A DNA stretch of 64,000 nt from assembly GCA_020692325.1 (NCBI GenBank), contig JAIMKR010000001.1, positions 281,794-345,793 of the forward strand. The letters run 5' to 3'. The notes beneath the pieces are model-generated. The model was not told where the DNA came from. It did not search any database and was given only the letters and a program-made list of their open reading frames with translations. Origin of the DNA: Desulfocurvus sp. Its GTDB lineage: Bacteria; Desulfobacterota; Desulfovibrionia; Desulfovibrionales; Desulfovibrionaceae. Numbering within the stretch: position 1 is the stretch's first letter; each line of letters begins with the position of its first letter. This document shows, piece after piece, positions 1 to 64,000 of this stretch. A program made the position numbers and the translations under genes.

Positions 1-322
1 GCAACAAAAAAATTCCAAAGCTCGGATGCGACCACTCGCGACGCTCCGTCGAGCCGGGCAAAGCACGGATCGACGGCACGCGGGTCCAGGGGATGCATAT
101 CCCCTGGCCGCCGGAGGCAGGCTTCCGTTCATCGACTTCGCGGCCATCGACGGCAGAGGCTTCATATTTTCGGCTTCGTGGCGGGGGAGGCAGCTTTCCC
201 GCTCGCCTCCAACCGCCTGCGCAGTTGACAACCGCGCCACAATAGCGATTCTTTGCCTTGGCCGAAGTCCGCGCGGGAGTGCCGCCGGAACGGACCGACA
301 AAACATCAACATCAGGAGCGCC
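1..322. other. Upstream region of ubiX, no recognised gene
   Basis: These 322 bases hold no reading frame resembling a known protein. The frame of the following gene stays open upstream to base 26, but that stretch has no family signature and no good ribosome site. The only feature seen is a possible promoter near 225-252. Confidence 0.5.
225..252 (+). promoter_or_regulatory. Possible sigma-70 promoter for ubiX
   Basis: A perfect -35 hexamer TTGACA (225-230) is followed after 16 bases by GATTCT, a poor -10 hexamer. It lies about 70 bases upstream of the ubiX start, on the correct strand. The -10 match is weak, so this is tentative. Confidence 0.35.
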
Positions 323-892
323 ATGCCGACGCCCAAACGAATCGTTCTCGCCGTGACGGGGGCCAGCGGCCCACAATACGCATATGCTGTGGCAAGCGCG
401 CTGGCGCACAGACCGGACGTGGAGCTGCACCTCATCGTGTCCGAGGCGGCGAAAAAGGTCATCTCGCTGGAGGCGGATTTCGCGCCTGAGGACCTGATGG
501 GGCTGGCGTACGCGTGCCATGGAGAAAAGGACATCGCGGCGGGTCCGGCGAGCGGGTCGTGGCGGCACGCGGGCATGGTCGTGTGCCCGTGCTCCATGGC
601 GAGTCTCGCGGCCATCGCGCAGGGACTGGGCACGAATCTGATTCACCGCGCGGCGGACGTGACGCTCAAGGAAGGGCGGAAGCTGGTGCTGGTGACGCGG
701 GAGACGCCGCTGAGCCGTGTACATCTGGTGAACATGCTGGCCGCGCGCGACGCCGGGGCAGTGATACTGCCAGCGTGCCCTGGCTTTTACCACAAGCCGA
801 AAACCATCGCGGATCTGGTCAACCACCTAGCCGGCAGAGTGCTGGATCAGCTGGATATCGACCACGATCTGTTTAAACGCTGGGGAGAATAA
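323..892 (+). CDS. ubiX: Flavin prenyltransferase, UbiX/Pad1 family
   Basis: Cytoplasmic flavoprotein that prenylates FMN to make the cofactor of UbiD-type decarboxylases. The 189-residue product has the family length. It shows the N-terminal flavin-binding GASG (13-16), the SWRHAGMVVCPCSMASL block (79-95), the RAADVTLKEGRKLVLVTRETP segment around 109-129 and PGFYHKPKTIADL near 153-165. The start at 323 was chosen because AGGAG lies six bases before it and it begins exactly where family similarity begins. A decarboxylase partner (UbiD) is not in this window, so the pathway served (menaquinone or another) cannot be read here. It is followed 17 bases later by a metallo-hydrolase gene on the same strand. 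Confidence 0.92.
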   Translation: MPTPKRIVLAVTGASGPQYAYAVASALAHRPDVELHLIVSEAAKKVISLEADFAPEDLMGLAYACHGEKDIAAGPASGSWRHAGMVVCPCSMASLAAIAQGLGTNLIHRAADVTLKEGRKLVLVTRETPLSRVHLVNMLAARDAGAVILPACPGFYHKPKTIADLVNHLAGRVLDQLDIDHDLFKRWGE

Positions 893-909
893 CGCAAGGA
901 GGTTGCCTC

Positions 910-1590
910 ATGCAGCTCACATGGTTCAGTCATTCCAATTTCCTCTTGCAGGCCGACGGCGTCCGCGTGCTCATCGACCCGTTTTTCGAGGGCAATCCCA
1001 AGGCTCCGGTTACGTGGCAGAGCCTCGGCAAGGTGGACGCGGTGCTGGTGACGCACGATCATGACGACCATGTGGGCCAGGCCGTGGCGATTTGCCGCGA
1101 GACGGGGGCGAAACTCGTGTGCCTGTTCGAGCTGGGGCGAAAACTCCAGCAGGCGGGCGTGCCGGCCCGGCAGGTCATCGGCATGAACATGGGCGGCACG
1201 GTGGAGGCGGCGGGCGTACACGTGAAAATGGTGCAGGCCTTCCACAGCTCGGCCACAGGCGCGCCGGCGGGGTTCATCATGACCTTTCCAGGCGGCTTCT
1301 GCGCCTATCACTCGGGCGATACGGCCCTGTTCTCGGATATGAAGCTGTTCCGCCGCTTCTTCGACATCGACCTGGCCATGCTGCCGATGGGCGGCTGCTT
1401 CACCATGGACGCCGTCGAGGCTGCTGTGGCCTGCTCCTTCCTGGGGTGCAGGATGGTCGCGCCCATGCACTGGGGCACATTCCCCGTCCTGGCGCAAAGC
1501 ACGGACGACTTCGCCGCCGCCCTCAAGGAACACGCGCCGGAAACGCGCATGCTCAGCCTCACGCCCGGCCAGCCGCTCGACGTGGATTAG
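910..1590 (+). CDS. Metal-dependent hydrolase, UPF0173 (metallo-beta-lactamase fold)
   Basis: The 226-residue protein is a small soluble metallo-beta-lactamase-fold hydrolase of the UPF0173/UlaG-like group. The metal-binding motif HDHDDH is at 49-54; further ligands are likely in YHSGDTAL near 138 and MHWGTFP near 191. The substrate is not known for this family. A strong ribosome site, AAGGAGG, ends eight bases before the ATG. The gene lies 17 bases after ubiX, so co-transcription is likely, though no functional link is known. Confidence 0.85.
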   Translation: MQLTWFSHSNFLLQADGVRVLIDPFFEGNPKAPVTWQSLGKVDAVLVTHDHDDHVGQAVAICRETGAKLVCLFELGRKLQQAGVPARQVIGMNMGGTVEAAGVHVKMVQAFHSSATGAPAGFIMTFPGGFCAYHSGDTALFSDMKLFRRFFDIDLAMLPMGGCFTMDAVEAAVACSFLGCRMVAPMHWGTFPVLAQSTDDFAAALKEHAPETRMLSLTPGQPLDVD

Positions 1591-1627
1591 CCGCGACCCG
1601 CCACATCCTTATAATAAGAGTATAGGT

Positions 1628-3517
1628 TCAGCCTTTCGGAACGCCGTCCTGAGCGTCGAGCGCGTCGAGCGCCCGGCGCAACCGGGCGGCGCTTTTCTGT
1701 CCCAGACCGGGAATCGCGGCCAGCGCCTTCTCGTCGGCGGTTTTGATGGCGGCGATGGTGCCGAAGCGGTCGAAGAGTTTTTTGGCCGTGCCGGGTCCCA
1801 CGCCGGGCAGGGCCACCAGCGCCCCGGCGAGGGAATTCTTTTGGGACACCGCGCGTCCGCGCCCGATGACGAAGCGGTGGGCGGCGTCGCGCACGCGCTG
1901 GAGGAAGAGCAATGCCGCCCCGCCGGATTTGAGGGCCACGGGGTTGCGCCGACCGGGTCGGAACACGTGGTCCTCCAGTTCGCCGGCACGACGGCTGGGT
2001 CCCTTGGCGATGGACGCGCACTCGATGGGATTGTCCGGCATGGCCTCGGCCAACGCGGCTCCCACGGCGGCGAGCTGCCCGCGTCCTCCGTCGATGAGCA
2101 GCAGATCCGGCCACGGGGGGCCGGACTTGGCCCGTCGAGCCGCCCACTGCGCGAGCGCCGCGTAGTCGTCGCCCGTGCCCTCGGCCGCGGGCAGGGCATA
2201 AGCGCGGTAGGCCTGTTTGAGCGGTTCGCCACGCTCGAACACGACCATGCCGGCGCGCACGCCCTTTCCCCCAAGATGCGAGATGTCCACGCACTCGATG
2301 CGCGTGGGCGGGGCCGGAAGGTTCAGCGCCTGCTCCAGCACGGCGGCCACATCCTGCGCGCCGTCCGTGCGGTTGGCAGTGCACGCCAGATTGGCGGCCA
2401 TGCCCAGCAGCCGGCGCTCGTCGTCGCCGCGCGGCAGTGTCAGACGGCAGGGCCCGCCCCGGCGCTCCGCCAGAACCTCGGCCAACGCCTCGGACCCGCG
2501 CGCACCACCGTCGGTTCTGGTGGCCGCCTCCAATTCCGCTTCACCGGACTCGCCATCGGCCGGGTCGCTGGGCAACAGCGAAAGCACAATTCGCGGCGGG
2601 ATATAGCGCTCCGGGCCGTAATACTGGGCGAGGAAGCTCTCCAGCGCGTCCGGCGCCTCGTTCATGTCCAGATCCCGCCAGAAGAAGGTCTTCTGCTCCA
2701 GCAGCCGCCCCCCGCGCACGAAAAGCATGCCCACGCCAACGCCTTCCGGCAGATGCGCAAGGGCCAGCACGTCGCGGTCCAGATCGTCGCGCAGCACCGA
2801 GGCTTGGCTCTCCAACGTGGCCTCGATGGCCTTGATCTGATCGCGCAGGCGCGCGGCGTCCTCATAGCGCAGCTCCTCGGCCGCCCTATCCATGCGCCGG
2901 CGCAGGACGCGCACGAGGGAGCGCGACCGGCCGGAAAGGAATTGCTCCACCTCGGCGATCATGCCCATGTAGCGCTCGCGATCCACGGGCAGCACGCAGG
3001 GAGCCAGGCATTGGCCCAGCTGATGATACAGGCAGGGACGCACGCGATTTTTGAAGGAACGGTCGCGGCACTTGCGCAAGGGGAAGATGAGGCCGACGAG
3101 CTTGAGCGTGGCCCGGGCCGCCATGGCCGAGGAAAAAGGGCCAAAATACGACGAACCGTCACGCACGACGTTGCGGGTGAGCGAAAGGCGTGGGAATTCC
3201 GACGACTTGTCGAGTTTGAAGAGCAGATAGCGTTTGTCGTCGCGCAGAACGATATTGTAACGCGGACGGTGCTGCTTGATGAGGCTCTCCTCGAGCAGAA
3301 GGGCCTCCTTCTCCGTGGAGACGAGCAGGAAATCAATGTGGCGGATTTTCGCGACCATGGCGCGGGTCTTCGCGCCAAGGCTCTCCGGTGGACGGAAGTA
3401 GGAGGCCAGCCGCCGGCGCAGGTTCACCGCCTTGCCCACATAGATGATGCGTCCCCCGGCGTCCTTCATCAAATAAACGCCCGGTGTTTCGGGATAATTG
3501 TGCGCGGTGAATTCCAT
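1628..3517 (-). CDS. uvrC: Excinuclease ABC subunit C
   Basis: Nucleotide-excision-repair nuclease that makes the two incisions around DNA damage after UvrAB loading. The 629-residue product has the N-terminal GIY-YIG nuclease (GVYLM at 13-17, IYVGKA at 25-30), a UVR domain near 195-230 (EELRYEDAARLRDQI), the RNase H-like C-terminal nuclease beginning at about CVDISHLGGKG, and a tandem helix-hairpin-helix at the C terminus (LPGVGPGTAKKL and IPGLGQKSAARL). The start at 3517 has a CGGAG ribosome site and begins at the GIY-YIG domain; the reading frame stays open 63 bases further upstream but without a ribosome site. It converges on the gene ending at 1590. Confidence 0.95.
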   Translation of the reverse strand: MEFTAHNYPETPGVYLMKDAGGRIIYVGKAVNLRRRLASYFRPPESLGAKTRAMVAKIRHIDFLLVSTEKEALLLEESLIKQHRPRYNIVLRDDKRYLLFKLDKSSEFPRLSLTRNVVRDGSSYFGPFSSAMAARATLKLVGLIFPLRKCRDRSFKNRVRPCLYHQLGQCLAPCVLPVDRERYMGMIAEVEQFLSGRSRSLVRVLRRRMDRAAEELRYEDAARLRDQIKAIEATLESQASVLRDDLDRDVLALAHLPEGVGVGMLFVRGGRLLEQKTFFWRDLDMNEAPDALESFLAQYYGPERYIPPRIVLSLLPSDPADGESGEAELEAATRTDGGARGSEALAEVLAERRGGPCRLTLPRGDDERRLLGMAANLACTANRTDGAQDVAAVLEQALNLPAPPTRIECVDISHLGGKGVRAGMVVFERGEPLKQAYRAYALPAAEGTGDDYAALAQWAARRAKSGPPWPDLLLIDGGRGQLAAVGAALAEAMPDNPIECASIAKGPSRRAGELEDHVFRPGRRNPVALKSGGAALLFLQRVRDAAHRFVIGRGRAVSQKNSLAGALVALPGVGPGTAKKLFDRFGTIAAIKTADEKALAAIPGLGQKSAARLRRALDALDAQDGVPKG

Positions 3518-3581
3518 GAGGCTCCGTGTGTTGGCAGACGATGAGGGCCCCAGGCTAATCAAGGGTCCCGCTCCGCGCAAA

Positions 3582-3613
3582 GAAAATTTTTTGCACGGTA
3601 AAATTTTTTTGAC
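3582..3613 (+). promoter_or_regulatory. Conserved AT-rich element upstream of porin 1
   Basis: This 32-base element (AAAATTTTTTGCACGGTAAAA then a T run and GAC) recurs upstream of the second porin gene at 5277-5308 with the same length and about 26 of 32 bases identical. The invariant core is AAAATTTTTTG-N-ACGGTAAAA. It lies about 30 bases upstream of the predicted -35, the position expected of an UP element or activator site. No known regulator site is recognised. Confidence 0.6.
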
Positions 3614-3641
3614 TCAAGTCTGAAAAAATGGCCTCCAAACC

Positions 3642-3670
3642 TTGTCAAACACAAACAAGAAGGCTAGAAA
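3642..3670 (+). promoter_or_regulatory. Predicted promoter of porin 1
   Basis: TTGTCA (3642-3647) and TAGAAA (3665-3670) are separated by 17 bases. The -35 region aligns with the corresponding TTGTAA upstream of porin 2, in a similar sequence context (ACC before and AAC after). The -10 is weaker than in porin 2. Confidence 0.4.
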
Positions 3671-3725
3671 GGCACCGTGAACAGTGGTGAAGGCTCAAAT
3701 TAACTTTTCAGCAAAGGAAGGAACA

Positions 3726-5168
3726 ATGAAAAAACTCGCACTCTCCCTGGCGCTCATCGGCGCCGTGGCGTTTGGCGCCACCGCCGCCAGCGCCGCCGAG
3801 ATCAAAGCCACCGGCACGTGGCAGATCGACGCCAACCTGCGTAACAACCAGGATTTCACTGACACCAAGAAGGATAACTCCTTCGACGTCGAGCAGCGCA
3901 TCCGCACCGCCTTCCAGTTCATCGCCAATGAGAACCTGAAGGGCGTCCTCGAGACCCAGATCGGCACCAATTCCTGGGGCAATGGCCAGTACTCCATCGG
4001 CGCCGGCCGCACCGCGAACCAGACCGCCACGGGCGCCAACAGCGCCGGCAACGGCAACCTGATTCTGCGTAAGGCCTACCTCGACTTCAAGGTGCCCGAC
4101 ACCAAGGTCAATATCCTGGCCGGTTACCAGAGCATCTCCCTGCCTTCCGCCTTCGGCGGCGGCAGCGCCATCCTGGACGACCACATGGCCGGCATCGCCG
4201 CCGTGGTGCCCGTGACCGACGGCATGAACGTCGTCGCCGGTTACGCCCGTCCTTACGACGCCAACACCTCCGGCTCCAACTCCTCCGCCGGCGTCCGTGG
4301 CAGCGGCAGCGCGCTTGACGCCGCCTTCCTGTATGGCGACCTGAACTTCACCGGCTTCAAAGTTCAGCCCTTCTTGGCTTACGGCTACGCCGGCGCCAAC
4401 GCCATCGAGCATTATGCCAAGGATAAGGCGGCCAACAGCACCTATCCGGCGCTTGGCATCACGACCCCGGACGGTGGCTACCCGGTTGATGGTGTCCGCG
4501 CCTACTGGGCTGGCGCCGCCTTCACCATGACCGCTCTCGATCCCTTCAAGGTCATGGCCGACGTCAACTACGGCCGGGCCACCTTCAATGGTTCCGACTC
4601 CGGCCGCAGTGGCTGGCTGGCCGACCTCGCCGTCGATTACACCGGCCTGTCCATGGTCACCCCCGAGCTGTTCTTCGCGTATAGCTCCGGTGAGAACAGC
4701 GACGGCAAGAAGTCCGAGCGTATGCCCGTGCTCTCCGGCGAGAACTGGGCTTATGGCACCTTCTGGATGCAGGGTGGCGACAGCCTCACCGCGAACACCA
4801 CGATGCCGCAGAACAACCTGGGCTTCTGGGCCCTGGGTCTGTCCTTCAAGGACATCAAGCTCATCGATAAGTTGAGCCACACCGTCAACTTCATCTACTT
4901 CAAGGGCACCAACGACGAGAGCGTCGCCGCCGGCCTGAACACCAACGACGGCTACGGCAACGTGCTGACCAAGAAGGACCACCTGTTCGAGGTTGACCTG
5001 AACAGCAAGTACCAGCTGTACGACGAACTGTCCCTTGGCCTTGAGCTGAGCTACATCAACGCCTCCTTCGATAAGGACGTGTGGCACAACGCCGGCGTGG
5101 CGGGCGACCGCGACGACCTGAGCAAGGACGCCTACAAGGCGACCCTGATGATGCGCTACACCTTCTAG
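3726..5168 (+). CDS. Outer-membrane homotrimeric porin (copy 1 of 3)
   Basis: The 480-residue precursor belongs to the Desulfovibrio-type outer-membrane porin family that forms trimeric beta-barrels for passive solute entry. Residues 1-23 form a Sec signal peptide (MKKLAL...AASA) cleaved before AEIKATG. The mature chain has alternating aromatic/polar strands, glycine turns and a C-terminal phenylalanine (MMRYTF), the usual outer-membrane assembly signal. AGGAAGG precedes the ATG at 3726; an in-frame ATG 42 bases upstream would disrupt the signal peptide. It is the first of three tandem paralogues and shares an almost identical block near residues 57-100 with the second copy. Substrate selectivity cannot be read from sequence. 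Confidence 0.9.
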   Translation: MKKLALSLALIGAVAFGATAASAAEIKATGTWQIDANLRNNQDFTDTKKDNSFDVEQRIRTAFQFIANENLKGVLETQIGTNSWGNGQYSIGAGRTANQTATGANSAGNGNLILRKAYLDFKVPDTKVNILAGYQSISLPSAFGGGSAILDDHMAGIAAVVPVTDGMNVVAGYARPYDANTSGSNSSAGVRGSGSALDAAFLYGDLNFTGFKVQPFLAYGYAGANAIEHYAKDKAANSTYPALGITTPDGGYPVDGVRAYWAGAAFTMTALDPFKVMADVNYGRATFNGSDSGRSGWLADLAVDYTGLSMVTPELFFAYSSGENSDGKKSERMPVLSGENWAYGTFWMQGGDSLTANTTMPQNNLGFWALGLSFKDIKLIDKLSHTVNFIYFKGTNDESVAAGLNTNDGYGNVLTKKDHLFEVDLNSKYQLYDELSLGLELSYINASFDKDVWHNAGVAGDRDDLSKDAYKATLMMRYTF

Positions 5169-5193
5169 ACCAAGCCTGAGCCTTCAAGCCACG

Positions 5194-5226
5194 GGGCCGG
5201 TGCAGCAATGCGCCGGTCCTTTTTTT
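5194..5226 (+). terminator. Rho-independent terminator after porin 1
   Basis: An 11-bp GC-rich stem (GGGCCGGTGCA / TGCGCCGGTCC with G-U pairs) closes a GCAA loop and runs into seven T residues. Confidence 0.88.
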
Positions 5227-5276
5227 GCGAAGGGCGTTTATTGTGACAGCCAGGTAACACCGACCTCACGGGAATG

Positions 5277-5308
5277 GAAAATTTTTTGAACGGTAAAAAA
5301 AATTGGAC
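5277..5308 (+). promoter_or_regulatory. Conserved AT-rich element upstream of porin 2
   Basis: Second copy of the 32-base element seen at 3582-3613. The AAAATTTTTTG-N-ACGGTAAAA core is identical apart from the one variable base; the following T run is partly replaced by A, and both copies end in GAC. It lies about 20 bases upstream of the predicted -35. No counterpart was found before the third porin gene. Confidence 0.6.
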
Positions 5309-5327
5309 AATAGGATGCCCAGACCTC

Positions 5328-5356
5328 TTGTAACCGGCGAGATGGTCGAGTATAGA
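5328..5356 (+). promoter_or_regulatory. Predicted sigma-70 promoter of porin 2
   Basis: TTGTAA (5328-5333) and TATAGA (5351-5356) with ideal 17-base spacing, about 56 bases before the start codon. Confidence 0.6.
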
Positions 5357-5411
5357 TCAACTCAAGGCATGCATCCCGCAGCGTCACAAACTGAAACGAG
5401 GGAAGGATAAC

Positions 5412-6866
5412 ATGAAAAAAATGAGCAAGTTGGCCGTTGCTGGTCTGCTCGTTCTGGGCATGGCCAGCGCCGCCCAGGCCGCGGACATCAAGGCCAGCGG
5501 CAAGTGGCAGATCGACGCGAGCTGGCACAACGACCTGGACTACAACGAGAACAGCAAAGAGAACAACTTCACCATTGAACAGCGCATCCGCACCGCCTTC
5601 CAGTTCATCGCCAACGAGAACCTGAAGGGCGTCCTCGAGACCCAGATCGGCACCAACGCTTGGGGCAATGGCGAATACTCCATCGGCGCCGGCCGCACCG
5701 CGAACCAGACCGCTACTGGCTCCAACAGCGCCGGCAACGGCAACCTCATGCTGCGCAAGGCCTACCTCGACTTCAAGGTGCCCAACACCAAGATCAATGT
5801 CCTGGCTGGCTTCCAGACCGTGACTCTGCCCTCCGCCTTCGGCGGCGGCAGCGCCATCCTCGATGACCAGGTCGGCGCCCTCGTGGTTTCCGCCCCGGTC
5901 ACCGATTTCATGAAGGTCACCGCCGGTTACGCGCGTCCCACCGACCAGAACACCTCTGGTTCCACCAACGACACCGTGAAAAGCAAGGCATCTTCCAATG
6001 CATTTTTTGCGGCCGTGCCTCTCGATTTCGCCGGCAGCACCAACATCACTCCGTTCGGTGTTTATGCCTCGGGCGGCGACAACAGCAAGTTGGATAGCGC
6101 CGACCTTGGTCTGATCAATCCGTCCAAAGGCCTGACGAATGTGACCGGCTTCAAGGGATACTGGGGCGGCGTGGCTTTCAGCACCAAGCTGCTTGATCCC
6201 TTCAAGGTCATGGCCGACTTCAACTACGGCTCCGTCGATTACAATGATCGCGATGGTGGCCGTGGCGGCTGGTTGGCCGACTTCGCCGTCGACTACACCG
6301 GTCTGTCCTTCATGACCCCCGAGGCCTTCTTCGTCTACTCCACCGGTGATGACTCCAGCGGTCACAACCGCGGCGGCCGTATGCCGACTCTGGGCAACCC
6401 GCAGAGCTGGACCGTCGGCTCGATGTTCTTCGGCGACTCCGACCTGATCTCCCCGTCCTCCACCGACAAGGGCACCGGCCGCTACGCTGGTTCCACCCGC
6501 AACGTGATGGGCTTCTGGACCGCCGGCTTGTCCTTCAAGAACATCAGCTTCATCGACAAGTTGTCCCACCGCCTCAACCTGCTGTACATCCAGGGCACCA
6601 ACGACAAGGACGCTCTGTCCGGCAAGTCCACCCTGGATTCGAAGGGCAATGAGTCGTACTTCGGTCGTTACCTGACCACCCGCGACTCCATCTGGGAAAT
6701 CGACCTGAACACCAAGTACCAGATGTACGACGAGCTGGCCCTGATGCTGAATCTGGGCTATGCCAACGCTGACCTGCACGGCTTCAACGGCACCACCACG
6801 GCGAGCACCGTGAAGCCGGATGACAGCGTTTACCGCGCGACCATGTCTATGGTTTACAGCTTCTAG
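5412..6866 (+). CDS. Outer-membrane homotrimeric porin (copy 2 of 3)
   Basis: The 484-residue precursor is a paralogue of the preceding porin. It has a signal peptide (1-23, ending AAQA before ADIKASG), the same IEQRIRTAFQFIANENL block, the GGGSAILDD motif and a C-terminal phenylalanine (MVYSF). It is transcribed alone: a terminator precedes it, it has its own promoter (5328-5356) and another terminator follows. The ribosome site is GGGAAGGA. A segment of its 5' half is nearly identical in DNA to copy 1, including synonymous positions, while the rest has diverged, which suggests recent gene conversion. Confidence 0.9.
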   Translation: MKKMSKLAVAGLLVLGMASAAQAADIKASGKWQIDASWHNDLDYNENSKENNFTIEQRIRTAFQFIANENLKGVLETQIGTNAWGNGEYSIGAGRTANQTATGSNSAGNGNLMLRKAYLDFKVPNTKINVLAGFQTVTLPSAFGGGSAILDDQVGALVVSAPVTDFMKVTAGYARPTDQNTSGSTNDTVKSKASSNAFFAAVPLDFAGSTNITPFGVYASGGDNSKLDSADLGLINPSKGLTNVTGFKGYWGGVAFSTKLLDPFKVMADFNYGSVDYNDRDGGRGGWLADFAVDYTGLSFMTPEAFFVYSTGDDSSGHNRGGRMPTLGNPQSWTVGSMFFGDSDLISPSSTDKGTGRYAGSTRNVMGFWTAGLSFKNISFIDKLSHRLNLLYIQGTNDKDALSGKSTLDSKGNESYFGRYLTTRDSIWEIDLNTKYQMYDELALMLNLGYANADLHGFNGTTTASTVKPDDSVYRATMSMVYSF

Positions 6867-6894
6867 CATGCCTTTAGCTGCTTGATGCCTGCTT

Positions 6895-6925
6895 GGGCCG
6901 GGGCGAAAGTCCCGGCCCTTTTTTT
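6895..6925 (+). terminator. Rho-independent terminator after porin 2
   Basis: Stem GGGCCGGGGC / GTCCCGGCCC with a GAAA loop, followed by seven T residues. Confidence 0.9.
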
Positions 6926-7027
6926 ATGGTTTCCCCCTTCCGGTGTTGATTTTTCAAACAAATCCATGTAGCAAGCGTTCACTCACATCAAGAGCGCTTA
7001 AAACGGGCGCAAGGGGGAACGCAAGCG

Positions 7028-8506
7028 ATGGCAAAGCTCAAATGCCTGGGACTGGGGATCCTGCTTGTTCTGCTGTTGGCCAGCTCGGCCCAGGCGGCGG
7101 ACGTCAAGGCCACCGGCTATTGGTGGATGGAGGCGATATCCCGTCAGAACTGGAATTTCGATGAAGGCAAGGACAACAACTTCTCCATCGAGGAAAAACT
7201 GCGCACGGCCTTCACCTTCACGGCCAACGAGAACCTGCGCGGCGTCCTCGATACGCAGATAGGCACGGCCAACTGGGGCAACGGCATGTACTCCATCGGC
7301 GCGGGCCGCACCCCCAACCAAACCGCAACGGGCGCAGCGGCTGCGGGCAACGGCAACGTCATGCTTCGCCGGGCCTTCATCGAGTACAAACTTCCCGGAA
7401 CCCAAGCGAACGTTTCCGCCGGGTTCCAGACCGTCTCGCTGCCCTCGGCCTTTGGCGGCGGCAGCCCCATCATGGACGACCAGATCGCCTCGGTGCTCGT
7501 CAGCACCCCCATCACCGACAACGTGAGTCTGCTGGCAGGCTACGCCAGACCATCGGACAGCAACACCTCCGGCTCCACCGCCACGGTGAACGCCGGCGGT
7601 GCCTCCACCGACGCCGTGTTCGCGGCTGTGCCCGTGAGCGTGTCCGACGTCAAGGTGACGCCGTTCGGCATGTTCGCCTATTCCGGCGCGCATTCCAACA
7701 AGGGCGGCGCGGCCGGCGGCACGGGCATGCTCGGCTTCGCCGGCCCCAACAGCTCCAGCAACGACGGCCTGCGCGGCTACTGGGGCGGAGCGGCGCTGAC
7801 CTACTCGCCCGCGGCCATGCCCCTCAAGCTCATGGCCGACTACAACTACGGAAAGGTCACCTACACCAATTATTTCAACGACACCCGGGACGGCGGCCGC
7901 GCTGGCTGGATGGCCGACTTCGCCGTGGACTATACCGGTCTGGACAACATGACGCCGGAGTTCTTCGCGGTGTACTCCTCCGGTGAATCCGGCAAGAACC
8001 CGGACAAATCCGGCCGCATGCCCGTCATTGGCACCCCGCAGGACTGGGCCATCGGCTCATTCTTCTTCGGCGAGCGTTATGAGCTCACCGGCTCCATGAA
8101 CTACCCGGCCGGATACACCGTGTTCACGCTGGGCTACTGGGCCGCCGGCGTCTCCCTCAAGGACATCAGCCTCGTCGACAAGCTCTCGCATACCATCAAC
8201 ATCCTCTACGCGCGCGGCACCAACGATCCCGACTACCTGCGAAACAGCCTCAACCTGACGAGCGTGAACTACGCTGGCTTCCTCACCAAAAGCGACTCCC
8301 TGTGGGAGTTTGACCTGAACACCCGCTACAAGTTCTATGACGAGCTCACCGGCTATGTGTACCTGGGCTACATCAAGTCCGACTTCGATGTGGACGCCTG
8401 GCGCGCCGCGACCAACCTGAACGCAGCGCAGAAGAGCGCCCTGGCCACCGCCAGCAAGAGCGGCGACGCCTACAAGATCGGCGTTGGCCTGAACTACTTC
8501 TTCTAG
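7028..8506 (+). CDS. Outer-membrane homotrimeric porin (copy 3 of 3)
   Basis: The 492-residue precursor is the most divergent of the three tandem porins. Residues 1-23 are a signal peptide (ending SSAQA before ADVKATG). Shared family blocks include FSIEEKLRTAFTFTANENL, GAGRTPNQTATG and GGGSPIMDDQ, and the chain ends in GLNYFF. It is preceded by a terminator and a GGGGGAA ribosome site, but lacks the AT-rich upstream element found before copies 1 and 2, so it may be regulated differently. Tandem porins beside hisD and purC are, as recalled, also found in Desulfovibrio vulgaris. Confidence 0.9.
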   Translation: MAKLKCLGLGILLVLLLASSAQAADVKATGYWWMEAISRQNWNFDEGKDNNFSIEEKLRTAFTFTANENLRGVLDTQIGTANWGNGMYSIGAGRTPNQTATGAAAAGNGNVMLRRAFIEYKLPGTQANVSAGFQTVSLPSAFGGGSPIMDDQIASVLVSTPITDNVSLLAGYARPSDSNTSGSTATVNAGGASTDAVFAAVPVSVSDVKVTPFGMFAYSGAHSNKGGAAGGTGMLGFAGPNSSSNDGLRGYWGGAALTYSPAAMPLKLMADYNYGKVTYTNYFNDTRDGGRAGWMADFAVDYTGLDNMTPEFFAVYSSGESGKNPDKSGRMPVIGTPQDWAIGSFFFGERYELTGSMNYPAGYTVFTLGYWAAGVSLKDISLVDKLSHTINILYARGTNDPDYLRNSLNLTSVNYAGFLTKSDSLWEFDLNTRYKFYDELTGYVYLGYIKSDFDVDAWRAATNLNAAQKSALATASKSGDAYKIGVGLNYFF

Positions 8507-8531
8507 CCCCTCACGGGGAACCGCCAAGCAC

Positions 8532-8562
8532 AAGGGCCGGGGCGTTCGCTCCGGCCCTTTTT
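8532..8562 (+). terminator. Rho-independent terminator after porin 3
   Basis: Stem AAGGGCCGGGGC / GCTCCGGCCCTT with a GTTC loop and a five-T tail. Confidence 0.9.
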
Positions 8563-8654
8563 CGTTTCCTTGCCTCGCCTCGACTTTTTCCCGGCCTTCC
8601 GCTAGCATGTCGCGGTTCAAAGCAACCGCGACACCATCGCAACCGAGGTTCACC

Positions 8655-9968
8655 ATGCCTTGCCGAATTCTCCGCGTTCCCGACGACATGGACGCAGCCG
8701 GCCTGCTTGGCTGGCTCTCCGGACGTCGCAACCCCGGGAACGACATCACCACAACCGTGCGTGAGATCCTCGCCGCCGTCAAAAAGGACGGCGACAAGGC
8801 CCTGCGCGCCTACACCAGAAAGTTCGACGCACCCGACCTGCCCGCGCGCTTCCGCGTGGCCGAGAAGGACATCAAGGGCGCGCTCGCCAAAATCCCGGCC
8901 GAGGACGTGGCCATCCTGCGCGAGGCCATCGCCCGCGTACGCGACTTCCACGCCCGGCAGGTCGAGCAGAGCTGGTGGACCACCAGCCCCGACGGCACCA
9001 TCCTGGGCCAGATGGTCCACCCCGTGGACCGCGTGGGGCTATACGTCCCCGGCGGACGCGGCGGCGAGACCCCGCTGCTGTCCAGCCTCATCATGAACGC
9101 GGTGCCCGCCCAGGTGGCCGGCGTCAAGGACATCGCCGTCATCTCGCCCCCACGGCGCGACTCCAGTCTCAACCCGTACATTCTGGCCACGGCCGCCCTG
9201 CTCGGCGTCACCGAGGTGCACCGCGCCGGCAGCGCCTGGGGCATCGCCGCCCTGGCGTACGGCACCGGCAGCATCCGCCCCTGCGACGTCATCGCCGGAC
9301 CGGGCAACATTTTCGTGGCCACGGCCAAGGCCCTGCTTGTGGGCGAAGTCGGCATCGACATGATCGCCGGCCCCAGCGAAATCTGCATCCTGGCCGACGG
9401 TTCCGCCAATCCCGAATACATCGCCGCCGACATGCTCTCCCAGGCCGAGCACGATCCCCTGGCCGCCGCCCTGTGCATCACCCCCAGCCGGCAGCTGGCC
9501 GAGGCCGCGCGCCAGTGTCTGGAAAAACAGCTCGATCCTCTGCCGCGCCGGGAGCTGGCCGCCAAATCCCTCAAGGACTGGGGCGGCATCCTCGTCGTAC
9601 GCGACCTGGAAGAGGCCGTGGAACTGGTGAACAAGATCGCGCCAGAGCACCTGGAGCTGGCCGTGGCCGAGCCCTTCGCCCTGCTGGGCAAGATCCGCAA
9701 CGCCGGGGCCATCTTCCTGGGCCACCACTGCCCGGAACCCGTGGGCGATTACTTCGCCGGGCCCAACCACGTGCTGCCCACTCTGGGCACAGCGCGCTTC
9801 TCCTCGGCCCTGTCCGTGCAGACCTTCTGCAAGAAGTCCAGCATCATCGCCGCATCGCCGGCGTTTCTCGCGCAGCACTGCGGCAAAATCGCCCGGCTGG
9901 CCCGTCTCGAAGGTCTGGAGGCCCACGCCAGAAGCGTGGAAATCCGCCAGTCATCGCTCACAAAATAA
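8655..9968 (+). CDS. hisD: Histidinol dehydrogenase
   Basis: Catalyses the last two steps of histidine synthesis, oxidising L-histidinol to L-histidine with NAD and zinc. The 437-residue product has the family length. Recognisable blocks include the WGIAALAYGTG stretch, the IAGPGNIFVATAKALL segment and the catalytic Glu-His region NKIAPEHLELAV near residues 330-341, followed by the GPNHVLPT motif. The start at 8655 follows a GAGG ribosome site; the frame is open 48 bases further upstream but that extension has no similarity. It leads a run that continues with purC 18 bases later. Confidence 0.95.
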   Translation: MPCRILRVPDDMDAAGLLGWLSGRRNPGNDITTTVREILAAVKKDGDKALRAYTRKFDAPDLPARFRVAEKDIKGALAKIPAEDVAILREAIARVRDFHARQVEQSWWTTSPDGTILGQMVHPVDRVGLYVPGGRGGETPLLSSLIMNAVPAQVAGVKDIAVISPPRRDSSLNPYILATAALLGVTEVHRAGSAWGIAALAYGTGSIRPCDVIAGPGNIFVATAKALLVGEVGIDMIAGPSEICILADGSANPEYIAADMLSQAEHDPLAAALCITPSRQLAEAARQCLEKQLDPLPRRELAAKSLKDWGGILVVRDLEEAVELVNKIAPEHLELAVAEPFALLGKIRNAGAIFLGHHCPEPVGDYFAGPNHVLPTLGTARFSSALSVQTFCKKSSIIAASPAFLAQHCGKIARLARLEGLEAHARSVEIRQSSLTK

Positions 9969-9986
9969 CGACACCGGAGCTTCACC

Positions 9987-10895
9987 ATGCAATGCGTCTC
10001 CCGCACTGATCTCAAGGAATTCCCCCTCGTCTCCCGCGGCAAGGTGCGCGACATCTACGCCGTCGGCCCGGACAGCCTGCTCATCGTCACCACCGACCGT
10101 ATTTCCGCCTTCGACGTCATCATGGACGACCCCATTCCGCACAAGGGCGTCGTGCTCAACCAGATCACCCTCTTCTGGATGGAGAAGTTCGCCGACATGG
10201 TGCGGAACCATCTGCTCGCCACGGACGTGCGCGATTTCCCCGCCGCGCTCAAACCGCACGCCGACCTGCTGGAAGGCCGCGCCGTGCTCGTGCGCAAGGC
10301 CAAGCCCCTGCCCATCGAGTGCATCGTGCGCGGGTACATCACCGGCTCCGGCTGGAAGGACTACCTCAAGAGCGGAAGCGTGTGCGGCCACAAGCTGCCC
10401 GCCGGCCTGCGCGAAAGCGAAAAGCTGGAGAAGCCGTTGTTCACCCCCTCCACCAAGGCGGAGCTGGGCAACCACGACGAGAACATCCCCGTGGCCGAGG
10501 CAATGCGGCTGGCCGGCGAGGACATCGCCAAGCAGGCGCAGGACCTCACCATCGGCATCTACTCCCGCGCGCGCGACTACGCAGCGGAACGCGGCATCAT
10601 CATCGCCGACACCAAATTCGAATTCGGCTTGGTGAACGAGAACGGCAAAAACAAGCTCATCCTCATCGACGAGGTGCTGACCCCGGACTCCTCGCGCTTC
10701 TGGCCCATGAGCGACTACGCCCCCGGCCGCGGTCAGATGAGCTTCGATAAGCAGTTCCTGCGCGACTGGCTGGAGAAGATCAAGTTCAACAAGCAGCCGC
10801 CCGCGCCCAAAATCCCGCAGGACATCATCGACCAGACCCGCGCCAAGTACCTCGACGCCTACCGTCTGCTCACCGGTAAGTCGCTGAACGTATAG
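9987..10895 (+). CDS. purC: Phosphoribosylaminoimidazole-succinocarboxamide synthase
   Basis: Purine biosynthesis enzyme that ligates aspartate to CAIR using ATP. The 302-residue product matches the longer form of the family. Conserved blocks are SRGKVRDIYAV near 17-27, the TDRISAFDVIM segment, IECVVRGY-like IECIVRGYITGSGWKDY, and FEFGLVNENGKNKLILIDEVLTPDSSRFW with the ATP/Mg-binding acidic residues. CGGAG lies before the ATG. A small membrane-protein gene starts only nine bases after the stop. Confidence 0.95.
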   Translation: MQCVSRTDLKEFPLVSRGKVRDIYAVGPDSLLIVTTDRISAFDVIMDDPIPHKGVVLNQITLFWMEKFADMVRNHLLATDVRDFPAALKPHADLLEGRAVLVRKAKPLPIECIVRGYITGSGWKDYLKSGSVCGHKLPAGLRESEKLEKPLFTPSTKAELGNHDENIPVAEAMRLAGEDIAKQAQDLTIGIYSRARDYAAERGIIIADTKFEFGLVNENGKNKLILIDEVLTPDSSRFWPMSDYAPGRGQMSFDKQFLRDWLEKIKFNKQPPAPKIPQDIIDQTRAKYLDAYRLLTGKSLNV

Positions 10896-10904
10896 GGAAT
10901 CCGC

Positions 10905-11051
10905 ATGGACTGGAACTGGCTCGTCCTCGTGGTCATCGTCGTGGGCTGGGTCGCGCTCTCGCGGCTCGCGCCCGGCGGGGGCTGAGGCGCAAAGAGGCAG
11001 TGCGGCTGGACGCCGCCCGCTGACAAGAAGAAGCCCAAGGACAAAAGGTAG
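10905..11051 (+). CDS. Candidate 48-residue membrane selenoprotein (in-frame TGA at 10983-10985)
   Basis: Starting nine bases after purC, the frame encodes 26 residues (MDWNWLVLVVIVVGWVALSR then LAPGGG) with one hydrophobic span, then TGA, then 21 more codons (GAKRQCGWTPPADKKKPKDK R) ending at TAG 11049-11051. Three observations favour reading through TGA as selenocysteine. Eighteen of the 21 downstream codons end in G or C, as in neighbouring genes. A stem-loop resembling a bacterial SECIS follows the TGA. The TAG lies eight bases before the next ATG, giving normal operon spacing, whereas stopping at TGA leaves a 74-base gap. The motif would be GGGUG with a cysteine six residues later and a basic tail. 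If TGA is a stop, the product is a 26-residue membrane peptide (10905-10985). No family is recognised. Confidence 0.55.
10983..11022 (+). promoter_or_regulatory. SECIS-like stem-loop immediately after in-frame TGA
   Basis: Twelve bases after the TGA a hairpin forms: CAGU (10998-11001) and GCGGC (11002-11006) pair with GCCGC (11012-11016) and GCUG (11019-11022), with a two-base CC bulge. The apical loop is UGGAC (11007-11011). The 21-base distance from TGA to the loop and a G within the first two loop bases fit the published general pattern for bacterial SECIS elements, which SelB recognises. This is a hand fold only. Confidence 0.5.
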
Positions 11052-11059
11052 GCGACGCC

Positions 11060-11236
11060 ATGCTTGAATCAATCGCGCTTGCGACGGCCATCGGCGGAGC
11101 CGCCTACGTGGTCTTCCGGTTCGTGCCGCCACACATGGGGGGCTTCGGCGAAGAGGGAGCGGCTGCGCCCGCCAGGGAGACGGACGCAAGGCCGGAGAGG
11201 CCAGCCGAGCTTGACAGCCCGAAACGCAACACGTAA
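11060..11236 (+). CDS. Small membrane protein, unknown function (58 aa)
   Basis: A 58-residue frame with AGGTAGG upstream of its ATG. Residues 1-25 (MLESIALATAIGGAAYVVFR...) form one hydrophobic segment; the rest is a charged, proline- and glutamate-rich tail ending PKRNT. It sits between the candidate selenoprotein gene and rpsF in a tightly packed run. I do not recognise the family. Coding-like third-position composition and operon spacing support it being real. Confidence 0.55.
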   Translation: MLESIALATAIGGAAYVVFRFVPPHMGGFGEEGAAAPARETDARPERPAELDSPKRNT

Positions 11237-11298
11237 GAGCACCTGTCTACCTTGCTCCTCCCCCTGCGGGAAGGGGCCAAAGACCGAAAGGAGATCAC

Positions 11299-11628
11299 AT
11301 GCTGAACCACTACGAGACTCTTGTGCTCATGAGTCCGGAGATGGGCGAGGAGAACCGCAAGGAGATCATCGCCACCCTTTCCGGCATCATCGAGCGCGAC
11401 GGCGGCCAGGTGGGCCTCATCGATGACTGGGGCATCCGCACCCTCGCCTACGCCGTGCGCAAGCAGACCCGCGGCCACTACGTGCGCTTCGACTTCACCG
11501 CCCCCGGCACCGCCGTGGCGGAATTCGAGCGCAACATCCGCATTACCGACGGCCTGTTCAAGTTCGTCACCGTTCGTCTGGACGGCGCCGCTGCTGCCGA
11601 GGCCGCTCCCAGCACCGAGGAGGCCTAA
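11299..11628 (+). CDS. rpsF: 30S ribosomal protein S6
   Basis: Small-subunit ribosomal protein that pairs with S18 on the platform. The 109-residue product begins MLNHYETLVLMSPEM and contains DWGIRTLAYAVRKQTRGHYV and FERNIRITDGLFKFVTVRLD, the typical S6 blocks. AAAGGAGAT precedes the ATG. It begins the conserved rpsF-rpsR-rplI order, four bases before rpsR. The 62 bases upstream include a short C-run/G-run that could fold as CCCC/GGGG; whether it takes part in S6-S18 leader control is unknown. Confidence 0.96.
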   Translation: MLNHYETLVLMSPEMGEENRKEIIATLSGIIERDGGQVGLIDDWGIRTLAYAVRKQTRGHYVRFDFTAPGTAVAEFERNIRITDGLFKFVTVRLDGAAAAEAAPSTEEA

Positions 11629-11631
11629 GCC

Positions 11632-11892
11632 ATGGCGTTCCGCAAAAAGTTCACCCCCAAGAGGAAGTTCTGCCGTTTCTGCGCCGACAAGAACCTGCCG
11701 CTGGACTACAAGCGCCCGGACATCCTGCGCGACTACGTGACCGAGCGCGGCAAGATCATCGCCCGCCGCATCACCGGCACCTGCGCCAAGCACCAGCGCC
11801 GGCTCACCGTCGAGATCAAGCGCGCCAGGCAGATGGCGTTGTTGTTCTACACCACCGTGCATAGCACGGAAGTCAAGAAGAAGACCGTCTAG
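11632..11892 (+). CDS. rpsR: 30S ribosomal protein S18
   Basis: The 86-residue small-subunit protein shows [27 protein letters not shown]-type sequence followed by [26 protein letters not shown], both diagnostic for S18. It keeps a CxxC pair in its N-terminal part (FCRFC). It starts four bases after rpsF and its stop codon overlaps the strong AGGAGG of rplI. Confidence 0.96.
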
Positions 11893-11901
11893 GAGGCCGC
11901 A

Positions 11902-12393
11902 ATGACGATGAAACTCATTTTGCGCGCCGACGTTGATAACCTTGGGCGCCTCGGAGACGTGGTCTCCGTGAAGCCGGGGTTCGGTCGCAACTATTTGATT
12001 CCCCAGGGTCTGGGTATGGTCGCCACCGAGGCCAACCAGAAGCAGTTCGAACTTGAGCACAAGAAGCTGGCCGCCAAGGCCGACGGTCTGCGCGCCGAGG
12101 CCACCGCCTTGGCCGAGAAGATCGCCGCCGCCGCCGTGGTGCTCGCGGTGCGCGTGGGCGAGGGAGACAAGCTCTACGGCTCCGTCACCGCGCACAACGT
12201 GGCCGCCGCGCTCGCCGAGCAGGGCGTCGAGATCGACCGCCGGAAAATCGAGATGCCCGACGCCATTCGCGCCCTTGGCGAGTACACCGTCGTGATCCGT
12301 CTGCACCCGGACGTTCACGCCGAACTCAAACTCCGCGTGATCAAGTATGGCCAGCCGGAATCCGAGCCAGAGCAGCAGCCCGCTGCGGAATAG
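11902..12393 (+). CDS. rplI: 50S ribosomal protein L9
   Basis: Large-subunit protein L9, 163 residues, with the N-terminal 23S rRNA-binding lobe (LGRLGDVVSVKPGFGRNYLIPQGLG near 15-39), a long connecting helix and the C-terminal lobe (LYGSVTAHNVAAAL; ALGEYTVVIRLHPDV). AGGAGG at 11891-11896 precedes two in-frame ATGs; the second, at 11908, starts MKLILRAD as most L9 proteins do and may be the true start. The C terminus is a short Glu/Gln-rich tail that overlaps the start of dnaB. Confidence 0.95.
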   Translation: MTMKLILRADVDNLGRLGDVVSVKPGFGRNYLIPQGLGMVATEANQKQFELEHKKLAAKADGLRAEATALAEKIAAAAVVLAVRVGEGDKLYGSVTAHNVAAALAEQGVEIDRRKIEMPDAIRALGEYTVVIRLHPDVHAELKLRVIKYGQPESEPEQQPAAE

Positions 12394-13801
12394 CCGCGGC
12401 GACAGGGAAGATGGCGCGGAGGCCCTGGAACGGGCCTCCGCCGCTCTCTCGCGTAATGTCCCCCCCCAGAACCTGGAAGCCGAACAGGCGGTTCTCGGGG
12501 GGGTTTTTCTGCGCAATTCGCTGTTCCACTCCCTGGTGGACATCATCCGCAGCGAGGACTTCTACTCCCCCGCGCACAGGATCATCTTCCGCACCTTCGA
12601 GGATCTCTACTCCAAGAACGTGCCCGTGGACCTCATCACCGTCACGGAGCAGCTGACCCAGAACCAGCAGCTCGACGCCGTGGGCGGTCCGGTCTATCTG
12701 GCGGAATTGGCCAGCTCGCCGGTCAGCGCGGCCAACGCCCTGCACCACGCCGCCATCGTGCGCGACAAGGCCATCAGCCGCCGGCTCATCGAGGCCGCCA
12801 GCGAGATCATCGGCAACTGCTACGACTCCAAGGATGTGGAAGGCCTGCTCGATCAAAGCGAACAGACCATTTTCCAGATCTCGGACGTGCGCTCCAAGAC
12901 CACGATTCACACCGGCAAGGAGCTGGTGGACCGCGTGTTCAAGGAGCTGGAAAAGCGCGTGGGCAGGCAGGCCCTGGTCACCGGCATCACCACCGGTTAC
13001 GAGAAGCTCGACGAGATGACCGCCGGCATGCAGAACTCCGACCTCATCATCGTCGCCGCACGCCCATCCATGGGCAAAACAGCCTTCGCGCTCAACATGG
13101 CCCTCAACGCCGCCACCAAGGGCGAAACGCCCACACCCACCGCCGTGTTCTCGCTCGAAATGTCCATGGATCAGATCATGATGCGCATTCTCTGCTGCCA
13201 GGCGCGCGTTGACCTCGTGAACCTCCGGCGCGGCAGCATCGACGACCAGGACTGGGCCAAGCTCTACGACGCCGCCAACATCATTTCCAACGCGCCCATC
13301 TTCGTGGACGACACGCCGGCGCTGTCCACCATGGAGCTGCGCGCGCGCTGCCGCCGCCTCAAGGCCGAGCACAACCTCGGGCTCGTGGTGGTGGACTACC
13401 TGCAGCTCATGCGCGCCAGCCGCGACATCGACTCGCGCGAGCAGGAGATTTCCGACATTTCCCGCAACCTGAAGGCCCTGGCCAAGGAACTGAACATCCC
13501 GGTCATCGCGCTCTCGCAGCTCAACCGCAAGGTTGAGGAACGCAGCGACAAGCGCCCCATGCTCTCGGACCTGCGCGAGTCCGGCGCCATCGAGCAGGAC
13601 GCCGACGTCATCATGTTCATCTACCGCGACGAGGTCTACAACAAGGAAAAGACCCACAAGCCGAACATCGCCGAGATCATCATCGGCAAGCAGCGCAACG
13701 GCCCCGTGGGCGACGTGGAGCTGTACTTCAAAAAGCAGTACAGCCGGTTTGAAAATCTGAACACTTTGGCATATCCTTCCGAATATTTGCCGAACACGTA
13801 G
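12347..13801 (+). CDS. dnaB: Replicative DNA helicase DnaB
   Basis: Hexameric 5'-3' helicase that drives the replication fork. The 484-residue product has the N-terminal DnaB domain (VPPQNLEAEQAVLGGVFL from about 38) and the RecA-like C-terminal domain with Walker A RPSMGKTAF (about 240-248), FSLEMSMDQIMMR, and Walker B LVVVDYLQLM near 346-355. The only ATG before the conserved region is at 12347, inside the last 47 bases of rplI and without a good ribosome site, so translation is probably coupled to rplI. The first 35 residues are not conserved and a non-ATG start slightly downstream remains possible. Confidence 0.94.
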   Translation: MASRNPSQSSSPLRNSRGDREDGAEALERASAALSRNVPPQNLEAEQAVLGGVFLRNSLFHSLVDIIRSEDFYSPAHRIIFRTFEDLYSKNVPVDLITVTEQLTQNQQLDAVGGPVYLAELASSPVSAANALHHAAIVRDKAISRRLIEAASEIIGNCYDSKDVEGLLDQSEQTIFQISDVRSKTTIHTGKELVDRVFKELEKRVGRQALVTGITTGYEKLDEMTAGMQNSDLIIVAARPSMGKTAFALNMALNAATKGETPTPTAVFSLEMSMDQIMMRILCCQARVDLVNLRRGSIDDQDWAKLYDAANIISNAPIFVDDTPALSTMELRARCRRLKAEHNLGLVVVDYLQLMRASRDIDSREQEISDISRNLKALAKELNIPVIALSQLNRKVEERSDKRPMLSDLRESGAIEQDADVIMFIYRDEVYNKEKTHKPNIAEIIIGKQRNGPVGDVELYFKKQYSRFENLNTLAYPSEYLPNT

Positions 13802-13844
13802 GTTCGGTCCACAAACGTCAGCATACCGCCGTCGAGGGGGAAGC

Positions 13845-15140
13845 ATGTACTACGAAGCCGCAGAAGGCCTGGCCCGGGAGTCGTTGGATAAACTGCAAAC
13901 CGAGCGCCTCAGGCGCGTCGTGGCCACCTGCCTGCGCTCCCCGTTCTATTCCCACCGCCTGGGCGAGCTGAAACTCACCCCTGACGACTTCAACTCCCCG
14001 GACGACATCCGCAAGCTGCCCTTCACCACCAAGCAGGACCTGCGCGACAACTACCCCTATGGTTTTTTGTGCCAGCCCATGGACCAGTACGTGCGCCTGC
14101 ACGCCTCCAGCGGCACCACCGGGACCCCCACCGCCATTTTCTACACCCAGAACGACGTGGACTCCTGGGCCGCGTTGGTGGCCCGCTGCATGTACGGCGT
14201 GGGCCTGCGCAAGGGCGACGTGTTCCAGAACATGAGCGGCTACGGGCTGTTCACCGGTGGTCTGGGCATCCACTACGGCGCGGAGCGCCTGGGCTGCCTC
14301 ACCGTGCCCGCCGGCGCGGGCAACTCCAAGCGCCAGTTGAAGCTGCTCAGCGACTTCCACGTCACCGGCGTGCACATCATCCCCTCCTACGCGCTCTATT
14401 TCTCCGGTTTCCTCAAAAGCGAGGGCGTGGATCCGCACAGCCTCGACTGGCGCATCGCGCTCATCGGCGCGGAGCCGCACACCGAGGAGGCGCGCCGTCG
14501 CATCGAGGAGCTGCTTGGCGTGAAGGCCTACAACTCCTATGGCATGACCGAACTCAACGGTCCTGGCGTGGCCTTCGAGTGCCAGCAGCAGGCCGGCATG
14601 CACGTGTGGGAGGACGCCTACATTCCCGAGATCATCGACCCCAAGACCGGCGAGCACGTGGCCGAGGGCGAGGTGGGCGAGCTGGTCATGACCACCCTGT
14701 GCCGCGAGGGAATGCCGCTTCTGCGCTACCGCACGCGCGACCTCACGCGCTTCATTCCCGGCCCCTGCGCCTGTGGCCGCACGCACCGCCGCATCGACCG
14801 CATTACCGGCCGCGCGGACGACATGCTCATCATCAAGGGCTGCAACATCTACCCCATGCAGATCGAGCAGGCCCTCATGAGCCTGCCGGAGGTGGCGCAC
14901 AACTACCTCATCGAGATCTTCAAGGAGGGCGTGATGGATCAGCTGCGCGTGAAGGTCGAGATCAAAGACGATTACTTCGTGGAGGACATGCGCGTGCTCA
15001 CCGCGCTGCAGAAGAAGATCGCCTCGCGCCTGCGCGACGAGATCCTCGTCACCCCGCGCGTGGAGCTGGTGCAGCACGAGTCCATTCCCAAGAGCGAGGG
15101 GAAGGCCGTGCGCGTGGTGGACCTGCGCGACAAGGAGTAG
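13845..15140 (+). CDS. Phenylacetate-CoA ligase family protein
   Basis: AMP-forming acyl-CoA ligase of the PaaK family, 431 residues. It has the phosphate-binding loop SSGTTGTPT (88-96), the YNSYGMTELNGPG segment, RTRDLTRF and the C-terminal ITGRADDMLIIKG hinge with the catalytic lysine region. The product activates an aryl acid to its CoA thioester; in anaerobes such genes often act with indolepyruvate or other 2-oxoacid oxidoreductases, but none is present here, so the substrate is open. GGGGGAA lies before the ATG. It follows dnaB by 43 bases. Confidence 0.88.
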   Translation: MYYEAAEGLARESLDKLQTERLRRVVATCLRSPFYSHRLGELKLTPDDFNSPDDIRKLPFTTKQDLRDNYPYGFLCQPMDQYVRLHASSGTTGTPTAIFYTQNDVDSWAALVARCMYGVGLRKGDVFQNMSGYGLFTGGLGIHYGAERLGCLTVPAGAGNSKRQLKLLSDFHVTGVHIIPSYALYFSGFLKSEGVDPHSLDWRIALIGAEPHTEEARRRIEELLGVKAYNSYGMTELNGPGVAFECQQQAGMHVWEDAYIPEIIDPKTGEHVAEGEVGELVMTTLCREGMPLLRYRTRDLTRFIPGPCACGRTHRRIDRITGRADDMLIIKGCNIYPMQIEQALMSLPEVAHNYLIEIFKEGVMDQLRVKVEIKDDYFVEDMRVLTALQKKIASRLRDEILVTPRVELVQHESIPKSEGKAVRVVDLRDKE

Positions 15141-15772
15141 CGGGAACGAGCGACGGCCCGTCCGACCGCACCGGCGGTGGATTCGCCGACGGTCTCTCCC
15201 GGTGACACGCCGCGACTTGTCGAGCGACGCCGCGCGCATCCCTGGCGCGGGAGGTGTTGCGGCGCATGTTCCCCGTCCCAGACGGCGGGGTGCGGGGAAT
15301 CCCTTCCGGTTTCCCGACGGCAAGCCCGGAGCTTTCGGCCGGATCGGACCGGAAAAGCCGGGTCTGGTGATCGACGCGACTTGGCGACGGCCGCACGTCC
15401 CACGGGAGCGCCCCGTCGAGGGGGGGACAAATGCGGGAACCGCATTGTTCCCGCTGGTCCTCGACGCCCGATGCGGAAGCCCCTCCTCCGGCCAGCCGGC
15501 CCAGACGGACCTGCGCTTCGCGACAGGCGCGAACGGGGCGCGTTTCTGATCGCGCCCACATCGGACGGGGCGGTCCCCCCCTTGCGGGCCCGGGGCTTGG
15601 CTGCTACTTCGGAGAGCGGTCGCCCTCCGCGCGGAGCGCGCGGCCCGGGGCGCTGGGTTCAGGCGCGCGACCGGCCCGGGAGCAAGACCGGGCGCGGCCG
15701 TATCATCCAAGCTTTCGAGGTTTGTCAGCCAAGGGCCGCGCAGACGGTCGCACAATCAAGGAGCTTTCAAGC
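15141..15772. other. 632-base intergenic region with competing hairpins
   Basis: No convincing gene lies here; several overlapping open frames exist on both strands because the DNA is very GC-rich, but none resembles a protein family. At 15431-15454 two mutually exclusive hairpins can form: ATGCGG-GAA-CCGCAT (15431-15445) and GCGGGAAC-CGCATT-GTTCCCGC (15433-15454). The region may be the leader of threonine synthase. Confidence 0.45.
15433..15454. repeat. Perfect 8-bp inverted repeat in thrC upstream region
   Basis: GCGGGAAC and GTTCCCGC flank a six-base loop; the left arm also pairs in an alternative hairpin at 15431-15445. No T run follows, so it is not a plain terminator. Confidence 0.5.
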
Positions 15773-17212
15773 ATGTCCGACTTCCCCACCTACCGCGGCC
15801 GCATGGAGTACGTCTGTCTGGGCTGCGGCGCGCGTTTCGACATCAGCGAGCTGCACTACACCTGTCCCAGCTGCGGCGGCGTGTTCCTGCTGACCGACAC
15901 CACCTTCGACAGCCTCAAAAAGACCCCCGGCGCCAAATGGCGCGAAATTTTCGATCGCCGCGCGGCCAGCAAGAACCCGGCCCTGCGCGGCGTGTTTCGT
16001 TTTTACGAGCTCATGGCCCCGGTGCTGGAGGAGGAGGACATTCTCTACCTCGGCGAGGGCAACACCCCCATCGTGACGTCCGCCCCCGGCCTGCGCGCCG
16101 AGCTGGGCCTCAACACCGCCTACAAGAACGACGGCCAGAACCCCAGCGCCAGCTTCAAGGACCGGGGCATGGCCTGCGCCTTCAGCTTTCTGAAGCACCT
16201 CATCCGCACCAAGGGCTGGACGGACGTGCTGGCCATCTGCGCCAGCACGGGCGACACGAGCGCCGCGGCCGCGTTGTACGCATCCTACGTGGGGGGAGTC
16301 ATCAAGAGCGCCGTCATCCTGCCCGCCGGCAAGGTGACGCCCCAACAGCTGGCCCAGCCGCTGGGCAGCGGCGCGGTGGTGCTGGAGGTGCCCGGCGTGT
16401 TCGACGACTGCATGAAGGTCGTGGAATATCTGGCCGACAACTACCGCGTGGCCCTGCTCAACTCCAAGAACGCCTGGCGCATCCTCGGCCAGGAGTCCTA
16501 CGCCTTCGAGGTGGCCCAGTGGTACGACTGGGACATGGCCGGGAAATGCGTGTTCATGCCCATCGGCAACGCGGGCAACATCACGGCCGTCATGGGCGGC
16601 TTCCTCAAGCTGCACGCCCTGGGGATCATCGACGCCCTGCCCCGCGTGTTCGGCGTGCAGTCGCACCACGCCGACCCGGTGTACCGCTACTACGCGGCCG
16701 ACGCCGGCACGCGCGAGTTCAAGCCCGTCGCCGTCCGCGCCAGCGTGGCCCAGGCGGCCATGATCGGCAACCCGGTGTCCTTCCCGCGTGTCAAATATTT
16801 CGCCGAGAAGTTTGAAGCCATCGGCGGCGAGCGCTCCTTCCAGGTCATTCAGGTGACGGAGCAGCAGATCATGGACTCCATGATCCAGGCCAACCGTCAC
16901 GGACACATCGCCTGCACCCAGGGCGGCGAATGTCTGGCCGGGGCCAAACGCGCCAAGGAGCTCGGTCTTGTCTCCCCGAAGGAGACGCTGGTGCTCGACG
17001 CCACGGCGCACCACCTCAAGTTCATCGGCTTCCAGGACATGTACTTCAGCAACACCTTCCCGCCCGAATTCGGCGTCACGCCCGATCCCGCCCTGTCCAA
17101 CCGGCCGGAGCAGGTCATCACCGCCGAGGACAAGAAACGCCTCGACGCGCCGGACTACGTGCGTCAGGCCGCGCAAAACGTGGTGGCCCGGCTGGGCCTG
17201 GCCAGGAAATAG
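15773..17212 (+). CDS. thrC: Threonine synthase
   Basis: PLP enzyme converting O-phosphohomoserine to threonine. The 479-residue product has an N-terminal zinc-ribbon-like pair (C15, C18, C31, C34) and the PLP lysine K129 in NPSASFKDRGM. Further family blocks are CASTGDTSAAAALYASY and ILPAGKVTPQQLAQP, and the phosphate-binding MPIGNAGNITAVMGG. The start at 15773 has AAGGAG upstream; the open frame extends 342 bases further into the intergenic region without similarity. The next gene, a TlyA-type methylase, starts 13 bases after the stop. Confidence 0.93.
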   Translation: MSDFPTYRGRMEYVCLGCGARFDISELHYTCPSCGGVFLLTDTTFDSLKKTPGAKWREIFDRRAASKNPALRGVFRFYELMAPVLEEEDILYLGEGNTPIVTSAPGLRAELGLNTAYKNDGQNPSASFKDRGMACAFSFLKHLIRTKGWTDVLAICASTGDTSAAAALYASYVGGVIKSAVILPAGKVTPQQLAQPLGSGAVVLEVPGVFDDCMKVVEYLADNYRVALLNSKNAWRILGQESYAFEVAQWYDWDMAGKCVFMPIGNAGNITAVMGGFLKLHALGIIDALPRVFGVQSHHADPVYRYYAADAGTREFKPVAVRASVAQAAMIGNPVSFPRVKYFAEKFEAIGGERSFQVIQVTEQQIMDSMIQANRHGHIACTQGGECLAGAKRAKELGLVSPKETLVLDATAHHLKFIGFQDMYFSNTFPPEFGVTPDPALSNRPEQVITAEDKKRLDAPDYVRQAAQNVVARLGLARK

Positions 17213-17225
17213 GCCCGGAGGCCCC

Positions 17226-18062
17226 GTGGCCGCCAAGCACGCGCGCAACGCCGCGTCGCCCGCGTCACGCCCGGCGGATGGAGCGTCTCCACCAACGCCG
17301 CCGAAAAAGCCCAAGCGCGACCGCGCGGACAGGCTCATGTTCGAACAGGGGCTGGTGGAATCGCAGGACGCGGCCATGCGGCTTGTCATGGCCGGCGAGG
17401 TCCACTACCTGCTGCACGGCGAGAAGACGCCCGTGGCCTCACCCGGGCAACAGCTACCGGAACACGTCGAGTTCATCCTGCGCGGGCAGGACAGATTCGT
17501 CAGCCGGGGCGGCTACAAGCTGCTCACCGTCATCGAAAAGCTCGGCTTCGACCCCACTGGCAAGGTCTGCCTCGACGCCGGGGCGTCCACGGGCGGCTTC
17601 ACCGACTGTCTGCTGCAATTCGGGGCGGCGCGCGTCACCGCCGCGGACGTGGGCTACGGCCAGCTGCACTGGAAACTGCGGCGCGATCCGCGCGTCACCG
17701 TGCTGGAGCGCCTCAACCTGCGTGAGCCCCCGGCCCTAGGGCCGGACGGTCCCTTCCCCGAGCCCTTCGACGTGCTCACGGCCGACGTGTCCTTCATCTC
17801 GCTGACGACGATTCTGCCGGGCTGCCTGCCGCTGCTCAAGCCGGCGGCCGAGATCGTGGCGCTCATCAAGCCGCAGTTCGAGCTGCCGCCCGGCCGCACG
17901 GACAAGGGCGTGGTGCGCGAAGAGGCCGACAGGCTGGAGGCCGTCGAATCCGTGCTCGGCTTCTGCCGCAACATGGGGCTTCATGTCGTGGACGTGGTTC
18001 CCTCGGCCCTGCTCGGTCCCAAGGGCAATCAGGAATATCTGGTCTGGCTGCGCCGGGGCTGA
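17226..18062 (+). CDS. TlyA family RNA methyltransferase (S4 + FtsJ domains)
   Basis: The 278-residue product has an S4 RNA-binding domain near 35-95 (RADRLMFEQGLVESQDAAMR) and an FtsJ-like SAM methyltransferase domain with the motif CLDAGASTGGFTDCLL, ADVSFISLTTILP and IKPQFELP. TlyA proteins 2'-O-methylate rRNA and are often annotated as hemolysins. The GTG start at 17226 follows GGAGG by four bases and leaves a basic, proline-rich N-terminal stretch; an ATG at 17338 would cut into the S4 domain. It converges on queC. Confidence 0.88.
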   Translation: MAAKHARNAASPASRPADGASPPTPPKKPKRDRADRLMFEQGLVESQDAAMRLVMAGEVHYLLHGEKTPVASPGQQLPEHVEFILRGQDRFVSRGGYKLLTVIEKLGFDPTGKVCLDAGASTGGFTDCLLQFGAARVTAADVGYGQLHWKLRRDPRVTVLERLNLREPPALGPDGPFPEPFDVLTADVSFISLTTILPGCLPLLKPAAEIVALIKPQFELPPGRTDKGVVREEADRLEAVESVLGFCRNMGLHVVDVVPSALLGPKGNQEYLVWLRRG

Positions 18063-18093
18063 GGTTTCCGCCTCGGCGCTTCCGCAGCGACGG

Positions 18094-18792
18094 CTAGCGA
18101 CGCCGCGTGTACTCCTCATACCCCCTGGCGCGCAGGCGGCAGGCCGGGCAGTCACCGCAGCCATACCCCCAGGGATGGCGCTCGCCGCGCTCGCCCCGGT
18201 AGCAGGTGTGCGTCTCCTCCAGAATGAGATCCACCAGCTCGCCGCCGCCCAGCTCGAAGGCCAGGTTCCACGTGGCGGCCTTGGTCAGCCACATCAGCGG
18301 CGTCTCGATGACGAAACGCGTCTGCATGCCCAGGTTGAGCGCCACTTGCAGCGCCTTCATGGTGTCGTCGCGGCAGTCCGGGTAGCCGGAAAAATCCGTC
18401 TCGCACACGCCGGTGACGAGGCGCTTGATGCCGCGCCGGTAGGCCTGCGCTCCGGCGAGTGTGAGGAACACGAGGTTGCGCCCGGGCACGAAGGTGCTGG
18501 GCAGGCCGTCCGAATTCATGCTGATGGCGATATCGTGGGTGAGCGCGGTTTCCCCCAGCTGCCGGAACACGTCCATGGACAGGGTCGCGTCGTCGCCGAG
18601 TCTGGCCGCCCAGTCCGGCCGCAGGGCGCGCAGCTTGCGCAGCACCTCGGTCCGGCACGACAACTCAACCGCGTGGCGCTGGCCGTAGTCGAAGCCGATG
18701 GTCTCCACCCGGTCGAAGCGGGAAAGGGCCCAGGCCAGGCAGGTGGTCGAGTCCTGCCCGCCGGAAAAGACGACGAGGGCGCTGTCCGCCAT
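18094..18792 (-). CDS. queC: 7-cyano-7-deazaguanine synthase
   Basis: Queuosine-pathway enzyme that converts 7-carboxy-7-deazaguanine to preQ0 with ATP and ammonia. The 232-residue product has the PP-loop SGGQDSTT (10-17), the [10 protein letters not shown] segment, and a C-terminal zinc site [17 protein letters not shown] preceded by a further cysteine (HTCYRG). It is the last gene of a minus-strand queD-queE-queC run, ten bases after queE. Confidence 0.95.
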
Positions 18793-18802
18793 GATGTTCC
18801 TC

Positions 18803-19462
18803 CTAAACGCCGCGCGCGTCCGGCGGCCAAATGTACTTGTGCTGCTGGAGATTCAAGCGCACGTCCAGGCCATCGCGCAGAATCCACGCGGCCAGCTCCG
18901 CCGGGGCGAGCGCGCCGTAAAGCGGCGAGGCGTTGACCGTGTTGCGCCGGGTGTCGATGCGCGGCAGAAGCGAGCGCATATGCGCGTAGTCCGCCTCGTC
19001 GCCGATGACGAACTTGACCTCGTCACGCGCGCGCAGCCGGTTGAGATTGGTCAGATCCATCTTGTCCGATTCGCCGCTGGACGGCCCCTTCATGTCCACA
19101 ATGGCCGCGATGCGCGGATCGAGCACGCCGATGTCGCGGCTGCCGTTGGTCTCCGCGAGCACGTCCAGTCCCCGCGCGGCCAGCCGGTTCATGAGGTCCA
19201 CGGCGGCCTCCTGCAACAGGGGCTCGCCCCCGGTGAACTCCACGAGGTTGGGGGTTGCTGCCGGCGAACCGCCCAGCAGTCCATCGACACGCGCGACGAC
19301 CTCGGCGTCGCTCAGGCGCTTTCCCCCCGTGTAGGCGTAGGTGGTGTCGCAGTAGCGGCAGCGCAGATTGCAGCCGGTGAGGCGCACGAACACGCAGGGC
19401 CGGCCGGCGTGGGAGGATTCGCCCTGGATGCTGCGGAATATCTCGCAGACGTCCAGACTCAC
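18803..19462 (-). CDS. queE: 7-carboxy-7-deazaguanine synthase (radical SAM)
   Basis: Radical-SAM enzyme that contracts 6-carboxytetrahydropterin to 7-carboxy-7-deazaguanine. The 219-residue product has the [16 protein letters not shown] opening, the iron-sulfur motif CNLRCRYC (C31, C35, C38) and [15 protein letters not shown] start at 19462 was chosen: GGGAGG lies just before it and its GTGA overlaps the queD stop codon, implying translational coupling. The frame is open for another 312 bases inside queD without similarity. Confidence 0.93.
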
Positions 19463-19848
19463 GGTTCCTCCCGGTAGGTCACCTCCGCGCCCGGGGTCTC
19501 GGCCACGCGCACGCGCGAAACGCGGGCGCCAGAGGCCTTCTCCCTCAGCCGCGCGCCGATGACCTGGTACAGATGCCGGGCGATGTTCTCCGCCGTGGGA
19601 TTCTGGTCGGCGAAGGGAGCGAGGTCGTTCAGAAAGACGTGGTCCATCTCGCCGATGGCCTGGCGCAGCAGGCCCTTGAGTTCGCGGAAGTCCACGCCCA
19701 TGCCGAGACCGTCCAGATCGACGCACTCGACGAAGGCCGTGACCTCCCAGTTGTGGCCGTGGATTTTGCTGCAATCACCGGGGTAGCCGTCCAGGCGATG
19801 CGCGGCGCAGAACTCCCCGCGCACGCTCAGTTCATAAATACGTTTCAT
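19459..19848 (-). CDS. queD: 6-carboxy-5,6,7,8-tetrahydropterin synthase
   Basis: The 129-residue enzyme makes the queuosine precursor from dihydroneopterin triphosphate. Likely zinc ligands are H17, H30 and H32 (AAHRL, KIHGHNW) and the catalytic cysteine is C26; EMDHVFLND and PTAENIARHLY are further family motifs. It heads the queDEC operon. The pathway's final reductase, queF, is at 22227-22670 rather than in the operon. Confidence 0.94.
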   Translation of the reverse strand: MKRIYELSVRGEFCAAHRLDGYPGDCSKIHGHNWEVTAFVECVDLDGLGMGVDFRELKGLLRQAIGEMDHVFLNDLAPFADQNPTAENIARHLYQVIGARLREKASGARVSRVRVAETPGAEVTYREEP

Positions 19849-19903
19849 GGCGGCGATGCTACGGGTTCAAGGATTGCGCGTCAACAGCCACGCGGCCGCG
19901 CGC

Positions 19904-20695
19904 TCAATCCCAGGCGTAGGCGGCCATGGAGAGCACACCGTAGGTATAGCCGTCGTGCAACAGCCGGCCCTTGACGCCTTCGCCCCCGCCGCCCGCGCCC
20001 ATGGCCGTCAGCAGCGGCAGATAGTGATCGGCGGAGGGATGATTGCGCCGGGCGCTCGGTCCCTGCGCCAGATAATCCAGCAAAGGATCGATGCGGCCGG
20101 CCTCGACGTTGCGCGTCAGCCAGTCGGCGAACTCGCGGGCGTAGGGCACGGGCGCGGCGAGCATATCGTGAGTGAACACGTCGCGCAGGTTGTGTGTGAC
20201 GTTACCACTGGCGAGAATGAGCACGCCCTCCTCCCGCAGGGGGGCCAGTGCCCGGCCCATTTCCAGGTGCTCCGCCGGCGTGCGCGCGGTCTGAATGGAC
20301 AGCTGGGCCACGGGGATGTCCGCATCGGGGTACATGAGCGAAAGCGGCACCCATGCCCCGTGGTCGTATCCGCGCGAGGCGTCGCCGCTGGCGTCCACAC
20401 CTGCCCCGGCCAACAGTTCCATGGCCCGCAGGGCGACGTCTCGCGCGCCGGGAGCGGGGTAGGTCATCTCATAGAGTTCCGAGGGGAAGCCGTGAAAATC
20501 GTACATGGTGTGCGGCGCGGCCCCGGTGGTCAGCCGCGGCGCGTCGGTGTCCCAATGGGCGGAGACTGCGAGGATCGCCCGGGGTCGTGGCAGCCGGCGA
20601 CCGAGCTCAACAAGGAACTGATGCGTGGGGACGGGGTCGATGACGAGGGTGGGCGCGCCGTGGGAGACAAAGAGGGCGGGAAGTTTCGCGGACAT
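19904..20695 (-). CDS. LigB/DODA-type extradiol dioxygenase family protein
   Basis: The 263-residue product belongs to the class III extradiol dioxygenase family (YgiD/DODA type). Metal-ligand candidates are H12 in VSHGAP and the histidine of SAHWDTDAP near 47, with GYDHGAWVPL and ASGNVTHNLRD further on. In anaerobes the physiological substrate of this group is unknown. GGAGG lies nine bases before the ATG. It sits 55 bases upstream of queD on the same strand. Confidence 0.85.
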   Translation of the reverse strand: MSAKLPALFVSHGAPTLVIDPVPTHQFLVELGRRLPRPRAILAVSAHWDTDAPRLTTGAAPHTMYDFHGFPSELYEMTYPAPGARDVALRAMELLAGAGVDASGDASRGYDHGAWVPLSLMYPDADIPVAQLSIQTARTPAEHLEMGRALAPLREEGVLILASGNVTHNLRDVFTHDMLAAPVPYAREFADWLTRNVEAGRIDPLLDYLAQGPSARRNHPSADHYLPLLTAMGAGGGGEGVKGRLLHDGYTYGVLSMAAYAWD

Positions 20696-21045
20696 GACTA
20701 GCCTCCGGTTATGATCGGACAGGCCACAGAGATAAGGCCGGCGCGCGCGGCTGCAAGGGCGGGGCCGAAATTTCCGGCATCATGGCGGAAGTTCGAGAAT
20801 AAGGTTGAACTCGAAGGTTCCGAGAGCTGGGAACCGATTGGTTGGAGTGCGCCAGGAGGGGAGCGGAATACGTCGCCGCCGGGACGACGCGGAGGCAGAG
20901 CGAGTGGGCAACCGCCAAGCCCGTGTTTTCATGGCCGACGCCCTGCGCGGAGCCGGGACCAGGGGAACCGTCGCCCCGAACATCCCCCTCGGGGAGGATC
21001 CTCCGGCAGTCCCGCGTCTCTCCCCTTCTCCATGGTGATGGCTAA
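20696..21045. other. Intergenic region before transposase relic
   Basis: No gene recognised. Short frames on both strands lack family signatures and good ribosome sites. The right end adjoins a transposase fragment, so part of this stretch may be degraded mobile-element DNA. Confidence 0.4.
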
Positions 21046-21126
21046 TTCATCGAACGGCCGTTCCGCCGTCTCAAGGACTTCCGTCGCACCCATTACGAGC
21101 GTCGCACCCGCGTCTTCAGGGCCGCC
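21046..21126 (+). pseudogene. IS5-like transposase C-terminal relic
   Basis: One frame reads FIERPFRRLKDFRRTHYERR followed by TRVFRAAT, closely resembling the conserved IER-F-RLK-FRR-RYEK region near the end of IS5/IS427-group DDE transposases. A TAA stop lies immediately before it and the similarity is lost after about 27 codons. There is no recognisable remainder of the element or terminal repeat nearby. It is a degraded fragment, not a gene. Confidence 0.6.
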
Positions 21127-21189
21127 ACCGGCGCGCCGCCACGCTCCGCTTCAGGGAGCCCGGACCGTCAGCCCTGGTGCCTCAACCGG

Positions 21190-21960
21190 TCAGAACTTCT
21201 TTTCGAGGCCGACCGTGAAAATGCCCAGACGCTGTTCGGAAGAAAAGTTCATATCTGCTATAAAGGATCCATCGTTTGCTGTCACGGGCGTGGAAAAACG
21301 CGTCTTGCCGAAATCGACATAGGTCAATTCGGCCTTCAAGGCGAAATCATCCGGCAGCAGGCGTTCATAGGCGAGCCCGACGGTCGGCCCCAGCGTGAAA
21401 TCCGTCTTCGTGCGCGAGGCGCTATATGGTACGTTATAATCGTCCGAGTAATCGATGCCCGTCTTCAGCTGCGTGGCGGCGAGGCCACCGGTGACGGACA
21501 GAAGCGAATCGCCGAAGGCGACGCCAACGCGGCCACGCAAGGTGATGAGGCCATCAATTTTGGTCTTTTGCTGGTAGGTATAATGATGAGTAAGCCCAGC
21601 AGTGAATTGATAGGTGCCATCGTGGCCAAGGTCCGCAGCGATCGCATTCAGGCCGAGCTCGGCGCCGAAGACGAAAGAATCGACCTGACGGTTATAGGCC
21701 GCGGACAAGCCGACCAGCGGGCTGACGCGGGATTTATCCTGATCGCCATTATCCCACATGCCCCCAGTCTGGTGTGTAGTGCGAAACCAACTCACATTGT
21801 CTGGACCTGTTTTGTATTTGGCGTTGGACAGGGCCGCGCCGGTATTGACGCCAAAGAAAAATCCATCCCATTGCCCGGCATAGGCGTTTATGGAGGACAG
21901 GACGATCAGTAGAGTCAACGTGAACGTGGTTATTTTCTTTGGTGTCATGGCGATGTTCAT
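21190..21960 (-). CDS. Outer-membrane beta-barrel protein (Omp25/OmpA-barrel-like)
   Basis: The 256-residue precursor has a signal peptide (ending SSINAYA before GQWDGFFFGVNTG) and an eight-stranded-barrel pattern ending in GIFTVGLEKKF, the C-terminal aromatic sorting signal. The opening WDGFFFGVNTGAA and the glycine-rich repeats resemble Omp25/Omp31-type porin-family proteins. Codon and base composition are visibly less GC-rich than the surroundings. An ATG at 21948 (MTPKKITTF) is an alternative start and neither has a clear ribosome site. Together with the adjacent transposase relic this suggests horizontal acquisition. Ligand unknown. Confidence 0.75.
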   Translation of the reverse strand: MNIAMTPKKITTFTLTLLIVLSSINAYAGQWDGFFFGVNTGAALSNAKYKTGPDNVSWFRTTHQTGGMWDNGDQDKSRVSPLVGLSAAYNRQVDSFVFGAELGLNAIAADLGHDGTYQFTAGLTHHYTYQQKTKIDGLITLRGRVGVAFGDSLLSVTGGLAATQLKTGIDYSDDYNVPYSASRTKTDFTLGPTVGLAYERLLPDDFALKAELTYVDFGKTRFSTPVTANDGSFIADMNFSSEQRLGIFTVGLEKKF

Positions 21961-22226
21961 TGAAGTGCTTTTATAATAGTGCCAGCCAGCCTGCTGGAAT
22001 GACATTTTATGGACGGATGCATTGTTCCGACCTGCCGCCAGGAAGCCGAGCCGCCAGTGCTTGACGGCGCATTCTGGACCGATTTCGCGTCAGCCGACAG
22101 GCGAAATGGAATGGCGATGGCTTGTGTCGCGGAGAATTCGCCAACCATTACGGCCGTTACGCCATTTTTCCCATGGACGCAACCGATCCTTGCGCCGTTC
22201 CCCCGCTCCCGGACGGGAGGGATGGC

Positions 22227-22670
22227 CTAGAAACGCGTTTCAATGGGCGCGGCGTCGTCCTTGCGGTACTCGGCGGTGACGGTGAGGCTGGTGCCGCCGC
22301 GCGGGTTGAAATGAGCCACAACGCGCATCATGCGCGGATGGCACACGCTCACCAGATCGTCGAGGACCTGGTTGGTGATGGTCTCCATGAACGATCCGTG
22401 GTTGCGGTAGGCCGTGAAATAGAGCTTGAGCGACTTGGTCTCGATGCACAGCTGATCCGGGACGTAGGTGATCTCCATGGTGGCGAAGTCCGGCTGGCCC
22501 GTTTTGGGGCACAGACTGGTGAACTCCGGGTGCACGAAGCGGATCTCGTAGTCCCGGTTGGAATATTTGTTGGGAAAGGCCTCAAGGATGGCCGCGCTCG
22601 GCTCGCTGAAGGCGTAGCTCGTCTTGGCGGAGCCGAGTTTCGTCAGGCCGGAAACGTCGTCTTGGGTCAT
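22227..22670 (-). CDS. queF: NADPH-dependent 7-cyano-7-deazaguanine reductase
   Basis: Reduces preQ0 to preQ1 in queuosine synthesis. The 147-residue length marks the short type I QueF. The catalytic cysteine C54 is in SLCPKTGQPDFATM, with the conserved Asp at 61; the ETKSLKLYFTAYRNHG block (77 onwards) is the QueF signature with Glu for substrate binding. GAGGAG lies before the ATG. It is separated from queDEC by the dioxygenase, the transposase relic and the barrel gene. Confidence 0.95.
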   Translation of the reverse strand: MTQDDVSGLTKLGSAKTSYAFSEPSAAILEAFPNKYSNRDYEIRFVHPEFTSLCPKTGQPDFATMEITYVPDQLCIETKSLKLYFTAYRNHGSFMETITNQVLDDLVSVCHPRMMRVVAHFNPRGGTSLTVTAEYRKDDAAPIETRF

Positions 22671-22768
22671 ACGCTGCTCCTCAAAGTGAAAGTGCCGGGC
22701 GGTTCACGTAGCAACCTCGACTCTTCCATACTCCAGCGCCGGGTCGGGGCCAAGCGATTTTCTCCGGG

Positions 22769-23935
22769 TCAGGCCGCGCCGCGATGCGACTCCACAAGAC
22801 GCACCAGTTCGCGGCGCTGCTCGTGCGTGCTCAGGTCGAAGGACAGGGCCACCTGGTAACCGCCGGAGTTCCCCTCGCGCTCCTGGCGCACCACCCGCGC
22901 GGCCACGGCGAGCCCGTTCGCTTCCGGTGACGCCACGTTCAGCGTCACCCGCACCCGCGCGCCGGGGGGAATGGGCGTCAGGGAAAGGCAGAGCATCCCG
23001 CCGAAGCTCACGTTCAAAGCCCTCACCGTCATGAAGTCGGGATCGTTGGAGGCGAGGCAGCGCACCGTGAGATTGACGGACGTGCGCGGAAAACGCCGGT
23101 TGTGCTCGGAAAAGGCGCAGCATGTGTTGCGCGTGCGCTTGGCCCCGTAGAGGGCGTCGTCGGAGCGGGCCACCAGTCCCCGGACGTCGAGGGCGTCCTC
23201 CGGGAATGTCGCCACCCCCACGCTCACGCTCACGTTCAGCTCGCCATCCTCCACGGGGATGGGGGCGCGCGCCACCGCCACCCGCAGACGCTCGGCGGCC
23301 AGCATGGCCTGCCCGCCGTCGGTATGCGGCAGGATGAGCGCGAACTCCTCGCCGCCATAGCGCACCACATGATCGAAGGTGCGCGCGGACATGCGCAGCA
23401 CCTCCGCCACGGTGCGCAGCGCGTCGTCCCCGGCGAGGTGGCCGTGCTCGTCGTTGAAATTCTTGAAGTGGTCCACATCGAGCATGAGCAGCGCGAAGCG
23501 CTGGCCGAAACGCTTGAAGCGCTCCACCTCCCGGTCGATGGCGTCGTTGAAGTAGCGGCGGTTGTACAGGCCGGTCAGCTCGTCCACCAGCGCGCCCTTC
23601 TCTTTCTGCAACAGCACCTGCACCTCGACGATGACGGGATCGCGCAGCTTGGGACGCAGATTCATGAAGTAGTCGCACACGGCCACGCGCACGCCCACGT
23701 CCCGCCCCAGCGCGCGGCTGAGCCCCTCGTGGTGGCGCTGTATCTCCTTCCAAAAACGTTTGGACTCCTCCACGCCGAAACGCATGCGCGTGAGCTGATA
23801 CAGCGCCTCCTCGTAGGCCTGCCCGCCCTCCGCGACATCATCGGGCAAATCCGCGACATGCAATCCCACCCGTCTCAAAAGCTCCCGCACGTCCGGCTCG
23901 TGGCCGGCGCCCTCTCCCGCATTCAGCTGCCTCAT
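22769..23935 (-). CDS. Diguanylate cyclase with C-terminal PilZ domain
   Basis: Predicted to make cyclic di-GMP and to bind it. The 388-residue product has an unassigned N-terminal helical part, a GGDEF domain with an intact active site RYGGEEF (about residue 193) and LTGLYNRRYFNDAIDREVERF before it, and a PilZ domain beginning at RRFPRTSVNLTVRC (about 279) with the second motif NVSFGG near 305. No membrane segment or signal peptide is evident. The ATG at 23935 follows GGAGACGGAG; a TTG at 24004 would add 23 residues but overlaps the predicted promoter. Confidence 0.85.
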   Translation of the reverse strand: MRQLNAGEGAGHEPDVRELLRRVGLHVADLPDDVAEGGQAYEEALYQLTRMRFGVEESKRFWKEIQRHHEGLSRALGRDVGVRVAVCDYFMNLRPKLRDPVIVEVQVLLQKEKGALVDELTGLYNRRYFNDAIDREVERFKRFGQRFALLMLDVDHFKNFNDEHGHLAGDDALRTVAEVLRMSARTFDHVVRYGGEEFALILPHTDGGQAMLAAERLRVAVARAPIPVEDGELNVSVSVGVATFPEDALDVRGLVARSDDALYGAKRTRNTCCAFSEHNRRFPRTSVNLTVRCLASNDPDFMTVRALNVSFGGMLCLSLTPIPPGARVRVTLNVASPEANGLAVAARVVRQEREGNSGGYQVALSFDLSTHEQRRELVRLVESHRGAA

Positions 23936-23980
23936 CTCCGTCTCCGCATGGATGCGCGTGACCGCGCATACGAATTTTTC

Positions 23981-24008
23981 AATATACGTAGTATGGTTTG
24001 CCAATCAA
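23981..24008 (-). promoter_or_regulatory. Predicted promoter of the GGDEF-PilZ gene
   Basis: On the minus strand TTGATT and TATATT are separated by 16 bases in a locally AT-rich stretch, about 46 bases upstream of the ATG at 23935. Confidence 0.45.
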
Positions 24009-24034
24009 CGCAAGACATGCGCGCGACGAAAACG

Positions 24035-24059
24035 AAAAGAGCCCGAGGAACGGGCTCTT
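24035..24059 (-). terminator. Rho-independent terminator after the Dabb gene
   Basis: Read on the minus strand, AAGAGCCCG-TTCCT-CGGGCTCTT forms a 9-bp stem followed by TTCGTTTTC. It probably ends the long lactate operon transcript or the distal Dabb gene. Confidence 0.7.
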
Positions 24060-24081
24060 GCGGGCGGAAGGAGAAAAACGG

Positions 24082-24384
24082 CTACAGTTCGTAGTCAAGC
24101 ACGTTGCGGTTGGCCACCACCTTCTTGATGAACGCCACCACGGCGAGGTGATCGGGATTGACCTGATAGGCGTCCAGATCGGCTCGGGTGTCGAAGGAGG
24201 TGGAAAGGACCACGTCGCAGGGGGGCGTGGCGGCGAACACGTCGATACCCACCGACAACTCCCGCACGAAGGGAATCCGGGCCGGCAGGGCCTCCAGCAG
24301 TTCCTTCATCCTGCGCGCGTTGGACGCCTTGCCCGCGCCCTCGGCGCTGTCCTTCAGTGTCCACATGACGATGTGCCTAATCAT
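24082..24384 (-). CDS. Dabb-domain (stress-responsive alpha/beta-barrel) protein
   Basis: The 100-residue product (MIRHIVMWTLKDSAEG...) is a single Dabb domain, a dimeric ferredoxin-like fold often found in stress-responsive proteins; the function is generally unknown. The VNPDHLAVVAFIKKV and RNVLDYEL end is typical. AAGGAG lies before the ATG at 24384. It is the last minus-strand gene before a terminator and may be the tail of the lactate operon. Confidence 0.85.
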   Translation of the reverse strand: MIRHIVMWTLKDSAEGAGKASNARRMKELLEALPARIPFVRELSVGIDVFAATPPCDVVLSTSFDTRADLDAYQVNPDHLAVVAFIKKVVANRNVLDYEL

Positions 24385-24431
24385 GAATCGCTCCTTGAAA
24401 TAGACATTAGATGTGAGTGGGCGGTTCCGCC

Positions 24432-24719
24432 TCAGAAGGCCCGCCCCTTGGCGATGGCCAAGGTGGGTTCGTCGGCGAGGACGCCTTGCGCCCAGACGCG
24501 CGCACGGCCGGCGGACAGCCACGCGATCGCGCCAGCCAACAGACCGACGAAAAGGGCCGCCGCCATCCGCGGCAGCCCCATTTCGACGGATTGCGAACCG
24601 AGAAGCCACCCGGCCAGCGGCTGCGCGGCCAGGGTCGAGGCGAACGCCGCCGCCCCAACGACAGGGGCGCGCCCCGGAACGGGGAATGCGGCGACCGGCT
24701 GGGGGACGGCGTACGACAT
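24432..24719 (-). CDS. Small putative membrane protein, unknown
   Basis: A 95-residue frame starting nine bases after the FMN dehydrogenase stop, on the same strand. Two hydrophobic segments are visible (about 21-41 and 50-70), with glycine/alanine-rich sequence. No family is recognised and no clear ribosome site is seen, but spacing in the operon supports it. Confidence 0.45.
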   Translation of the reverse strand: MSYAVPQPVAAFPVPGRAPVVGAAAFASTLAAQPLAGWLLGSQSVEMGLPRMAAALFVGLLAGAIAWLSAGRARVWAQGVLADEPTLAIAKGRAF

Positions 24720-24728
24720 GCGGACCCG

Positions 24729-25739
24729 CTACGCGCCCTTGAAGAGCAGCCGCGCGCCGGCGTCGGCCACGCTGGCGCAGCCGGTCAGGATCATGGCCTG
24801 CACAAGCTCGCTATTGACCTGGTCGAGGTACTTGCCCACGCCCTCGCGCAAGCCGCCCACAGCGGCGATGGACACGGGCCGGCCGATGAGCGTGGCGTCC
24901 GCCCCCAGGGCCAGCATCTTGAGCACGTCGCCACCGGTGCGCACGCCGCCATCAACCAGGATGGCGATTTGCCCCTTCACCGCCGCGGCGACGCCGGGCA
25001 GCACCTCGGCCGTGCCGGGGGTGTGGTCCAGCACGCGGCCGCCGTGGTTGGAGACCACGATGCCGGCAGCTCCGGCGTCCACGGCGCGCTTGGCGTCGTC
25101 CGGGGTCATGACGCCCTTGAGGACGAACTTCGCCGGCACGCTGGCGATGATCTTCTTCAATTCTTCCACTGTCTTGGGTCCGACGGGCCGGCCCATGAGA
25201 CGCAGGGTCACCAGTCCGGCGGCGTCCACGTCCATGCCGACGACCTTGGCTCCGGCCTCCACGGCGCGCTCCAGCTTCTCGTGGAGTTCCTTGTCCTCCC
25301 AGGGCTTGATGAACGGAACACCCCCGAAGGCCTTGACCCCGGCGAGCGCCGAGTTGATGATGAACGGCGGCACGCCGTCGCCGGCGCAGCCGACCACGCC
25401 CTTGTCCGCGCAGCCGCCCAGCACGGCCTCCACGTACTGCTCCTCGGTGATCTTGCCACCCATGTTGAAGCTGACGCCGCCGATGGGCGCGGCCAGCACG
25501 GGCATGGAGAGCTTGAACCCGAGCAGCTCGGTGGACATGTCCGGCTGCTTCGCGCCGTGCAGCAGGCGCATGTTGAACCGCACCGCCGCCAGCGCCGCAA
25601 CATTGTTCATGAACGAGGTTCCGGTGCCCAGGCCGCCCATGCCGGGCACCTCGCCCGCGCAGGCCTTGCCGTTGCACACCGGGCAAACCCGGCAATAGCC
25701 CTCCATGAGCTCACGGGCATGTTTGCGCACTTCCTTCAT
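24729..25739 (-). CDS. FMN-dependent alpha-hydroxy-acid dehydrogenase with N-terminal Cys cluster
   Basis: TIM-barrel flavoenzyme expected to oxidise lactate or a related 2-hydroxy acid. The 336-residue product has MPVLAAPIGG, VSNHGGRVLDHTPG (with the family's catalytic His region near 231), LVDGGVRTGGDVLK and LIGRP, the FMN-phosphate and substrate motifs. Unusually, the N terminus carries four cysteines, C16, C19, C22 and C27 (GYCRVCPVCNGKAC), which could bind an iron-sulfur cluster or zinc. It lies 39 bases after the lutAB-type gene, so lactate is the likely substrate. A plain oxidase seems less likely in an anaerobe. Confidence 0.85.
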   Translation of the reverse strand: MKEVRKHARELMEGYCRVCPVCNGKACAGEVPGMGGLGTGTSFMNNVAALAAVRFNMRLLHGAKQPDMSTELLGFKLSMPVLAAPIGGVSFNMGGKITEEQYVEAVLGGCADKGVVGCAGDGVPPFIINSALAGVKAFGGVPFIKPWEDKELHEKLERAVEAGAKVVGMDVDAAGLVTLRLMGRPVGPKTVEELKKIIASVPAKFVLKGVMTPDDAKRAVDAGAAGIVVSNHGGRVLDHTPGTAEVLPGVAAAVKGQIAILVDGGVRTGGDVLKMLALGADATLIGRPVSIAAVGGLREGVGKYLDQVNSELVQAMILTGCASVADAGARLLFKGA

Positions 25740-25778
25740 GCGAATCCTCCTGATCGTATCGAGAGAATAAGGCCGGGC

Positions 25779-27932
25779 CTACTTGAGCCGCTCGGCCAGC
25801 GCCTCGGCCACGTGGATGACGCGCACGCCGCGGCCGCCCTTGGCCTCGAAGCCGCCGCGCAGCTGCATGATGCAGCCCGGGCAGTCAGTCAGCAGCAATT
25901 CTGCGCCCGTCTTCTCGACATTCGCAAGTTTTTTCTTCAGCAGCTCGGCCGAAAGCTCCGGGAATTTCATCGAGTACGTACCACCGAACCCGCAGCACAC
26001 GTCCTCTTCCTCGCAAGGCACGTAATCAAGCCCGCAGGTGGAGATAAGCTCGCGCGGGGCCTTGGTGACGCCCAGCCCCCGGCACAGGTGGCAGGGCGCG
26101 TGGTACGTGGTCCTCTTGCCGTCGGCCGTGAACTCCCCGGGCGCGACCTTGAGCACGTCGTGCGCGAACGAGCTGAAGTCGATGATCTTTTCGGCGAACG
26201 TGCGCGCCCTGGCCGCCATGACCGGATCGTCCGCCAGGATCTCCGGGTAGCCGTGCTTGAGGTGCGAGGCGCAGGAGGCGCACAGGGTCAGGATGTAGTC
26301 GCAGGAATCGGGGGCGAAGGCGTTGACGTTCTGCGCGGCCACGCTGCGGCTGGCCTCGCGCTCGCCCATCATCTGCACGGGCAGGCCGCAGCAGCTCTGC
26401 TCCATGGGGAAGGTCACGTCGATGTCGTGTTTGCCCAGCAGCTTGACCGCGGCCTCGGCCTGCTCGGGATAGACGAAGTCCTGCACGCAGCCGCTGAACA
26501 GTGCCACGCGCAGCCTGGGGTTGGCCACCTTGGGTTTGATGGACGCGAAACGGTCGCGGAAAGGCGTCTCGGCGATGGCCGGCAGCGCGCGGAACTCCTG
26601 CCCCTTGGCGAAGATCATGGGCAGGTGGCGCAAAAACGGCGTGCCGCCGGTGATGGGCTTCTGCACGCTTTTGGCCGTGCGCAAAAGCGTGTGGAACAGC
26701 TTGCGGCTTTTGAGCACACGGCCCAGCAGCGCGCTTTGCAACGGGTGCCCCTCCTCGTCCTGAATGCGGGCGTGAATCTCCTTGATGAGCCGGGGCAGGT
26801 CGATGCCACCGGCGCACACGGCCTTGCACGCGCCGCAGTTGATGCAGTTCTGCACCAGGTTCTTGGCCTTGTCCTTGCCATGATAGAAGTAGGTCAGAAT
26901 GAGGCCGATGGCCCCGATGTAGATGTGGCCCAGCTGGTGCCCGCCGACGAGACGGTACACCGGGCAGACGTTGGCGCAGGCCCCGCAGCGGATGCAGCGC
27001 AGCACCTGCGAGAACAGCGGATCCTTGGCCAGCTTGCGACGGCCGTTGTCCAAAAAGACGACGTGCATCTCCTTTTTGCCGCCGGGCGCGGTCTGACACT
27101 CGGTGGCTCCGGTGATCCAGGAGACGTAGGAGGTGATGGCCTGCCCCGTGGCGTTCTTGGGCAGCGCGCGCAGCACGGTGAGGGCGTCGCGCACGGTGGC
27201 GGTAAGCTTGTCCAGCCCGACGAGCGCGACATGCACACGCGGCAGCGTCGTCACCAGCCGGGCGTTGCCCTCGTTGGTGCACACCACGATGGAACCGGTT
27301 TCGGCCACGGCGAAGTTGCCGCCGGATATGCCCATGTCGGCCTCGGCGAACTTGCGCCGCAGCTCGCGCCGGGCCACCTTGACCAGTTTCTCGATGTCCA
27401 CTTCCTGCTTGGCTCCGGTGACATCGGTGAACAGGTCGGCCACCTGGTAGCGCGAGAGGTGGATGGCCGGCATGACCATGTGCGTGGGCCCCTCGTGCCG
27501 CAGCTGGATGATCCACTCGCCGAGGTCGGTCTCCGTGACCTCCAGCCCCCTGGCCTCCAGATACGGATTGAGGTGGATCTCCTCGGCCGTCATGGACTTG
27601 GACTTGATGACGCGTTTGACACCGGCCTTTTGGGCGATGTCGGCGATGATGGCGTTGGCCTCCTCCGCGTCACGGGCCACGTGGACCACGGCGCCGGCAG
27701 CCTCGGCCTTGCGGGTGAACTCGGCCAGCAGCTCGTCGAGCCGGGCCATGGCGGCGTCCTTGCCGTCGGCGATCTCCTTGATGAGCCCGTCCACGTCCAT
27801 GCCGGAGAAAGCGTTGGAGCGCGACGTGCGGTAGGCCACGGCGAAGCGGTCCAGCGCCTCGCGCAGAAAGTCGTTGTGCAACGCGCCGGAAAGTTCGCCG
27901 CGGTATTCCTTCAGATCGTGTGCGTTCTGCAT
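25779..27932 (-). CDS. L-lactate dehydrogenase iron-sulfur subunit, LutB-LutA fusion
   Basis: The 717-residue protein joins a LutB part and a LutA part that are separate in Bacillus. It has an N-terminal LUD domain (about 60-290), then two ferredoxin-type [4Fe-4S] motifs, CIRCGACANVC near 312 and CINCGACKAVC near 361, and two CCG cysteine-rich domains, one with SCCGLPVQMMGE and one with CCGFGGTYSMKFPE near 640. Such fused proteins with LutC oxidise L-lactate to pyruvate in Desulfovibrio. It starts three bases after the lutC stop. Confidence 0.92.
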   Translation of the reverse strand: MQNAHDLKEYRGELSGALHNDFLREALDRFAVAYRTSRSNAFSGMDVDGLIKEIADGKDAAMARLDELLAEFTRKAEAAGAVVHVARDAEEANAIIADIAQKAGVKRVIKSKSMTAEEIHLNPYLEARGLEVTETDLGEWIIQLRHEGPTHMVMPAIHLSRYQVADLFTDVTGAKQEVDIEKLVKVARRELRRKFAEADMGISGGNFAVAETGSIVVCTNEGNARLVTTLPRVHVALVGLDKLTATVRDALTVLRALPKNATGQAITSYVSWITGATECQTAPGGKKEMHVVFLDNGRRKLAKDPLFSQVLRCIRCGACANVCPVYRLVGGHQLGHIYIGAIGLILTYFYHGKDKAKNLVQNCINCGACKAVCAGGIDLPRLIKEIHARIQDEEGHPLQSALLGRVLKSRKLFHTLLRTAKSVQKPITGGTPFLRHLPMIFAKGQEFRALPAIAETPFRDRFASIKPKVANPRLRVALFSGCVQDFVYPEQAEAAVKLLGKHDIDVTFPMEQSCCGLPVQMMGEREASRSVAAQNVNAFAPDSCDYILTLCASCASHLKHGYPEILADDPVMAARARTFAEKIIDFSSFAHDVLKVAPGEFTADGKRTTYHAPCHLCRGLGVTKAPRELISTCGLDYVPCEEEDVCCGFGGTYSMKFPELSAELLKKKLANVEKTGAELLLTDCPGCIMQLRGGFEAKGGRGVRVIHVAEALAERLK

Positions 27933-27935
27933 GGC

Positions 27936-28562
27936 CTAGTCCTCCAGAAGCAGGATGTGCATCTCCAGCGGGCCGTGCACGCCGATGGCGAGCACGCGCT
28001 CGATGTCCGCCGTGCGCGATGCGCCCGTGACGTACGCGACATACGAGGGGCCGTCCGAGGCCAGCGCGCTGGTCTGCTCGGCCACGTCGTAGCTCTTCTC
28101 GCGCAGGGTGCTCACCGGCAGCATGCACACGTGCACCTCGCAGAGCATGGTGGCCAGACGCAATTCCTCGCTATCGGAGTCGAGGACGAGCGAGCCTGTC
28201 TCGACGAAGCCTCCCTGGGCGATGGTGAAACCAACGTCCACCCCGCCGAGGTGCTTGCGCATCCCCCCGGACAAGCAGTGGATGCCGTGGGCCTGGCACA
28301 TGTCCCTGAGCCTGGCGAAGTCGGCCTTGGGCAGGGCCGGGGCCACAATCACCTTGCCGGGCTTGCCGTCGCAGAGTTCGCCAGCCTTGTCCGAGAGCTC
28401 ACTCTCGCAGCCGGACATGAGTATCTGGCAGGCCTCCTTTTTCTCGCAAACGTCCACGGTGTAGGCCAGGGCCTCGTCGAGGGTTTTCACCCGCGCGACG
28501 ATGGCCGAGGTGAGCTGGGCTTTCTCAGTGAACAACTCCACCAGCCGGTTCCGATCGCTCAT
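27936..28562 (-). CDS. lutC: Lactate utilization protein C
   Basis: The 208-residue LUD-domain subunit of the L-lactate oxidation complex. ARLRDMCQAHGIHCLSGG, DVGFTIAQGGFVETGSLVL and YVTGASRTADIERVLAIGVHGP are typical LutC blocks. The ATG at 28562 has GGGAG upstream; the frame is open 36 bases further without a ribosome site. It is separated from the lactate permease by about 140 bases containing a strong hairpin, and is coupled to lutAB downstream. Confidence 0.92.
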   Translation of the reverse strand: MSDRNRLVELFTEKAQLTSAIVARVKTLDEALAYTVDVCEKKEACQILMSGCESELSDKAGELCDGKPGKVIVAPALPKADFARLRDMCQAHGIHCLSGGMRKHLGGVDVGFTIAQGGFVETGSLVLDSDSEELRLATMLCEVHVCMLPVSTLREKSYDVAEQTSALASDGPSYVAYVTGASRTADIERVLAIGVHGPLEMHILLLED

Positions 28563-28659
28563 GACGGCAATCTCCCTTGGGTTGGCGCTTGCGCGCATCG
28601 ATGAAACACGCGATCCCCTCTGGCGCGTCTCGCTGCCGGGGGCCGGGAAAATTCGGAGC

Positions 28660-28686
28660 GGGGCCGGACCGCGCTGGTCCGGCCCC
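28660..28686. repeat. Strong intra-operon hairpin after lactate permease
   Basis: A perfect 11-bp stem, GGGGCCGGACC / GGTCCGGCCCC, with a GCGCT loop lies between the permease stop and lutC. On the transcribed strand no T run follows, so partial termination or mRNA-end protection is more likely than full termination. Confidence 0.6.
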
Positions 28687-28704
28687 GTGGATAGTCAACG
28701 CGGT

Positions 28705-30369
28705 CTACGGCAGCATCCAATGCAACCAATAGGCCTGCAGCATGGTCAGGCAGCAGACGAAGGCCAGCATGGCCAGCGAGTGCAGAATGGTGAAACGGAA
28801 GAGATCGCCTTCGCGGCCGACCATGTTCGAGGCCGCCGTGGCCACGGAGATGGACTGCGGGGAGATCATCTTGCCGGTGACGCCGCCGGCGGAGTTGGCG
28901 GCCACGCACAGGGCCGGGTCCACGCCGATCTGCTGCGCGGTGGTCTTCTGCAGCGCGCCGAACAGCGCGTTGGACGAGGTGTCCGAACCGGTCAGGAACA
29001 CGCCGAGCCAGCCAAGGATCGGGGCGAAGAACGGGAACCACGAGCCGGTCGCCGTGAAGGCCAGGCCCAGAGTCGAGCTCATGCCGGAGTAGTTCATGAT
29101 CATCGCCAGACCCAAGATCATGGCGATGGTCACGATGGGGTAGCGCAGCTGGTACGTGGTGCGCCACAGGCAGGAGATGGCCTTGCCGAAGGTGTACCCG
29201 GGAATGATGAACACGGAAAGCAGGCCGGAGAACAGGATGGCCGTGCCGCCGGCGGAGAGCAGGTTCAGGTTGAACACCGCGCCGTAGGGCGCGTCCTTGG
29301 TCACGATGGGCGCGGTCTTGATGACCAGGTCATGCAGGCCGGGCCACTGGATCTTGAACTGGAGGATGGAGTCCAGAACCTTCTTGACCGGCTCCAGGCC
29401 CCACAAGAGCACCATGAAGGCCAGGATGATGTAGGGGGTCCAGGCGCGCAGCACCTCGCTCATGGAGTAATCACACTTGCTCGCGGTGCAGGAGCTGGCG
29501 GGCTCGTCGGCGAACTGCCAGGGCTTCTTGGGCTTCCACACGCGCAAAAACGCGCCCAGGGCCAGAATGCAGACGATGGAGGAGGCGATGTCCGGCAGGT
29601 ACGGGCCATGGAAATTGGACATGATGTACTGGGTGCCGGCGAAGCTCACGCCCGCCACGAGAATGGCGGGAAGAATCTCCAGGGAGCGCTTGAAACCACT
29701 CATGGTGACGGACAGCCACAGGGGCACCAGAACGGAGAGGAACGGCAGCTGCCGGCCGACGATGGCGCTGAGGTGGTTCATGTCGATATCCGTGACCTTG
29801 GCGGCCACCACGATGGGGATGCCGATGGCGCCGAAGGCCACGGGCGCTGTGTTGGCGATGAGGCAGATGCCGGCGGCGTACAGCGGGTTGAACCCAAGCC
29901 CCACCAGCATGGCGGCGGTGATGGCCACGGGCGTGCCGAAGCCGGCCGTGCCCTCGATGAAGGAGCCGAAGGCGAAGGCGATGAAAATGGCTTGCAGGCG
30001 GCGGTCCTCGGTAATGGACGCCAGCGAGTTCTTGATGATCTCGAACTCGCCGGACTCGACCGTCATGTTGTAGATCCAAATGGCGGTGATGACGATCCAG
30101 ATGATGGGGAACAGACCGAAGGCCGCGCCGAAAATGGTGGCGTTGATGGCCAGTTTGGCGGGCATTCCCCAGGCGAAGATGGAGAGCAGCACGGCGGCCG
30201 CGGTGGAGACCAGCGCGGCCTTGTGTCCGGCCGTGCGCATCACCGCGAGCATGATGAACAGGATGATGAGCGGAACGCCGGCCACCAAGGCGGGCAGCAT
30301 GTAGCTACTGCCGAAGGGCATGTATTGCTGTGTCCAGGTCGTGACTTCAGCCACTGTCGTCGGGTCCAT
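28705..30369 (-). CDS. lctP: L-lactate permease, LctP family
   Basis: Inner-membrane carrier for lactate uptake with protons. The 554-residue protein has about a dozen or more hydrophobic spans and family blocks such as MPFGSSYMLPALVAGVPL, GTAGFGTPVAITAAMLVGLGFNP, GWLGVFLTGSDTSSNALFG and CVAANSAGGVTGKMISPQSI. The ATG at 30369 follows GGAGGAC; the frame is open 129 bases upstream without similarity. It sits inside the lactate operon between the DRTGG gene and lutC. Confidence 0.94.
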   Translation of the reverse strand: MDPTTVAEVTTWTQQYMPFGSSYMLPALVAGVPLIILFIMLAVMRTAGHKAALVSTAAAVLLSIFAWGMPAKLAINATIFGAAFGLFPIIWIVITAIWIYNMTVESGEFEIIKNSLASITEDRRLQAIFIAFAFGSFIEGTAGFGTPVAITAAMLVGLGFNPLYAAGICLIANTAPVAFGAIGIPIVVAAKVTDIDMNHLSAIVGRQLPFLSVLVPLWLSVTMSGFKRSLEILPAILVAGVSFAGTQYIMSNFHGPYLPDIASSIVCILALGAFLRVWKPKKPWQFADEPASSCTASKCDYSMSEVLRAWTPYIILAFMVLLWGLEPVKKVLDSILQFKIQWPGLHDLVIKTAPIVTKDAPYGAVFNLNLLSAGGTAILFSGLLSVFIIPGYTFGKAISCLWRTTYQLRYPIVTIAMILGLAMIMNYSGMSSTLGLAFTATGSWFPFFAPILGWLGVFLTGSDTSSNALFGALQKTTAQQIGVDPALCVAANSAGGVTGKMISPQSISVATAASNMVGREGDLFRFTILHSLAMLAFVCCLTMLQAYWLHWMLP

Positions 30370-30828
30370 GAAACGTCCTCCTTGCGGTATGCGTGCCGAT
30401 GCCTCCCGGCCGGATCGCCATCCTGCCGGAAATAACCATAGCTTCAGCCAGCCCTCGAATCCGTCCGCCAAACGCTGACGATCCCGTTCACAAGGCATAA
30501 GGGTCGCCTGTCCCCGCGCGGTGGCGGACGCCGAAGGTCGGCGCGGGGTCGTTGGTGGACTCGAGAATCAAGCCCGGGGGTGCTCAGCCCCATTCGTTCA
30601 TGAGAGCCCTTGGTCCGGGGAGTGCCCACCCCGGCTCCAAGAGGAGCAGGCGCCCTCCGCCCGGCCGAGCACAGCCGGACGGAGGATGCTTAAGCGTGGG
30701 GAGGGTGGACGATGCGGGGCGAAACCGGGCCCTCCTGGGCGGCGCGGGCCGGAAGGGCCCCTCTCCCCTCCGCGCCATGCGTCCCTGTCGGCCGGTATGC
30801 GCGCATCGTCCTTCCCTCCCCTTTTCAG
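30370..30828. other. 459-base spacer inside lactate operon
   Basis: No gene recognised on either strand. GC-rich inverted repeats are present but no sigma-54 or clear sigma-70 promoter was found. The spacer could hold a secondary promoter or mRNA-processing site for the permease. Confidence 0.4.
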
Positions 30829-31902
30829 CTAGATGCCGAGCTTGTCGCGCAGCGCGTTCAAATCCACGTTGGCGTTCACAAGCTGGGTGCCGTGATTGAT
30901 CTTGATCTGCTCGCGCAGCTTATGGGTCTTCTGCACGGTCTCCATGAGGTTGGCGGTGGAGAAGGTGTCCTCGCGCACCAGGATCATGGGCACGCCGAGC
31001 ACCTCGGCGCGGTTCATGATGATGTCGTTGGGGTACAGGTTGCCCGTGAGCACCAGGCAGGGGCAGTGTCCCTCCAGGGCCACGAGCTGCAAGTCGGCGC
31101 GGTCGCTACCGAGGATGACCGCCGCGTTCTTCTGCCGCTGGAAGTGGGTGAGGAAGTTCTCCACCTGCATGGTGCCGATGAGGAAGGAATCAATGAGGCG
31201 ATCACCGCCGGCCGCCGCGGTGAGGATGCGGCCGCCCAGGCGCTCGGCCAGGTCGGAGATCTTCATCCCGGCCATGAACGGATCACGCGGGATGAGGCCG
31301 AGCACGTCCACGCCACGGCTCTGCAGCGCGGGGGCGATCATGTCCTTGGCCTCGTCCATGTAGCTGTGGTGCAGATCGTTGAGCACCGCGCCCACCAGCT
31401 CGTTGCCCTGAGACTCCAAGATATCCTTGGCGGAGAGTACATAGTCGTAGTTCAGCCCGTTGTCGAAACGGTCCAACAGCAAGGTCTTGACGCCCAGGGC
31501 GGCGACCACGGCCGGACCGTTCACGGAGCAGTAGCGCCCGGCGTGCAGGAAGCTGCCCGAGCCGCTGATGAGCATGACGTCCTTGTCCTGAGAGAGCTTC
31601 TCGTAGGCCTTGACGATGATGTCGAGCAAGCCCTCGCAAGGGGTGCGGAAGGCCTTGGTCTTGAAGTCACGCGTGACGAGCACGGGGGTGACCAGTGCGG
31701 GATCGTCGTCCAGCCCAAGCACCTCCTGCACGAAGAAGGCGTCTTCGTCGCCCTCCTTGCCGTTCTTCATCCCGGGCACGGCCCCGACCGGCTTCATGTA
31801 GCCGACCTTCAGGCCCTCCTTCTGCAACTTGAGGCCAAAGGCGATGGTCATGAGGTTCTTGCCGGCGAACTGAGCACTAGAGCCTATGTACAAACCGACC
31901 AT
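30829..31902 (-). CDS. DRTGG-domain protein related to phosphotransacetylase N terminus
   Basis: The 357-residue product resembles the regulatory N-terminal half of long phosphotransacetylases. It has a P-loop-like dethiobiotin-synthase fold (MVGLYIGSSAQFAGKNLM, KVGYMKPVG) and a DRTGG domain (about 215-320), but no catalytic acetyltransferase domain. Desulfovibrio lactate operons usually carry such a gene beside pta-ackA; here it follows an ADP-forming acetyl-CoA synthetase. GGAGG precedes the ATG. A regulatory or nucleotide-sensing role is inferred only. Confidence 0.8.
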   Translation of the reverse strand: MVGLYIGSSAQFAGKNLMTIAFGLKLQKEGLKVGYMKPVGAVPGMKNGKEGDEDAFFVQEVLGLDDDPALVTPVLVTRDFKTKAFRTPCEGLLDIIVKAYEKLSQDKDVMLISGSGSFLHAGRYCSVNGPAVVAALGVKTLLLDRFDNGLNYDYVLSAKDILESQGNELVGAVLNDLHHSYMDEAKDMIAPALQSRGVDVLGLIPRDPFMAGMKISDLAERLGGRILTAAAGGDRLIDSFLIGTMQVENFLTHFQRQKNAAVILGSDRADLQLVALEGHCPCLVLTGNLYPNDIIMNRAEVLGVPMILVREDTFSTANLMETVQKTHKLREQIKINHGTQLVNANVDLNALRDKLGI

Positions 31903-31955
31903 TATGTCCTCCGAGTTCTTGATGTGTTGGGTCGAATCGCTTCTGCGCCCCTTTT

Positions 31956-34064
31956 TTAGCTAGCGAGCGTGAGGCGAACGTCGGCCACGATGGCCTTTTC
32001 GCTGTTCACCAGGACCGGGTTGAAATCAGCCTCGACGATCTCCGGGAAGTCCACGGCCAGCTGCGACATGGACAGGAGGATGTGCTCCAGCGCCTCGAAG
32101 TTCACGGGGGCCTCGCCGCGCACACCCTTGAGCAGCAGGTACGACTTGATCTCACGGATGATGCCCGTGGCGTCCTCGCGGGAGAGCGGGGCCAGCCAGA
32201 AGGCGATGTCCTTGAGCACCTCGACGTAGATGCCGCCCAGACCGAACATGATCAGCGGGCCGAACTGGTCGTCGCGCTTGAAGCCGATAATGATCTCCTT
32301 GACGCCCTTGGGGGCCATCTCCTGCACCAGGCAGCCGGTGATGTGCGCATCCGGCCGCAAGCGCTGCGCACGGTTGGTGATGTCCGTGAACATCTTGCGC
32401 ACGGTGTCGGCGTCCTGCAGGTTCACCTTCACGCCGCCCACGTCGGACTTGTGCGAGATCTGCGGCGAGGCGATTTTGAGCACCACGGGGTAGCCGATGG
32501 ACTCGGCCGCGGCCACGGCCTCGTCGCTGGACTGGGCCAACGCCGTTCTGGGGGTGGGCAGGTTGTAGGCGCTGAGCACCTTCTGGGCCTGGAACTCCAC
32601 AACCTCCGTCGCGCCCGCCGCGCGCACCTCGTCAAACAGGGCGCGCACCTTGGCCTTGTTGCCGGGCATCACGGGGTAGTCGGGAACGCCCTTCTGCCGC
32701 CAGTTGGAGTACAGGTACATGGCTTCCAGGCTGTGGATGGACGACTCGGGGAAAGCGTAACAGGGAATGCCGGCCTCCTGCAGCATACGCTGGCCCGGGG
32801 CCACGCGCATCTTGCCCATGTAGCAGGCGAAGATGGGCTTGTCGGTCTTCTTCGCGACCTCGATGATGGCCTCGGCCGTCTCGATGATCTGCGCCGAGGC
32901 GGTGGGGCTGACCATGATCATGAGGGCGTGGATCATGGGGTCGGCCGCCAGGATCTCCATGGCGTCCTTGTAGCGGGTGGCCGGGGCGTCGCCGCCGACG
33001 TCGATGGGGTTGTACAGGGCGGCGAAGGGGGGCAGCACGGCCCGCAGCTTCTCCACGGTCTCATTGCTGATGCGCGCCATGGTCAGCTTGGACTTCTCCG
33101 TGGCGTCGGCGGCCATGATGCCGGAGCCGCCGGCGTTGGTCACGATGGCCAGGTTCGGCCCGGCGGGCAGCGGCTGGGTGGAGAAGGCCTGGGCGAACTC
33201 GAACAGCGAGGCCACGTCGGTGACGCGGATGACGCCGGTCTTCTTGAAGGCGGCGGAATAGGCCGCGTCGGAGCCGGCGATGGCCCCGGTGTGCGAGCTG
33301 GCGGCCTTGGCGCCGGCGGCGGTGGTGCCGGCCTTGACCATGATGACCGGTTTCTCGCGGCTGACGATCTCAGCCTGTTTCAGGAACTCCTGTCCCTGGG
33401 TCACGTTCTCGATGTAGCCGAGAACGACCTTGGTCTCCTCGTCGCGGCCGAGGTACTCCAACATGTGGGCCTCGGAAATGACGGCCTTGTTGCCCAGGCT
33501 GATGAACTTGGAGAAGCCGATGTTCTCGCCCAGCGCCCAGTCGAGAATGGCGGTGCATAGCGCGCCGGACTGGGAGAAGAAGGCGATGTTGCCCTTGATG
33601 GGGTAGCCGGCGGCGAAAGAGGCGTTGACGTCGCTGCCGGTGTTGATCATGCCCAGACAGTTGGGGCCCACGAGGGCGATGCCGCGCTCGTTGCAGAGCT
33701 CGGCCATCTCCTTCTCCAGGTTGTACCCCTCCTTGTCCATCTCCTTGAAGCCGGCGGTGATGACAATGACGGAGTGGACGCCGATGTCGGCCAGGGCCTT
33801 GAGGGAGGGCATGACGGCGGGCCGGGGCACGGTGATGACAGCGAGGTCGAGATCGCGCGGCAGGTCCGCGATTTCGTGGACGACCTTGAGGCCCTGTATC
33901 TCCGCGGCTTTGGGGTTCACAGGGATGAGCTGTCCCTTGTAGCCGGCGCTGATCATGTTGGCCACCACGGTGTGCCCCACCTTACCCACCTTGTCCGAGG
34001 CGCCGATGACGGCCACGGCCTTGGGATAGAAGAGCGCGTCCAGGTTCTTGCGAATCGTGTCCAT
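31956..34064 (-). CDS. ADP-forming acetate-CoA ligase (fused alpha/beta)
   Basis: Converts acetyl-CoA, ADP and phosphate to acetate, CoA and ATP. The 702-residue single chain has a CoA-binding domain (AVAVIGASDKVGKVG near 16), a succinyl-CoA-ligase-like part with the likely phospho-histidine in SSHTGAIAGSD (about residue 257), and a C-terminal ATP-grasp domain (VVLKIASPQISHKSDVGGVK; FGLGGIYVEVLKD). The ATG at 34064 follows AAGGAAA; the open frame continues 243 bases into glcF without similarity. In the operon it occupies the position of pta-ackA of other Desulfovibrio. Confidence 0.9.
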   Translation of the reverse strand: MDTIRKNLDALFYPKAVAVIGASDKVGKVGHTVVANMISAGYKGQLIPVNPKAAEIQGLKVVHEIADLPRDLDLAVITVPRPAVMPSLKALADIGVHSVIVITAGFKEMDKEGYNLEKEMAELCNERGIALVGPNCLGMINTGSDVNASFAAGYPIKGNIAFFSQSGALCTAILDWALGENIGFSKFISLGNKAVISEAHMLEYLGRDEETKVVLGYIENVTQGQEFLKQAEIVSREKPVIMVKAGTTAAGAKAASSHTGAIAGSDAAYSAAFKKTGVIRVTDVASLFEFAQAFSTQPLPAGPNLAIVTNAGGSGIMAADATEKSKLTMARISNETVEKLRAVLPPFAALYNPIDVGGDAPATRYKDAMEILAADPMIHALMIMVSPTASAQIIETAEAIIEVAKKTDKPIFACYMGKMRVAPGQRMLQEAGIPCYAFPESSIHSLEAMYLYSNWRQKGVPDYPVMPGNKAKVRALFDEVRAAGATEVVEFQAQKVLSAYNLPTPRTALAQSSDEAVAAAESIGYPVVLKIASPQISHKSDVGGVKVNLQDADTVRKMFTDITNRAQRLRPDAHITGCLVQEMAPKGVKEIIIGFKRDDQFGPLIMFGLGGIYVEVLKDIAFWLAPLSREDATGIIREIKSYLLLKGVRGEAPVNFEALEHILLSMSQLAVDFPEIVEADFNPVLVNSEKAIVADVRLTLAS

Positions 34065-34093
34065 GTTGTTTCCTTGGTTGAGTCCGTTCTTAC

Positions 34094-35389
34094 TCAGTCC
34101 AACGTTTCGGCATACAGCTCCACGGGGTGGCAAACCCGGGTCCGGGTCCCCGCCTTGGAGAGCATGTCCGTGATCTGGAGCATGCACGCCGGACAGCCGG
34201 TCGTCACCACCTGAGCGCCAGAGGCAATAATGTTGTCCCGTTTTTTCGCGCCGATGCGCTCGGCCAAGTCGTAGTGCAGGAGCGTGAAGCTGCCGCCGCA
34301 GCCGCAACAGGCGCCAGCGTCCTTCATCTCCACCAGTTCCACGTTGGGGTTAAGCCGCGCCACGGCGCGCGGCTGGGCCGTGATCCCCAGGGACATCCTC
34401 AGGTGGCAGGAGTCGTGCACGGTGACCGTGAGATCGCGCGGTCCCGCCTCTCCGTCCTGCCGAACCTTCAGAACATCCACCAGGAATGCGTTGACATCCA
34501 TCGTTTTTGCCGCGAGCGCGTCGAGCGCGTCGCGTCGTTTCTGGTCGGACTGTTCCGCGTACTCCGGCCAAAATTTCTTGATCGTGGTCGTGCACGTGGC
34601 GCAAGCCGTGATCAGGTAATCGAAATCGCCGCCGGCGAAGCGCGCGATGTTCTCGTCCACCATGCGGTCGTAGCTCCGTTTGTCGCCGGAGGAAAAGGCC
34701 GGAATGCCGCAGCATGCCTGCCCCGAGGGCAGAAACACCCCCACCCCGTGGTGCGCCAGAATCTTGAGCACGGCCTGGCCCACGTTGGGGTAGACCTTGT
34801 CTATCATGCAGCCGGGGAAGAAGGCCACCTTGAGCCCGCTGGCCCCGCGCGGGGTGTCCAGACTGGGCACGATGGCGTGCAGGGGCTTTTTCGCCAGCGC
34901 CGGAAAATGCCGGTCGCCCAGCACGCCAGTGGCGAAGCGCGCGCAGGAAGTGCCCAGGGCCTCGCTGGCAGGCCGCGTGAACAGCCCCTGGAAGCGCGCG
35001 CCCCACTCCATGAGGGAGTTGAACAGCCCCGGATGCGTGAGCATCCCGCGGAAGATGAGCTTCTTGGCCGGCGGCAGGCCCATGTAGCCCACCAGGATGG
35101 TCCGGGCCTTGAGGAAGATGTCCAGCACCTTCACGCCGCTGGGGCAGCTGGCCTCGCAGGCGCCGCACAAAAGGCAGCGGTTCACCTTGTCCTGCACGCC
35201 GGCGGGGTCATGAATCATCTTGTAGGCCAAGCCCTCCAGCAGGGCGATCTTGCCGCGGGCCACGTCGGCCTCACGGCCGGTCTGGCCGTAGACCGGGCAC
35301 ACGGACTGACACGTGCCACAACGCATGCAGGTCACGAGCTGGTCGTCCAGCTCGCCGAGCAGTTTCAGCAGTTCGCGCATGTCGCTCAT
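34094..35389 (-). CDS. GlcF-like iron-sulfur subunit of D-lactate/glycolate dehydrogenase
   Basis: The 431-residue product has two [4Fe-4S] motifs, C21, C24, C27, C31 (CMRCGTCQSVC) and CLLCGACEASC near 72-82, followed by two CCG domains (ACCGIPAFSSG and ACCGCGGSFTLLHY). It passes electrons from the FAD subunit toward the membrane quinone pool or another carrier. It starts six bases after the FAD subunit gene. Confidence 0.92.
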   Translation of the reverse strand: MSDMRELLKLLGELDDQLVTCMRCGTCQSVCPVYGQTGREADVARGKIALLEGLAYKMIHDPAGVQDKVNRCLLCGACEASCPSGVKVLDIFLKARTILVGYMGLPPAKKLIFRGMLTHPGLFNSLMEWGARFQGLFTRPASEALGTSCARFATGVLGDRHFPALAKKPLHAIVPSLDTPRGASGLKVAFFPGCMIDKVYPNVGQAVLKILAHHGVGVFLPSGQACCGIPAFSSGDKRSYDRMVDENIARFAGGDFDYLITACATCTTTIKKFWPEYAEQSDQKRRDALDALAAKTMDVNAFLVDVLKVRQDGEAGPRDLTVTVHDSCHLRMSLGITAQPRAVARLNPNVELVEMKDAGACCGCGGSFTLLHYDLAERIGAKKRDNIIASGAQVVTTGCPACMLQITDMLSKAGTRTRVCHPVELYAETLD

Positions 35390-35395
35390 GGCCGG

Positions 35396-36775
35396 CTACT
35401 CCCCGATGATCTTGCCGGGATTGAGAATGCCCTTGGGATCGAGGGCCTTCTTCAGCCGGCGGGAGAAAAGGATGGTGGCGCGGCTGGTCTCCTTCTCCAT
35501 GTACTTGCTCTTGGCGATGCCGATACCGTGCTCGCCGGAGAGGGTGCCGCCCAGGCCGAGGGCCACGTCGAAAATCTCGTCGATGGCGTCCTCCACCCGC
35601 TTCCACTCCTCCTTGTTCCGACGGTCGGTGAGGATGGTGGGGTGCAGATTGCCGTCGCCCGCGTGGCCGAAGGTACCTATTTTGAGGCGGTACTTGACCG
35701 CGATGTCGCCGAGCGCCTGCATCATGGCCGGGATCTTGCTGCGGGGCACGGTGGCGTCCTCCAGCACTGTGGTGGGGCACACGCGCGCCAGGGCCGAGAG
35801 GGCCGCGCGCCGGGCCTCCCACACCTTGTTGCGTTCGGCGGCGTCCTTGGCCACGTGGATGCCGCGCGCGCCGAGCTTGCGGCAAATGGCCTCCACCTGC
35901 TCGGCCTCCTCCGCCACCTGGCCGGCATGGCCGTCCACCTCGATGAGCAAAAGCGCGTTGGCGTCCACCGGCAGGCCGGCGTGGGCGAAGTCCTCCACGG
36001 TGCGGATGGTGAAGTTGTCCATGAATTCGAGCGTGGCGGGCACGATCTTGGCGGCGATGATGGCGGCCACGGCCTCGGAGGCGCTGTTCACATTGTCGAA
36101 GATGGCCATGAGGGCCTTCTGCGAACGCGGGGGCGGCACGAGCTTGAGGGTGATCTTCTCGAACACGCCGAGCGTGCCCTCGCTGCCCACCATGAGGCCG
36201 TGCAGATTCAGGCCGGACACGCACTTGACCGTGCGCGAGCCGCTTTTGACGATCTCGCCGTCCACGTCGAAGAAGTCGACGCCCATGACGTAGTCCTTGG
36301 TGACGCCGTACTTGAGGCCGCGCAGACCGCCGGCGTTCTCGGCCACGTTGCCGCCCATGGTGGACACGGCCTGGCTGCCGGGATCGGGCGGGTAGAACAA
36401 GCCGCGCGCGGCCACCGCGGCCGCGAACTTGGCGGTGATGACGCCCGGCTCCACCACGGCGTAGAGGTCGGCCTCGTTGATCTCCAGGATGTTGTTCAGC
36501 GCGTTGGTGAGCACCACCACGCCCCCCTCGCGGGGGATGGTGCCGCCGGAAAGATTGGTGCCGCTGCCGCGCACGCAAAGAGGCAGGCCGTTCTCATTGG
36601 CCAGTTTGACCACGCGGCCCAGGGCCTCGCGCGACTCGGGACGAACCACGAGCGCCGGCATGACCGGCTCCAACACGGCGGCGTCGTAAGCGTAGGAGAA
36701 GCGGTCGGCCTCGCTTTCCATAACGTTTTCCTGGCCAACGATGGCCGCGAAATCTTTTTTGAGGGCTTCGTTCAT
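35396..36775 (-). CDS. GlcD-like FAD subunit of D-lactate/glycolate dehydrogenase
   Basis: The 459-residue FAD-linked oxidase oxidises D-lactate or glycolate. It has the FAD-binding block LPLCVRGSGTNLSGGTIP, DPGSQAVSTMGGNVAENAGG, and the C-terminal cap ending in GTFGHAGDGNLHPTI and GTLSGEHGIGIAKSKYM. The ATG at 36775 follows AGGAGAC; the frame stays open to 36880, but that extension would place the sigma-54 promoter inside the gene, so the shorter form is preferred. It is the first gene of the lactate operon. Confidence 0.93.
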   Translation of the reverse strand: MNEALKKDFAAIVGQENVMESEADRFSYAYDAAVLEPVMPALVVRPESREALGRVVKLANENGLPLCVRGSGTNLSGGTIPREGGVVVLTNALNNILEINEADLYAVVEPGVITAKFAAAVAARGLFYPPDPGSQAVSTMGGNVAENAGGLRGLKYGVTKDYVMGVDFFDVDGEIVKSGSRTVKCVSGLNLHGLMVGSEGTLGVFEKITLKLVPPPRSQKALMAIFDNVNSASEAVAAIIAAKIVPATLEFMDNFTIRTVEDFAHAGLPVDANALLLIEVDGHAGQVAEEAEQVEAICRKLGARGIHVAKDAAERNKVWEARRAALSALARVCPTTVLEDATVPRSKIPAMMQALGDIAVKYRLKIGTFGHAGDGNLHPTILTDRRNKEEWKRVEDAIDEIFDVALGLGGTLSGEHGIGIAKSKYMEKETSRATILFSRRLKKALDPKGILNPGKIIGE

Positions 36776-36835
36776 GCTGGAGTCTCCTGAATGTGGCTTC
36801 GGCGTGACGGAGGGTACGCCTCTTGTCGTGCGTAA

Positions 36836-36851
36836 GGCAACTAACGTGCCA
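36836..36851 (-). promoter_or_regulatory. Sigma-54 promoter of the lactate operon
   Basis: Minus-strand sequence TGGCACG-TTAG-TTGCC matches the sigma-54 consensus TGGCACR-N4-TTGCW at essentially every fixed base. It lies about 60 bases upstream of the glcD start, pointing at it, directly beside the gene of a sigma-54 activator. Confidence 0.88.
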
Positions 36852-36890
36852 GCAATTGAGTCCACAACATCTGTCAACAAATTGCAACCG

Positions 36891-38582
36891 TTAAGACGAA
36901 CTTTTCGTCATACTCCGTGCGGAATCGTCTGAATTTTCGGACAGTTCGTCCCGCAAAATGTTTTTGGACCATTCCGAACGATATGCGGCGGAGACGGCCG
37001 AAAGCCCCGCGGAGCCCCGATCCGTGGGCGTCGCGAAGACTTCGGAAGGCGAGTCCGATAAATCGGACGGAGAAAACGCGCTGACGCCGACCGGCCCATC
37101 GAGGGCGAGCCCCCATTTTTTGAGCAGCGCGTACAGATGCGAGCGTGACAGGCCGGAAGCGGCAAGCGCGCGCTGGGCATCGCCGCCGGAGCGCCGCACA
37201 AGCTCGGTCATGTAACGCCGCTCCACCGCCTCCTTGCAGTCCTTGAGGCTGCCGGCGAACATGCCGGCGGGCAAAAGAACGCCGGGCTCGCCGCTCGTCG
37301 ACGGGACGGCGGCGGTATCAACGGCCGGTTCCGGGCGAACGGGCGTTTCGACGTTCGGCACGACGGACGCCACGGGCACGATGGACGCCACCGCCCTGCC
37401 CCGGCCGATCTGCGCCTTGGCCACCTTGATGCGCACGTCCTGGGGCAGGTGCATGGCGTACAGGGTGCGGGCGGGACCGGCGGCCACGAAGGCGCGTTCG
37501 AGCACATTGAACAGCTCGCGCACGTTGCCGGGCCAGTCGTAGCCCTCCAGCACCTGGAACACGTCGGGATCGAAGCCCTTGAGGGGCATGTCGTAGCGCT
37601 CGCACAGCCGTCCCACGCGGAACACGGCCAGCGGCTTGATGTCCTCCGCGCGGGCGCGCAGGGGCGGCAAATTCATGGAGATGGTTTTGAGGCGATAGAA
37701 CAGGTCGTTGCGGAAGGAGCCCTGGGCGACCATCTGTTCCAGGTTGCGGTTGGTGGCGGAGATGAGCCGGAAATCACTCTCCAGCTCCCGCGCGGAGCCA
37801 ACGGGCCGGAAGCGGCGCTCCTGCAGCACGCGCAAAAAGGCCTTTTGCAGGACGAGCGGCATCTCGCCCACCTCGTCGAGGAACAGCGTGCCGCCGTCGG
37901 CCATTTTGACGAGGCCCACGCGGTCGCTGTCCGCGCCAGTGAACGCGCCCTTCCTGTGGCCGAAGAGCGTGCTCTCCACCAACGTTTCGGTGATGGCGGC
38001 GCAGTCCACCACCACGAAGGGCTTGTCGGCCCGCGCGCTGTTGCGGTGGATGGTGCGGGCGAAAAGCTCCTTGCCGGTGCCGGTCTCCCCGCTGATGAGC
38101 ACGCTGGCGGAGGTGCCGGCGGCCCCCGCCACGGCGTCGAAGCAGGCGCGCATGCGCCGGCTTCCGCTCACCACGTCATCCATGAGCAGGGCCACGGGGG
38201 CGCGGGCCCCACGCCGGCCGGCGCGGTATTTCAGCGCGCGCTCCAGCGTGAGCATGGTCTGTTTGAGGGGGGAAGGCTTGAGCAGGTAGTCCCACACGCC
38301 GCCCTGAATGGCCAGTTCCGCGCCGTCCGGGTCGCCCCGGCCAGTGAGGATGATGACCTCGGGAGAGTCCGGCAGGGCCTTTATTTCCGGCAGAACGGAA
38401 AGCCCGTCGCCATCGGGAAGCGACACGTCGAGGAAGGCCACGTCCACGCCGCCGCCGCGCAGGCGGTCCAGCGCCTCGGCCAGGGTGCCCACGGCCTCGC
38501 CCCGCAGGCGCATGCGCCGCGTGAGGGAAAGCATGGTCTCGCGGACTTCCGCGTCGTCGTCGATAATGAGGATGGTGCCCAT
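36891..38582 (-). CDS. Sigma-54-dependent response regulator of the lactate operon
   Basis: NtrC-type activator, 563 residues. The receiver domain has IIDDDAEV and phospho-acceptor D52 (FLDVSLPDGDG). The AAA+ domain has Walker A GETGTGKELF (about 166), the sigma-54-contact motif GAFTGAD (about 211) and LFLDEVGEMP. A Fis-type helix-turn-helix lies near 467-497 (RALAASGLSRSHLYALLKKWG). Unusually, about 65 Ser/Asp-rich residues follow the helix-turn-helix. The ATG at 38582 has GGAG upstream. No sensor kinase is adjacent. Its position beside the sigma-54 promoter makes it the likely activator of lactate genes. Confidence 0.9.
   Translation of the reverse strand: MGTILIIDDDAEVRETMLSLTRRMRLRGEAVGTLAEALDRLRGGGVDVAFLDVSLPDGDGLSVLPEIKALPDSPEVIILTGRGDPDGAELAIQGGVWDYLLKPSPLKQTMLTLERALKYRAGRRGARAPVALLMDDVVSGSRRMRACFDAVAGAAGTSASVLISGETGTGKELFARTIHRNSARADKPFVVVDCAAITETLVESTLFGHRKGAFTGADSDRVGLVKMADGGTLFLDEVGEMPLVLQKAFLRVLQERRFRPVGSARELESDFRLISATNRNLEQMVAQGSFRNDLFYRLKTISMNLPPLRARAEDIKPLAVFRVGRLCERYDMPLKGFDPDVFQVLEGYDWPGNVRELFNVLERAFVAAGPARTLYAMHLPQDVRIKVAKAQIGRGRAVASIVPVASVVPNVETPVRPEPAVDTAAVPSTSGEPGVLLPAGMFAGSLKDCKEAVERRYMTELVRRSGGDAQRALAASGLSRSHLYALLKKWGLALDGPVGVSAFSPSDLSDSPSEVFATPTDRGSAGLSAVSAAYRSEWSKNILRDELSENSDDSARSMTKSSS
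36895..36909. promoter_or_regulatory. Palindrome GACGAA-N3-TTCGTC, possible activator site
   Basis: A perfect 6-bp inverted repeat lies about 45 bases upstream of the -24 element of the lactate promoter and overlaps the last codons of the regulator gene. A second pair, GCAATT...AATTGC, flanks the spacer. Either could be an upstream activator site. Confidence 0.35.
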
Positions 38583-38729
38583 GATGCTGCGCTCCGGGAT
38601 GCGATTTCTGCTCGCCCAGCTAGCAAACAACGGGCCACCCGGGTCAGGGAAGGCGCGAACGCCCTCCCAGGCCCCGGGGGTTTACCATCAATGATTAGGG
38701 CCGTCGGCCCTTTGCGTCAAGGAGTGTCG

Positions 38730-40445
38730 TTACCGTTCGACAGCGCCGCGCGCGTCGCGGGTCTCCGGACGGGAATCGCCCTGGCGACGCGGAGCGCGGG
38801 GCTTGCGATTCTGGCCGGCAGCGCCCTGGGGACGGCCATCGCGGCCGCCGGCGCGACGGGGTTCGCCGGGCTTTCCTGCGGCGGCGTGGGCGCCCTGAGG
38901 ACGACCGTTGCCGGAACGCCGCTCGTGGCGATCGTCGGTGTAGATGTCGTCGCCCGGCTGGCGACGTTCGATGTTGGCATCGTAGCTGTCCGGAATATCG
39001 GACCGCAGCGCCCCATAGGAGTGATGTTCGAAGAGACCGCCGCCAGCGTTGCCGCCCTGCTGCCCGTAAGGAGCGGCGGCGCGCTGGCCCTGACCGCCGC
39101 CCTCGCGACGCTGGCCGTAGCCACCCTCGCGGCGATCGTCCTGACCACCATCGCGACGCTGGCCCTGGGCCTGCTGGCGGTCGCCCTGACGACGGTCGCC
39201 CTGACCGCGTCCCTGGCCGTACTGGCTGCGGCTGCGAGCGCCGTAGCCGCCGCGACGGTCCATGATGGGCCGGTTGAAATCACGATCGGCGGCGCTGGTC
39301 GAGGGAGTCTCGTCGTAGTTGAAGCCTTCCAGCTTCTTGCGCTTCAGCGGCTCGTGCAGCAGGCGCTCGATGGCGCGAACCATGGAGAGGTCCTCGCCGG
39401 TGACGAAGGTGTGGGCCTCGCCCGTGCGGGCGGCGCGGCCCGTGCGGCCGATGCGGTGGGTGTAGGTTTCCGGGGTGCTCGGCACGTCGAAGTTCACCAC
39501 GTGGGTGATCTGGCTCACGTCGATGCCGCGCGCGGCGATGTCCGTGGCCACCAGAACGCGGTAACGGCCGGAACGGAACCCGTCCATGGCCTCCTTGCGG
39601 CGGTTCTGCGAAAGGTTGCCCTGCAGGGCCGTGGCCTTGTGCCCCTGCTTCTCCAGGGTCTCGGCCAGGCGCTTGGCGCGATGCTTGGTGCGGGTGAACA
39701 CCAGCATGCTGCCCTCGGTGTTGCGGCGCAGAATCTCCAGCAGCAGCTTGGTCTTGAGGTGCTGGGGCACGGGGTAGATGGCGTGCTCCACGGTCTCGCT
39801 GGGGGCGTTCTCGCCGGCGCGGATGGTCTCGGGCTGCTTCAGAATCTCGGAAGCCAGCCCACGAATGGCCTCGGGCATGGTGGCGGAGAAAAGCATGGTC
39901 TGGCGATCCTTGGGCAGACCGGCCAGCACCTTGCGGATGTCCGGCAGAAAGCCCATGTCGAACATCTGGTCGGCCTCGTCGAGCACCAGGGTCTCCACGG
40001 CGGTCAGATCGACGGTGCGCTGGCCCATGTGATCGAGCAAGCGGCCCGGGCAGGCCACCACGATGTCCGCCCCGTTGCGCAGGGCGTTGATCTGACGGTT
40101 CATATTCACGCCACCATACACGGTGGTGCTGCGCAGGCCGGTGTTGCGGGCCAGATCAAGGGTGGAGTCGTGAATCTGCTCCGCCAGCTCGCGCGTGGGG
40201 GCCAGAATGAGCGTACGGGGCTTGCGGCCGGGCCGGCGCTCGGCGTTCTCCTTGAGGAGCTTGGTGATGATGGGCAGCAGGAACGCGGCGGTCTTGCCGG
40301 TGCCGGTCTGCGCCAGACCCATGAGGTCGCGGCCTTGCATGGCGTCGGGAATGGCGCGCTCCTGAATGGGCGTGGGGGTGGTGTAGCCAAGGCGGGAAAT
40401 GTTGGACATGACAGAGGCCGGAAGGCCGAAGGAATCGAAGGTCAA
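38730..40445 (-). CDS. DEAD-box RNA helicase, RhlE-like
   Basis: ATP-dependent RNA helicase of 571 residues. Q motif GYTTPTPIQERAIP, Walker A AQTGTGKT (about 43-50), PTRELAEQI, VLDEADQMFDMGF (about 155), SATMP, and HRIGRTGRA are all present. From about residue 390 the C terminus is a long, low-complexity Arg/Gly/Gln-rich tail (RGQGDRRQGDRQQ...), typical of RNA-binding RGG tails. The TTG at 40445 is preferred because AAAGGAT precedes it and family similarity begins at TFDSFGL; a GTG at 40487 is the alternative. Confidence 0.9.
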   Translation of the reverse strand: MTFDSFGLPASVMSNISRLGYTTPTPIQERAIPDAMQGRDLMGLAQTGTGKTAAFLLPIITKLLKENAERRPGRKPRTLILAPTRELAEQIHDSTLDLARNTGLRSTTVYGGVNMNRQINALRNGADIVVACPGRLLDHMGQRTVDLTAVETLVLDEADQMFDMGFLPDIRKVLAGLPKDRQTMLFSATMPEAIRGLASEILKQPETIRAGENAPSETVEHAIYPVPQHLKTKLLLEILRRNTEGSMLVFTRTKHRAKRLAETLEKQGHKATALQGNLSQNRRKEAMDGFRSGRYRVLVATDIAARGIDVSQITHVVNFDVPSTPETYTHRIGRTGRAARTGEAHTFVTGEDLSMVRAIERLLHEPLKRKKLEGFNYDETPSTSAADRDFNRPIMDRRGGYGARSRSQYGQGRGQGDRRQGDRQQAQGQRRDGGQDDRREGGYGQRREGGGQGQRAAAPYGQQGGNAGGGLFEHHSYGALRSDIPDSYDANIERRQPGDDIYTDDRHERRSGNGRPQGAHAAAGKPGEPRRAGGRDGRPQGAAGQNRKPRAPRRQGDSRPETRDARGAVER

Positions 40446-40826
40446 AATTGATCCTTTGGTTGGAAGAATCCGCACTGCGCGAGACACGCGGCCAATGCGG
40501 CGGCGAAGAGCGTCTCATGATGCGGATGCTGCGAACCGGAACAGGATGGGCTCAGTCGGGGACAAAGTAGATGCGGCGGTGGGCCGGAGATTCACTTGGG
40601 CGGGCCGTGCAGCGGTACCTCGCCATCTCTCGGGTGGTGCCGTGCGGGGAGGAGTGCCCTCCGCGCAGTGTGGAGATAAGCGGGTTTGAAGCAGGTGTCA
40701 AGGAGAACTCCCCCTACTAGGCGAATATTCCAGAGCACACTTTACATCACGCGAAAGTCAGATATGCTATAGTTGTTTTCCAACACACCACAATAAATTA
40801 GATTCATCCTGCCTGCCGGAGGAACA
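40446..40826. other. Divergent upstream region of rhlE-like gene and KAP gene
   Basis: No gene recognised. The GC content falls sharply from about 40720 toward the KAP gene, marking one edge of probable foreign DNA. A promoter for the KAP gene is predicted at 40741-40768. Confidence 0.45.
40741..40768 (+). promoter_or_regulatory. Predicted promoter of the KAP NTPase gene
   Basis: TTTACA (40741-40746) and TATGCT (40763-40768) with 16-base spacing in AT-rich DNA, about 58 bases upstream of the ATG. Confidence 0.5.
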
Positions 40827-42260
40827 ATGCGACTTTTCCCACCTGAACTTGAGATCGGTGATTACGAAGGCTTCACCCCAGAAAAGGATTTCTTTCAACG
40901 CGAAAAGTTCGGGGAAGGTCTGGGGAACCTCTTCGCCAATGTCGATGATCCCATGGTCGCAATTCTGGATGCTCCCTGGGGCAGCGGCAAGACGACGTTC
41001 ATCAAGATGTGGTGCGGTTACATGCGGAATCGCGGCTTTCCCGTCATATACTTCGACGCCTTCAAAAACGACTACACCGATGACGCCTTTCTTGCCTTGG
41101 CTGGCGAGGTCATCGCCCTGGCGGACGAATTGGGCTCGAAAAATGGGGTGGCACGGAAAGACTACTTATTGAAGACCAAACGGGTTGCCTGGGCTTTCGC
41201 GAAAGGCGGTTTGAAAAAGGGGTTGGGCAAGATTCTTGGTGAGGAAGGCGTTAATGACGTGGTCGCCGCAGCAACGGAGGAAGGAGGCAACTGCCTCTTA
41301 GAATCTTTTGACGCATACCTGAAGGAAAAGCTGGAGGGACGCAAGAAAGAACGGGATGCCTTTAATGAATTTGGGAAAGCTCTCGCCGTTCTTGCCGAAG
41401 AACTCTCCAAGACTATGCAGGCAAAGCGTGAACAGGAAAACGCGAAAGATGGGACGGAACAGGGAGAAGCTGAAAGTGAAACCCCAAGGTCAACAACGCG
41501 GCCGCTCATTTTTGTCATAGATGAACTCGACCGCTGCAAACCGCCCTTCGCTTTGGACCTTTTAGAAAAGATCAAGCACTTCTTCTCTGTTCCCCATGTT
41601 CATTTCCTTCTCGTCACCCACATGGAGCAGCTTGAAAACTCAGTCCGCTATGCCTACGGGATGAAAGAACAAGCCAATATCTATTTACAAAAATTCTACA
41701 ATCTTGTTTTTAGTTTTCCCGCCAATGAACCCGTTCAGGGAACAAGTCATCCAGAGAGATACATTGGTAAGATGTTTTCGGAACTATTCGATACTGCAAG
41801 TGATAAAAATTTGAAAAATGAGCTATGCAAAATACTCAAAAACTACTCAAAACAAAATCGTATTACATTACGCTCTTTGGAAAAAATTACAACATATATA
41901 GGTGTATTTTTTGCCTCTACAGACAATTGCAATATTGAATCGAGCCCAATCATTGCAACCCTCTGCATAATGAGGATACTAGCGCCAAACCTTTATCGTA
42001 AGGCGCAATCGAAAACGCTTTTACTTGATGAAGTACTAAAATTTATGGCATTCGGCAGAGAGAACGATCCAACGTCAAAGGAATTGTTCGAAACATGCTG
42101 GGGGTACTGTATTGGTGATGATGAATATTATGAGAAGCACGAAGGAAACATAAAAAAGCTTCAACGTTTATTACCTTTTACAGAACGAAACAATAGAGCT
42201 TCTATTGTTCCACATTGTTGCACACTTCTAGAGAAACTTGCTATCAAAGATTCGCAATAA
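40827..42260 (+). CDS. KAP-family P-loop NTPase
   Basis: The 477-residue protein belongs to the KAP NTPase family. It has Walker A APWGSGKTTF (about 48-57), VIYFDAFKNDYTDDAF after it, and Walker B FVIDELDRCKP (about 229-239), the KAP signature. I see no obvious transmembrane insertions, unlike many family members. GGAGG precedes the ATG. Base composition drops markedly, especially in the second half, against GC-rich neighbours, indicating transfer. Family members include plasmid F PifA, which excludes phage T7, and many occur in defence islands, so a defence role is plausible but not shown. It stands alone, without a partner effector. Confidence 0.85.
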   Translation: MRLFPPELEIGDYEGFTPEKDFFQREKFGEGLGNLFANVDDPMVAILDAPWGSGKTTFIKMWCGYMRNRGFPVIYFDAFKNDYTDDAFLALAGEVIALADELGSKNGVARKDYLLKTKRVAWAFAKGGLKKGLGKILGEEGVNDVVAAATEEGGNCLLESFDAYLKEKLEGRKKERDAFNEFGKALAVLAEELSKTMQAKREQENAKDGTEQGEAESETPRSTTRPLIFVIDELDRCKPPFALDLLEKIKHFFSVPHVHFLLVTHMEQLENSVRYAYGMKEQANIYLQKFYNLVFSFPANEPVQGTSHPERYIGKMFSELFDTASDKNLKNELCKILKNYSKQNRITLRSLEKITTYIGVFFASTDNCNIESSPIIATLCIMRILAPNLYRKAQSKTLLLDEVLKFMAFGRENDPTSKELFETCWGYCIGDDEYYEKHEGNIKKLQRLLPFTERNNRASIVPHCCTLLEKLAIKDSQ

Positions 42261-42278
42261 CCCCTTTCGCTTTTCAAC

Positions 42279-42384
42279 TTAGAGAATCGTTTGTTTGCCC
42301 CCGCCGGTGGCGACAGCGATGATGAAGGTGCGGCCCTTCTCCTCTCCGCCCGCGAGAATGCGCTTAAATTGGCGCTTATGACTA
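42279..42384 (-). pseudogene. Relic of the 3' end of a FAD/Fe-S oxidoreductase gene
   Basis: On the minus strand the last 34 codons before a TAA read HKRQFKRILAGGEEKGRTF... to GGGKQTIL. This mirrors the C terminus of the gene at 43105-46719 (WKRELKRMLDSGEKKGRTV... to TGAGKQQ), and the DNA is similar at roughly three bases in four. Nothing else of that gene is found here. It directly abuts the KAP gene and appears to be a degraded, diverged duplicate. Confidence 0.6.
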
Positions 42385-42433
42385 AAGCTTACCCAGCTGG
42401 GGCAATTGCATCTGGGGTTGGCTGAGCCTCCTC

Positions 42434-43108
42434 TTAAATCTCCTCGCCCAACTCCCGCAGAAAACGTTTCATCACCGCCATCCGCCGTTCGGCCTCGTGC
42501 CGCCCCGCCGATGTCTGCATGGTGGCGGCGGTTTTGAACAGCTTGCTGTAGAAGTGGTCGACGGTGAAGCGCGTGTCGTCGGGAGTGCGACCGCCGCAAA
42601 AGGGGTCGGTGGGGCTGTAGAATGCCCTGCCCATGACGCCCGCGCAGGCAAAACAACGCGCGATGCCGATGGCCCCGATGCCGTCGAGGCGGTCGGCGTC
42701 CTGCACAACCTTGGCCTCCAGACTCTTCGGGGCGATGTTCGCGCTGAAACTGTGCGCCTCTATGGCGTGGGCGATGGCGGGCAGCAGCTCCGGCGTGTAG
42801 TGGATGGATTCGAGGTACGCGCAGGCCTCCCCGGCCGCGATGCGCGAGGCCTGGGAGCGGCGCGGGTCGTCCTTGGGCACCACGACGTAGTCGTGCAGCC
42901 ACGCGGCGGGAATCACCACGCGCAGGTCGGCGTTCTCCCCGGCGGCAAAGCACTTGGCCGAGGCCACGACGCGCTCCAGGTGCAACAGATCGTGGGCTGG
43001 GTCGCTCGCGCTCTCTCGCCCAAGGCGCGTGGTCATGTGCTCGCGCAGGCCCGCCTCCAGCGCCTCGAGTTCGTGAGCGGACGGACGTGGGGAAGTGGCC
43101 AGCGTCAT
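42434..43108 (-). CDS. HD-domain phosphohydrolase-like protein
   Basis: The 224-residue product has the HD-superfamily metal motif, with a histidine in DPAHDLLHLERVV (about 43-55), the His-Asp pair in AAWLHDYV and an Asp in VVQDADRLDGIGAIG. Such proteins hydrolyse phosphate esters of nucleotides or similar substrates; the substrate is unknown. The start codon overlaps the stop of the large oxidoreductase gene (ATGA), so the two are translationally coupled. Confidence 0.85.
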   Translation of the reverse strand: MTLATSPRPSAHELEALEAGLREHMTTRLGRESASDPAHDLLHLERVVASAKCFAAGENADLRVVIPAAWLHDYVVVPKDDPRRSQASRIAAGEACAYLESIHYTPELLPAIAHAIEAHSFSANIAPKSLEAKVVQDADRLDGIGAIGIARCFACAGVMGRAFYSPTDPFCGGRTPDDTRFTVDHFYSKLFKTAATMQTSAGRHEAERRMAVMKRFLRELGEEI

Positions 43109-46100
43109 TGTTGCTTGCCCGCGCCGGTGGTGGCGGTGACGGTGACGGTGCGGCCTTTCTTTTCGCCGCTGTCGAGCATGCGCTTCAGTTCGCGCTTCCA
43201 CTTGGGGCCGCCCAGCCGCTCGGCGAGGTACTCCGTGGTGTGCAGCACCTCGTTGGGCCGGTGCATCCGCATCAGGCAGCGCTTCACGCCCATGCGGCAC
43301 GAGGGGCAGCCCACGATGATGGGCGTGTCCTTGTCCGGCCGCTTGGAGTCGGGCCGGGCGAGGTCGAGCGCCAGCTGCTCGCGCTTCCTGTCGCGGATGC
43401 GGTTGTAGATGTTCGGGCTGGTGAGCGCGCCCAGACCGGATTCGCCGCAGCATCCCGGCGAGAGCCGCACCTGCGCACCGAGCGCGTCGGCGATGGCCTT
43501 GCGGTAGATTTCCGGGGCCTTCACCTTGGGCACGTCCACCCACTCCGCGTGGCAGGCGGCGTGGTACAGCAGCTTCTCGCCCTCCTCGCCCTTGGCCGGC
43601 TTGGGCAGCCGCAAATGCGCCAGCCGCCCCAGCAGGAACTGCACGATGTCCTGGTGACGCGGCGGCTCGGCCAGCTCCTGGTTGAAGTCATAATTCTCCA
43701 GCGACTCGCGACAGGTGCCGCAGCTGGTGACGAGGGTGGTGGCCTTCATGCCCGCGCGGCCGGTGGCGATGAGCGTGTCCAGAATCTCCTGGATGGTGCG
43801 GTGCCGGTTGGCGTTGTAGGCCTCCGTGCAGCCGCTGGCCAGCAGCGGGTAGCCACAGCACAAGTGCCGCTCGGGCATCACCACGTTCACGCCGGACTTG
43901 AGCAGCAGGTACACGCCGGCCAGCCCGATGTCGTGGGTGAACAGCCCAGCGCCGCAGCCGGGGAAGTACAACACCGTGTCGTCCGGCGCGGCGGCGGCGT
44001 TGCGGAACAGCGAATGTTCCGCGAGGTTCAGCTCCTGGGCCAGGTTGCGCAGGTCCACCAGCGGGCCGGGGCCCTGCAGGGCGGGGCTCTCCAGACGCCT
44101 GCGGAAATGCCCGGGCACCAACCGCAGCACGCTGTTGGCGGCGGCCTGTCCCAGCGAAAGCATCTTGGCGGTCCTGGGTAGCCGGCTGGACGGATCGTGG
44201 GCCAGGGTGGTGAGCACCATGCTCTTGAGGGGGTGCCCGCCCTTGCCCTTGTATTCGAGGAACGAGCGGATTTGCAGCGCGTTGGCGGCGGAGTCGATCT
44301 TGACCGGGCAGATGGCCTTGCACTTTCCGCAGGCGGTGCAGTGCTCCATGATGTCGCGCAGTCGGTCCAGCAACTCGGCCGAGGGTTCGCCGCCCTGCAC
44401 CTGCGAGTAGTAGATGGCCTCGGCCAGCGCGCCCAGGCTGAGATTCTTGTTGCGCGGATGATAGAGCAGCCCCCGCGCGGGGTTGTACATGGGGCACACC
44501 TGCTTGCACTTGCCGCAGCGCGTGCAGGTCTGCACGTTTTTCAGCAGCTCGATGAGATTCTCCTTGTCCTTCAGCGCGGTCTTGCGCAGATCGCCGATGA
44601 GGCGGTTGAAGGAGAAGGTGTACGGCTCGGCGATGAGCTCCCGGCGCACCAGCTTGCCGGGGTTGAGCACGTTTTTCGGGTCCACCTGGACCTTGTAGGC
44701 CTTGAGGGCGTCGATGCGGTCCTGCGGGAGAAATCCGATTTTGGTGATGCCCACGCCGTGCTCGCCGGAGATGACGCCGCCGAGTTCCTGCACCTTGGCG
44801 AAAACGGCGTCCACGGCCTCGTAGGCTTGCTGCATCATCTCGGGATCGTTGGAGTTCACCGGCAGGTTCACGTGGCAGTTGCCATCGCCCGCGTGCATGT
44901 GCGTGGCGATGATGATGCGCTTGGCCACGATCTCCTGATAGAAGTCCTCCAGCTCGCGGTCGTGCTTGGGGTACTTGTCCTTGAGCTCGTGGAACAGCAG
45001 GCGCACCTGGCTGGCCAGCTCCTCGTCGGAGAGGTCGTCGGAGGTGGTGCGTTTTCTCAGGATGAACAGCGCGCGTTCGATGCCGAAGTCGATGTCGGGG
45101 TCGTCGAAGGGCACGCCCGGCAGCTCGCGCACCTTGAGCAGGGCGCGGCGGGCGATCTTGGCCATGTAGAAGAGGTTCAGGTTCTCCAGATACTGCGAGA
45201 AGTCGGGGATGGCCCGCATGGGGATGACCACGTCCTCGTTGATCTTGAACCCGGAGGTGCGCTTGGAGATGGCCGAGAGCTTGTGCCGGTCCTCCCAGAA
45301 CAGCTCGGCCTCCTTCTCGTCGCGCGCGGCGAAGATGTCCACGCCGGGATACGGCTCGGCGATGGCCAGCACGGCGTCCACGGCGTCGGAGAGCGCGGCC
45401 TCGTCGTCGGAATCGAGCTGCAGGATGAGCACGCTGATGGGGTCGCCCTCGTACCGCGTGGACTTCTTTTTGTACTCGATGGCCTCCACGTACTTGGTGC
45501 CGAATTCCTCCAGGGCGCTGATCTTGACCATGTCGCCCTGTTTGCGGATGGCGTCGCGCAGGCCCACCACGTCGCCAATGACGTACATGGCGTTTTTCAT
45601 GCTGCGGCCGAAGAACTCCAGCACCAGCACGCGCGAGTATTTGGGCTGCGGGTGCAGGGTGAAGCAGCACGTGGTGATGATGCCGTCCACGCCCTCCTTC
45701 TGCACGCCGGGCAGTCCGCCCAGGAACTTGTTGGTCACGTCCTTGCCCAGGCCGGTGGTGCGCACCTCCTCGCCGGAGAGCGTCACCGTCCGCGTCACCG
45801 CGCCCTTGTCGTCGAGCACCTCGAACACGGCGCTTTCGCCGGCGAATATTTTGTGGCCGGGGTGATCCTTGCGGCGCACGGTGATGACCTCGCCCTGCGG
45901 GGTCACCATCTCGAAGGAGTGGATGTTGTCGATGGTGGTGCCGTACTCGAAGGCGAAGGGCCCGCCGGAGTTCTCGGAAATGTTGCCGCCCAGCGTGGAG
46001 CCGGCCTTGCTCGCGGGGTCCACGATGAACAACAGGTTCTGCTCGGCCGCGGCCTTGATGGCGTCGAGCGTGATCACGCCGGCCTGCGCCGTGAGGAGCA

Positions 46101-46719
46101 TGGCGTCGGGATCGACGTCGATGATCTTCTTGAAGCGCGAGAGCGAAAGCACCACCGCGCGCGAGAACATGGGAATGGCCCCGCCGGTGAGGCCCGTGCC
46201 GCCGCCGCGCGGAATGACGCCGAAATCAAGGAGGTTGGCGAGCTGGACGATCTTGCGCACCTGCTCCGTGGTCTCGGGGAAAAGCACGAACAGGGGCAGC
46301 TCCAGGTGCAGGTCCGTGGCGTCGGTGGCGCACTCGATGCGCGTGTTCGGCGCGTCGCCGACGCACTCGGCCGGCATGAAGTCCATGAGCCGGCCCTTGA
46401 GCTTGTGGGCGAAGGTCTGGTCGTCCTCGTAACGCCGCCAGAAGGCGGCCACTGCGTCCGCCAGCAGACGCGGGAACTCGCCGGAAAGGCTGGGCCGGGC
46501 GATGGAAAGCTTGCGGTCCACGCTCTCGCGGACCAGTTTGGCGTCGACGAAGGGATTGTAACGCACGAGGAACAGCTCGGCGGCCAGGCTCATGGCCAGC
46601 TCACGCACGCCGTCAGGCCACTGGGCGAAACCGCCCTCCTCCGGGCTTGCGGTGAGGCCGAGCACGCGGGTCAGAATGCGTTCGTCGGAAATGGAGATAT
46701 GCGGGCCGATAAGAGGCAT
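43105..46719 (-). CDS. FAD-linked oxidase/iron-sulfur/CCG fusion, probable D-lactate dehydrogenase
   Basis: A 1204-residue fusion of the functions of GlcD and GlcF. It has an FAD-binding domain (FGVIPRGGGTGLTGGAIPM near 160 and AGSTLGGNISENSGGPFAF), the FAD-oxidase C-terminal domain (HMHAGDGNCHVNLP; GGVISGEHGVGITK), two ferredoxin motifs (CTRCGKCKQVC and CTACGKCKAIC), and CCG domains (HLCCGYPLLASG; GCCGESGLG). Large fusions of this kind act as D-lactate dehydrogenases in Desulfovibrio; another 2-hydroxy acid is possible. The ATG at 46719 has GGAGAC upstream; the frame is open 186 bases further without similarity. It is divergent from the aminotransferase gene. Confidence 0.9.
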   Translation of the reverse strand: MPLIGPHISISDERILTRVLGLTASPEEGGFAQWPDGVRELAMSLAAELFLVRYNPFVDAKLVRESVDRKLSIARPSLSGEFPRLLADAVAAFWRRYEDDQTFAHKLKGRLMDFMPAECVGDAPNTRIECATDATDLHLELPLFVLFPETTEQVRKIVQLANLLDFGVIPRGGGTGLTGGAIPMFSRAVVLSLSRFKKIIDVDPDAMLLTAQAGVITLDAIKAAAEQNLLFIVDPASKAGSTLGGNISENSGGPFAFEYGTTIDNIHSFEMVTPQGEVITVRRKDHPGHKIFAGESAVFEVLDDKGAVTRTVTLSGEEVRTTGLGKDVTNKFLGGLPGVQKEGVDGIITTCCFTLHPQPKYSRVLVLEFFGRSMKNAMYVIGDVVGLRDAIRKQGDMVKISALEEFGTKYVEAIEYKKKSTRYEGDPISVLILQLDSDDEAALSDAVDAVLAIAEPYPGVDIFAARDEKEAELFWEDRHKLSAISKRTSGFKINEDVVIPMRAIPDFSQYLENLNLFYMAKIARRALLKVRELPGVPFDDPDIDFGIERALFILRKRTTSDDLSDEELASQVRLLFHELKDKYPKHDRELEDFYQEIVAKRIIIATHMHAGDGNCHVNLPVNSNDPEMMQQAYEAVDAVFAKVQELGGVISGEHGVGITKIGFLPQDRIDALKAYKVQVDPKNVLNPGKLVRRELIAEPYTFSFNRLIGDLRKTALKDKENLIELLKNVQTCTRCGKCKQVCPMYNPARGLLYHPRNKNLSLGALAEAIYYSQVQGGEPSAELLDRLRDIMEHCTACGKCKAICPVKIDSAANALQIRSFLEYKGKGGHPLKSMVLTTLAHDPSSRLPRTAKMLSLGQAAANSVLRLVPGHFRRRLESPALQGPGPLVDLRNLAQELNLAEHSLFRNAAAAPDDTVLYFPGCGAGLFTHDIGLAGVYLLLKSGVNVVMPERHLCCGYPLLASGCTEAYNANRHRTIQEILDTLIATGRAGMKATTLVTSCGTCRESLENYDFNQELAEPPRHQDIVQFLLGRLAHLRLPKPAKGEEGEKLLYHAACHAEWVDVPKVKAPEIYRKAIADALGAQVRLSPGCCGESGLGALTSPNIYNRIRDRKREQLALDLARPDSKRPDKDTPIIVGCPSCRMGVKRCLMRMHRPNEVLHTTEYLAERLGGPKWKRELKRMLDSGEKKGRTVTVTATTGAGKQQ

Positions 46720-46947
46720 GTGGATTGCGTCTCCAGGCTGGGGGAATGGGTTGCGGGCGGGACGGACCGCGCCGTGAAGGGCGGAATATAGGTCGCGTTT
46801 TGCCGGTTGGCAAGGGCGTGCGGGTGATTGCCCGCCAGCGGAGATGACCGCCCGCCGGCGTCTGGACAGCCGCAGGACGCCGGCGTATGTCGAGCGTTTC
46901 CGCAATCACCCATCCAACCCAAGACCAAGCCGCGAGGTGACGCGCCC

Positions 46948-48081
46948 ATGAGCATTCAGGAATTCGCCGACCTCACCCTTTTCATCACCGGTCCCACCTT
47001 CGTCCGCCCGGAGATCCGCCGGGCCGCCTCCCTGCCGGAATTCGGCCACCGCGACGCCGAGAACCTCAAACGTTTCGTCCCCATCATGGACGGCCTGCGC
47101 GAGATCGCCGGCTGCGGCGGGGACTACCACGTCATGCTGTGCAACGGTTCCGGCTCCAACGCGCTGGAGACCACCGTTCGCTCCCTGGTGGCCGACGACG
47201 AATGCGTGCTCAACGTCTCCATCGGGGCCTTCGGCGACCTGTACCACAAGATGGCCGTCCAAAACGGCAAGAACGCCGTCCAGCTCAAGTTCGCGCCCGG
47301 TGAGGCCATCGACCCGGCCAGGCTGGAGGCGGCGCTGATGGAGCACAAGCCGGCGGTTGTCACCTTCACCCACAACGAGACCTCCACCGGCGTGCTGAAC
47401 GACCTGCGCGCGGTGTGCGCCCTCGTGCGCAAGCACGGGGCCCTGCCGCTGGCCGACGGCGTGAGCCTGCTCGGCGGCGCACCCATCGACCTCACTGGCT
47501 CCGGCGCGGCCACATACGTCACCAGCACGCAAAAATCCCTGGCCCTGCCCGCCGGCTTCGGCGTGCTGTTCGCCAACGACGAGGCCGTGGAAAAGGCCAA
47601 GGCGGTCAAAAACCGTGGTTTCACCACGGACCTGCTCGCCCAGCTGGCCAGCGCGGAAAAGCACCAGACGCTGACCACGCCCAACACCACCCTGGCCAAC
47701 CAGATGGCCGTGCAGATCGACCACATCGTACACGAGGAGGGCGTGGTCAAACGCTTCGCCCGCCACGCCGCGATGCGCGACATGACCCATGATTTCGTGC
47801 GCTCCCTGCCGGGGTACGAGCTGCTCGCTCCGGAGGGCTTCCGCTCGCCCACCATGACCGCCGTGCGGGCGCCGAAAGGCGTCGGCGTGGCGCATCTCAA
47901 GGAGATCAAGGAGGCCATGCGCGCCAAAGGCTACCTGTTCGACATCGGCTACAGCAAGCTCAACACCGACCTGGAGTCCAGGGGCGAGCGCGTGCTGCTG
48001 CGCCTGGGCCACATGGGCGACATCACCCCGGACATGCTCGCCGCCTACTTCGAGGCGCTGCGGCCCGAACTGCTGAAATAG
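46948..48081 (+). CDS. Class V aminotransferase (serine/alanine-glyoxylate type)
   Basis: PLP-dependent transaminase of 377 residues. TGPTFVRPEIRRA opens the fold, NGSGSNALETTVRSL is the cofactor-phosphate region, ADGVSLLGG contains the pyridine-nitrogen Asp, and K196 in TSTQKSLALPAGFGV is the PLP lysine. The substrate is likely serine, alanine or phosphonate with glyoxylate or pyruvate. GAGGTGA precedes the ATG at 46948. Divergently transcribed from the large oxidoreductase. Confidence 0.88.
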   Translation: MSIQEFADLTLFITGPTFVRPEIRRAASLPEFGHRDAENLKRFVPIMDGLREIAGCGGDYHVMLCNGSGSNALETTVRSLVADDECVLNVSIGAFGDLYHKMAVQNGKNAVQLKFAPGEAIDPARLEAALMEHKPAVVTFTHNETSTGVLNDLRAVCALVRKHGALPLADGVSLLGGAPIDLTGSGAATYVTSTQKSLALPAGFGVLFANDEAVEKAKAVKNRGFTTDLLAQLASAEKHQTLTTPNTTLANQMAVQIDHIVHEEGVVKRFARHAAMRDMTHDFVRSLPGYELLAPEGFRSPTMTAVRAPKGVGVAHLKEIKEAMRAKGYLFDIGYSKLNTDLESRGERVLLRLGHMGDITPDMLAAYFEALRPELLK

Positions 48082-48110
48082 GCGCGCGGCCGTCGCGCGC
48101 GGACAAAAGG

Positions 48111-48147
48111 AAGCCCCCGTTCGGCATTCGCCGCACGGGGGCTTTTC
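48111..48147. terminator. Terminator after aminotransferase gene
   Basis: AAGCCCCCGT / ACGGGGGCTT forms a 10-bp stem ending in TTTTC on the plus strand. The left side has an AAAAGG run, so it may also serve the minus strand. Confidence 0.8.
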
Positions 48148-48202
48148 TATTCGACCGTCCTCAAGGGACGTCGGATCGCCAGGCCGCGATCCGCGGAGCC
48201 GG

Positions 48203-48442
48203 TCAGTTCCCGGCCAACATGCAGAGGCCCTGGTTCATGGCGAACGCGAAGGCCTCCTCCCTGTTCATGCACCGCTCGTCGAAGCAGTATTGCTTTCCGG
48301 CGTCCTCCCCGGCGCGGTGCTTTCTGGCGGAAAACCCGGGCACGAAATCCCCTTCGGGATTCTGGATGGCGAATGGCCGCACTTCCCAATCGTTGACCAG
48401 CTGCATCCTGCCCGTGAATATCCGCTTGCCCCGCAGATTCAT
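48203..48442 (-). CDS. Small hypothetical protein (79 aa)
   Basis: The 79-residue product begins MNLRGKRIFTGRMQLVNDW and contains two cysteines (YCFDERC). It is soluble and charged, without a recognised domain. A strong ribosome site, GGGGGGTGAG, precedes the ATG. It is downstream of the Hsp20 gene on the same strand. Confidence 0.6.
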   Translation of the reverse strand: MNLRGKRIFTGRMQLVNDWEVRPFAIQNPEGDFVPGFSARKHRAGEDAGKQYCFDERCMNREEAFAFAMNQGLCMLAGN

Positions 48443-48507
48443 GACTCACCCCCCACAGCTTGGCGGCCCCTCAACCGCCGGTCCGCGTCCCCCGTGGCCC
48501 CAGACGT

Positions 48508-48990
48508 TTACTCCTCGATTTTGATGCTGCGTTTCGGCTCGCCGGGATGGGCCTTGGGAAGAACCACCCGCAGCACGCCCTTCTCGAATTTGGCCTTCAC
48601 GCCAGCCTCATTCACCTCGCAAGGCAGCGGCACGGCCCTGGTGAACCGGCCATAACTGCGCTCGATGCGGTGGTAGCTGTCCTTCTTCTCCTCATCCTCG
48701 AATTTCTTCTCACCGCTGATGACGAACGCCCCGTTCTCCAGGCGGATGTCCACGTCCTTGGCCTCCAGACCGGGCAGTTCCGCCTCGATCTTGACCTCCT
48801 TCTCACCCTCGGAGACGTTGACTGCCGGATACGCCTCCCTGCCGCCGAAGAATCCACGAGTCATCTCATCGAGCAGCGAGGGCGCGCCGAACGGGCTGCG
48901 CCAGAATTCCTCCATCATGTCGCTGATGCTCACCGGCCGCAGGGTTTCCTCCGAGCGATTCCGCAGCGCAGGGAGCGGATTCCTCAACAT
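48508..48990 (-). CDS. Small heat-shock protein, Hsp20/alpha-crystallin family
   Basis: Cytoplasmic ATP-independent chaperone of 160 residues. The alpha-crystallin domain runs from about 55 (YPAVNVSEGEKEVKIEAELPG) through SGEKKFEDEEKKDSYHRIERSYG to FEKGVLRVVLPK, followed by the C-terminal IKIEE-type I-x-I tail. The ATG at 48990 has GGAGGTG seven bases upstream; a TTG 15 bases earlier is less likely. No clear heat-shock promoter was identified. Confidence 0.93.
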   Translation of the reverse strand: MLRNPLPALRNRSEETLRPVSISDMMEEFWRSPFGAPSLLDEMTRGFFGGREAYPAVNVSEGEKEVKIEAELPGLEAKDVDIRLENGAFVISGEKKFEDEEKKDSYHRIERSYGRFTRAVPLPCEVNEAGVKAKFEKGVLRVVLPKAHPGEPKRSIKIEE

Positions 48991-49342
48991 TTCGCGCACC
49001 TCCAATGGCTACAGGTTCATTCGAATTTCACCGCGCGTCATGCGGACTGGCGCATGTCGCACCTTTTTCCCCCCATCGAGAGGGATGTTTCCATAGTTCC
49101 ATCAATAAGCATTCCGGCCGGAATCACAAGAGCAATTTTCCCCGTACAGGGCCGCGACCATCCCCAGTACCTTGAATTCGCGGTCAAAAATTCCTTCCAT
49201 CGAAAACTCGCCGCGCGCATTGACAAGAAGCACGCAACGCCCCCGGAGGGGCGAGGCCCCCATCGGTTTCAACAGGAACGGGGGCCCGTGCCGACGGCGT
49301 TGGGCAAGACGCGGTGCAAATCACTATTGGAAAAGTCTTATA

Positions 49343-49360
49343 TGTGCAGACAAATGCACA
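49343..49360. promoter_or_regulatory. Palindrome TGTGCA-N6-TGCACA, probable enhancer site
   Basis: A perfect 6-bp inverted repeat with a six-base spacer, centred about 63 bases upstream of the -24 GG of the sigma-54 promoter, in AT-rich DNA suited to bending. Typical placement for an NtrC-type activator; the activator itself is not in the window. Confidence 0.55.
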
Positions 49361-49413
49361 ACTATTACTCATCAGAATTGAACAACATGACGTTATTACT
49401 TAATTTTTACAAA

Positions 49414-49429
49414 TGGCACGGCGTATGCT
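49414..49429 (+). promoter_or_regulatory. Sigma-54 promoter of the ZraP-like module
   Basis: TGGCACG-GCGT-ATGCT retains the -24 GG and -12 GC with ten bases between; only the first T of TTGC differs from consensus. The gene start is about 57 bases downstream. Confidence 0.75.
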
Positions 49430-49485
49430 TAAGTGAGGAACAAGTGCGGCGAAGCGCTCGCGGCACTGCACACAGGAGGCACATG

Positions 49486-49803
49486 ATGAAGGCATTCTCC
49501 AAAATTTTCCTGGCGGCCGGGGCCGCAGTCGCCTTGTCCGCCACCCTGGCCCTCGCCGCCGACAGCACCCCGCGCAACGCAGCCGGCTGCCCGGGCGCGG
49601 CGTACTCCGGCCAAATGGGCCAGGGGATGAGGGGCTCCGGTTATGGACACAGGGGATACGGCCACATGACCGCCGATCGCATGGGCCACGGCCGCAATGG
49701 CCACAACGGCATGATGCGCAACGTGTCCGCCACGAACGCGGACAGCTACCGCATGGGCCCCCGCGCGGCGTGGATGTCCGGCGGCGCGGGCCGCGCCATT
49801 TAG
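49486..49803 (+). CDS. Secreted Gly/His/Met-rich small protein
   Basis: A 105-residue precursor. A signal peptide (MKAFSKIFLAAGAAVALSATLALA) precedes a short mature chain very rich in Gly, His, Met and Arg (GYGHRGYGHMTADRMGHG), which suggests metal binding in the periplasm. AGGAGG is best spaced for the ATG at 49486; another ATG lies at 49483. It is directly downstream of a sigma-54 promoter and followed by a ZraP-like gene, so it probably belongs to a metal or envelope-stress response. No family is firmly recognised. Confidence 0.72.
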   Translation: MKAFSKIFLAAGAAVALSATLALAADSTPRNAAGCPGAAYSGQMGQGMRGSGYGHRGYGHMTADRMGHGRNGHNGMMRNVSATNADSYRMGPRAAWMSGGAGRAI

Positions 49804-49813
49804 CCGAAAGGCT

Positions 49814-49855
49814 GGCTCCCGGCGGCGCTCCTTCCTCCCTCCGCCGCCGGGAGCC
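49814..49855 (+). repeat. Strong hairpin between the two envelope-stress genes
   Basis: GGCTCCCGGCGGC (49814-49826) pairs perfectly with GCCGCCGGGAGCC (49843-49855) across a 16-base loop. No T run follows, so it may attenuate or protect the upstream transcript, giving unequal expression of the two genes. Confidence 0.6.
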
Positions 49856-49936
49856 ATGTTCCGACAAAAATAAAGCCCCGGCCGGCTCCCCCAGAACCGT
49901 CACCGGCCACAACCACCAACCCAAGCGAGCACCACA

Positions 49937-50476
49937 ATGAAGCGTTTCCCCAAAATCCTCGCGGCCACCTGCGCCGCCGTCGCCCTGTCCTCCTCCCTGG
50001 CCCTGGCCGCCGAGCCCGTCCACCACGCCACCCCGGCCGATCACTCGGTCCACACCGGCTACGGCCCCCACGGCTTCGGCCCCATGATGGGCCCTCTCTC
50101 CCAGCTGCCGCCTGAGAAGCAGGAGGCCGCGCGCAAGCTGATGGCCGAACACGCCAAGGTCATGTTCCCCCTGCATCAGAGCATGTACGCCAAATACGCC
50201 GCCCTGGAGGCCGTGAACGCCGCGGGCGAGGGCACGAGCTCCAAGGCTCAGGCCGTCATCCGCGACATCGCCGACATCCAGTCCCGGATGCTCACCGAGG
50301 ACAGCGCCTTCCGCGCCAACATGTTCAAGGAGACCGGCCTGCGCATGCCCGTCATGGGCCACCACGGCATGTTCGGTGGCGGTATGATGGCCGGCGGCGG
50401 CTGCGGCCAGATGGGCCAGATGGGTCAGATGATGGGCGGTCACGATTCCATGCCCGCCCCGGCTCCGGCGAAATAA
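49937..50476 (+). CDS. ZraP/Spy-like periplasmic heavy-metal sensor protein
   Basis: The 179-residue precursor has a signal peptide (1-25, ending LALA) and a helical core LPPEKQEAARKLMAEHAKVM and AQAVIRDIADIQSRMLTED, the heavy-metal-resistance/CpxP-Spy fold. His-rich N-terminal and Met/Gly/His-rich C-terminal tails (GQMGQMGQMMGGHD) probably bind metal. ZraP homologues are zinc-binding chaperones controlled by sigma-54 systems, which fits the promoter upstream of the previous gene. The ribosome site is weak. Confidence 0.82.
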   Translation: MKRFPKILAATCAAVALSSSLALAAEPVHHATPADHSVHTGYGPHGFGPMMGPLSQLPPEKQEAARKLMAEHAKVMFPLHQSMYAKYAALEAVNAAGEGTSSKAQAVIRDIADIQSRMLTEDSAFRANMFKETGLRMPVMGHHGMFGGGMMAGGGCGQMGQMGQMMGGHDSMPAPAPAK

Positions 50477-50503
50477 CAGCGCGGTTCTTCCGTCGCCACA
50501 ATC

Positions 50504-50540
50504 AAAAGGGCGGTCCTCCTCGCGGGGGATCGCCCTTTTC
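50504..50540. terminator. Terminator between ZraP-like and L,D-transpeptidase genes
   Basis: AAAAGGGCG / CGCCCTTTT outer stem with an inner GGTCC/GGGATC part; A and T runs on opposite sides allow use from both strands by these convergent genes. Confidence 0.8.
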
Positions 50541-50558
50541 CGTTGTCGCTCGGCAAGG

Positions 50559-51383
50559 TCAGCGGTCGATGTCCGGCAGCCCCCAGGCTCCGCGCAAGTG
50601 TTCGTACTCGGCCCGCGGCAGCTGCACCAACACCGGCCGGGAGGACGCGGTGAGCCAATGCAGCGTGGCGTTCAGATTCGCCACCTCCATGCTCGTGCAG
50701 CCGGAGGTGCCCACGCCCGGTCCTTCCTGAATATGCATGAATATGCAGGAGCCGCCACCGGGAACGCGCGGCGAAACGTTGTGCTCCACGAACGCGCCCA
50801 TGCGGTACAATCCGTCGGGGCGCAGCATGGTCTCCGCGCTGTTCCAGTCCGCGTCGGCAGGCCTTGGCCCGTCCACGAAGGCGTTGTAGTGCGTGGAGGC
50901 CAGGTCGTCCACGCAGACGAGTCCGTGGGACGTGTTCAGCACGGGCAGGCCGTGGAGGCCCAGACCAGCGGGGTCCTCGGCGAAGGCCGGGCCGAGGGCG
51001 AACGCGCCCGCAGGGGCCTTGGCGTCGCCCTCGCGCTTCACCGGCCCGGGACCGAGCGCCACGCCGTGCAGGCCGCGCCCCCAGCCTAGGCCCTTGCGCC
51101 CCACGTTCGCGTCGAAGGCCCCGCCCACGGGCCGCCAGGTCCCGCTGGCCGGGTCGCGCTCGTAGCGGGCCATGCGCGCGTGGGGGCTCGACCAGTCCGC
51201 CGCGACGACGAGAACGAGCTGACGCGCGCCGGCCGTCGGGTCGGATTTCGCGGCCGGCGCTGAGGAAGACGTCGGATTGGCCGCCGGTGCGGAGCCGGCG
51301 CTGGCCGGCGCGGCGCACAGGCACACGAGCGTCAGGCACAACGTCGCGGCCGCGGCGACGCCGGCCATGGACCGCGCGCTCAT
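50559..51383 (-). CDS. L,D-transpeptidase family (YkuD-like) exported protein
   Basis: The 274-residue precursor has a signal peptide (residues 1-29, ending APASAG) and a Ser/Ala-rich linker. The catalytic domain has KAPAGAFALGPAF and the active-site motif HIQEGPGVGTSGCTSM, with nucleophile C229 and a histidine near 216. It would cross-link peptidoglycan or attach proteins in the periplasm, or trim. The start overlaps the stop of the VOC gene by four bases (ATGA), so the two are coupled. Confidence 0.85.
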   Translation of the reverse strand: MSARSMAGVAAAATLCLTLVCLCAAPASAGSAPAANPTSSSAPAAKSDPTAGARQLVLVVAADWSSPHARMARYERDPASGTWRPVGGAFDANVGRKGLGWGRGLHGVALGPGPVKREGDAKAPAGAFALGPAFAEDPAGLGLHGLPVLNTSHGLVCVDDLASTHYNAFVDGPRPADADWNSAETMLRPDGLYRMGAFVEHNVSPRVPGGGSCIFMHIQEGPGVGTSGCTSMEVANLNATLHWLTASSRPVLVQLPRAEYEHLRGAWGLPDIDR

Positions 51384-51826
51384 TTCACCGGGGGCAGCAC
51401 CAGGCCCCCGCGCTCGTCGAAAGTGAACATCGGGCCCCAGGCCACTTCCCAGAGATGCCCCTCGGGGTCCTCGAAATAGCCGGAATAGCCGCCCCAGAAA
51501 GTGTCCGCCGCGGGTTTGGCGATGCGCCCCCCCGCGGCACCGGCCCGGGCCAGCAGCTCGTCCACCTCAGCGCGGCTGGCGCAGTTGCAGGCCAGCGTCA
51601 CGCCGTCGAAGGAGCCGGAGGGGGCCCGCCGCGAGGACGGCAGGGTGGCGTCCTCCAGCAGGCCGCCACGGGGATACAACGCCAGCACGGCCGCGCCGCA
51701 CTGGTAGAAACGAACGTCGCCGCCGCAAAGGGTGGAGGGCTTCAAGCCCAGTCCCTGTTCGTAAAAGGCGCCGGCGCGGCCAATGTCATCCACGCCGAGG
51801 GTGATGGTGGTCAGACGCAGGTCCAT
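51380..51826 (-). CDS. VOC-superfamily (glyoxalase/bleomycin-resistance-like) protein
   Basis: The 148-residue product has a two-repeat VOC fold: LRLTTITLGVDDIGRAGAFYEQGLGL at the N terminus and YSGYFEDPEGHLWEVAWGP at the C terminus, with a metal-type Glu. The substrate is unknown. GAGGAGG precedes the ATG. It begins inside the last 41 bases of cbiC. Confidence 0.87.
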   Translation of the reverse strand: MDLRLTTITLGVDDIGRAGAFYEQGLGLKPSTLCGGDVRFYQCGAAVLALYPRGGLLEDATLPSSRRAPSGSFDGVTLACNCASRAEVDELLARAGAAGGRIAKPAADTFWGGYSGYFEDPEGHLWEVAWGPMFTFDERGGLVLPPVK

Positions 51827-52490
51827 GCTCCTCCTCCTCTTTTCGCCCGGCGAGCACGATCTCGGCCAGGGCGTTGACGACGCAGGCGGCCAACGCGGAT
51901 CCGCCCTTGCGGCCCCGGACGCCGACGTACGGGACGATGTTCTGGGCCATGAGTTCCTCCTTGGATTCCGCCGCGTTGACGAAGCCCACGGGCATTCCCA
52001 CAATGAGCGCGGGGCGGGCGCGTCCGGCGGCCACGTGCTCCAGCAGACGCAGCAGGGCCATGGGCGCGTTGCCGATGACATAGATGTCCGGCGAAAGGTC
52101 GGCCACGGCGAAGTCCACTGCGGCGCGGGCGCGGGTGCACCCCTGTTCGCGGGCCAGTTCGGCCACGGCCGGGTCGCGCATCAGGCAGCGCACACGGCAG
52201 CCCAGGGGGGTCATGCGGCGCTCGGGAATGCCGGCGTGGGCCATCTCCGTGTCCGTGACGATGAGCGCGCCACGGGCCAGCGCGGCCAATCCGGCCTCCA
52301 CTGCGCGGGGGTGGAAGCGCGTCAGTTGAAGCATCTCGAAGTCCGCCGTGGTGTGGATCATGCGCCGCACCACGGCCCACTCGGCCCCGGCGAAGGGCCT
52401 GGGCTCGGGGACCTCGGCGTCGATGATGCGCAGGGATTCGGCCTCGATGTCCGCTCCCGCCCGCGCGGCGTGCGCGACGTTCTCGTCCAT
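51786..52490 (-). CDS. cbiC: Precorrin-8X/cobalt-precorrin-8 methylmutase
   Basis: Cobalamin pathway enzyme that moves a methyl group from C-11 to C-12. The 234-residue product has the catalytic histidine H46 in RRMIHTTADFEML, then VTDTEMAHAGI, IVGMPVGFVNAAESKEEL and GVRGRKGGSALAACVVNAL. The C-terminal dozen residues, which overlap the next gene, include an odd His-Pro-rich tail. GGAGC lies before the ATG. It is the only cobalamin gene in the window. Confidence 0.93.
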   Translation of the reverse strand: MDENVAHAARAGADIEAESLRIIDAEVPEPRPFAGAEWAVVRRMIHTTADFEMLQLTRFHPRAVEAGLAALARGALIVTDTEMAHAGIPERRMTPLGCRVRCLMRDPAVAELAREQGCTRARAAVDFAVADLSPDIYVIGNAPMALLRLLEHVAAGRARPALIVGMPVGFVNAAESKEELMAQNIVPYVGVRGRKGGSALAACVVNALAEIVLAGRKEEEEHGPASDHHHPRRG

Positions 52491-52499
52491 GCCCGGCTC

Positions 52500-53126
52500 C
52501 TAAAACATATCGCGCAGAAAGTGCGGGTTGTGCGTCCGCTCCGCGTCCACGGTGGTCGTAACGCCGTGACCGGGATAGAGCGTGGTTTCGCCCGGCAGGG
52601 TGAAGATGCGCTCCCGCACGGACTTGTCCAGCGCCTCCTCCGAGCCGCCGGGAAAGTCCGTGCGCCCCACCGAGCGGCTGAAGACGAGATCGCCCACGAA
52701 GCACGCGGCGGCCTGCGGGAAATAGTAGGAGAAGCTGCCCGCCGTGTGCCCCGGCGTGGGCAGGCACACGCAGGTCAGGCCGATGAACGAGGTTTCGCCC
52801 TCGGCGAGCGGCGCGTACTCGAAGGGCGCGACCGCTGGAAAGCCGAAAACCCCGCCCTGACCGATCTCGGTGTTGAGCAGGTAGGCGTCGGCCGCCGGGG
52901 CCAGCACGGGCGCGCCCGTGGCCCGGCGCAGCGCCGCGCAGCCGCCGATGTGGTCGAAATGCATGTGCGTGATGAGGATGTGCTCCAAAGACAGCGATTC
53001 CGCCTTGAGGAAGTCCACGACCTCGGCCGGATCGCCGCCGGGATCGATCGCCAGGGCGCGCCCCCCGTGGTCCAGCACGTAGCAGTTGGTGTCGATTGGT
53101 CCGAGGGGGAACGGGGTGATGCGCAT
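52500..53126 (-). CDS. Metallo-beta-lactamase-fold hydrolase (glyoxalase II-like)
   Basis: The 208-residue product has the zinc motif HMHFDH (54-59), PTPGHTAGSFSYYF, GDLVFSRSVGRTDFPGG and LYPGHGVTTTVDAER, the pattern of YcbL-type hydroxyacylglutathione-hydrolase-like enzymes. CCGGAGG precedes the ATG at 53126; the frame extends 69 bases upstream without a ribosome site. It begins an operon with cbiC, a VOC protein and an L,D-transpeptidase. Confidence 0.9.
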   Translation of the reverse strand: MRITPFPLGPIDTNCYVLDHGGRALAIDPGGDPAEVVDFLKAESLSLEHILITHMHFDHIGGCAALRRATGAPVLAPAADAYLLNTEIGQGGVFGFPAVAPFEYAPLAEGETSFIGLTCVCLPTPGHTAGSFSYYFPQAAACFVGDLVFSRSVGRTDFPGGSEEALDKSVRERIFTLPGETTLYPGHGVTTTVDAERTHNPHFLRDMF

Positions 53127-53476
53127 GGGCCGGCCTCCGGAGGATGTTTCGGCCCAAGGGTAGCGGCGCGGCGGGGAATTGGCAAGGCGCTTCACAACCC
53201 GCGCCGGCGGATTTATCGTTGACGCGACCAGGAGGCCGCCATGACCGCCCGATTCCTTTTCTGACTCCCCCGGCGCCGACGGGTCAACCCCGCCCGATCG
53301 GCCGCGCCGGCCCGATCAATCGAATCGGCCAGATCGGCGCAACCGGTCCAACGGACCCGGCCGGCCTGACGGGGCCGATCCGCCAAGCCGGTGAAGCGCC
53401 AGGCCTTGACACGGCCGCGCTCCTGGCCCATGTGAGCGCAACCCCCGAACAACGCCAGCCTTCAAGGACCACCCTC
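53127..53476. other. Upstream region of RNA methyltransferase with GATCGG-type repeats
   Basis: No confident gene. From about 53297 to 53392 the sequence is rich in short GATCGG/CCGATC and GGCC repeats. The frame of the next gene is open across it and would read as Gly-x-x-like sequence. A seven-codon frame with a perfect ribosome site lies at 53241-53264. Confidence 0.4.
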
Positions 53477-54682
53477 ATGCCCGAAGAAACACGTCCCATC
53501 CTCGTCACCTGTCCCAAGGGCCTGCCGCCCATTCTCGCCGGAGAGCTGGCCGCCCTCGGCCTGCCCGGCCACGAGCTGGCCGCCGGCGTGCAGACGAAGG
53601 GCGGCATGGACGACTGCGTGCGCCTGAACCTGCGCCTGCGCACGGGCCACCGCGTGCTGCTGGAGCTGGCGCGCTTCCGCGCCCCGGACCCGGACGCCCT
53701 CGCGCGCGAGCTGAGCCGCATTCCCTGGGAGGACATCATCCCTGCCGACGGGCACCTCACCGTGGACGGCTCGGTCAAGAACGAGCACGTGCGCGACGCG
53801 CGCTTCGCCAACCAGAAAGTGAAGGACGCCGTGGTGGACCGCATTCTGGCCCGGCGCGGCAGGAGGCCGGACTCCGGTCCCGACCCCGTGGGCGCGGCGC
53901 TGTTCCTGCACTGGCGCGATGACGCGGCCACCATCTACCTGGACACGAGCGGCACGCCGCTGCCGCGCCGTGGCTATCGCAAGATGCCGCACAAGGCCCC
54001 GCTGCAGGAGACGCTGGCGGCCGGCATCGTGCTGGCCGCCGGGTACGGCCCGGACGCCGGGCACTTTCTCTCCCCCATGTGCGGCAGTGGCACCCTGGCC
54101 ATCGAGGCCGCCCTCGCCGCCCTGAACCGCGCGCCCGGCCTGCTGCGCCAGGACTTCGCCTTCCGGCACCTCGTCGGCTTCGACGCCGCGCGCTACGAGG
54201 AGCTGCGCCACGAGGCCGCGGCGGACGCGAAAAAGACCCTCGACGGGCGCATCATCGCCAGCGACATCGACCCCGCCGCCGTGGCCGCCGCCCGGCAGAA
54301 CGCCAGAACTGCCGGCGTGGAGGGCCACATCGAATTCGCCGTGGTCGACTTCCGCGAGAGCCCCGTGCCCGGCCCCCTGGCCGACGGAACCACGGGCGTG
54401 TGCGTGCTCAACCCCGAATACGGCGCGCGCCTGGGTGAGACCGAGCGTCTGGCCGCCGTGTACGCGGGCATCGGCGACTTCTTCAAACAGCGCCTGGCCG
54501 GCTGGCGCGGATACGTCCTCACCGGCAACCCGGAGCTGGCCAAGCGCGTCGGCCTCAGACCCCGGCGGCGCATCCCCCTGTTCAACGCCAAAATAGAATG
54601 CCGGCTGCTGGAATACGAAATGTACGCCGGTTCGCGGCGGCCCCACGCCCCCGACGCGGCGGACCACGGCGAGGCGCGTTGA
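53477..54682 (+). CDS. RNA methyltransferase, THUMP/RlmL-like
   Basis: The 401-residue protein has an N-terminal THUMP-like part (ILVTCPKGLPPILAGELAALGL) and a SAM-dependent methyltransferase domain with MCGSGTLAIEAALAALNRAPGLLR and ASDIDPAAVAAARQNA. The usual catalytic NPPYG is here N312-P-E-Y-G316, with Glu in place of the second Pro. The rRNA target is probably a guanine or adenine but cannot be fixed. The ATG at 53477 follows AAGGA. Confidence 0.87.
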   Translation: MPEETRPILVTCPKGLPPILAGELAALGLPGHELAAGVQTKGGMDDCVRLNLRLRTGHRVLLELARFRAPDPDALARELSRIPWEDIIPADGHLTVDGSVKNEHVRDARFANQKVKDAVVDRILARRGRRPDSGPDPVGAALFLHWRDDAATIYLDTSGTPLPRRGYRKMPHKAPLQETLAAGIVLAAGYGPDAGHFLSPMCGSGTLAIEAALAALNRAPGLLRQDFAFRHLVGFDAARYEELRHEAAADAKKTLDGRIIASDIDPAAVAAARQNARTAGVEGHIEFAVVDFRESPVPGPLADGTTGVCVLNPEYGARLGETERLAAVYAGIGDFFKQRLAGWRGYVLTGNPELAKRVGLRPRRRIPLFNAKIECRLLEYEMYAGSRRPHAPDAADHGEAR

Positions 54683-54761
54683 CAGGCCTGGGCCGGCGGC
54701 GGTATTTTCAGGGAACATCGCGGCGGAGGCCGCGCGCCTTCGCGGAGGGGGACCGGCGGAC

Positions 54762-55535
54762 ATGTCCATACGCGCGCTCATCGTGGACGACGAGGCCCCG
54801 GCCAGGGACGAACTGCTCTACCTGCTGCAGGCGCATTCCGACGTGGAGGCCCTGCAGGCGGACAGCGCCGAGGCGGCCCTCACTATCATAGCCAGGGGCG
54901 GAGTGGACCTCGTGTTCCAGGACATCCAGATGCCCGGGAGTGACGGCTTCCAGGTGCTGGCCGGCGCGCACGAAATGGACCGCCCACCGGTGTTCGTCTT
55001 CGTCACCGCCTTCGACTCCCACGCCATCCGCGCCTTCGAGGAAAACGCGGCGGACTATTTGCTCAAGCCCGTTTCCCCGGACCGGCTGGCCAAGAGCCTG
55101 GACCGCGTGCGCGGGCTGCTGTCCGCTCCTCCCCGGCCGGAACTGGACGGCGCGCTGGCCCGGCTGCTGGCGGCGGGAACCGGCGGCAGGCCGCTGAGCA
55201 GGATGGCCGTGGAACAGGGCGGCCGCATCAGGCTCATCCACACGGCCGACATCGTGCTCATCGAGGCCGAGGAAAAACGTGTGCTCGCCGTCACCGAAAC
55301 CGAACGGCTGGTCTGCCACGGCATTCCGACCCTGGCCAAGGCGGCGGATCGGCTGGCCGGGTTGCCCTTTTTCCAGGCAAACCGCGCCCAGCTCGTCAAC
55401 CTGGAGCGCATCGCCGAGTTCACGCCCTGGTTCGGCGGCCGGTACTGCGTGGTCATGGCCGACCCCGCCCGCACCGAGGTGACTGTGAGCCGCAACCGAG
55501 CCCGCGCCTTCAAGAAAAATCTGGGCATCCTATGA
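54762..55535 (+). CDS. LytTR response regulator (BtsR/YehT-like)
   Basis: The 257-residue product has a receiver domain (VDDEAPARDELLYLL; phospho-acceptor D54 in FQDIQMPGSDGF; ADYLLKPVSP) and a C-terminal LytTR DNA-binding domain (IRLIHTADIVLIEAEEKRV; FQANRAQLVNLERIAEFTPW). The stop codon overlaps the start of the kinase gene by ATGA. Next to a CstA-family carrier it resembles pyruvate-responsive BtsR. Confidence 0.92.
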   Translation: MSIRALIVDDEAPARDELLYLLQAHSDVEALQADSAEAALTIIARGGVDLVFQDIQMPGSDGFQVLAGAHEMDRPPVFVFVTAFDSHAIRAFEENAADYLLKPVSPDRLAKSLDRVRGLLSAPPRPELDGALARLLAAGTGGRPLSRMAVEQGGRIRLIHTADIVLIEAEEKRVLAVTETERLVCHGIPTLAKAADRLAGLPFFQANRAQLVNLERIAEFTPWFGGRYCVVMADPARTEVTVSRNRARAFKKNLGIL

Positions 55536-57244
55536 ACGACTTCTTCAACCCGCAGGTCCCGGCGCTCTTCCTCAACCTCTCGCAACGCTTCGGCCTGCTG
55601 CTGGCCGGCGGCTTCGCCATCACGACGGTGACGAGCATCGACAAGCTGGGCCCCGGGCGCGACAGGCCCCTGTGGGCCACCATCCTGCTCATCGTCATGT
55701 TCGGCGTGTTCGGCATTCTCGGCACGTATTCCGGCAACGTGGTCTTCCAGTCCTTCGCCAACCTGCGCGGCATGGTGGTCATCACGGCCGGGCTGTTCGG
55801 CGGACCGGCGGTGGGCATCGGCTCGGCGCTCATCGCCGCCGGGCACCGCTACCTCATGGACATCGGCGGATTTTCCGCCCTGCCCTGTGCCCTGGGCACC
55901 CTCATCGAGGGCGTCATGGCGGGCGTGGTCTCCCGGCGCGCGCACGGCGACCCCCTGGACTGGCGGCTGGCCTTCCTGCTGTGCCTGGGCGGGGAGATAC
56001 TGCATCAGATTCTGGTGCTCACGCTCGCCAAGCCCTTTCCCATGGCCGTGGCCGTGGTTCAGGTCATCGCCCTGCCGATGATCGTCTTCAACTCCATCGG
56101 CGCGGCGCTGCTGGTGCAGGCGCTGAACATGCAGAAGAGCTACCGCGAGGCCAAGGACCGCGATCTGGCCCGGCAGATCCTCTCCATCGCCAATCAGACG
56201 CTGGCGCACCTGCGCGCCGGGCTCACCCCAGGCTCCGCCCGGGCCACCGCCGCCATCATCATGCGCGAAACGCGCATCCCCGCGGTGGCCGTGACCAGCG
56301 GCAAAACCATCCTGGCCCACCTGGGCGCCGGGGAGGACCACCACATGCCCGGCGGCGCGGTGCGCACCCTGGCCACGCACCGGGTCTTCCAGACCGGGGA
56401 GCCACTCTTCGTGCGCGAGAAACGCGAAATCTGCTGCGACGCCCCCAGCTGTCCGCTCACCCAGGCCATCATCGTGCCCCTGCGCAAGGGCGACGCCATC
56501 CAGGGCTGCCTGAAGTTCTACGGCACCCGCCGCCACCCCCTGGACGAGACGCTCTTCGCCCTGGCCAAGGGGCTGGCCGACCTCTTCGCCACCCAGCTGG
56601 AGCTGGAGAACATCGGCATCAAGAACCAGCTGCTGGCCCACGCGGAAATCCGCCGTCTGCAGGCGCAGATCAACCCGCACTTCCTGTTCAACTCGCTCAA
56701 CACCATCGCCAGCTTCTGCCGCACAGCTCCCGCCCAGGCGCGGGAGCTCATCCTCGACCTCTCGCGCTACATGCGCCGCAACCTCGACTCCAGCCGGGGG
56801 CTCATCAAGCTCTCCGAGGAAATCGGCCAGACCAACGCCTACCTGGCCATCGAGCGGGCGCGGTTCGGAGGGCGCGTCCACGCCGAGATCGAACTCGGAC
56901 CCGGCGCGGAGGAGTGCGTCACCCCGCCGCTCATCATCCAGCCGCTGGTGGAAAACGCCGTGCGCCACGGCATTCTCCAGAAGCCCGAGGGCGGCGTCGT
57001 CCAACTGCGCGCCCGCCGCGAGGACGGCCACCTGCTCGTGGAGGTGCGCGACGACGGCGTGGGCATGAAGCCGGATCAGGTGGACGCCATCACCGCCGCT
57101 GTGGAGCTGGAATCCCTCACCGAGGGCATCGGCGCGCGCAACTCCAACCAGCGTCTCATGCAGATTTACGGTCCGACCTACGGCATGGTGGTCGAAAGCG
57201 CCCCGGGCCAGGGCACCCGCATCAGCCTGCGCATTCCCCAATAG
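55532..57244 (+). CDS. LytS-type sensor histidine kinase (BtsS-like)
   Basis: The 570-residue membrane kinase has an N-terminal multi-spanning 5TM-LYT region (about 1-200), a GAF-like middle part (about 225-360) and the phospho-accepting H383 in INPHFLFNSLNTI. The C-terminal ATPase domain has IIQPLVENAVRHGI, EVRDDGVGM and GIGARNSNQRLMQIYG. Its BtsS-type relative senses pyruvate in E. coli. It is translationally coupled to the regulator gene and sits 209 bases upstream of cstA. Confidence 0.92.
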   Translation: MNDFFNPQVPALFLNLSQRFGLLLAGGFAITTVTSIDKLGPGRDRPLWATILLIVMFGVFGILGTYSGNVVFQSFANLRGMVVITAGLFGGPAVGIGSALIAAGHRYLMDIGGFSALPCALGTLIEGVMAGVVSRRAHGDPLDWRLAFLLCLGGEILHQILVLTLAKPFPMAVAVVQVIALPMIVFNSIGAALLVQALNMQKSYREAKDRDLARQILSIANQTLAHLRAGLTPGSARATAAIIMRETRIPAVAVTSGKTILAHLGAGEDHHMPGGAVRTLATHRVFQTGEPLFVREKREICCDAPSCPLTQAIIVPLRKGDAIQGCLKFYGTRRHPLDETLFALAKGLADLFATQLELENIGIKNQLLAHAEIRRLQAQINPHFLFNSLNTIASFCRTAPAQARELILDLSRYMRRNLDSSRGLIKLSEEIGQTNAYLAIERARFGGRVHAEIELGPGAEECVTPPLIIQPLVENAVRHGILQKPEGGVVQLRARREDGHLLVEVRDDGVGMKPDQVDAITAAVELESLTEGIGARNSNQRLMQIYGPTYGMVVESAPGQGTRISLRIPQ

Positions 57245-57388
57245 CCGGGCTCCCCCTTCCCCACCGCCATTCGGCCAGCGCCGCGTCCCCATCCGGCTCC
57301 GCGATACGCACCAACACGTGGCCCCGGTTCCTTCAGACCGGCATCGTGCCGTTTCATCCTCCTGAAACGCCTTTTCGCTCCCGGGGCA

Positions 57389-57403
57389 TTGCCCTGAGGG
57401 CAA
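57389..57403. promoter_or_regulatory. Palindrome in cstA upstream region
   Basis: TTGCCC-TGA-GGGCAA is a perfect inverted repeat about 50 bases upstream of the cstA start; it overlaps a possible -35 (TTGCCC) with AATATG 18 bases on. It could be an operator, but LytTR regulators often bind direct repeats, so the link is uncertain. Confidence 0.3.
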
Positions 57404-57453
57404 AGGAGAGCGAATATGCTGTCAAGGTTTCCCAACCGTAAGGAGGGCAAGGG

Positions 57454-59262
57454 ATGAACGCTGCGACACTGGTTTTCGTCTCCCTGTGCGTGTTCGCCAT
57501 AGCGTACAGGGTCTACGGGCTGTTCCTGGCCAACAAAGTGCTCGAACTCTCCGCCACGCGCGTGACGCCGGCCGTCAAAATGGCGGACGGCCGCGACTAC
57601 GTGAAGACCAACAAGTTCGTGCTGTTCGGCCACCACTTCGCGGCCATCGCGGCGGCCGGTCCGCTGCTGGGGCCGGTGCTGGCCGCGCAATACGGCTACA
57701 TGCCCGGCGCGCTGTGGATCATCGTCGGCTGCGTGCTGGCCGGGGCCGTGCACGACATGGTCGTGCTCTTCGCCTCGGTGCGGCACAAGGGCCACAGCCT
57801 GGGCAAGATCGCCGATTCCGAAATCGGCAAGGTGACGGGCCACGTGGCCTCGTGGGCGGTGCTGTTCATCCTCATCCTCACGCTGGCGGGACTTTCCATC
57901 GCCGTGGTGAACGCCATGGCCGAGAGCGCCTGGGGCACCTTCACCGTGTTCGCCACCATTCCCATCGCCCTGCTCATGGGCGTGTACCTGCACATCTGGC
58001 GTGACGGCGACGTCACCGGCGCGTCCATCATCGGCGTGGTGCTGCTGTTCCTGGCCATCCTCGCCGGACCTTACGTGGTGGCCAGCCCCACCCTCGGGCC
58101 CCTGTTCAACCTGAGCAAGAAGACCATCGCGCTGACCATCCCGGTTTACGGCTTCGTCGCCTCGGTGCTGCCGGTGTGGCTGCTCCTGTGCCCGCGCGAC
58201 TACCTTTCCACCTATCTGAAGGTGGGCACCATCGTCATGCTCACGGCGGGCATCTTCCTGGTGCACCCCAACATGCAGATGCCGGCCTTCAGCCAGTTCC
58301 TGGCCGGCGGCCCGGTCATTCCCGGCCCGGTGTTCCCGTTCATCTTCATCACCATCGCCTGCGGGGCGCTCTCCGGCTTCCACGCCATCATCGGCACGGG
58401 CACCACGCCCAAGATGATCGGCAACGAGCGTGACATACTCTTCGTGGGGTACGGCGCCATGCTGGTCGAGGGCTTCGTGGCCATCATGGCCCTGGTGGCC
58501 GCCTGCACGCTGGTGCCGGCCGACTACTTCGCCATCAACGCCGCCCCGGCCGCCTTCGAGAAGCTGGGGATGCACGTGCAGGATCTGCCCATGCTGGCAG
58601 CGGAAGTGCAGGAGAAGATTCAGGGCCGTCCCGGCGGCGCGGTGAGCCTGGCCGTCGGCATGGCGCACATCTTCGGCCGCGTTCCCTTCATGCAGCATCT
58701 CATGGGCTACTGGTACCACTTCGCCATCATGTTCGAGGCCGTGTTCATCCTCACCGCCGTCGACACCGGGACCCGCGTGGGCCGCTTCTTCCTGCAGGAG
58801 ATGATCGGCGCAGTGATTCCCAAGTTCGACGACAAGCGTTGGTGGCCGGGCGTGCTCTCCACCAGCGCCCTGTTCACCGCCACCTGGGGCTACCTGGTCT
58901 ACACGGGCGACATCTCCACCATCTGGCCCCTGTTCGGCATGAGCAACCAGCTGCTGGCCTCCTGCGCGCTGATCATCGGCACCACCATGATCATCCGCCT
59001 GAACAAGGCCCGCTACGCCTGGCTCACGGCCATTCCCGGCGTCGCCATGGCCTTCATCACCATGTACGCGGGGTATCTGAACATCTTCAACAACTACCTG
59101 CCCGGCGGCAAGTATCTGCTGGCCTTCCTGGGCGGACTGGTCATGGTCCTCATGGTCTTCGTGTTCATCGGCGCCATCCGTCGCTGGATGGAGCTGCTCG
59201 CCATCAAGACGACCCTCAAGGACGAGTACGGCGAGACCGTGGTCGCCCTCGCCGAGGAGTAG
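57454..59262 (+). CDS. cstA: CstA-family carbon-starvation/pyruvate transporter
   Basis: Inner-membrane carrier of 602 residues with more than a dozen hydrophobic spans. Family blocks include NKFVLFGHHFAAIAAAGPLLGP, GALWIIVGCVLAGAVHDM, SGFHAIIGTGTTPKMIGNE and FGMSNQLLASCALIIGTTM. CstA and BtsT import peptides or pyruvate. The adjacent LytTR/LytS pair supports pyruvate uptake here, an important intermediate of lactate oxidation. AAGGAGG precedes the ATG. Confidence 0.92.
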   Translation: MNAATLVFVSLCVFAIAYRVYGLFLANKVLELSATRVTPAVKMADGRDYVKTNKFVLFGHHFAAIAAAGPLLGPVLAAQYGYMPGALWIIVGCVLAGAVHDMVVLFASVRHKGHSLGKIADSEIGKVTGHVASWAVLFILILTLAGLSIAVVNAMAESAWGTFTVFATIPIALLMGVYLHIWRDGDVTGASIIGVVLLFLAILAGPYVVASPTLGPLFNLSKKTIALTIPVYGFVASVLPVWLLLCPRDYLSTYLKVGTIVMLTAGIFLVHPNMQMPAFSQFLAGGPVIPGPVFPFIFITIACGALSGFHAIIGTGTTPKMIGNERDILFVGYGAMLVEGFVAIMALVAACTLVPADYFAINAAPAAFEKLGMHVQDLPMLAAEVQEKIQGRPGGAVSLAVGMAHIFGRVPFMQHLMGYWYHFAIMFEAVFILTAVDTGTRVGRFFLQEMIGAVIPKFDDKRWWPGVLSTSALFTATWGYLVYTGDISTIWPLFGMSNQLLASCALIIGTTMIIRLNKARYAWLTAIPGVAMAFITMYAGYLNIFNNYLPGGKYLLAFLGGLVMVLMVFVFIGAIRRWMELLAIKTTLKDEYGETVVALAEE

Positions 59263-59290
59263 GACAACGCGAAACGCCGCATGGCGGCGG

Positions 59291-59319
59291 AGCCCCCGGG
59301 AGACCGGGGGCTTTTTTTT
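59291..59319 (+). terminator. Rho-independent terminator after cstA
   Basis: AGCCCCCGG-GAGA-CCGGGGGCT, a perfect 9-bp stem, followed by a run of T residues to 59319. Confidence 0.92.
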
Positions 59320-59394
59320 CGCCGAACGCCCGGCGCATCTACTCTTTGACCCGCGCCCCGCAACGCGGTATGGAGCGTCCAACGGAGGATCGCC

Positions 59395-59679
59395 ATGACC
59401 AACGCCATCGTGCTCATGCACGTCCAGCCCACCGCCATCAACGTGGTGGCTCAGAAACTCGTCGCCATCGACGGCATCAGCGAAGTCCACTCCGTGGGCG
59501 GGCGCTACGACCTCGTGGCCATCATCCGCGCGCGCGACAACGACGACCTGGCCTCCATCGTCACGGAAAAGATGCTGCTCGTTCAGGGCATCACCGGCAC
59601 GGAAACCCTCATCTCGTACCGCGTCATCTCCAGCTACGACCTTGAAAGCACATTCTCCCTCGGTGGCGAGCGTCCGTAG
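59395..59679 (+). CDS. Lrp/AsnC ligand-binding (RAM) single-domain protein
   Basis: The 94-residue product is a stand-alone RAM/AsnC effector-binding domain without the DNA-binding part (MTNAIVLMHVQPTAINVVAQ; VHSVGGRYDLVAIIRARDND). Such proteins may bind amino acids and pair with full Lrp proteins. GGAGG precedes the ATG. It overlaps the start of the next gene. Confidence 0.85.
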   Translation: MTNAIVLMHVQPTAINVVAQKLVAIDGISEVHSVGGRYDLVAIIRARDNDDLASIVTEKMLLVQGITGTETLISYRVISSYDLESTFSLGGERP

Positions 59680-60913
59680 CTCCCGCCCCGGGCGGACGCT
59701 TCTGCGCACGCTGCCCACGGCGGCGCTGCTCTTCGCGCTCGCCGTCGTCCAGGGCTGCGCCCTGCATCCCCAACAGCCCACGCCGGAACTGCGGCGCATG
59801 GCCGGGCAGATGCTTCTCATCGGCTTCCGGGGAACCGAGCCCCTCGTCGAATCGGCCGACGGCCAGTCCACCGCCCCCTTGCCCATCCTCACGGAGATTC
59901 CCCGGGAAAACCTCGGCGGTGTCATTCTCTTCGACCGCGACATGAAACGCGGCGCGGGCCGCAACATCGAGAACCCGCAACAGCTCAAGCGCCTCACAGA
60001 CGCCATGGCGCGCATGGCGGCCATCACGAACATGCCGCCGCTGTTCATCGCCGTGGACCAGGAAGGCGGCAAGGTGCGGCGGCTCAAGCCGTCCAACGGT
60101 TTTCCCGCCACGCCGGCGGCGGCCGACCTTTGCCCCGACGACGGCGACACGCGCCCAGCTCTGGCGGCCGGCGAGACCACGGGCCGCATGTTGCGCGAGG
60201 CCGGCGTCAACCTGGACTTCGCCCCCGTGTGCGACGTGAACGTCAACCCGAAAAATCCCGTCATCGGCGGCCTGGGCCGCAGCTTCTCCGCAGATCCGGT
60301 CCGCGCTGGGGAATGCGCCTCCGCCTTCGCCCTGGGGCTGAAGGGCCAGGGCGTGCTCGCCGTCGCCAAGCATTTCCCCGGCCACGGTTCCAGCGCGGCG
60401 GACAGCCACCTCGGCTTCACCGACGTGACCGACACCTGGACCGAGGCCGAGCTGACGCCCTTCAAAACGCTCATGGACCGCCGCCTCGCCGACATGGTCA
60501 TGACCGCCCACGTGTTCGACGCGAAGCTCGACCCGCGCGATCCGGCCTCGCTCTCGCGGCCGGTCACCACCGGGCTGCTGCGCGGACGGCTGGGATACGA
60601 CGGCGTGGTGGTGACGGACGACCTGCAAATGCGCGCGGTGACGAGCCGCTACGGCTTCAAGGAGGCGCTCGGCCGGGCCGTGAACGCCGGCGCGGACGTC
60701 TTGCTCATTGGCGACAACCTGGAATACGATGCGCAAATCGGCCGCAAGACCCTCGACGCCCTCATGGAGCTGGTGGCCGAGGGCGTGGTGCCGGCGGAGC
60801 GCATCCGTGAATCGTACGCGCGCATAATGGAGTTGAAGCAAAGGGGAATCGCCGGGGCGGGCGCCCTTGATGAGCCAACGGCGGCCGCGCCCCAGGGCCG
60901 CGCCGACAAGTAA
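59663..60913 (+). CDS. Beta-N-acetylhexosaminidase, NagZ-like GH3 lipoprotein
   Basis: The 416-residue protein cleaves N-acetylglucosaminides, probably in cell-wall turnover. The GH3 motif KHFPGHGSSAADSHLGF contains the His-Asp acid/base pair, and VVTDDLQM carries the catalytic Asp; VDQEGGKVRRL is also conserved. The N terminus has a lipoprotein-type signal (ALLFALAVVQGC), so it is probably anchored in the envelope, unlike cytoplasmic NagZ. A GTG at 59663 is chosen; a TTG at 59642 is possible. Neither start has a good ribosome site, implying coupling to the RAM gene. Confidence 0.87.
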   Translation: MASVRSSRPGRTLLRTLPTAALLFALAVVQGCALHPQQPTPELRRMAGQMLLIGFRGTEPLVESADGQSTAPLPILTEIPRENLGGVILFDRDMKRGAGRNIENPQQLKRLTDAMARMAAITNMPPLFIAVDQEGGKVRRLKPSNGFPATPAAADLCPDDGDTRPALAAGETTGRMLREAGVNLDFAPVCDVNVNPKNPVIGGLGRSFSADPVRAGECASAFALGLKGQGVLAVAKHFPGHGSSAADSHLGFTDVTDTWTEAELTPFKTLMDRRLADMVMTAHVFDAKLDPRDPASLSRPVTTGLLRGRLGYDGVVVTDDLQMRAVTSRYGFKEALGRAVNAGADVLLIGDNLEYDAQIGRKTLDALMELVAEGVVPAERIRESYARIMELKQRGIAGAGALDEPTAAAPQGRADK

Positions 60914-60925
60914 AGAGGAGTCGCA

Positions 60926-61228
60926 ATGTATCTGGTGCTGTTGACCTACGTGAAGCCGGCCTCAGTCATCGATGAACTGCTGCCCGCTCATCGCAAATTT
61001 CTGGAGACCAACTACGAGTCCGGCCTGTTCGTGCTTTCCGGCCCGCGCGAGCCGCGCACCGGCGGCGTGGTGCTGGCCCAGGCCGGCAGCCGCTGGGAGC
61101 TGGCGGCCATCTGCGAGCAGGACCCCTTCGTCACCGAGGGCGCGGCCACCTATGAGATCATCGAGTTCAAGGCCACGCGCACGGGCAAGGGCATCCGCTT
61201 CCTGCTCGACGGCGAGTGCCCGAAATAA
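60926..61228 (+). CDS. YciI-like protein
   Basis: The 100-residue product is a single YCII domain (MYLVLLTYVKPASVIDELLPAHRKFLE; GLFVLSGPREPRTGGVVLA), a ferredoxin-like fold with a His-Asp pair, here including DELLPAHR. The function of the family is uncertain. AGAGGAG precedes the ATG. Confidence 0.87.
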   Translation: MYLVLLTYVKPASVIDELLPAHRKFLETNYESGLFVLSGPREPRTGGVVLAQAGSRWELAAICEQDPFVTEGAATYEIIEFKATRTGKGIRFLLDGECPK

Positions 61229-61241
61229 CCCCGCGATGTCG

Positions 61242-61281
61242 AAAAAGCGGGCCGCGACGCCAGTCACGCCGCAGCCCGCTT
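61242..61281 (-). terminator. Terminator after superoxide dismutase gene
   Basis: On the minus strand AAGCGGGC...GCCCGCTT forms a stem with an imperfect internal extension, then TTTTTC. Confidence 0.7.
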
Positions 61282-61299
61282 CATTTCCGCACCGGCCGC

Positions 61300-62073
61300 C
61301 TATTTCAGGTTCGCGGCCACGAAATCCCAATTGACCAGCTTGTCCAGGAAGGCGGCCACGTAGTCCGCCCGGCGATTCTGATAATCCAGATAATAGGCGT
61401 GCTCCCACACATCGACAACGAGCAGCGGCGTGGCCCCGTGGGCCAGCGGCGTGTCGGCGTTGGCCGTGGCCAGCACCTTCAGCTTGCCGCCTTCCTCCAC
61501 CAGCCAGCCCCAGCCGCTGCCGAACTGCCCGACCGCCGCGTCGGTGAAGGCCTTGCGGAACCCGTCGTACCCTCCGAAGGAGGCGTCGATGGCGTGCGCC
61601 AGCCTGCCGGCAGGCCTGCCGCCCCCGCCGGGCCGCATGCACATCCAATAAAACGAATGGTTCCAGGACTGGGCTGCGTTGTTGAACAGCCCGCCGCCCT
61701 TGACCGCCGTGGCCTTGACGATCTCCGGCAGGGTTTTGCCCTCCAGTCCGGAGCCCGGCAGCATCTTCTTCACGTTGGCCACGTAGGTCGCGTGGTGCTT
61801 GCCGTAATGGAAGGAGAGCGTGCGGGCGGAGATGACCGGCTCCAACGCGTCCATGGCGTAAGGCAGCGGCGGCTGATCCAGGCCGTCCAACGCGGCGCGA
61901 CCGGAATCGGCCAGGGCGTCGGCCAGGGGGAACAAGGTGGGGGCGGCCAGCCCCACGCCGGCCACGCCGGCCAGGGCCAGAAACTCGCGGCGGTTCAATC
62001 CTGTCGGGACATTCGAGCCGGCCGGGCTGGTCGACTCCGCCGATTCGGTCGCCTGAACTTTCATCTCGCTCAT
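61300..62073 (-). CDS. Tat-exported iron superoxide dismutase
   Basis: Dismutates superoxide in the periplasm. The 257-residue precursor has a twin-arginine signal peptide (NRREFLALAGVAGVGLAAP near 27-45) and the Fe/Mn-SOD fold. Metal-ligand regions are LSFHYGKHHATYV (two His), QSWNHSFYW, and DVWEHAYYLDYQNRR (Asp and His). GGGLFNNAAQSWNH and the sequence around it resemble Fe-type enzymes. AAGGAG precedes the ATG at 62073; the frame is open 72 bases further. Periplasmic SOD is known in Desulfovibrio. Confidence 0.92.
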   Translation of the reverse strand: MSEMKVQATESAESTSPAGSNVPTGLNRREFLALAGVAGVGLAAPTLFPLADALADSGRAALDGLDQPPLPYAMDALEPVISARTLSFHYGKHHATYVANVKKMLPGSGLEGKTLPEIVKATAVKGGGLFNNAAQSWNHSFYWMCMRPGGGGRPAGRLAHAIDASFGGYDGFRKAFTDAAVGQFGSGWGWLVEEGGKLKVLATANADTPLAHGATPLLVVDVWEHAYYLDYQNRRADYVAAFLDKLVNWDFVAANLK

Positions 62074-62141
62074 GACGTGCTCCTTGCTGTTTGTAATGCT
62101 GGGAACGATTCCTAGCATCACTACGCCATGGGCGCGCCATG

Positions 62142-64000
62142 TCAAGCGGGGGCGGATTTTCCGCCATCCCGCCAGGGGCGGCTTCGTCCGGTGAACAGCC
62201 CGGCCTTGGCCTTGATGTCCTTGTGCGGGGCGAAGACGTAGGCCACATCGCCGGCGAGCAGACGCAGACTGCCGTCGGGATTGGCCATGTATTCGCCGCC
62301 ACGGCCCACGGCCACCACGGTGAGGCCGTGGATGCGGCGCAGGCCGCTTTCCTCCAGCGTCTGCCCATCCAGCGCGCTGCCCTCCTCCACGGTCAACGCG
62401 CTCACGTCCATGCCGGGAAAGCGCCGGTTCAGCGTGCAGAACGATTCGCCGCGCACCTCGCCCACGCGCAGCATCTCATACCCTTCCGCGCGCACCTCGG
62501 CGGTGAACTTCTCGATGTCCGCGCGCGGCACCAGGTAGCGCATCATCACACGGGTGAATATCTCCACGCTGGTCTCGAACTCCTCGGGGATGACATCGCT
62601 CGCGCCAAGGTCCACCAACGGCTCGATCTCGCTCAGAAAGCGCGTGCGGGCGATGATGTGCAGCCGCGGGTTCATCTTGCGCGCCGTGTCGGTGATGCGC
62701 CGCACGCTGGCTGGATCGTTCACCATGATGGCCAGCACGCGCGCGTCGTCCACGCCCAGGTGCTCCAGCACGGCGGGCTGGCTGGCGTCGCCGTAGCTGA
62801 TGGGCTCACCCTCGGCGGCGCTGTTGCGCACGGTGTCCGGGTTCATCTCCACGATGCGGTAGTCGATACCGAAGTTTTTGGCCGCGCGCGCCAGCTGCCG
62901 GCCGCCCACGCCGAAGCCCACGATGACGAGGTGGTCGGACACGGGCGCGGCGTCCGTCTGAGCGCCGGTGTCCATCTCCCGCTCGAAGGGCCGGCGCGAC
63001 AGGGTGGAGAACAGCGGGGCCGCGCGCAGGGCGTCGGCCACGCGCGGGGCAAGCGCCATGAGCGTCGGCGTAAGGACCATGGTCACGATGCTGGCGGCCA
63101 GGAAAAGCTGGTAGCCGTCGGCGTCCACCAGCCCGGCGTCCAGCCCCACCTTGGCCAGCACGAAGGAGAACTCGCCGATCTGGCTGAGGGCCAGCCCGGC
63201 CATGAGCGCCGGCCGCAGGGGATAACCGAGCAGATACGCGGCGAGGGTGGCCATGGCGGCCTTGAGGACGATGACCGCCCCCGTGGCTCCCAGCACCGGC
63301 GGCAGGTGCGCGGCCAGGTAGCCCACGTCGAGCAACATGCCCACGGAGACGAAGAACAGGCTGGTGAACACGTCGCGGAAGGGCAGAATGCCCTCCAGCG
63401 CACTGATGCTGTACTCGGATTCCGAGATGACCAACCCGGCCAGAAATGCGCCCAGCGAAAGGGACAGGCCGGCCTTGGAGGTCAGAAACGCCGTGGCCAG
63501 ACACAGGGAAAGCGTGCTGATGAGAAAAAGCTCGCGGCTGCGGGTCTGCACCACGCGGTGCAACAGCACCGGCACCAGCTTGCGCGCCGCCAGGAACACC
63601 AGCACAACCAGACCCAGCCCCTTCACCGTGGGCCAAAGGAACGCCAGCCCGCCCCCATCGCCGCCAGCCGTGCCGGCCAGAAATGGCACCAGCAGCATCA
63701 TCGGCACCACGGCGAGGTCCTGGAAGATGAGGATGGACAGGACGATGCGGCCGTGGACGGAATCCATCTCCGCGCGCTGCTGCAATATCTTCAGCACGAT
63801 GGCCGTGGAGGACAACGCCACGAGGAACCCCACGAACACCGCGTGCGAGGGGCTCTTGCCCAGGCCGAAAGCCAGCAGGCCGAAGGCCGCGATGGTGAGC
63901 GCGACCTGACCTCCGCCTCCCACCAGCACGTTTTTGCGCAGGCGCGCCAGCTCGCCGACGGAGAGTTCCAGGCCGATGGTGAACAAAAGCAGCACCACGC
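62142..64000 (-). CDS. Kef/CPA2-type cation:proton antiporter with TrkA domains (5' end off window)
   Basis: Inner-membrane monovalent-cation/proton antiporter. At least 619 residues are visible and the frame is open at the window edge, where LLLFTIGLELSV shows that the N terminus lies beyond 64000. About ten membrane spans are seen first. A TrkA-N domain follows (VIVGFGVGGRQLARAAKNFG; EMNPDTVRNSA; SYGDASQPAVLEHLG) and then a TrkA-C domain (MDVSALTVEEGSALDGQTL; LLAGDVAYVFAP). Regulation by nucleotide binding to the TrkA-N domain is expected. The partner or ion (K+ or Na+) is not certain. Confidence 0.9.
   Translation of the reverse strand, partial: VVLLLFTIGLELSVGELARLRKNVLVGGGGQVALTIAAFGLLAFGLGKSPSHAVFVGFLVALSSTAIVLKILQQRAEMDSVHGRIVLSILIFQDLAVVPMMLLVPFLAGTAGGDGGGLAFLWPTVKGLGLVVLVFLAARKLVPVLLHRVVQTRSRELFLISTLSLCLATAFLTSKAGLSLSLGAFLAGLVISESEYSISALEGILPFRDVFTSLFFVSVGMLLDVGYLAAHLPPVLGATGAVIVLKAAMATLAAYLLGYPLRPALMAGLALSQIGEFSFVLAKVGLDAGLVDADGYQLFLAASIVTMVLTPTLMALAPRVADALRAAPLFSTLSRRPFEREMDTGAQTDAAPVSDHLVIVGFGVGGRQLARAAKNFGIDYRIVEMNPDTVRNSAAEGEPISYGDASQPAVLEHLGVDDARVLAIMVNDPASVRRITDTARKMNPRLHIIARTRFLSEIEPLVDLGASDVIPEEFETSVEIFTRVMMRYLVPRADIEKFTAEVRAEGYEMLRVGEVRGESFCTLNRRFPGMDVSALTVEEGSALDGQTLEESGLRRIHGLTVVAVGRGGEYMANPDGSLRLLAGDVAYVFAPHKDIKAKAGLFTGRSRPWRDGGKSAPA

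Follow-up and report, generated by a model that had tools for sequence, protein, structure and literature searches.

This locus raises the question of whether the TGA at 10983-10985 is the stop of a short membrane peptide or an internal codon of a longer protein, read as selenocysteine (Sec). The window, meaning the whole stretch of DNA analysed (64,000 nucleotides), corresponds to C17:281794-345793 in a 3.05-Mb genome of 27 contigs. The frame concerned, termed X1, lies between two ORFs that are presumably purC and rpsF, as the earlier note on this DNA named them. That note had proposed a membrane selenoprotein of 48 residues.

The locus and the predicted product

Features of the locus and of the selenocysteine machinery are as follows.

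9987-10895, forward strand: purC, upstream neighbour of X1, from locus comparison.
10905-11051, forward strand: predicted selenoprotein gene X1, 48 residues, Sec at residue 27, stop TAG at 11049-11051; aligned relatives have TGA at the same codon.
10911-10967, forward strand: predicted single transmembrane helix, about residues 3-21, from the AlphaFold2 helix and the hydropathy of the members.
10983-10985, forward strand: in-frame TGA, putative selenocysteine codon (U27).
11001-11003, forward strand: codon of Cys33, six residues past Sec, an invariant column in an alignment of 73 sequences.
11002-11016, forward strand: hairpin resembling a bacterial SECIS element (bSECIS), GCGGC-UGGAC-GCCGC, stem of 5 bp, -8.2 kcal/mol, not exceptional alone (rank 0.32).
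11060-11236, forward strand: tandem copy X2, in which the TGA column reads GAA, with an apparent frame shift near the end.
11299-11628, forward strand: rpsF, downstream neighbour, from locus comparison.
C17:267213-268598, strand not given: selA, 592 bits.
C17:263810-265717, strand not given: selB, 376 bits.

The X1 frame opens with ATG at 10905, reaches the TGA as codon 27, continues for 21 more codons and ends at the TAG, eight bases before the next ATG at 11060. The earlier note had placed the frame correctly, and its value for third-position bias, G or C in 18 of the 21 codons 3' of the TGA, was obtained again on recounting. The predicted product is MDWNWLVLVVIVVGWVALSRLAPGGG-U-GAKRQCGWTPPADKKKPKDKR, with 21 residues C-terminal to Sec.

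In 8 of 14 loci of the genus (L002, L004, L005, L006, L008, L011, L012 and L013) the interval between X1 and rpsF contains another small membrane frame, which likewise has an in-frame TGA. Five of these eight X2 copies have a hairpin that satisfies the bSECIS rules at -7.5 kcal/mol or below, and four have no Cys past Sec. The X2 motif is present in L007 with an ambiguous start, the copy of L003 looks broken, and no X2 copy is seen in L009, L010 and L014. The window's X2 seems to be a remnant from which Sec has disappeared. Tandem pairs with TGA in each copy, and with motifs that differ between the copies, occur in two genomes of another genus (G301, locus L089; G319, locus L096).

Directly 5' of rpsF, at about 11237-11298, a stretch is alike across many relatives in the genus and reads (A/P)LYLALP-CGKGQ-PKG in one frame. 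It is perhaps an S6/S18 leader RNA; no Rfam model matches 11237-11298 at E 5, and a search of 9900-12500 gave three Rfam matches, all far under the gathering scores.

Conservation past the TGA

The first search covered 149 related genomes, 57 of which match at E 0.1 or below; weaker matches were left unfetched. Thirty loci were fetched and 25 accepted as members, five (L023, L026, L027, L028 and L029) being dropped as chance matches. Of the genus's 15 genomes, 14 are represented among the accepted loci, that of the window included; the missing one, G011, has a completeness of 73%. Each of the 25 loci carries TGA at the Sec codon, with a Cys further on. Both purC and rpsF flank the gene in 20 loci, purC alone in one and neither in four, and in the 20 loci with both neighbours TGA aligns with TGA throughout, which answers the orthologue check proposed in the earlier note.

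A profile of these 25 rows matches 163 of 348 genomes of the class at E 0.01 and 112 of 395 genomes of the phylum at E 0.001, counts in which weak matches were not each checked. Sixty loci picked among the profile hits, five of them repeating earlier ones, have TGA at the Sec codon in 59 cases and a Cys codon in one, never TAA or TAG. With repeats removed, the 59 and the first 25 give 79 distinct TGA members, which as relatives are not independent of one another. The only form seen with cysteine in place of Sec belongs to G049 (L152:6936-7127; also L087), reads ...LPKLGIKNCGSLPGSCKW... and comes from a genome that has selA.

Sequence past the TGA is conserved. The next Cys after Sec stands at +5 to +7 in 75 of the 79 members and at +2, +10, +12 or +18 in the other four, and between 13 and 37 residues follow Sec. 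In an alignment of 73 rows, Met1 and the second Cys are invariant columns. The pattern at the end of the helix, often ..N(R/K)W(V/I)(L/F)P(K/R)xG, is conserved as well as the tail. Sec is enclosed as G-U-G in 34 of the 79 members and preceded by Thr in 34, 23 of the latter reading T-U-M.

With the 73-row profile, matches are found in 152 of the 345 phylum genomes sampled, spread over 104 of 226 genera. Among the 150 matches listed for it, an in-frame TGA is present in 144, and the remaining six stop at profile positions 26-29, short of the Sec column. Thirty loci were fetched on this profile, and among them the fresh loci, from genomes unread before, have TGA plus Cys in 10 of 10. In all, 89 TGA members have been read (79 plus these ten), with TGA and a downstream Cys throughout.

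Among the places listed in the class search with the 25-row profile, five are without TGA and stop at position 29. One of the five, in G051 (L106), when read past position 29, has TGA next and a Cys directly before it (GGGCUGPP); other genomes of its genus give the same helix match in that search.

Hairpin and selenocysteine machinery

Published bSECIS rules ask for a loop of 3-9 nt that starts 16-37 nt past the UGA and has G in its first two bases, on a stem of 4-16 bp with an energy of -7.5 kcal/mol or below, as given in the available part of PMC13188914. The window hairpin agrees with the position and energy rules: its loop begins 21 nt past the UGA, with G at loop position 2, and its energy is -8.2 kcal/mol. 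Energies refer to the hairpin alone and come from an own script, not from bSECISearch. Of the hairpin described in the earlier note, the UGGAC loop 21 bases past the TGA stands; the start of the clean stem is corrected from 12 to 16 bases past it. Against 100 synonymous recodings, 32 do equally well (rank 0.32). The window's hairpin alone proves nothing; it is the family that lifts the finding above chance.

Hairpins within the position rules are found in 79 of 79 members, 54 of them at -7.5 kcal/mol or below. Because the position rules alone are easily satisfied, comparison with controls is important; for members and controls alike, the hairpin used was the best among many. Ranked against 100 synonymous recodings each, the members have a mean rank of 0.104 (n=79; 0.5 expected), and 37 of the 79 fall in the best 5% of their own recodings, where 4 are expected. 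The mean rank is 0.088 outside the genus (n=65) and 0.18 within it; codons +6 to +10 are base-for-base identical in 14 of 14 loci of the genus. With the other TGAs of each locus as controls, the mean rank is 0.108, and -7.5 kcal/mol is reached by 68% of the members versus 11.6% of these control TGAs. The ten fresh loci have a mean rank of 0.115. Twenty-five of the 79 hairpins are weaker than the published cut-off, and L134 and L140 are nearly without a hairpin. The hairpin recurs in relatives on differing stem sequences; stem positions show G-C, C-G, A-U and U-A pairs, a description only, the stems having been chosen for pairing. The Rfam model SECIS_1 finds nothing in the own genome, but it gave no match in any control genome either, so this negative carries no information.

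Besides selA and selB, the genome encodes tRNA-Sec (83 bits) and a selD (315 bits) that itself contains one in-frame TGA. A selA gene over cut-off is present in 276 of 348 genomes of the class and 361 of 395 of the phylum; 280 of the 348 class genomes have a match. Among class genomes positive for the family at E 1e-4, 128 of 137 have a selA match at E 0.001 (2x2 test, p = 3.6e-7), as do 96 of 96 of those at least 98% complete; the nine without a match are 67-96% complete. Since selA is common in the class anyway, the co-occurrence is supportive only. A selA match is missing from at least four family-positive genomes of the phylum set (G412, G481, G600 and G626), and G549 has a marginal one, at E 6e-4; G412 and G600 are 98 and 99% complete. 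In a search with the selA-positive G550 as control, selB is over cut-off in 8 of 13 family-positive genomes without selA, G412 and G600 among them; G481 has fragments resembling selB spread over several contigs, and the other four are under the selB cut-off.

Class genomes without a selA match number 68. In 59 of them no family match is found at E 1e-4, the other nine have TGA, and no Cys form is found among the 68. Without selA the gene is thus mostly absent, and with no Cys form seen there, selenium may be irreplaceable for the job done by X1.

An ordinary stop at the TGA would leave a 26-residue membrane peptide, with the later codons being chance or leader sequence. The short ORF is indeed intact and the window hairpin unremarkable by itself, but this explanation is rejected on the conservation of the protein past the TGA across the phylum, with its invariant Cys column; with TAA and TAG never found at the codon in the 60 profile-hit loci and hairpins stronger than controls, it is considered extremely improbable. 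A second alternative is readthrough in which a near-cognate tRNA, that for Trp or another, decodes the TGA and the extended isoform is free of selenium; conservation alone cannot name the inserted residue. It is very improbable in view of the presence of the family along with the Sec machinery, the SECIS-like hairpin at the right distance and the Cys of the sole member without TGA. In the sequences compared, the UGA is kept, coding continues past it and a SECIS-like hairpin is placed where SelB would read. X1 at 10905-11051 is thus, with high confidence, a tiny selenoprotein with an internal UGA read as selenocysteine, which would be inserted by the ribosome at 10983-10985. The reading as a membrane selenoprotein put forward in the earlier note is supported, the genome having the sel genes, the relatives being conserved past the TGA and the hairpin recurring.

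Membrane topology, proposed chemistry and relatives

AlphaFold2 predicts one helix, residues 3-21, with low confidence past it. A 19-residue stretch with a mean hydropathy of 1.6 or more is present in 78 of 79 members. Positive charge is greater on the C side of the helix in 73 of 79 and equal on both sides in 6, which fits an N-out/C-in orientation; the net charge of the tail is positive in 54 of 79. The protein would have a single N-terminal membrane helix followed by a short, often basic and probably unstructured tail. By the positive-inside rule, the more positive C side most likely places the Sec tail in the cytosol (N-out/C-in).

The proposed tail carries Sec and then the conserved Cys, usually five to seven residues on. 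The two may be linked reversibly as a selenenylsulfide beside the membrane, and the protein would act as a membrane-tethered redox switch or reductase. This chemistry is put at slightly less than an even chance; the four of eight TGA-bearing X2 copies without a Cys past Sec and the low-confidence model past the helix speak against it. Those Cys-less copies are as compatible with a ligand role as with a redox one, and Sec plus Cys in a flexible tail might also bind a metal or metalloid, or carry selenium to another protein, with no redox switch; the second Cys, invariant in the 73-sequence X1 alignment, counts against a tail of this kind, which is judged unlikely. The very small size, the one helix and the conservation of the helix-end pattern as well as the tail would suit an accessory role in a larger membrane complex, as a small subunit with Sec as a contact or ligand. 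A constant partner gene is missing, the commonest neighbour family being present in 8 of the 60 loci compared by a simple ORF caller and BLAST clustering, which may miss distant families, and the accessory role is regarded as rather unlikely.

The eukaryotic proteins SELENOK and SELENOS are single-pass and N-out/C-in, have a cytosolic Sec at or next to the C-terminus in unstructured surroundings, and bind partners of the Derlin/VCP type. The members resemble them in the predicted single helix, in a Sec that is probably cytosolic and in probably unstructured surroundings, and in the G-U-G of 34 of 79 members. They differ in having 13-37 residues past Sec with a conserved Cys among them, in the Thr before Sec in 34 of 79 and in the bacterial SECIS-like hairpin directly past the UGA. 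No Pfam model fits, and eight X1-type proteins give no SelK or SelS match up to E 10, a search in which the filters of HMMER remove most hits with E above about 0.1. The likeness to SelK/SelS named in the earlier note holds as an outline, and kinship is rejected for want of a profile match. In NCBIfam 20.0, nine X1-type and two X2-type proteins match no model over cut-off; two matches to the ATP synthase subunit B' model lie on the helix, at 12-14 bits against a cut-off of 186.

Table 1 of the 2026 catalogue of prokaryotic selenoproteins holds 119 families (PMC13188914). These have a UGA with bSECIS, as predicted for X1, and many entries pair Sec with Cys. By name, domain identifier and motif, which the table gives in place of sequences, no entry among the 119 is a single-helix U-x4-6-C protein of about 50 residues; a match may be hidden under an uninformative entry name. 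Selenobacteriocin (TIGR04081, SGUG) shares the G-U-G around Sec; it has two Sec per protein in that catalogue, and the members have no NCBIfam match. New hypothetical selenoproteins DG, DW and DF have been predicted in the same phylum by deep-Sep, in the available part of PMC12013277. All the new families are said there to have several Cys homologues, whereas the X1 family has nearly none, and the models NF049953, NF041197 and NF049942 for DG, DW and DF give no match to the members in NCBIfam 20.0, as far as that release includes them. For Salidesulfovibrio onnuriiensis IOR2 (3,886,744 bases) the same part of PMC12013277 counts 10 known selenoprotein genes, given without names, and 0 new ones; the X1 family may be among the ten. 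As described there, a candidate is retained by deep-Sep if it has a known Sec homologue or if its top hits include Cys homologues, a filter that would explain its missing the X1 family. No description of the family was recognised in the open-licence literature, as far as the available parts of these texts extend, PMC9312934, PMC1794560 and PMC2398784 included.

The X1 family is apparently an undescribed selenoprotein family, absent from the catalogues checked. It is probably a phylum-wide, nearly Sec-only family of membrane selenoproteins of about 50 residues, overlooked as methods lean on Cys homologues, and a functional counterpart of SelK/SelS; the selA-less G412 and G600 and the ten unnamed genes of PMC12013277 count a little against this reading. 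A family with almost no Cys form would lie in a blind spot of methods built on Sec/Cys pairs. If the reading is true, bacteria would have a functional counterpart of SelK/SelS in the form of a membrane-tethered, disordered Sec tail, and with it a simple bacterial system in which to study membrane-anchored Sec tails like those of SelK and SelS.
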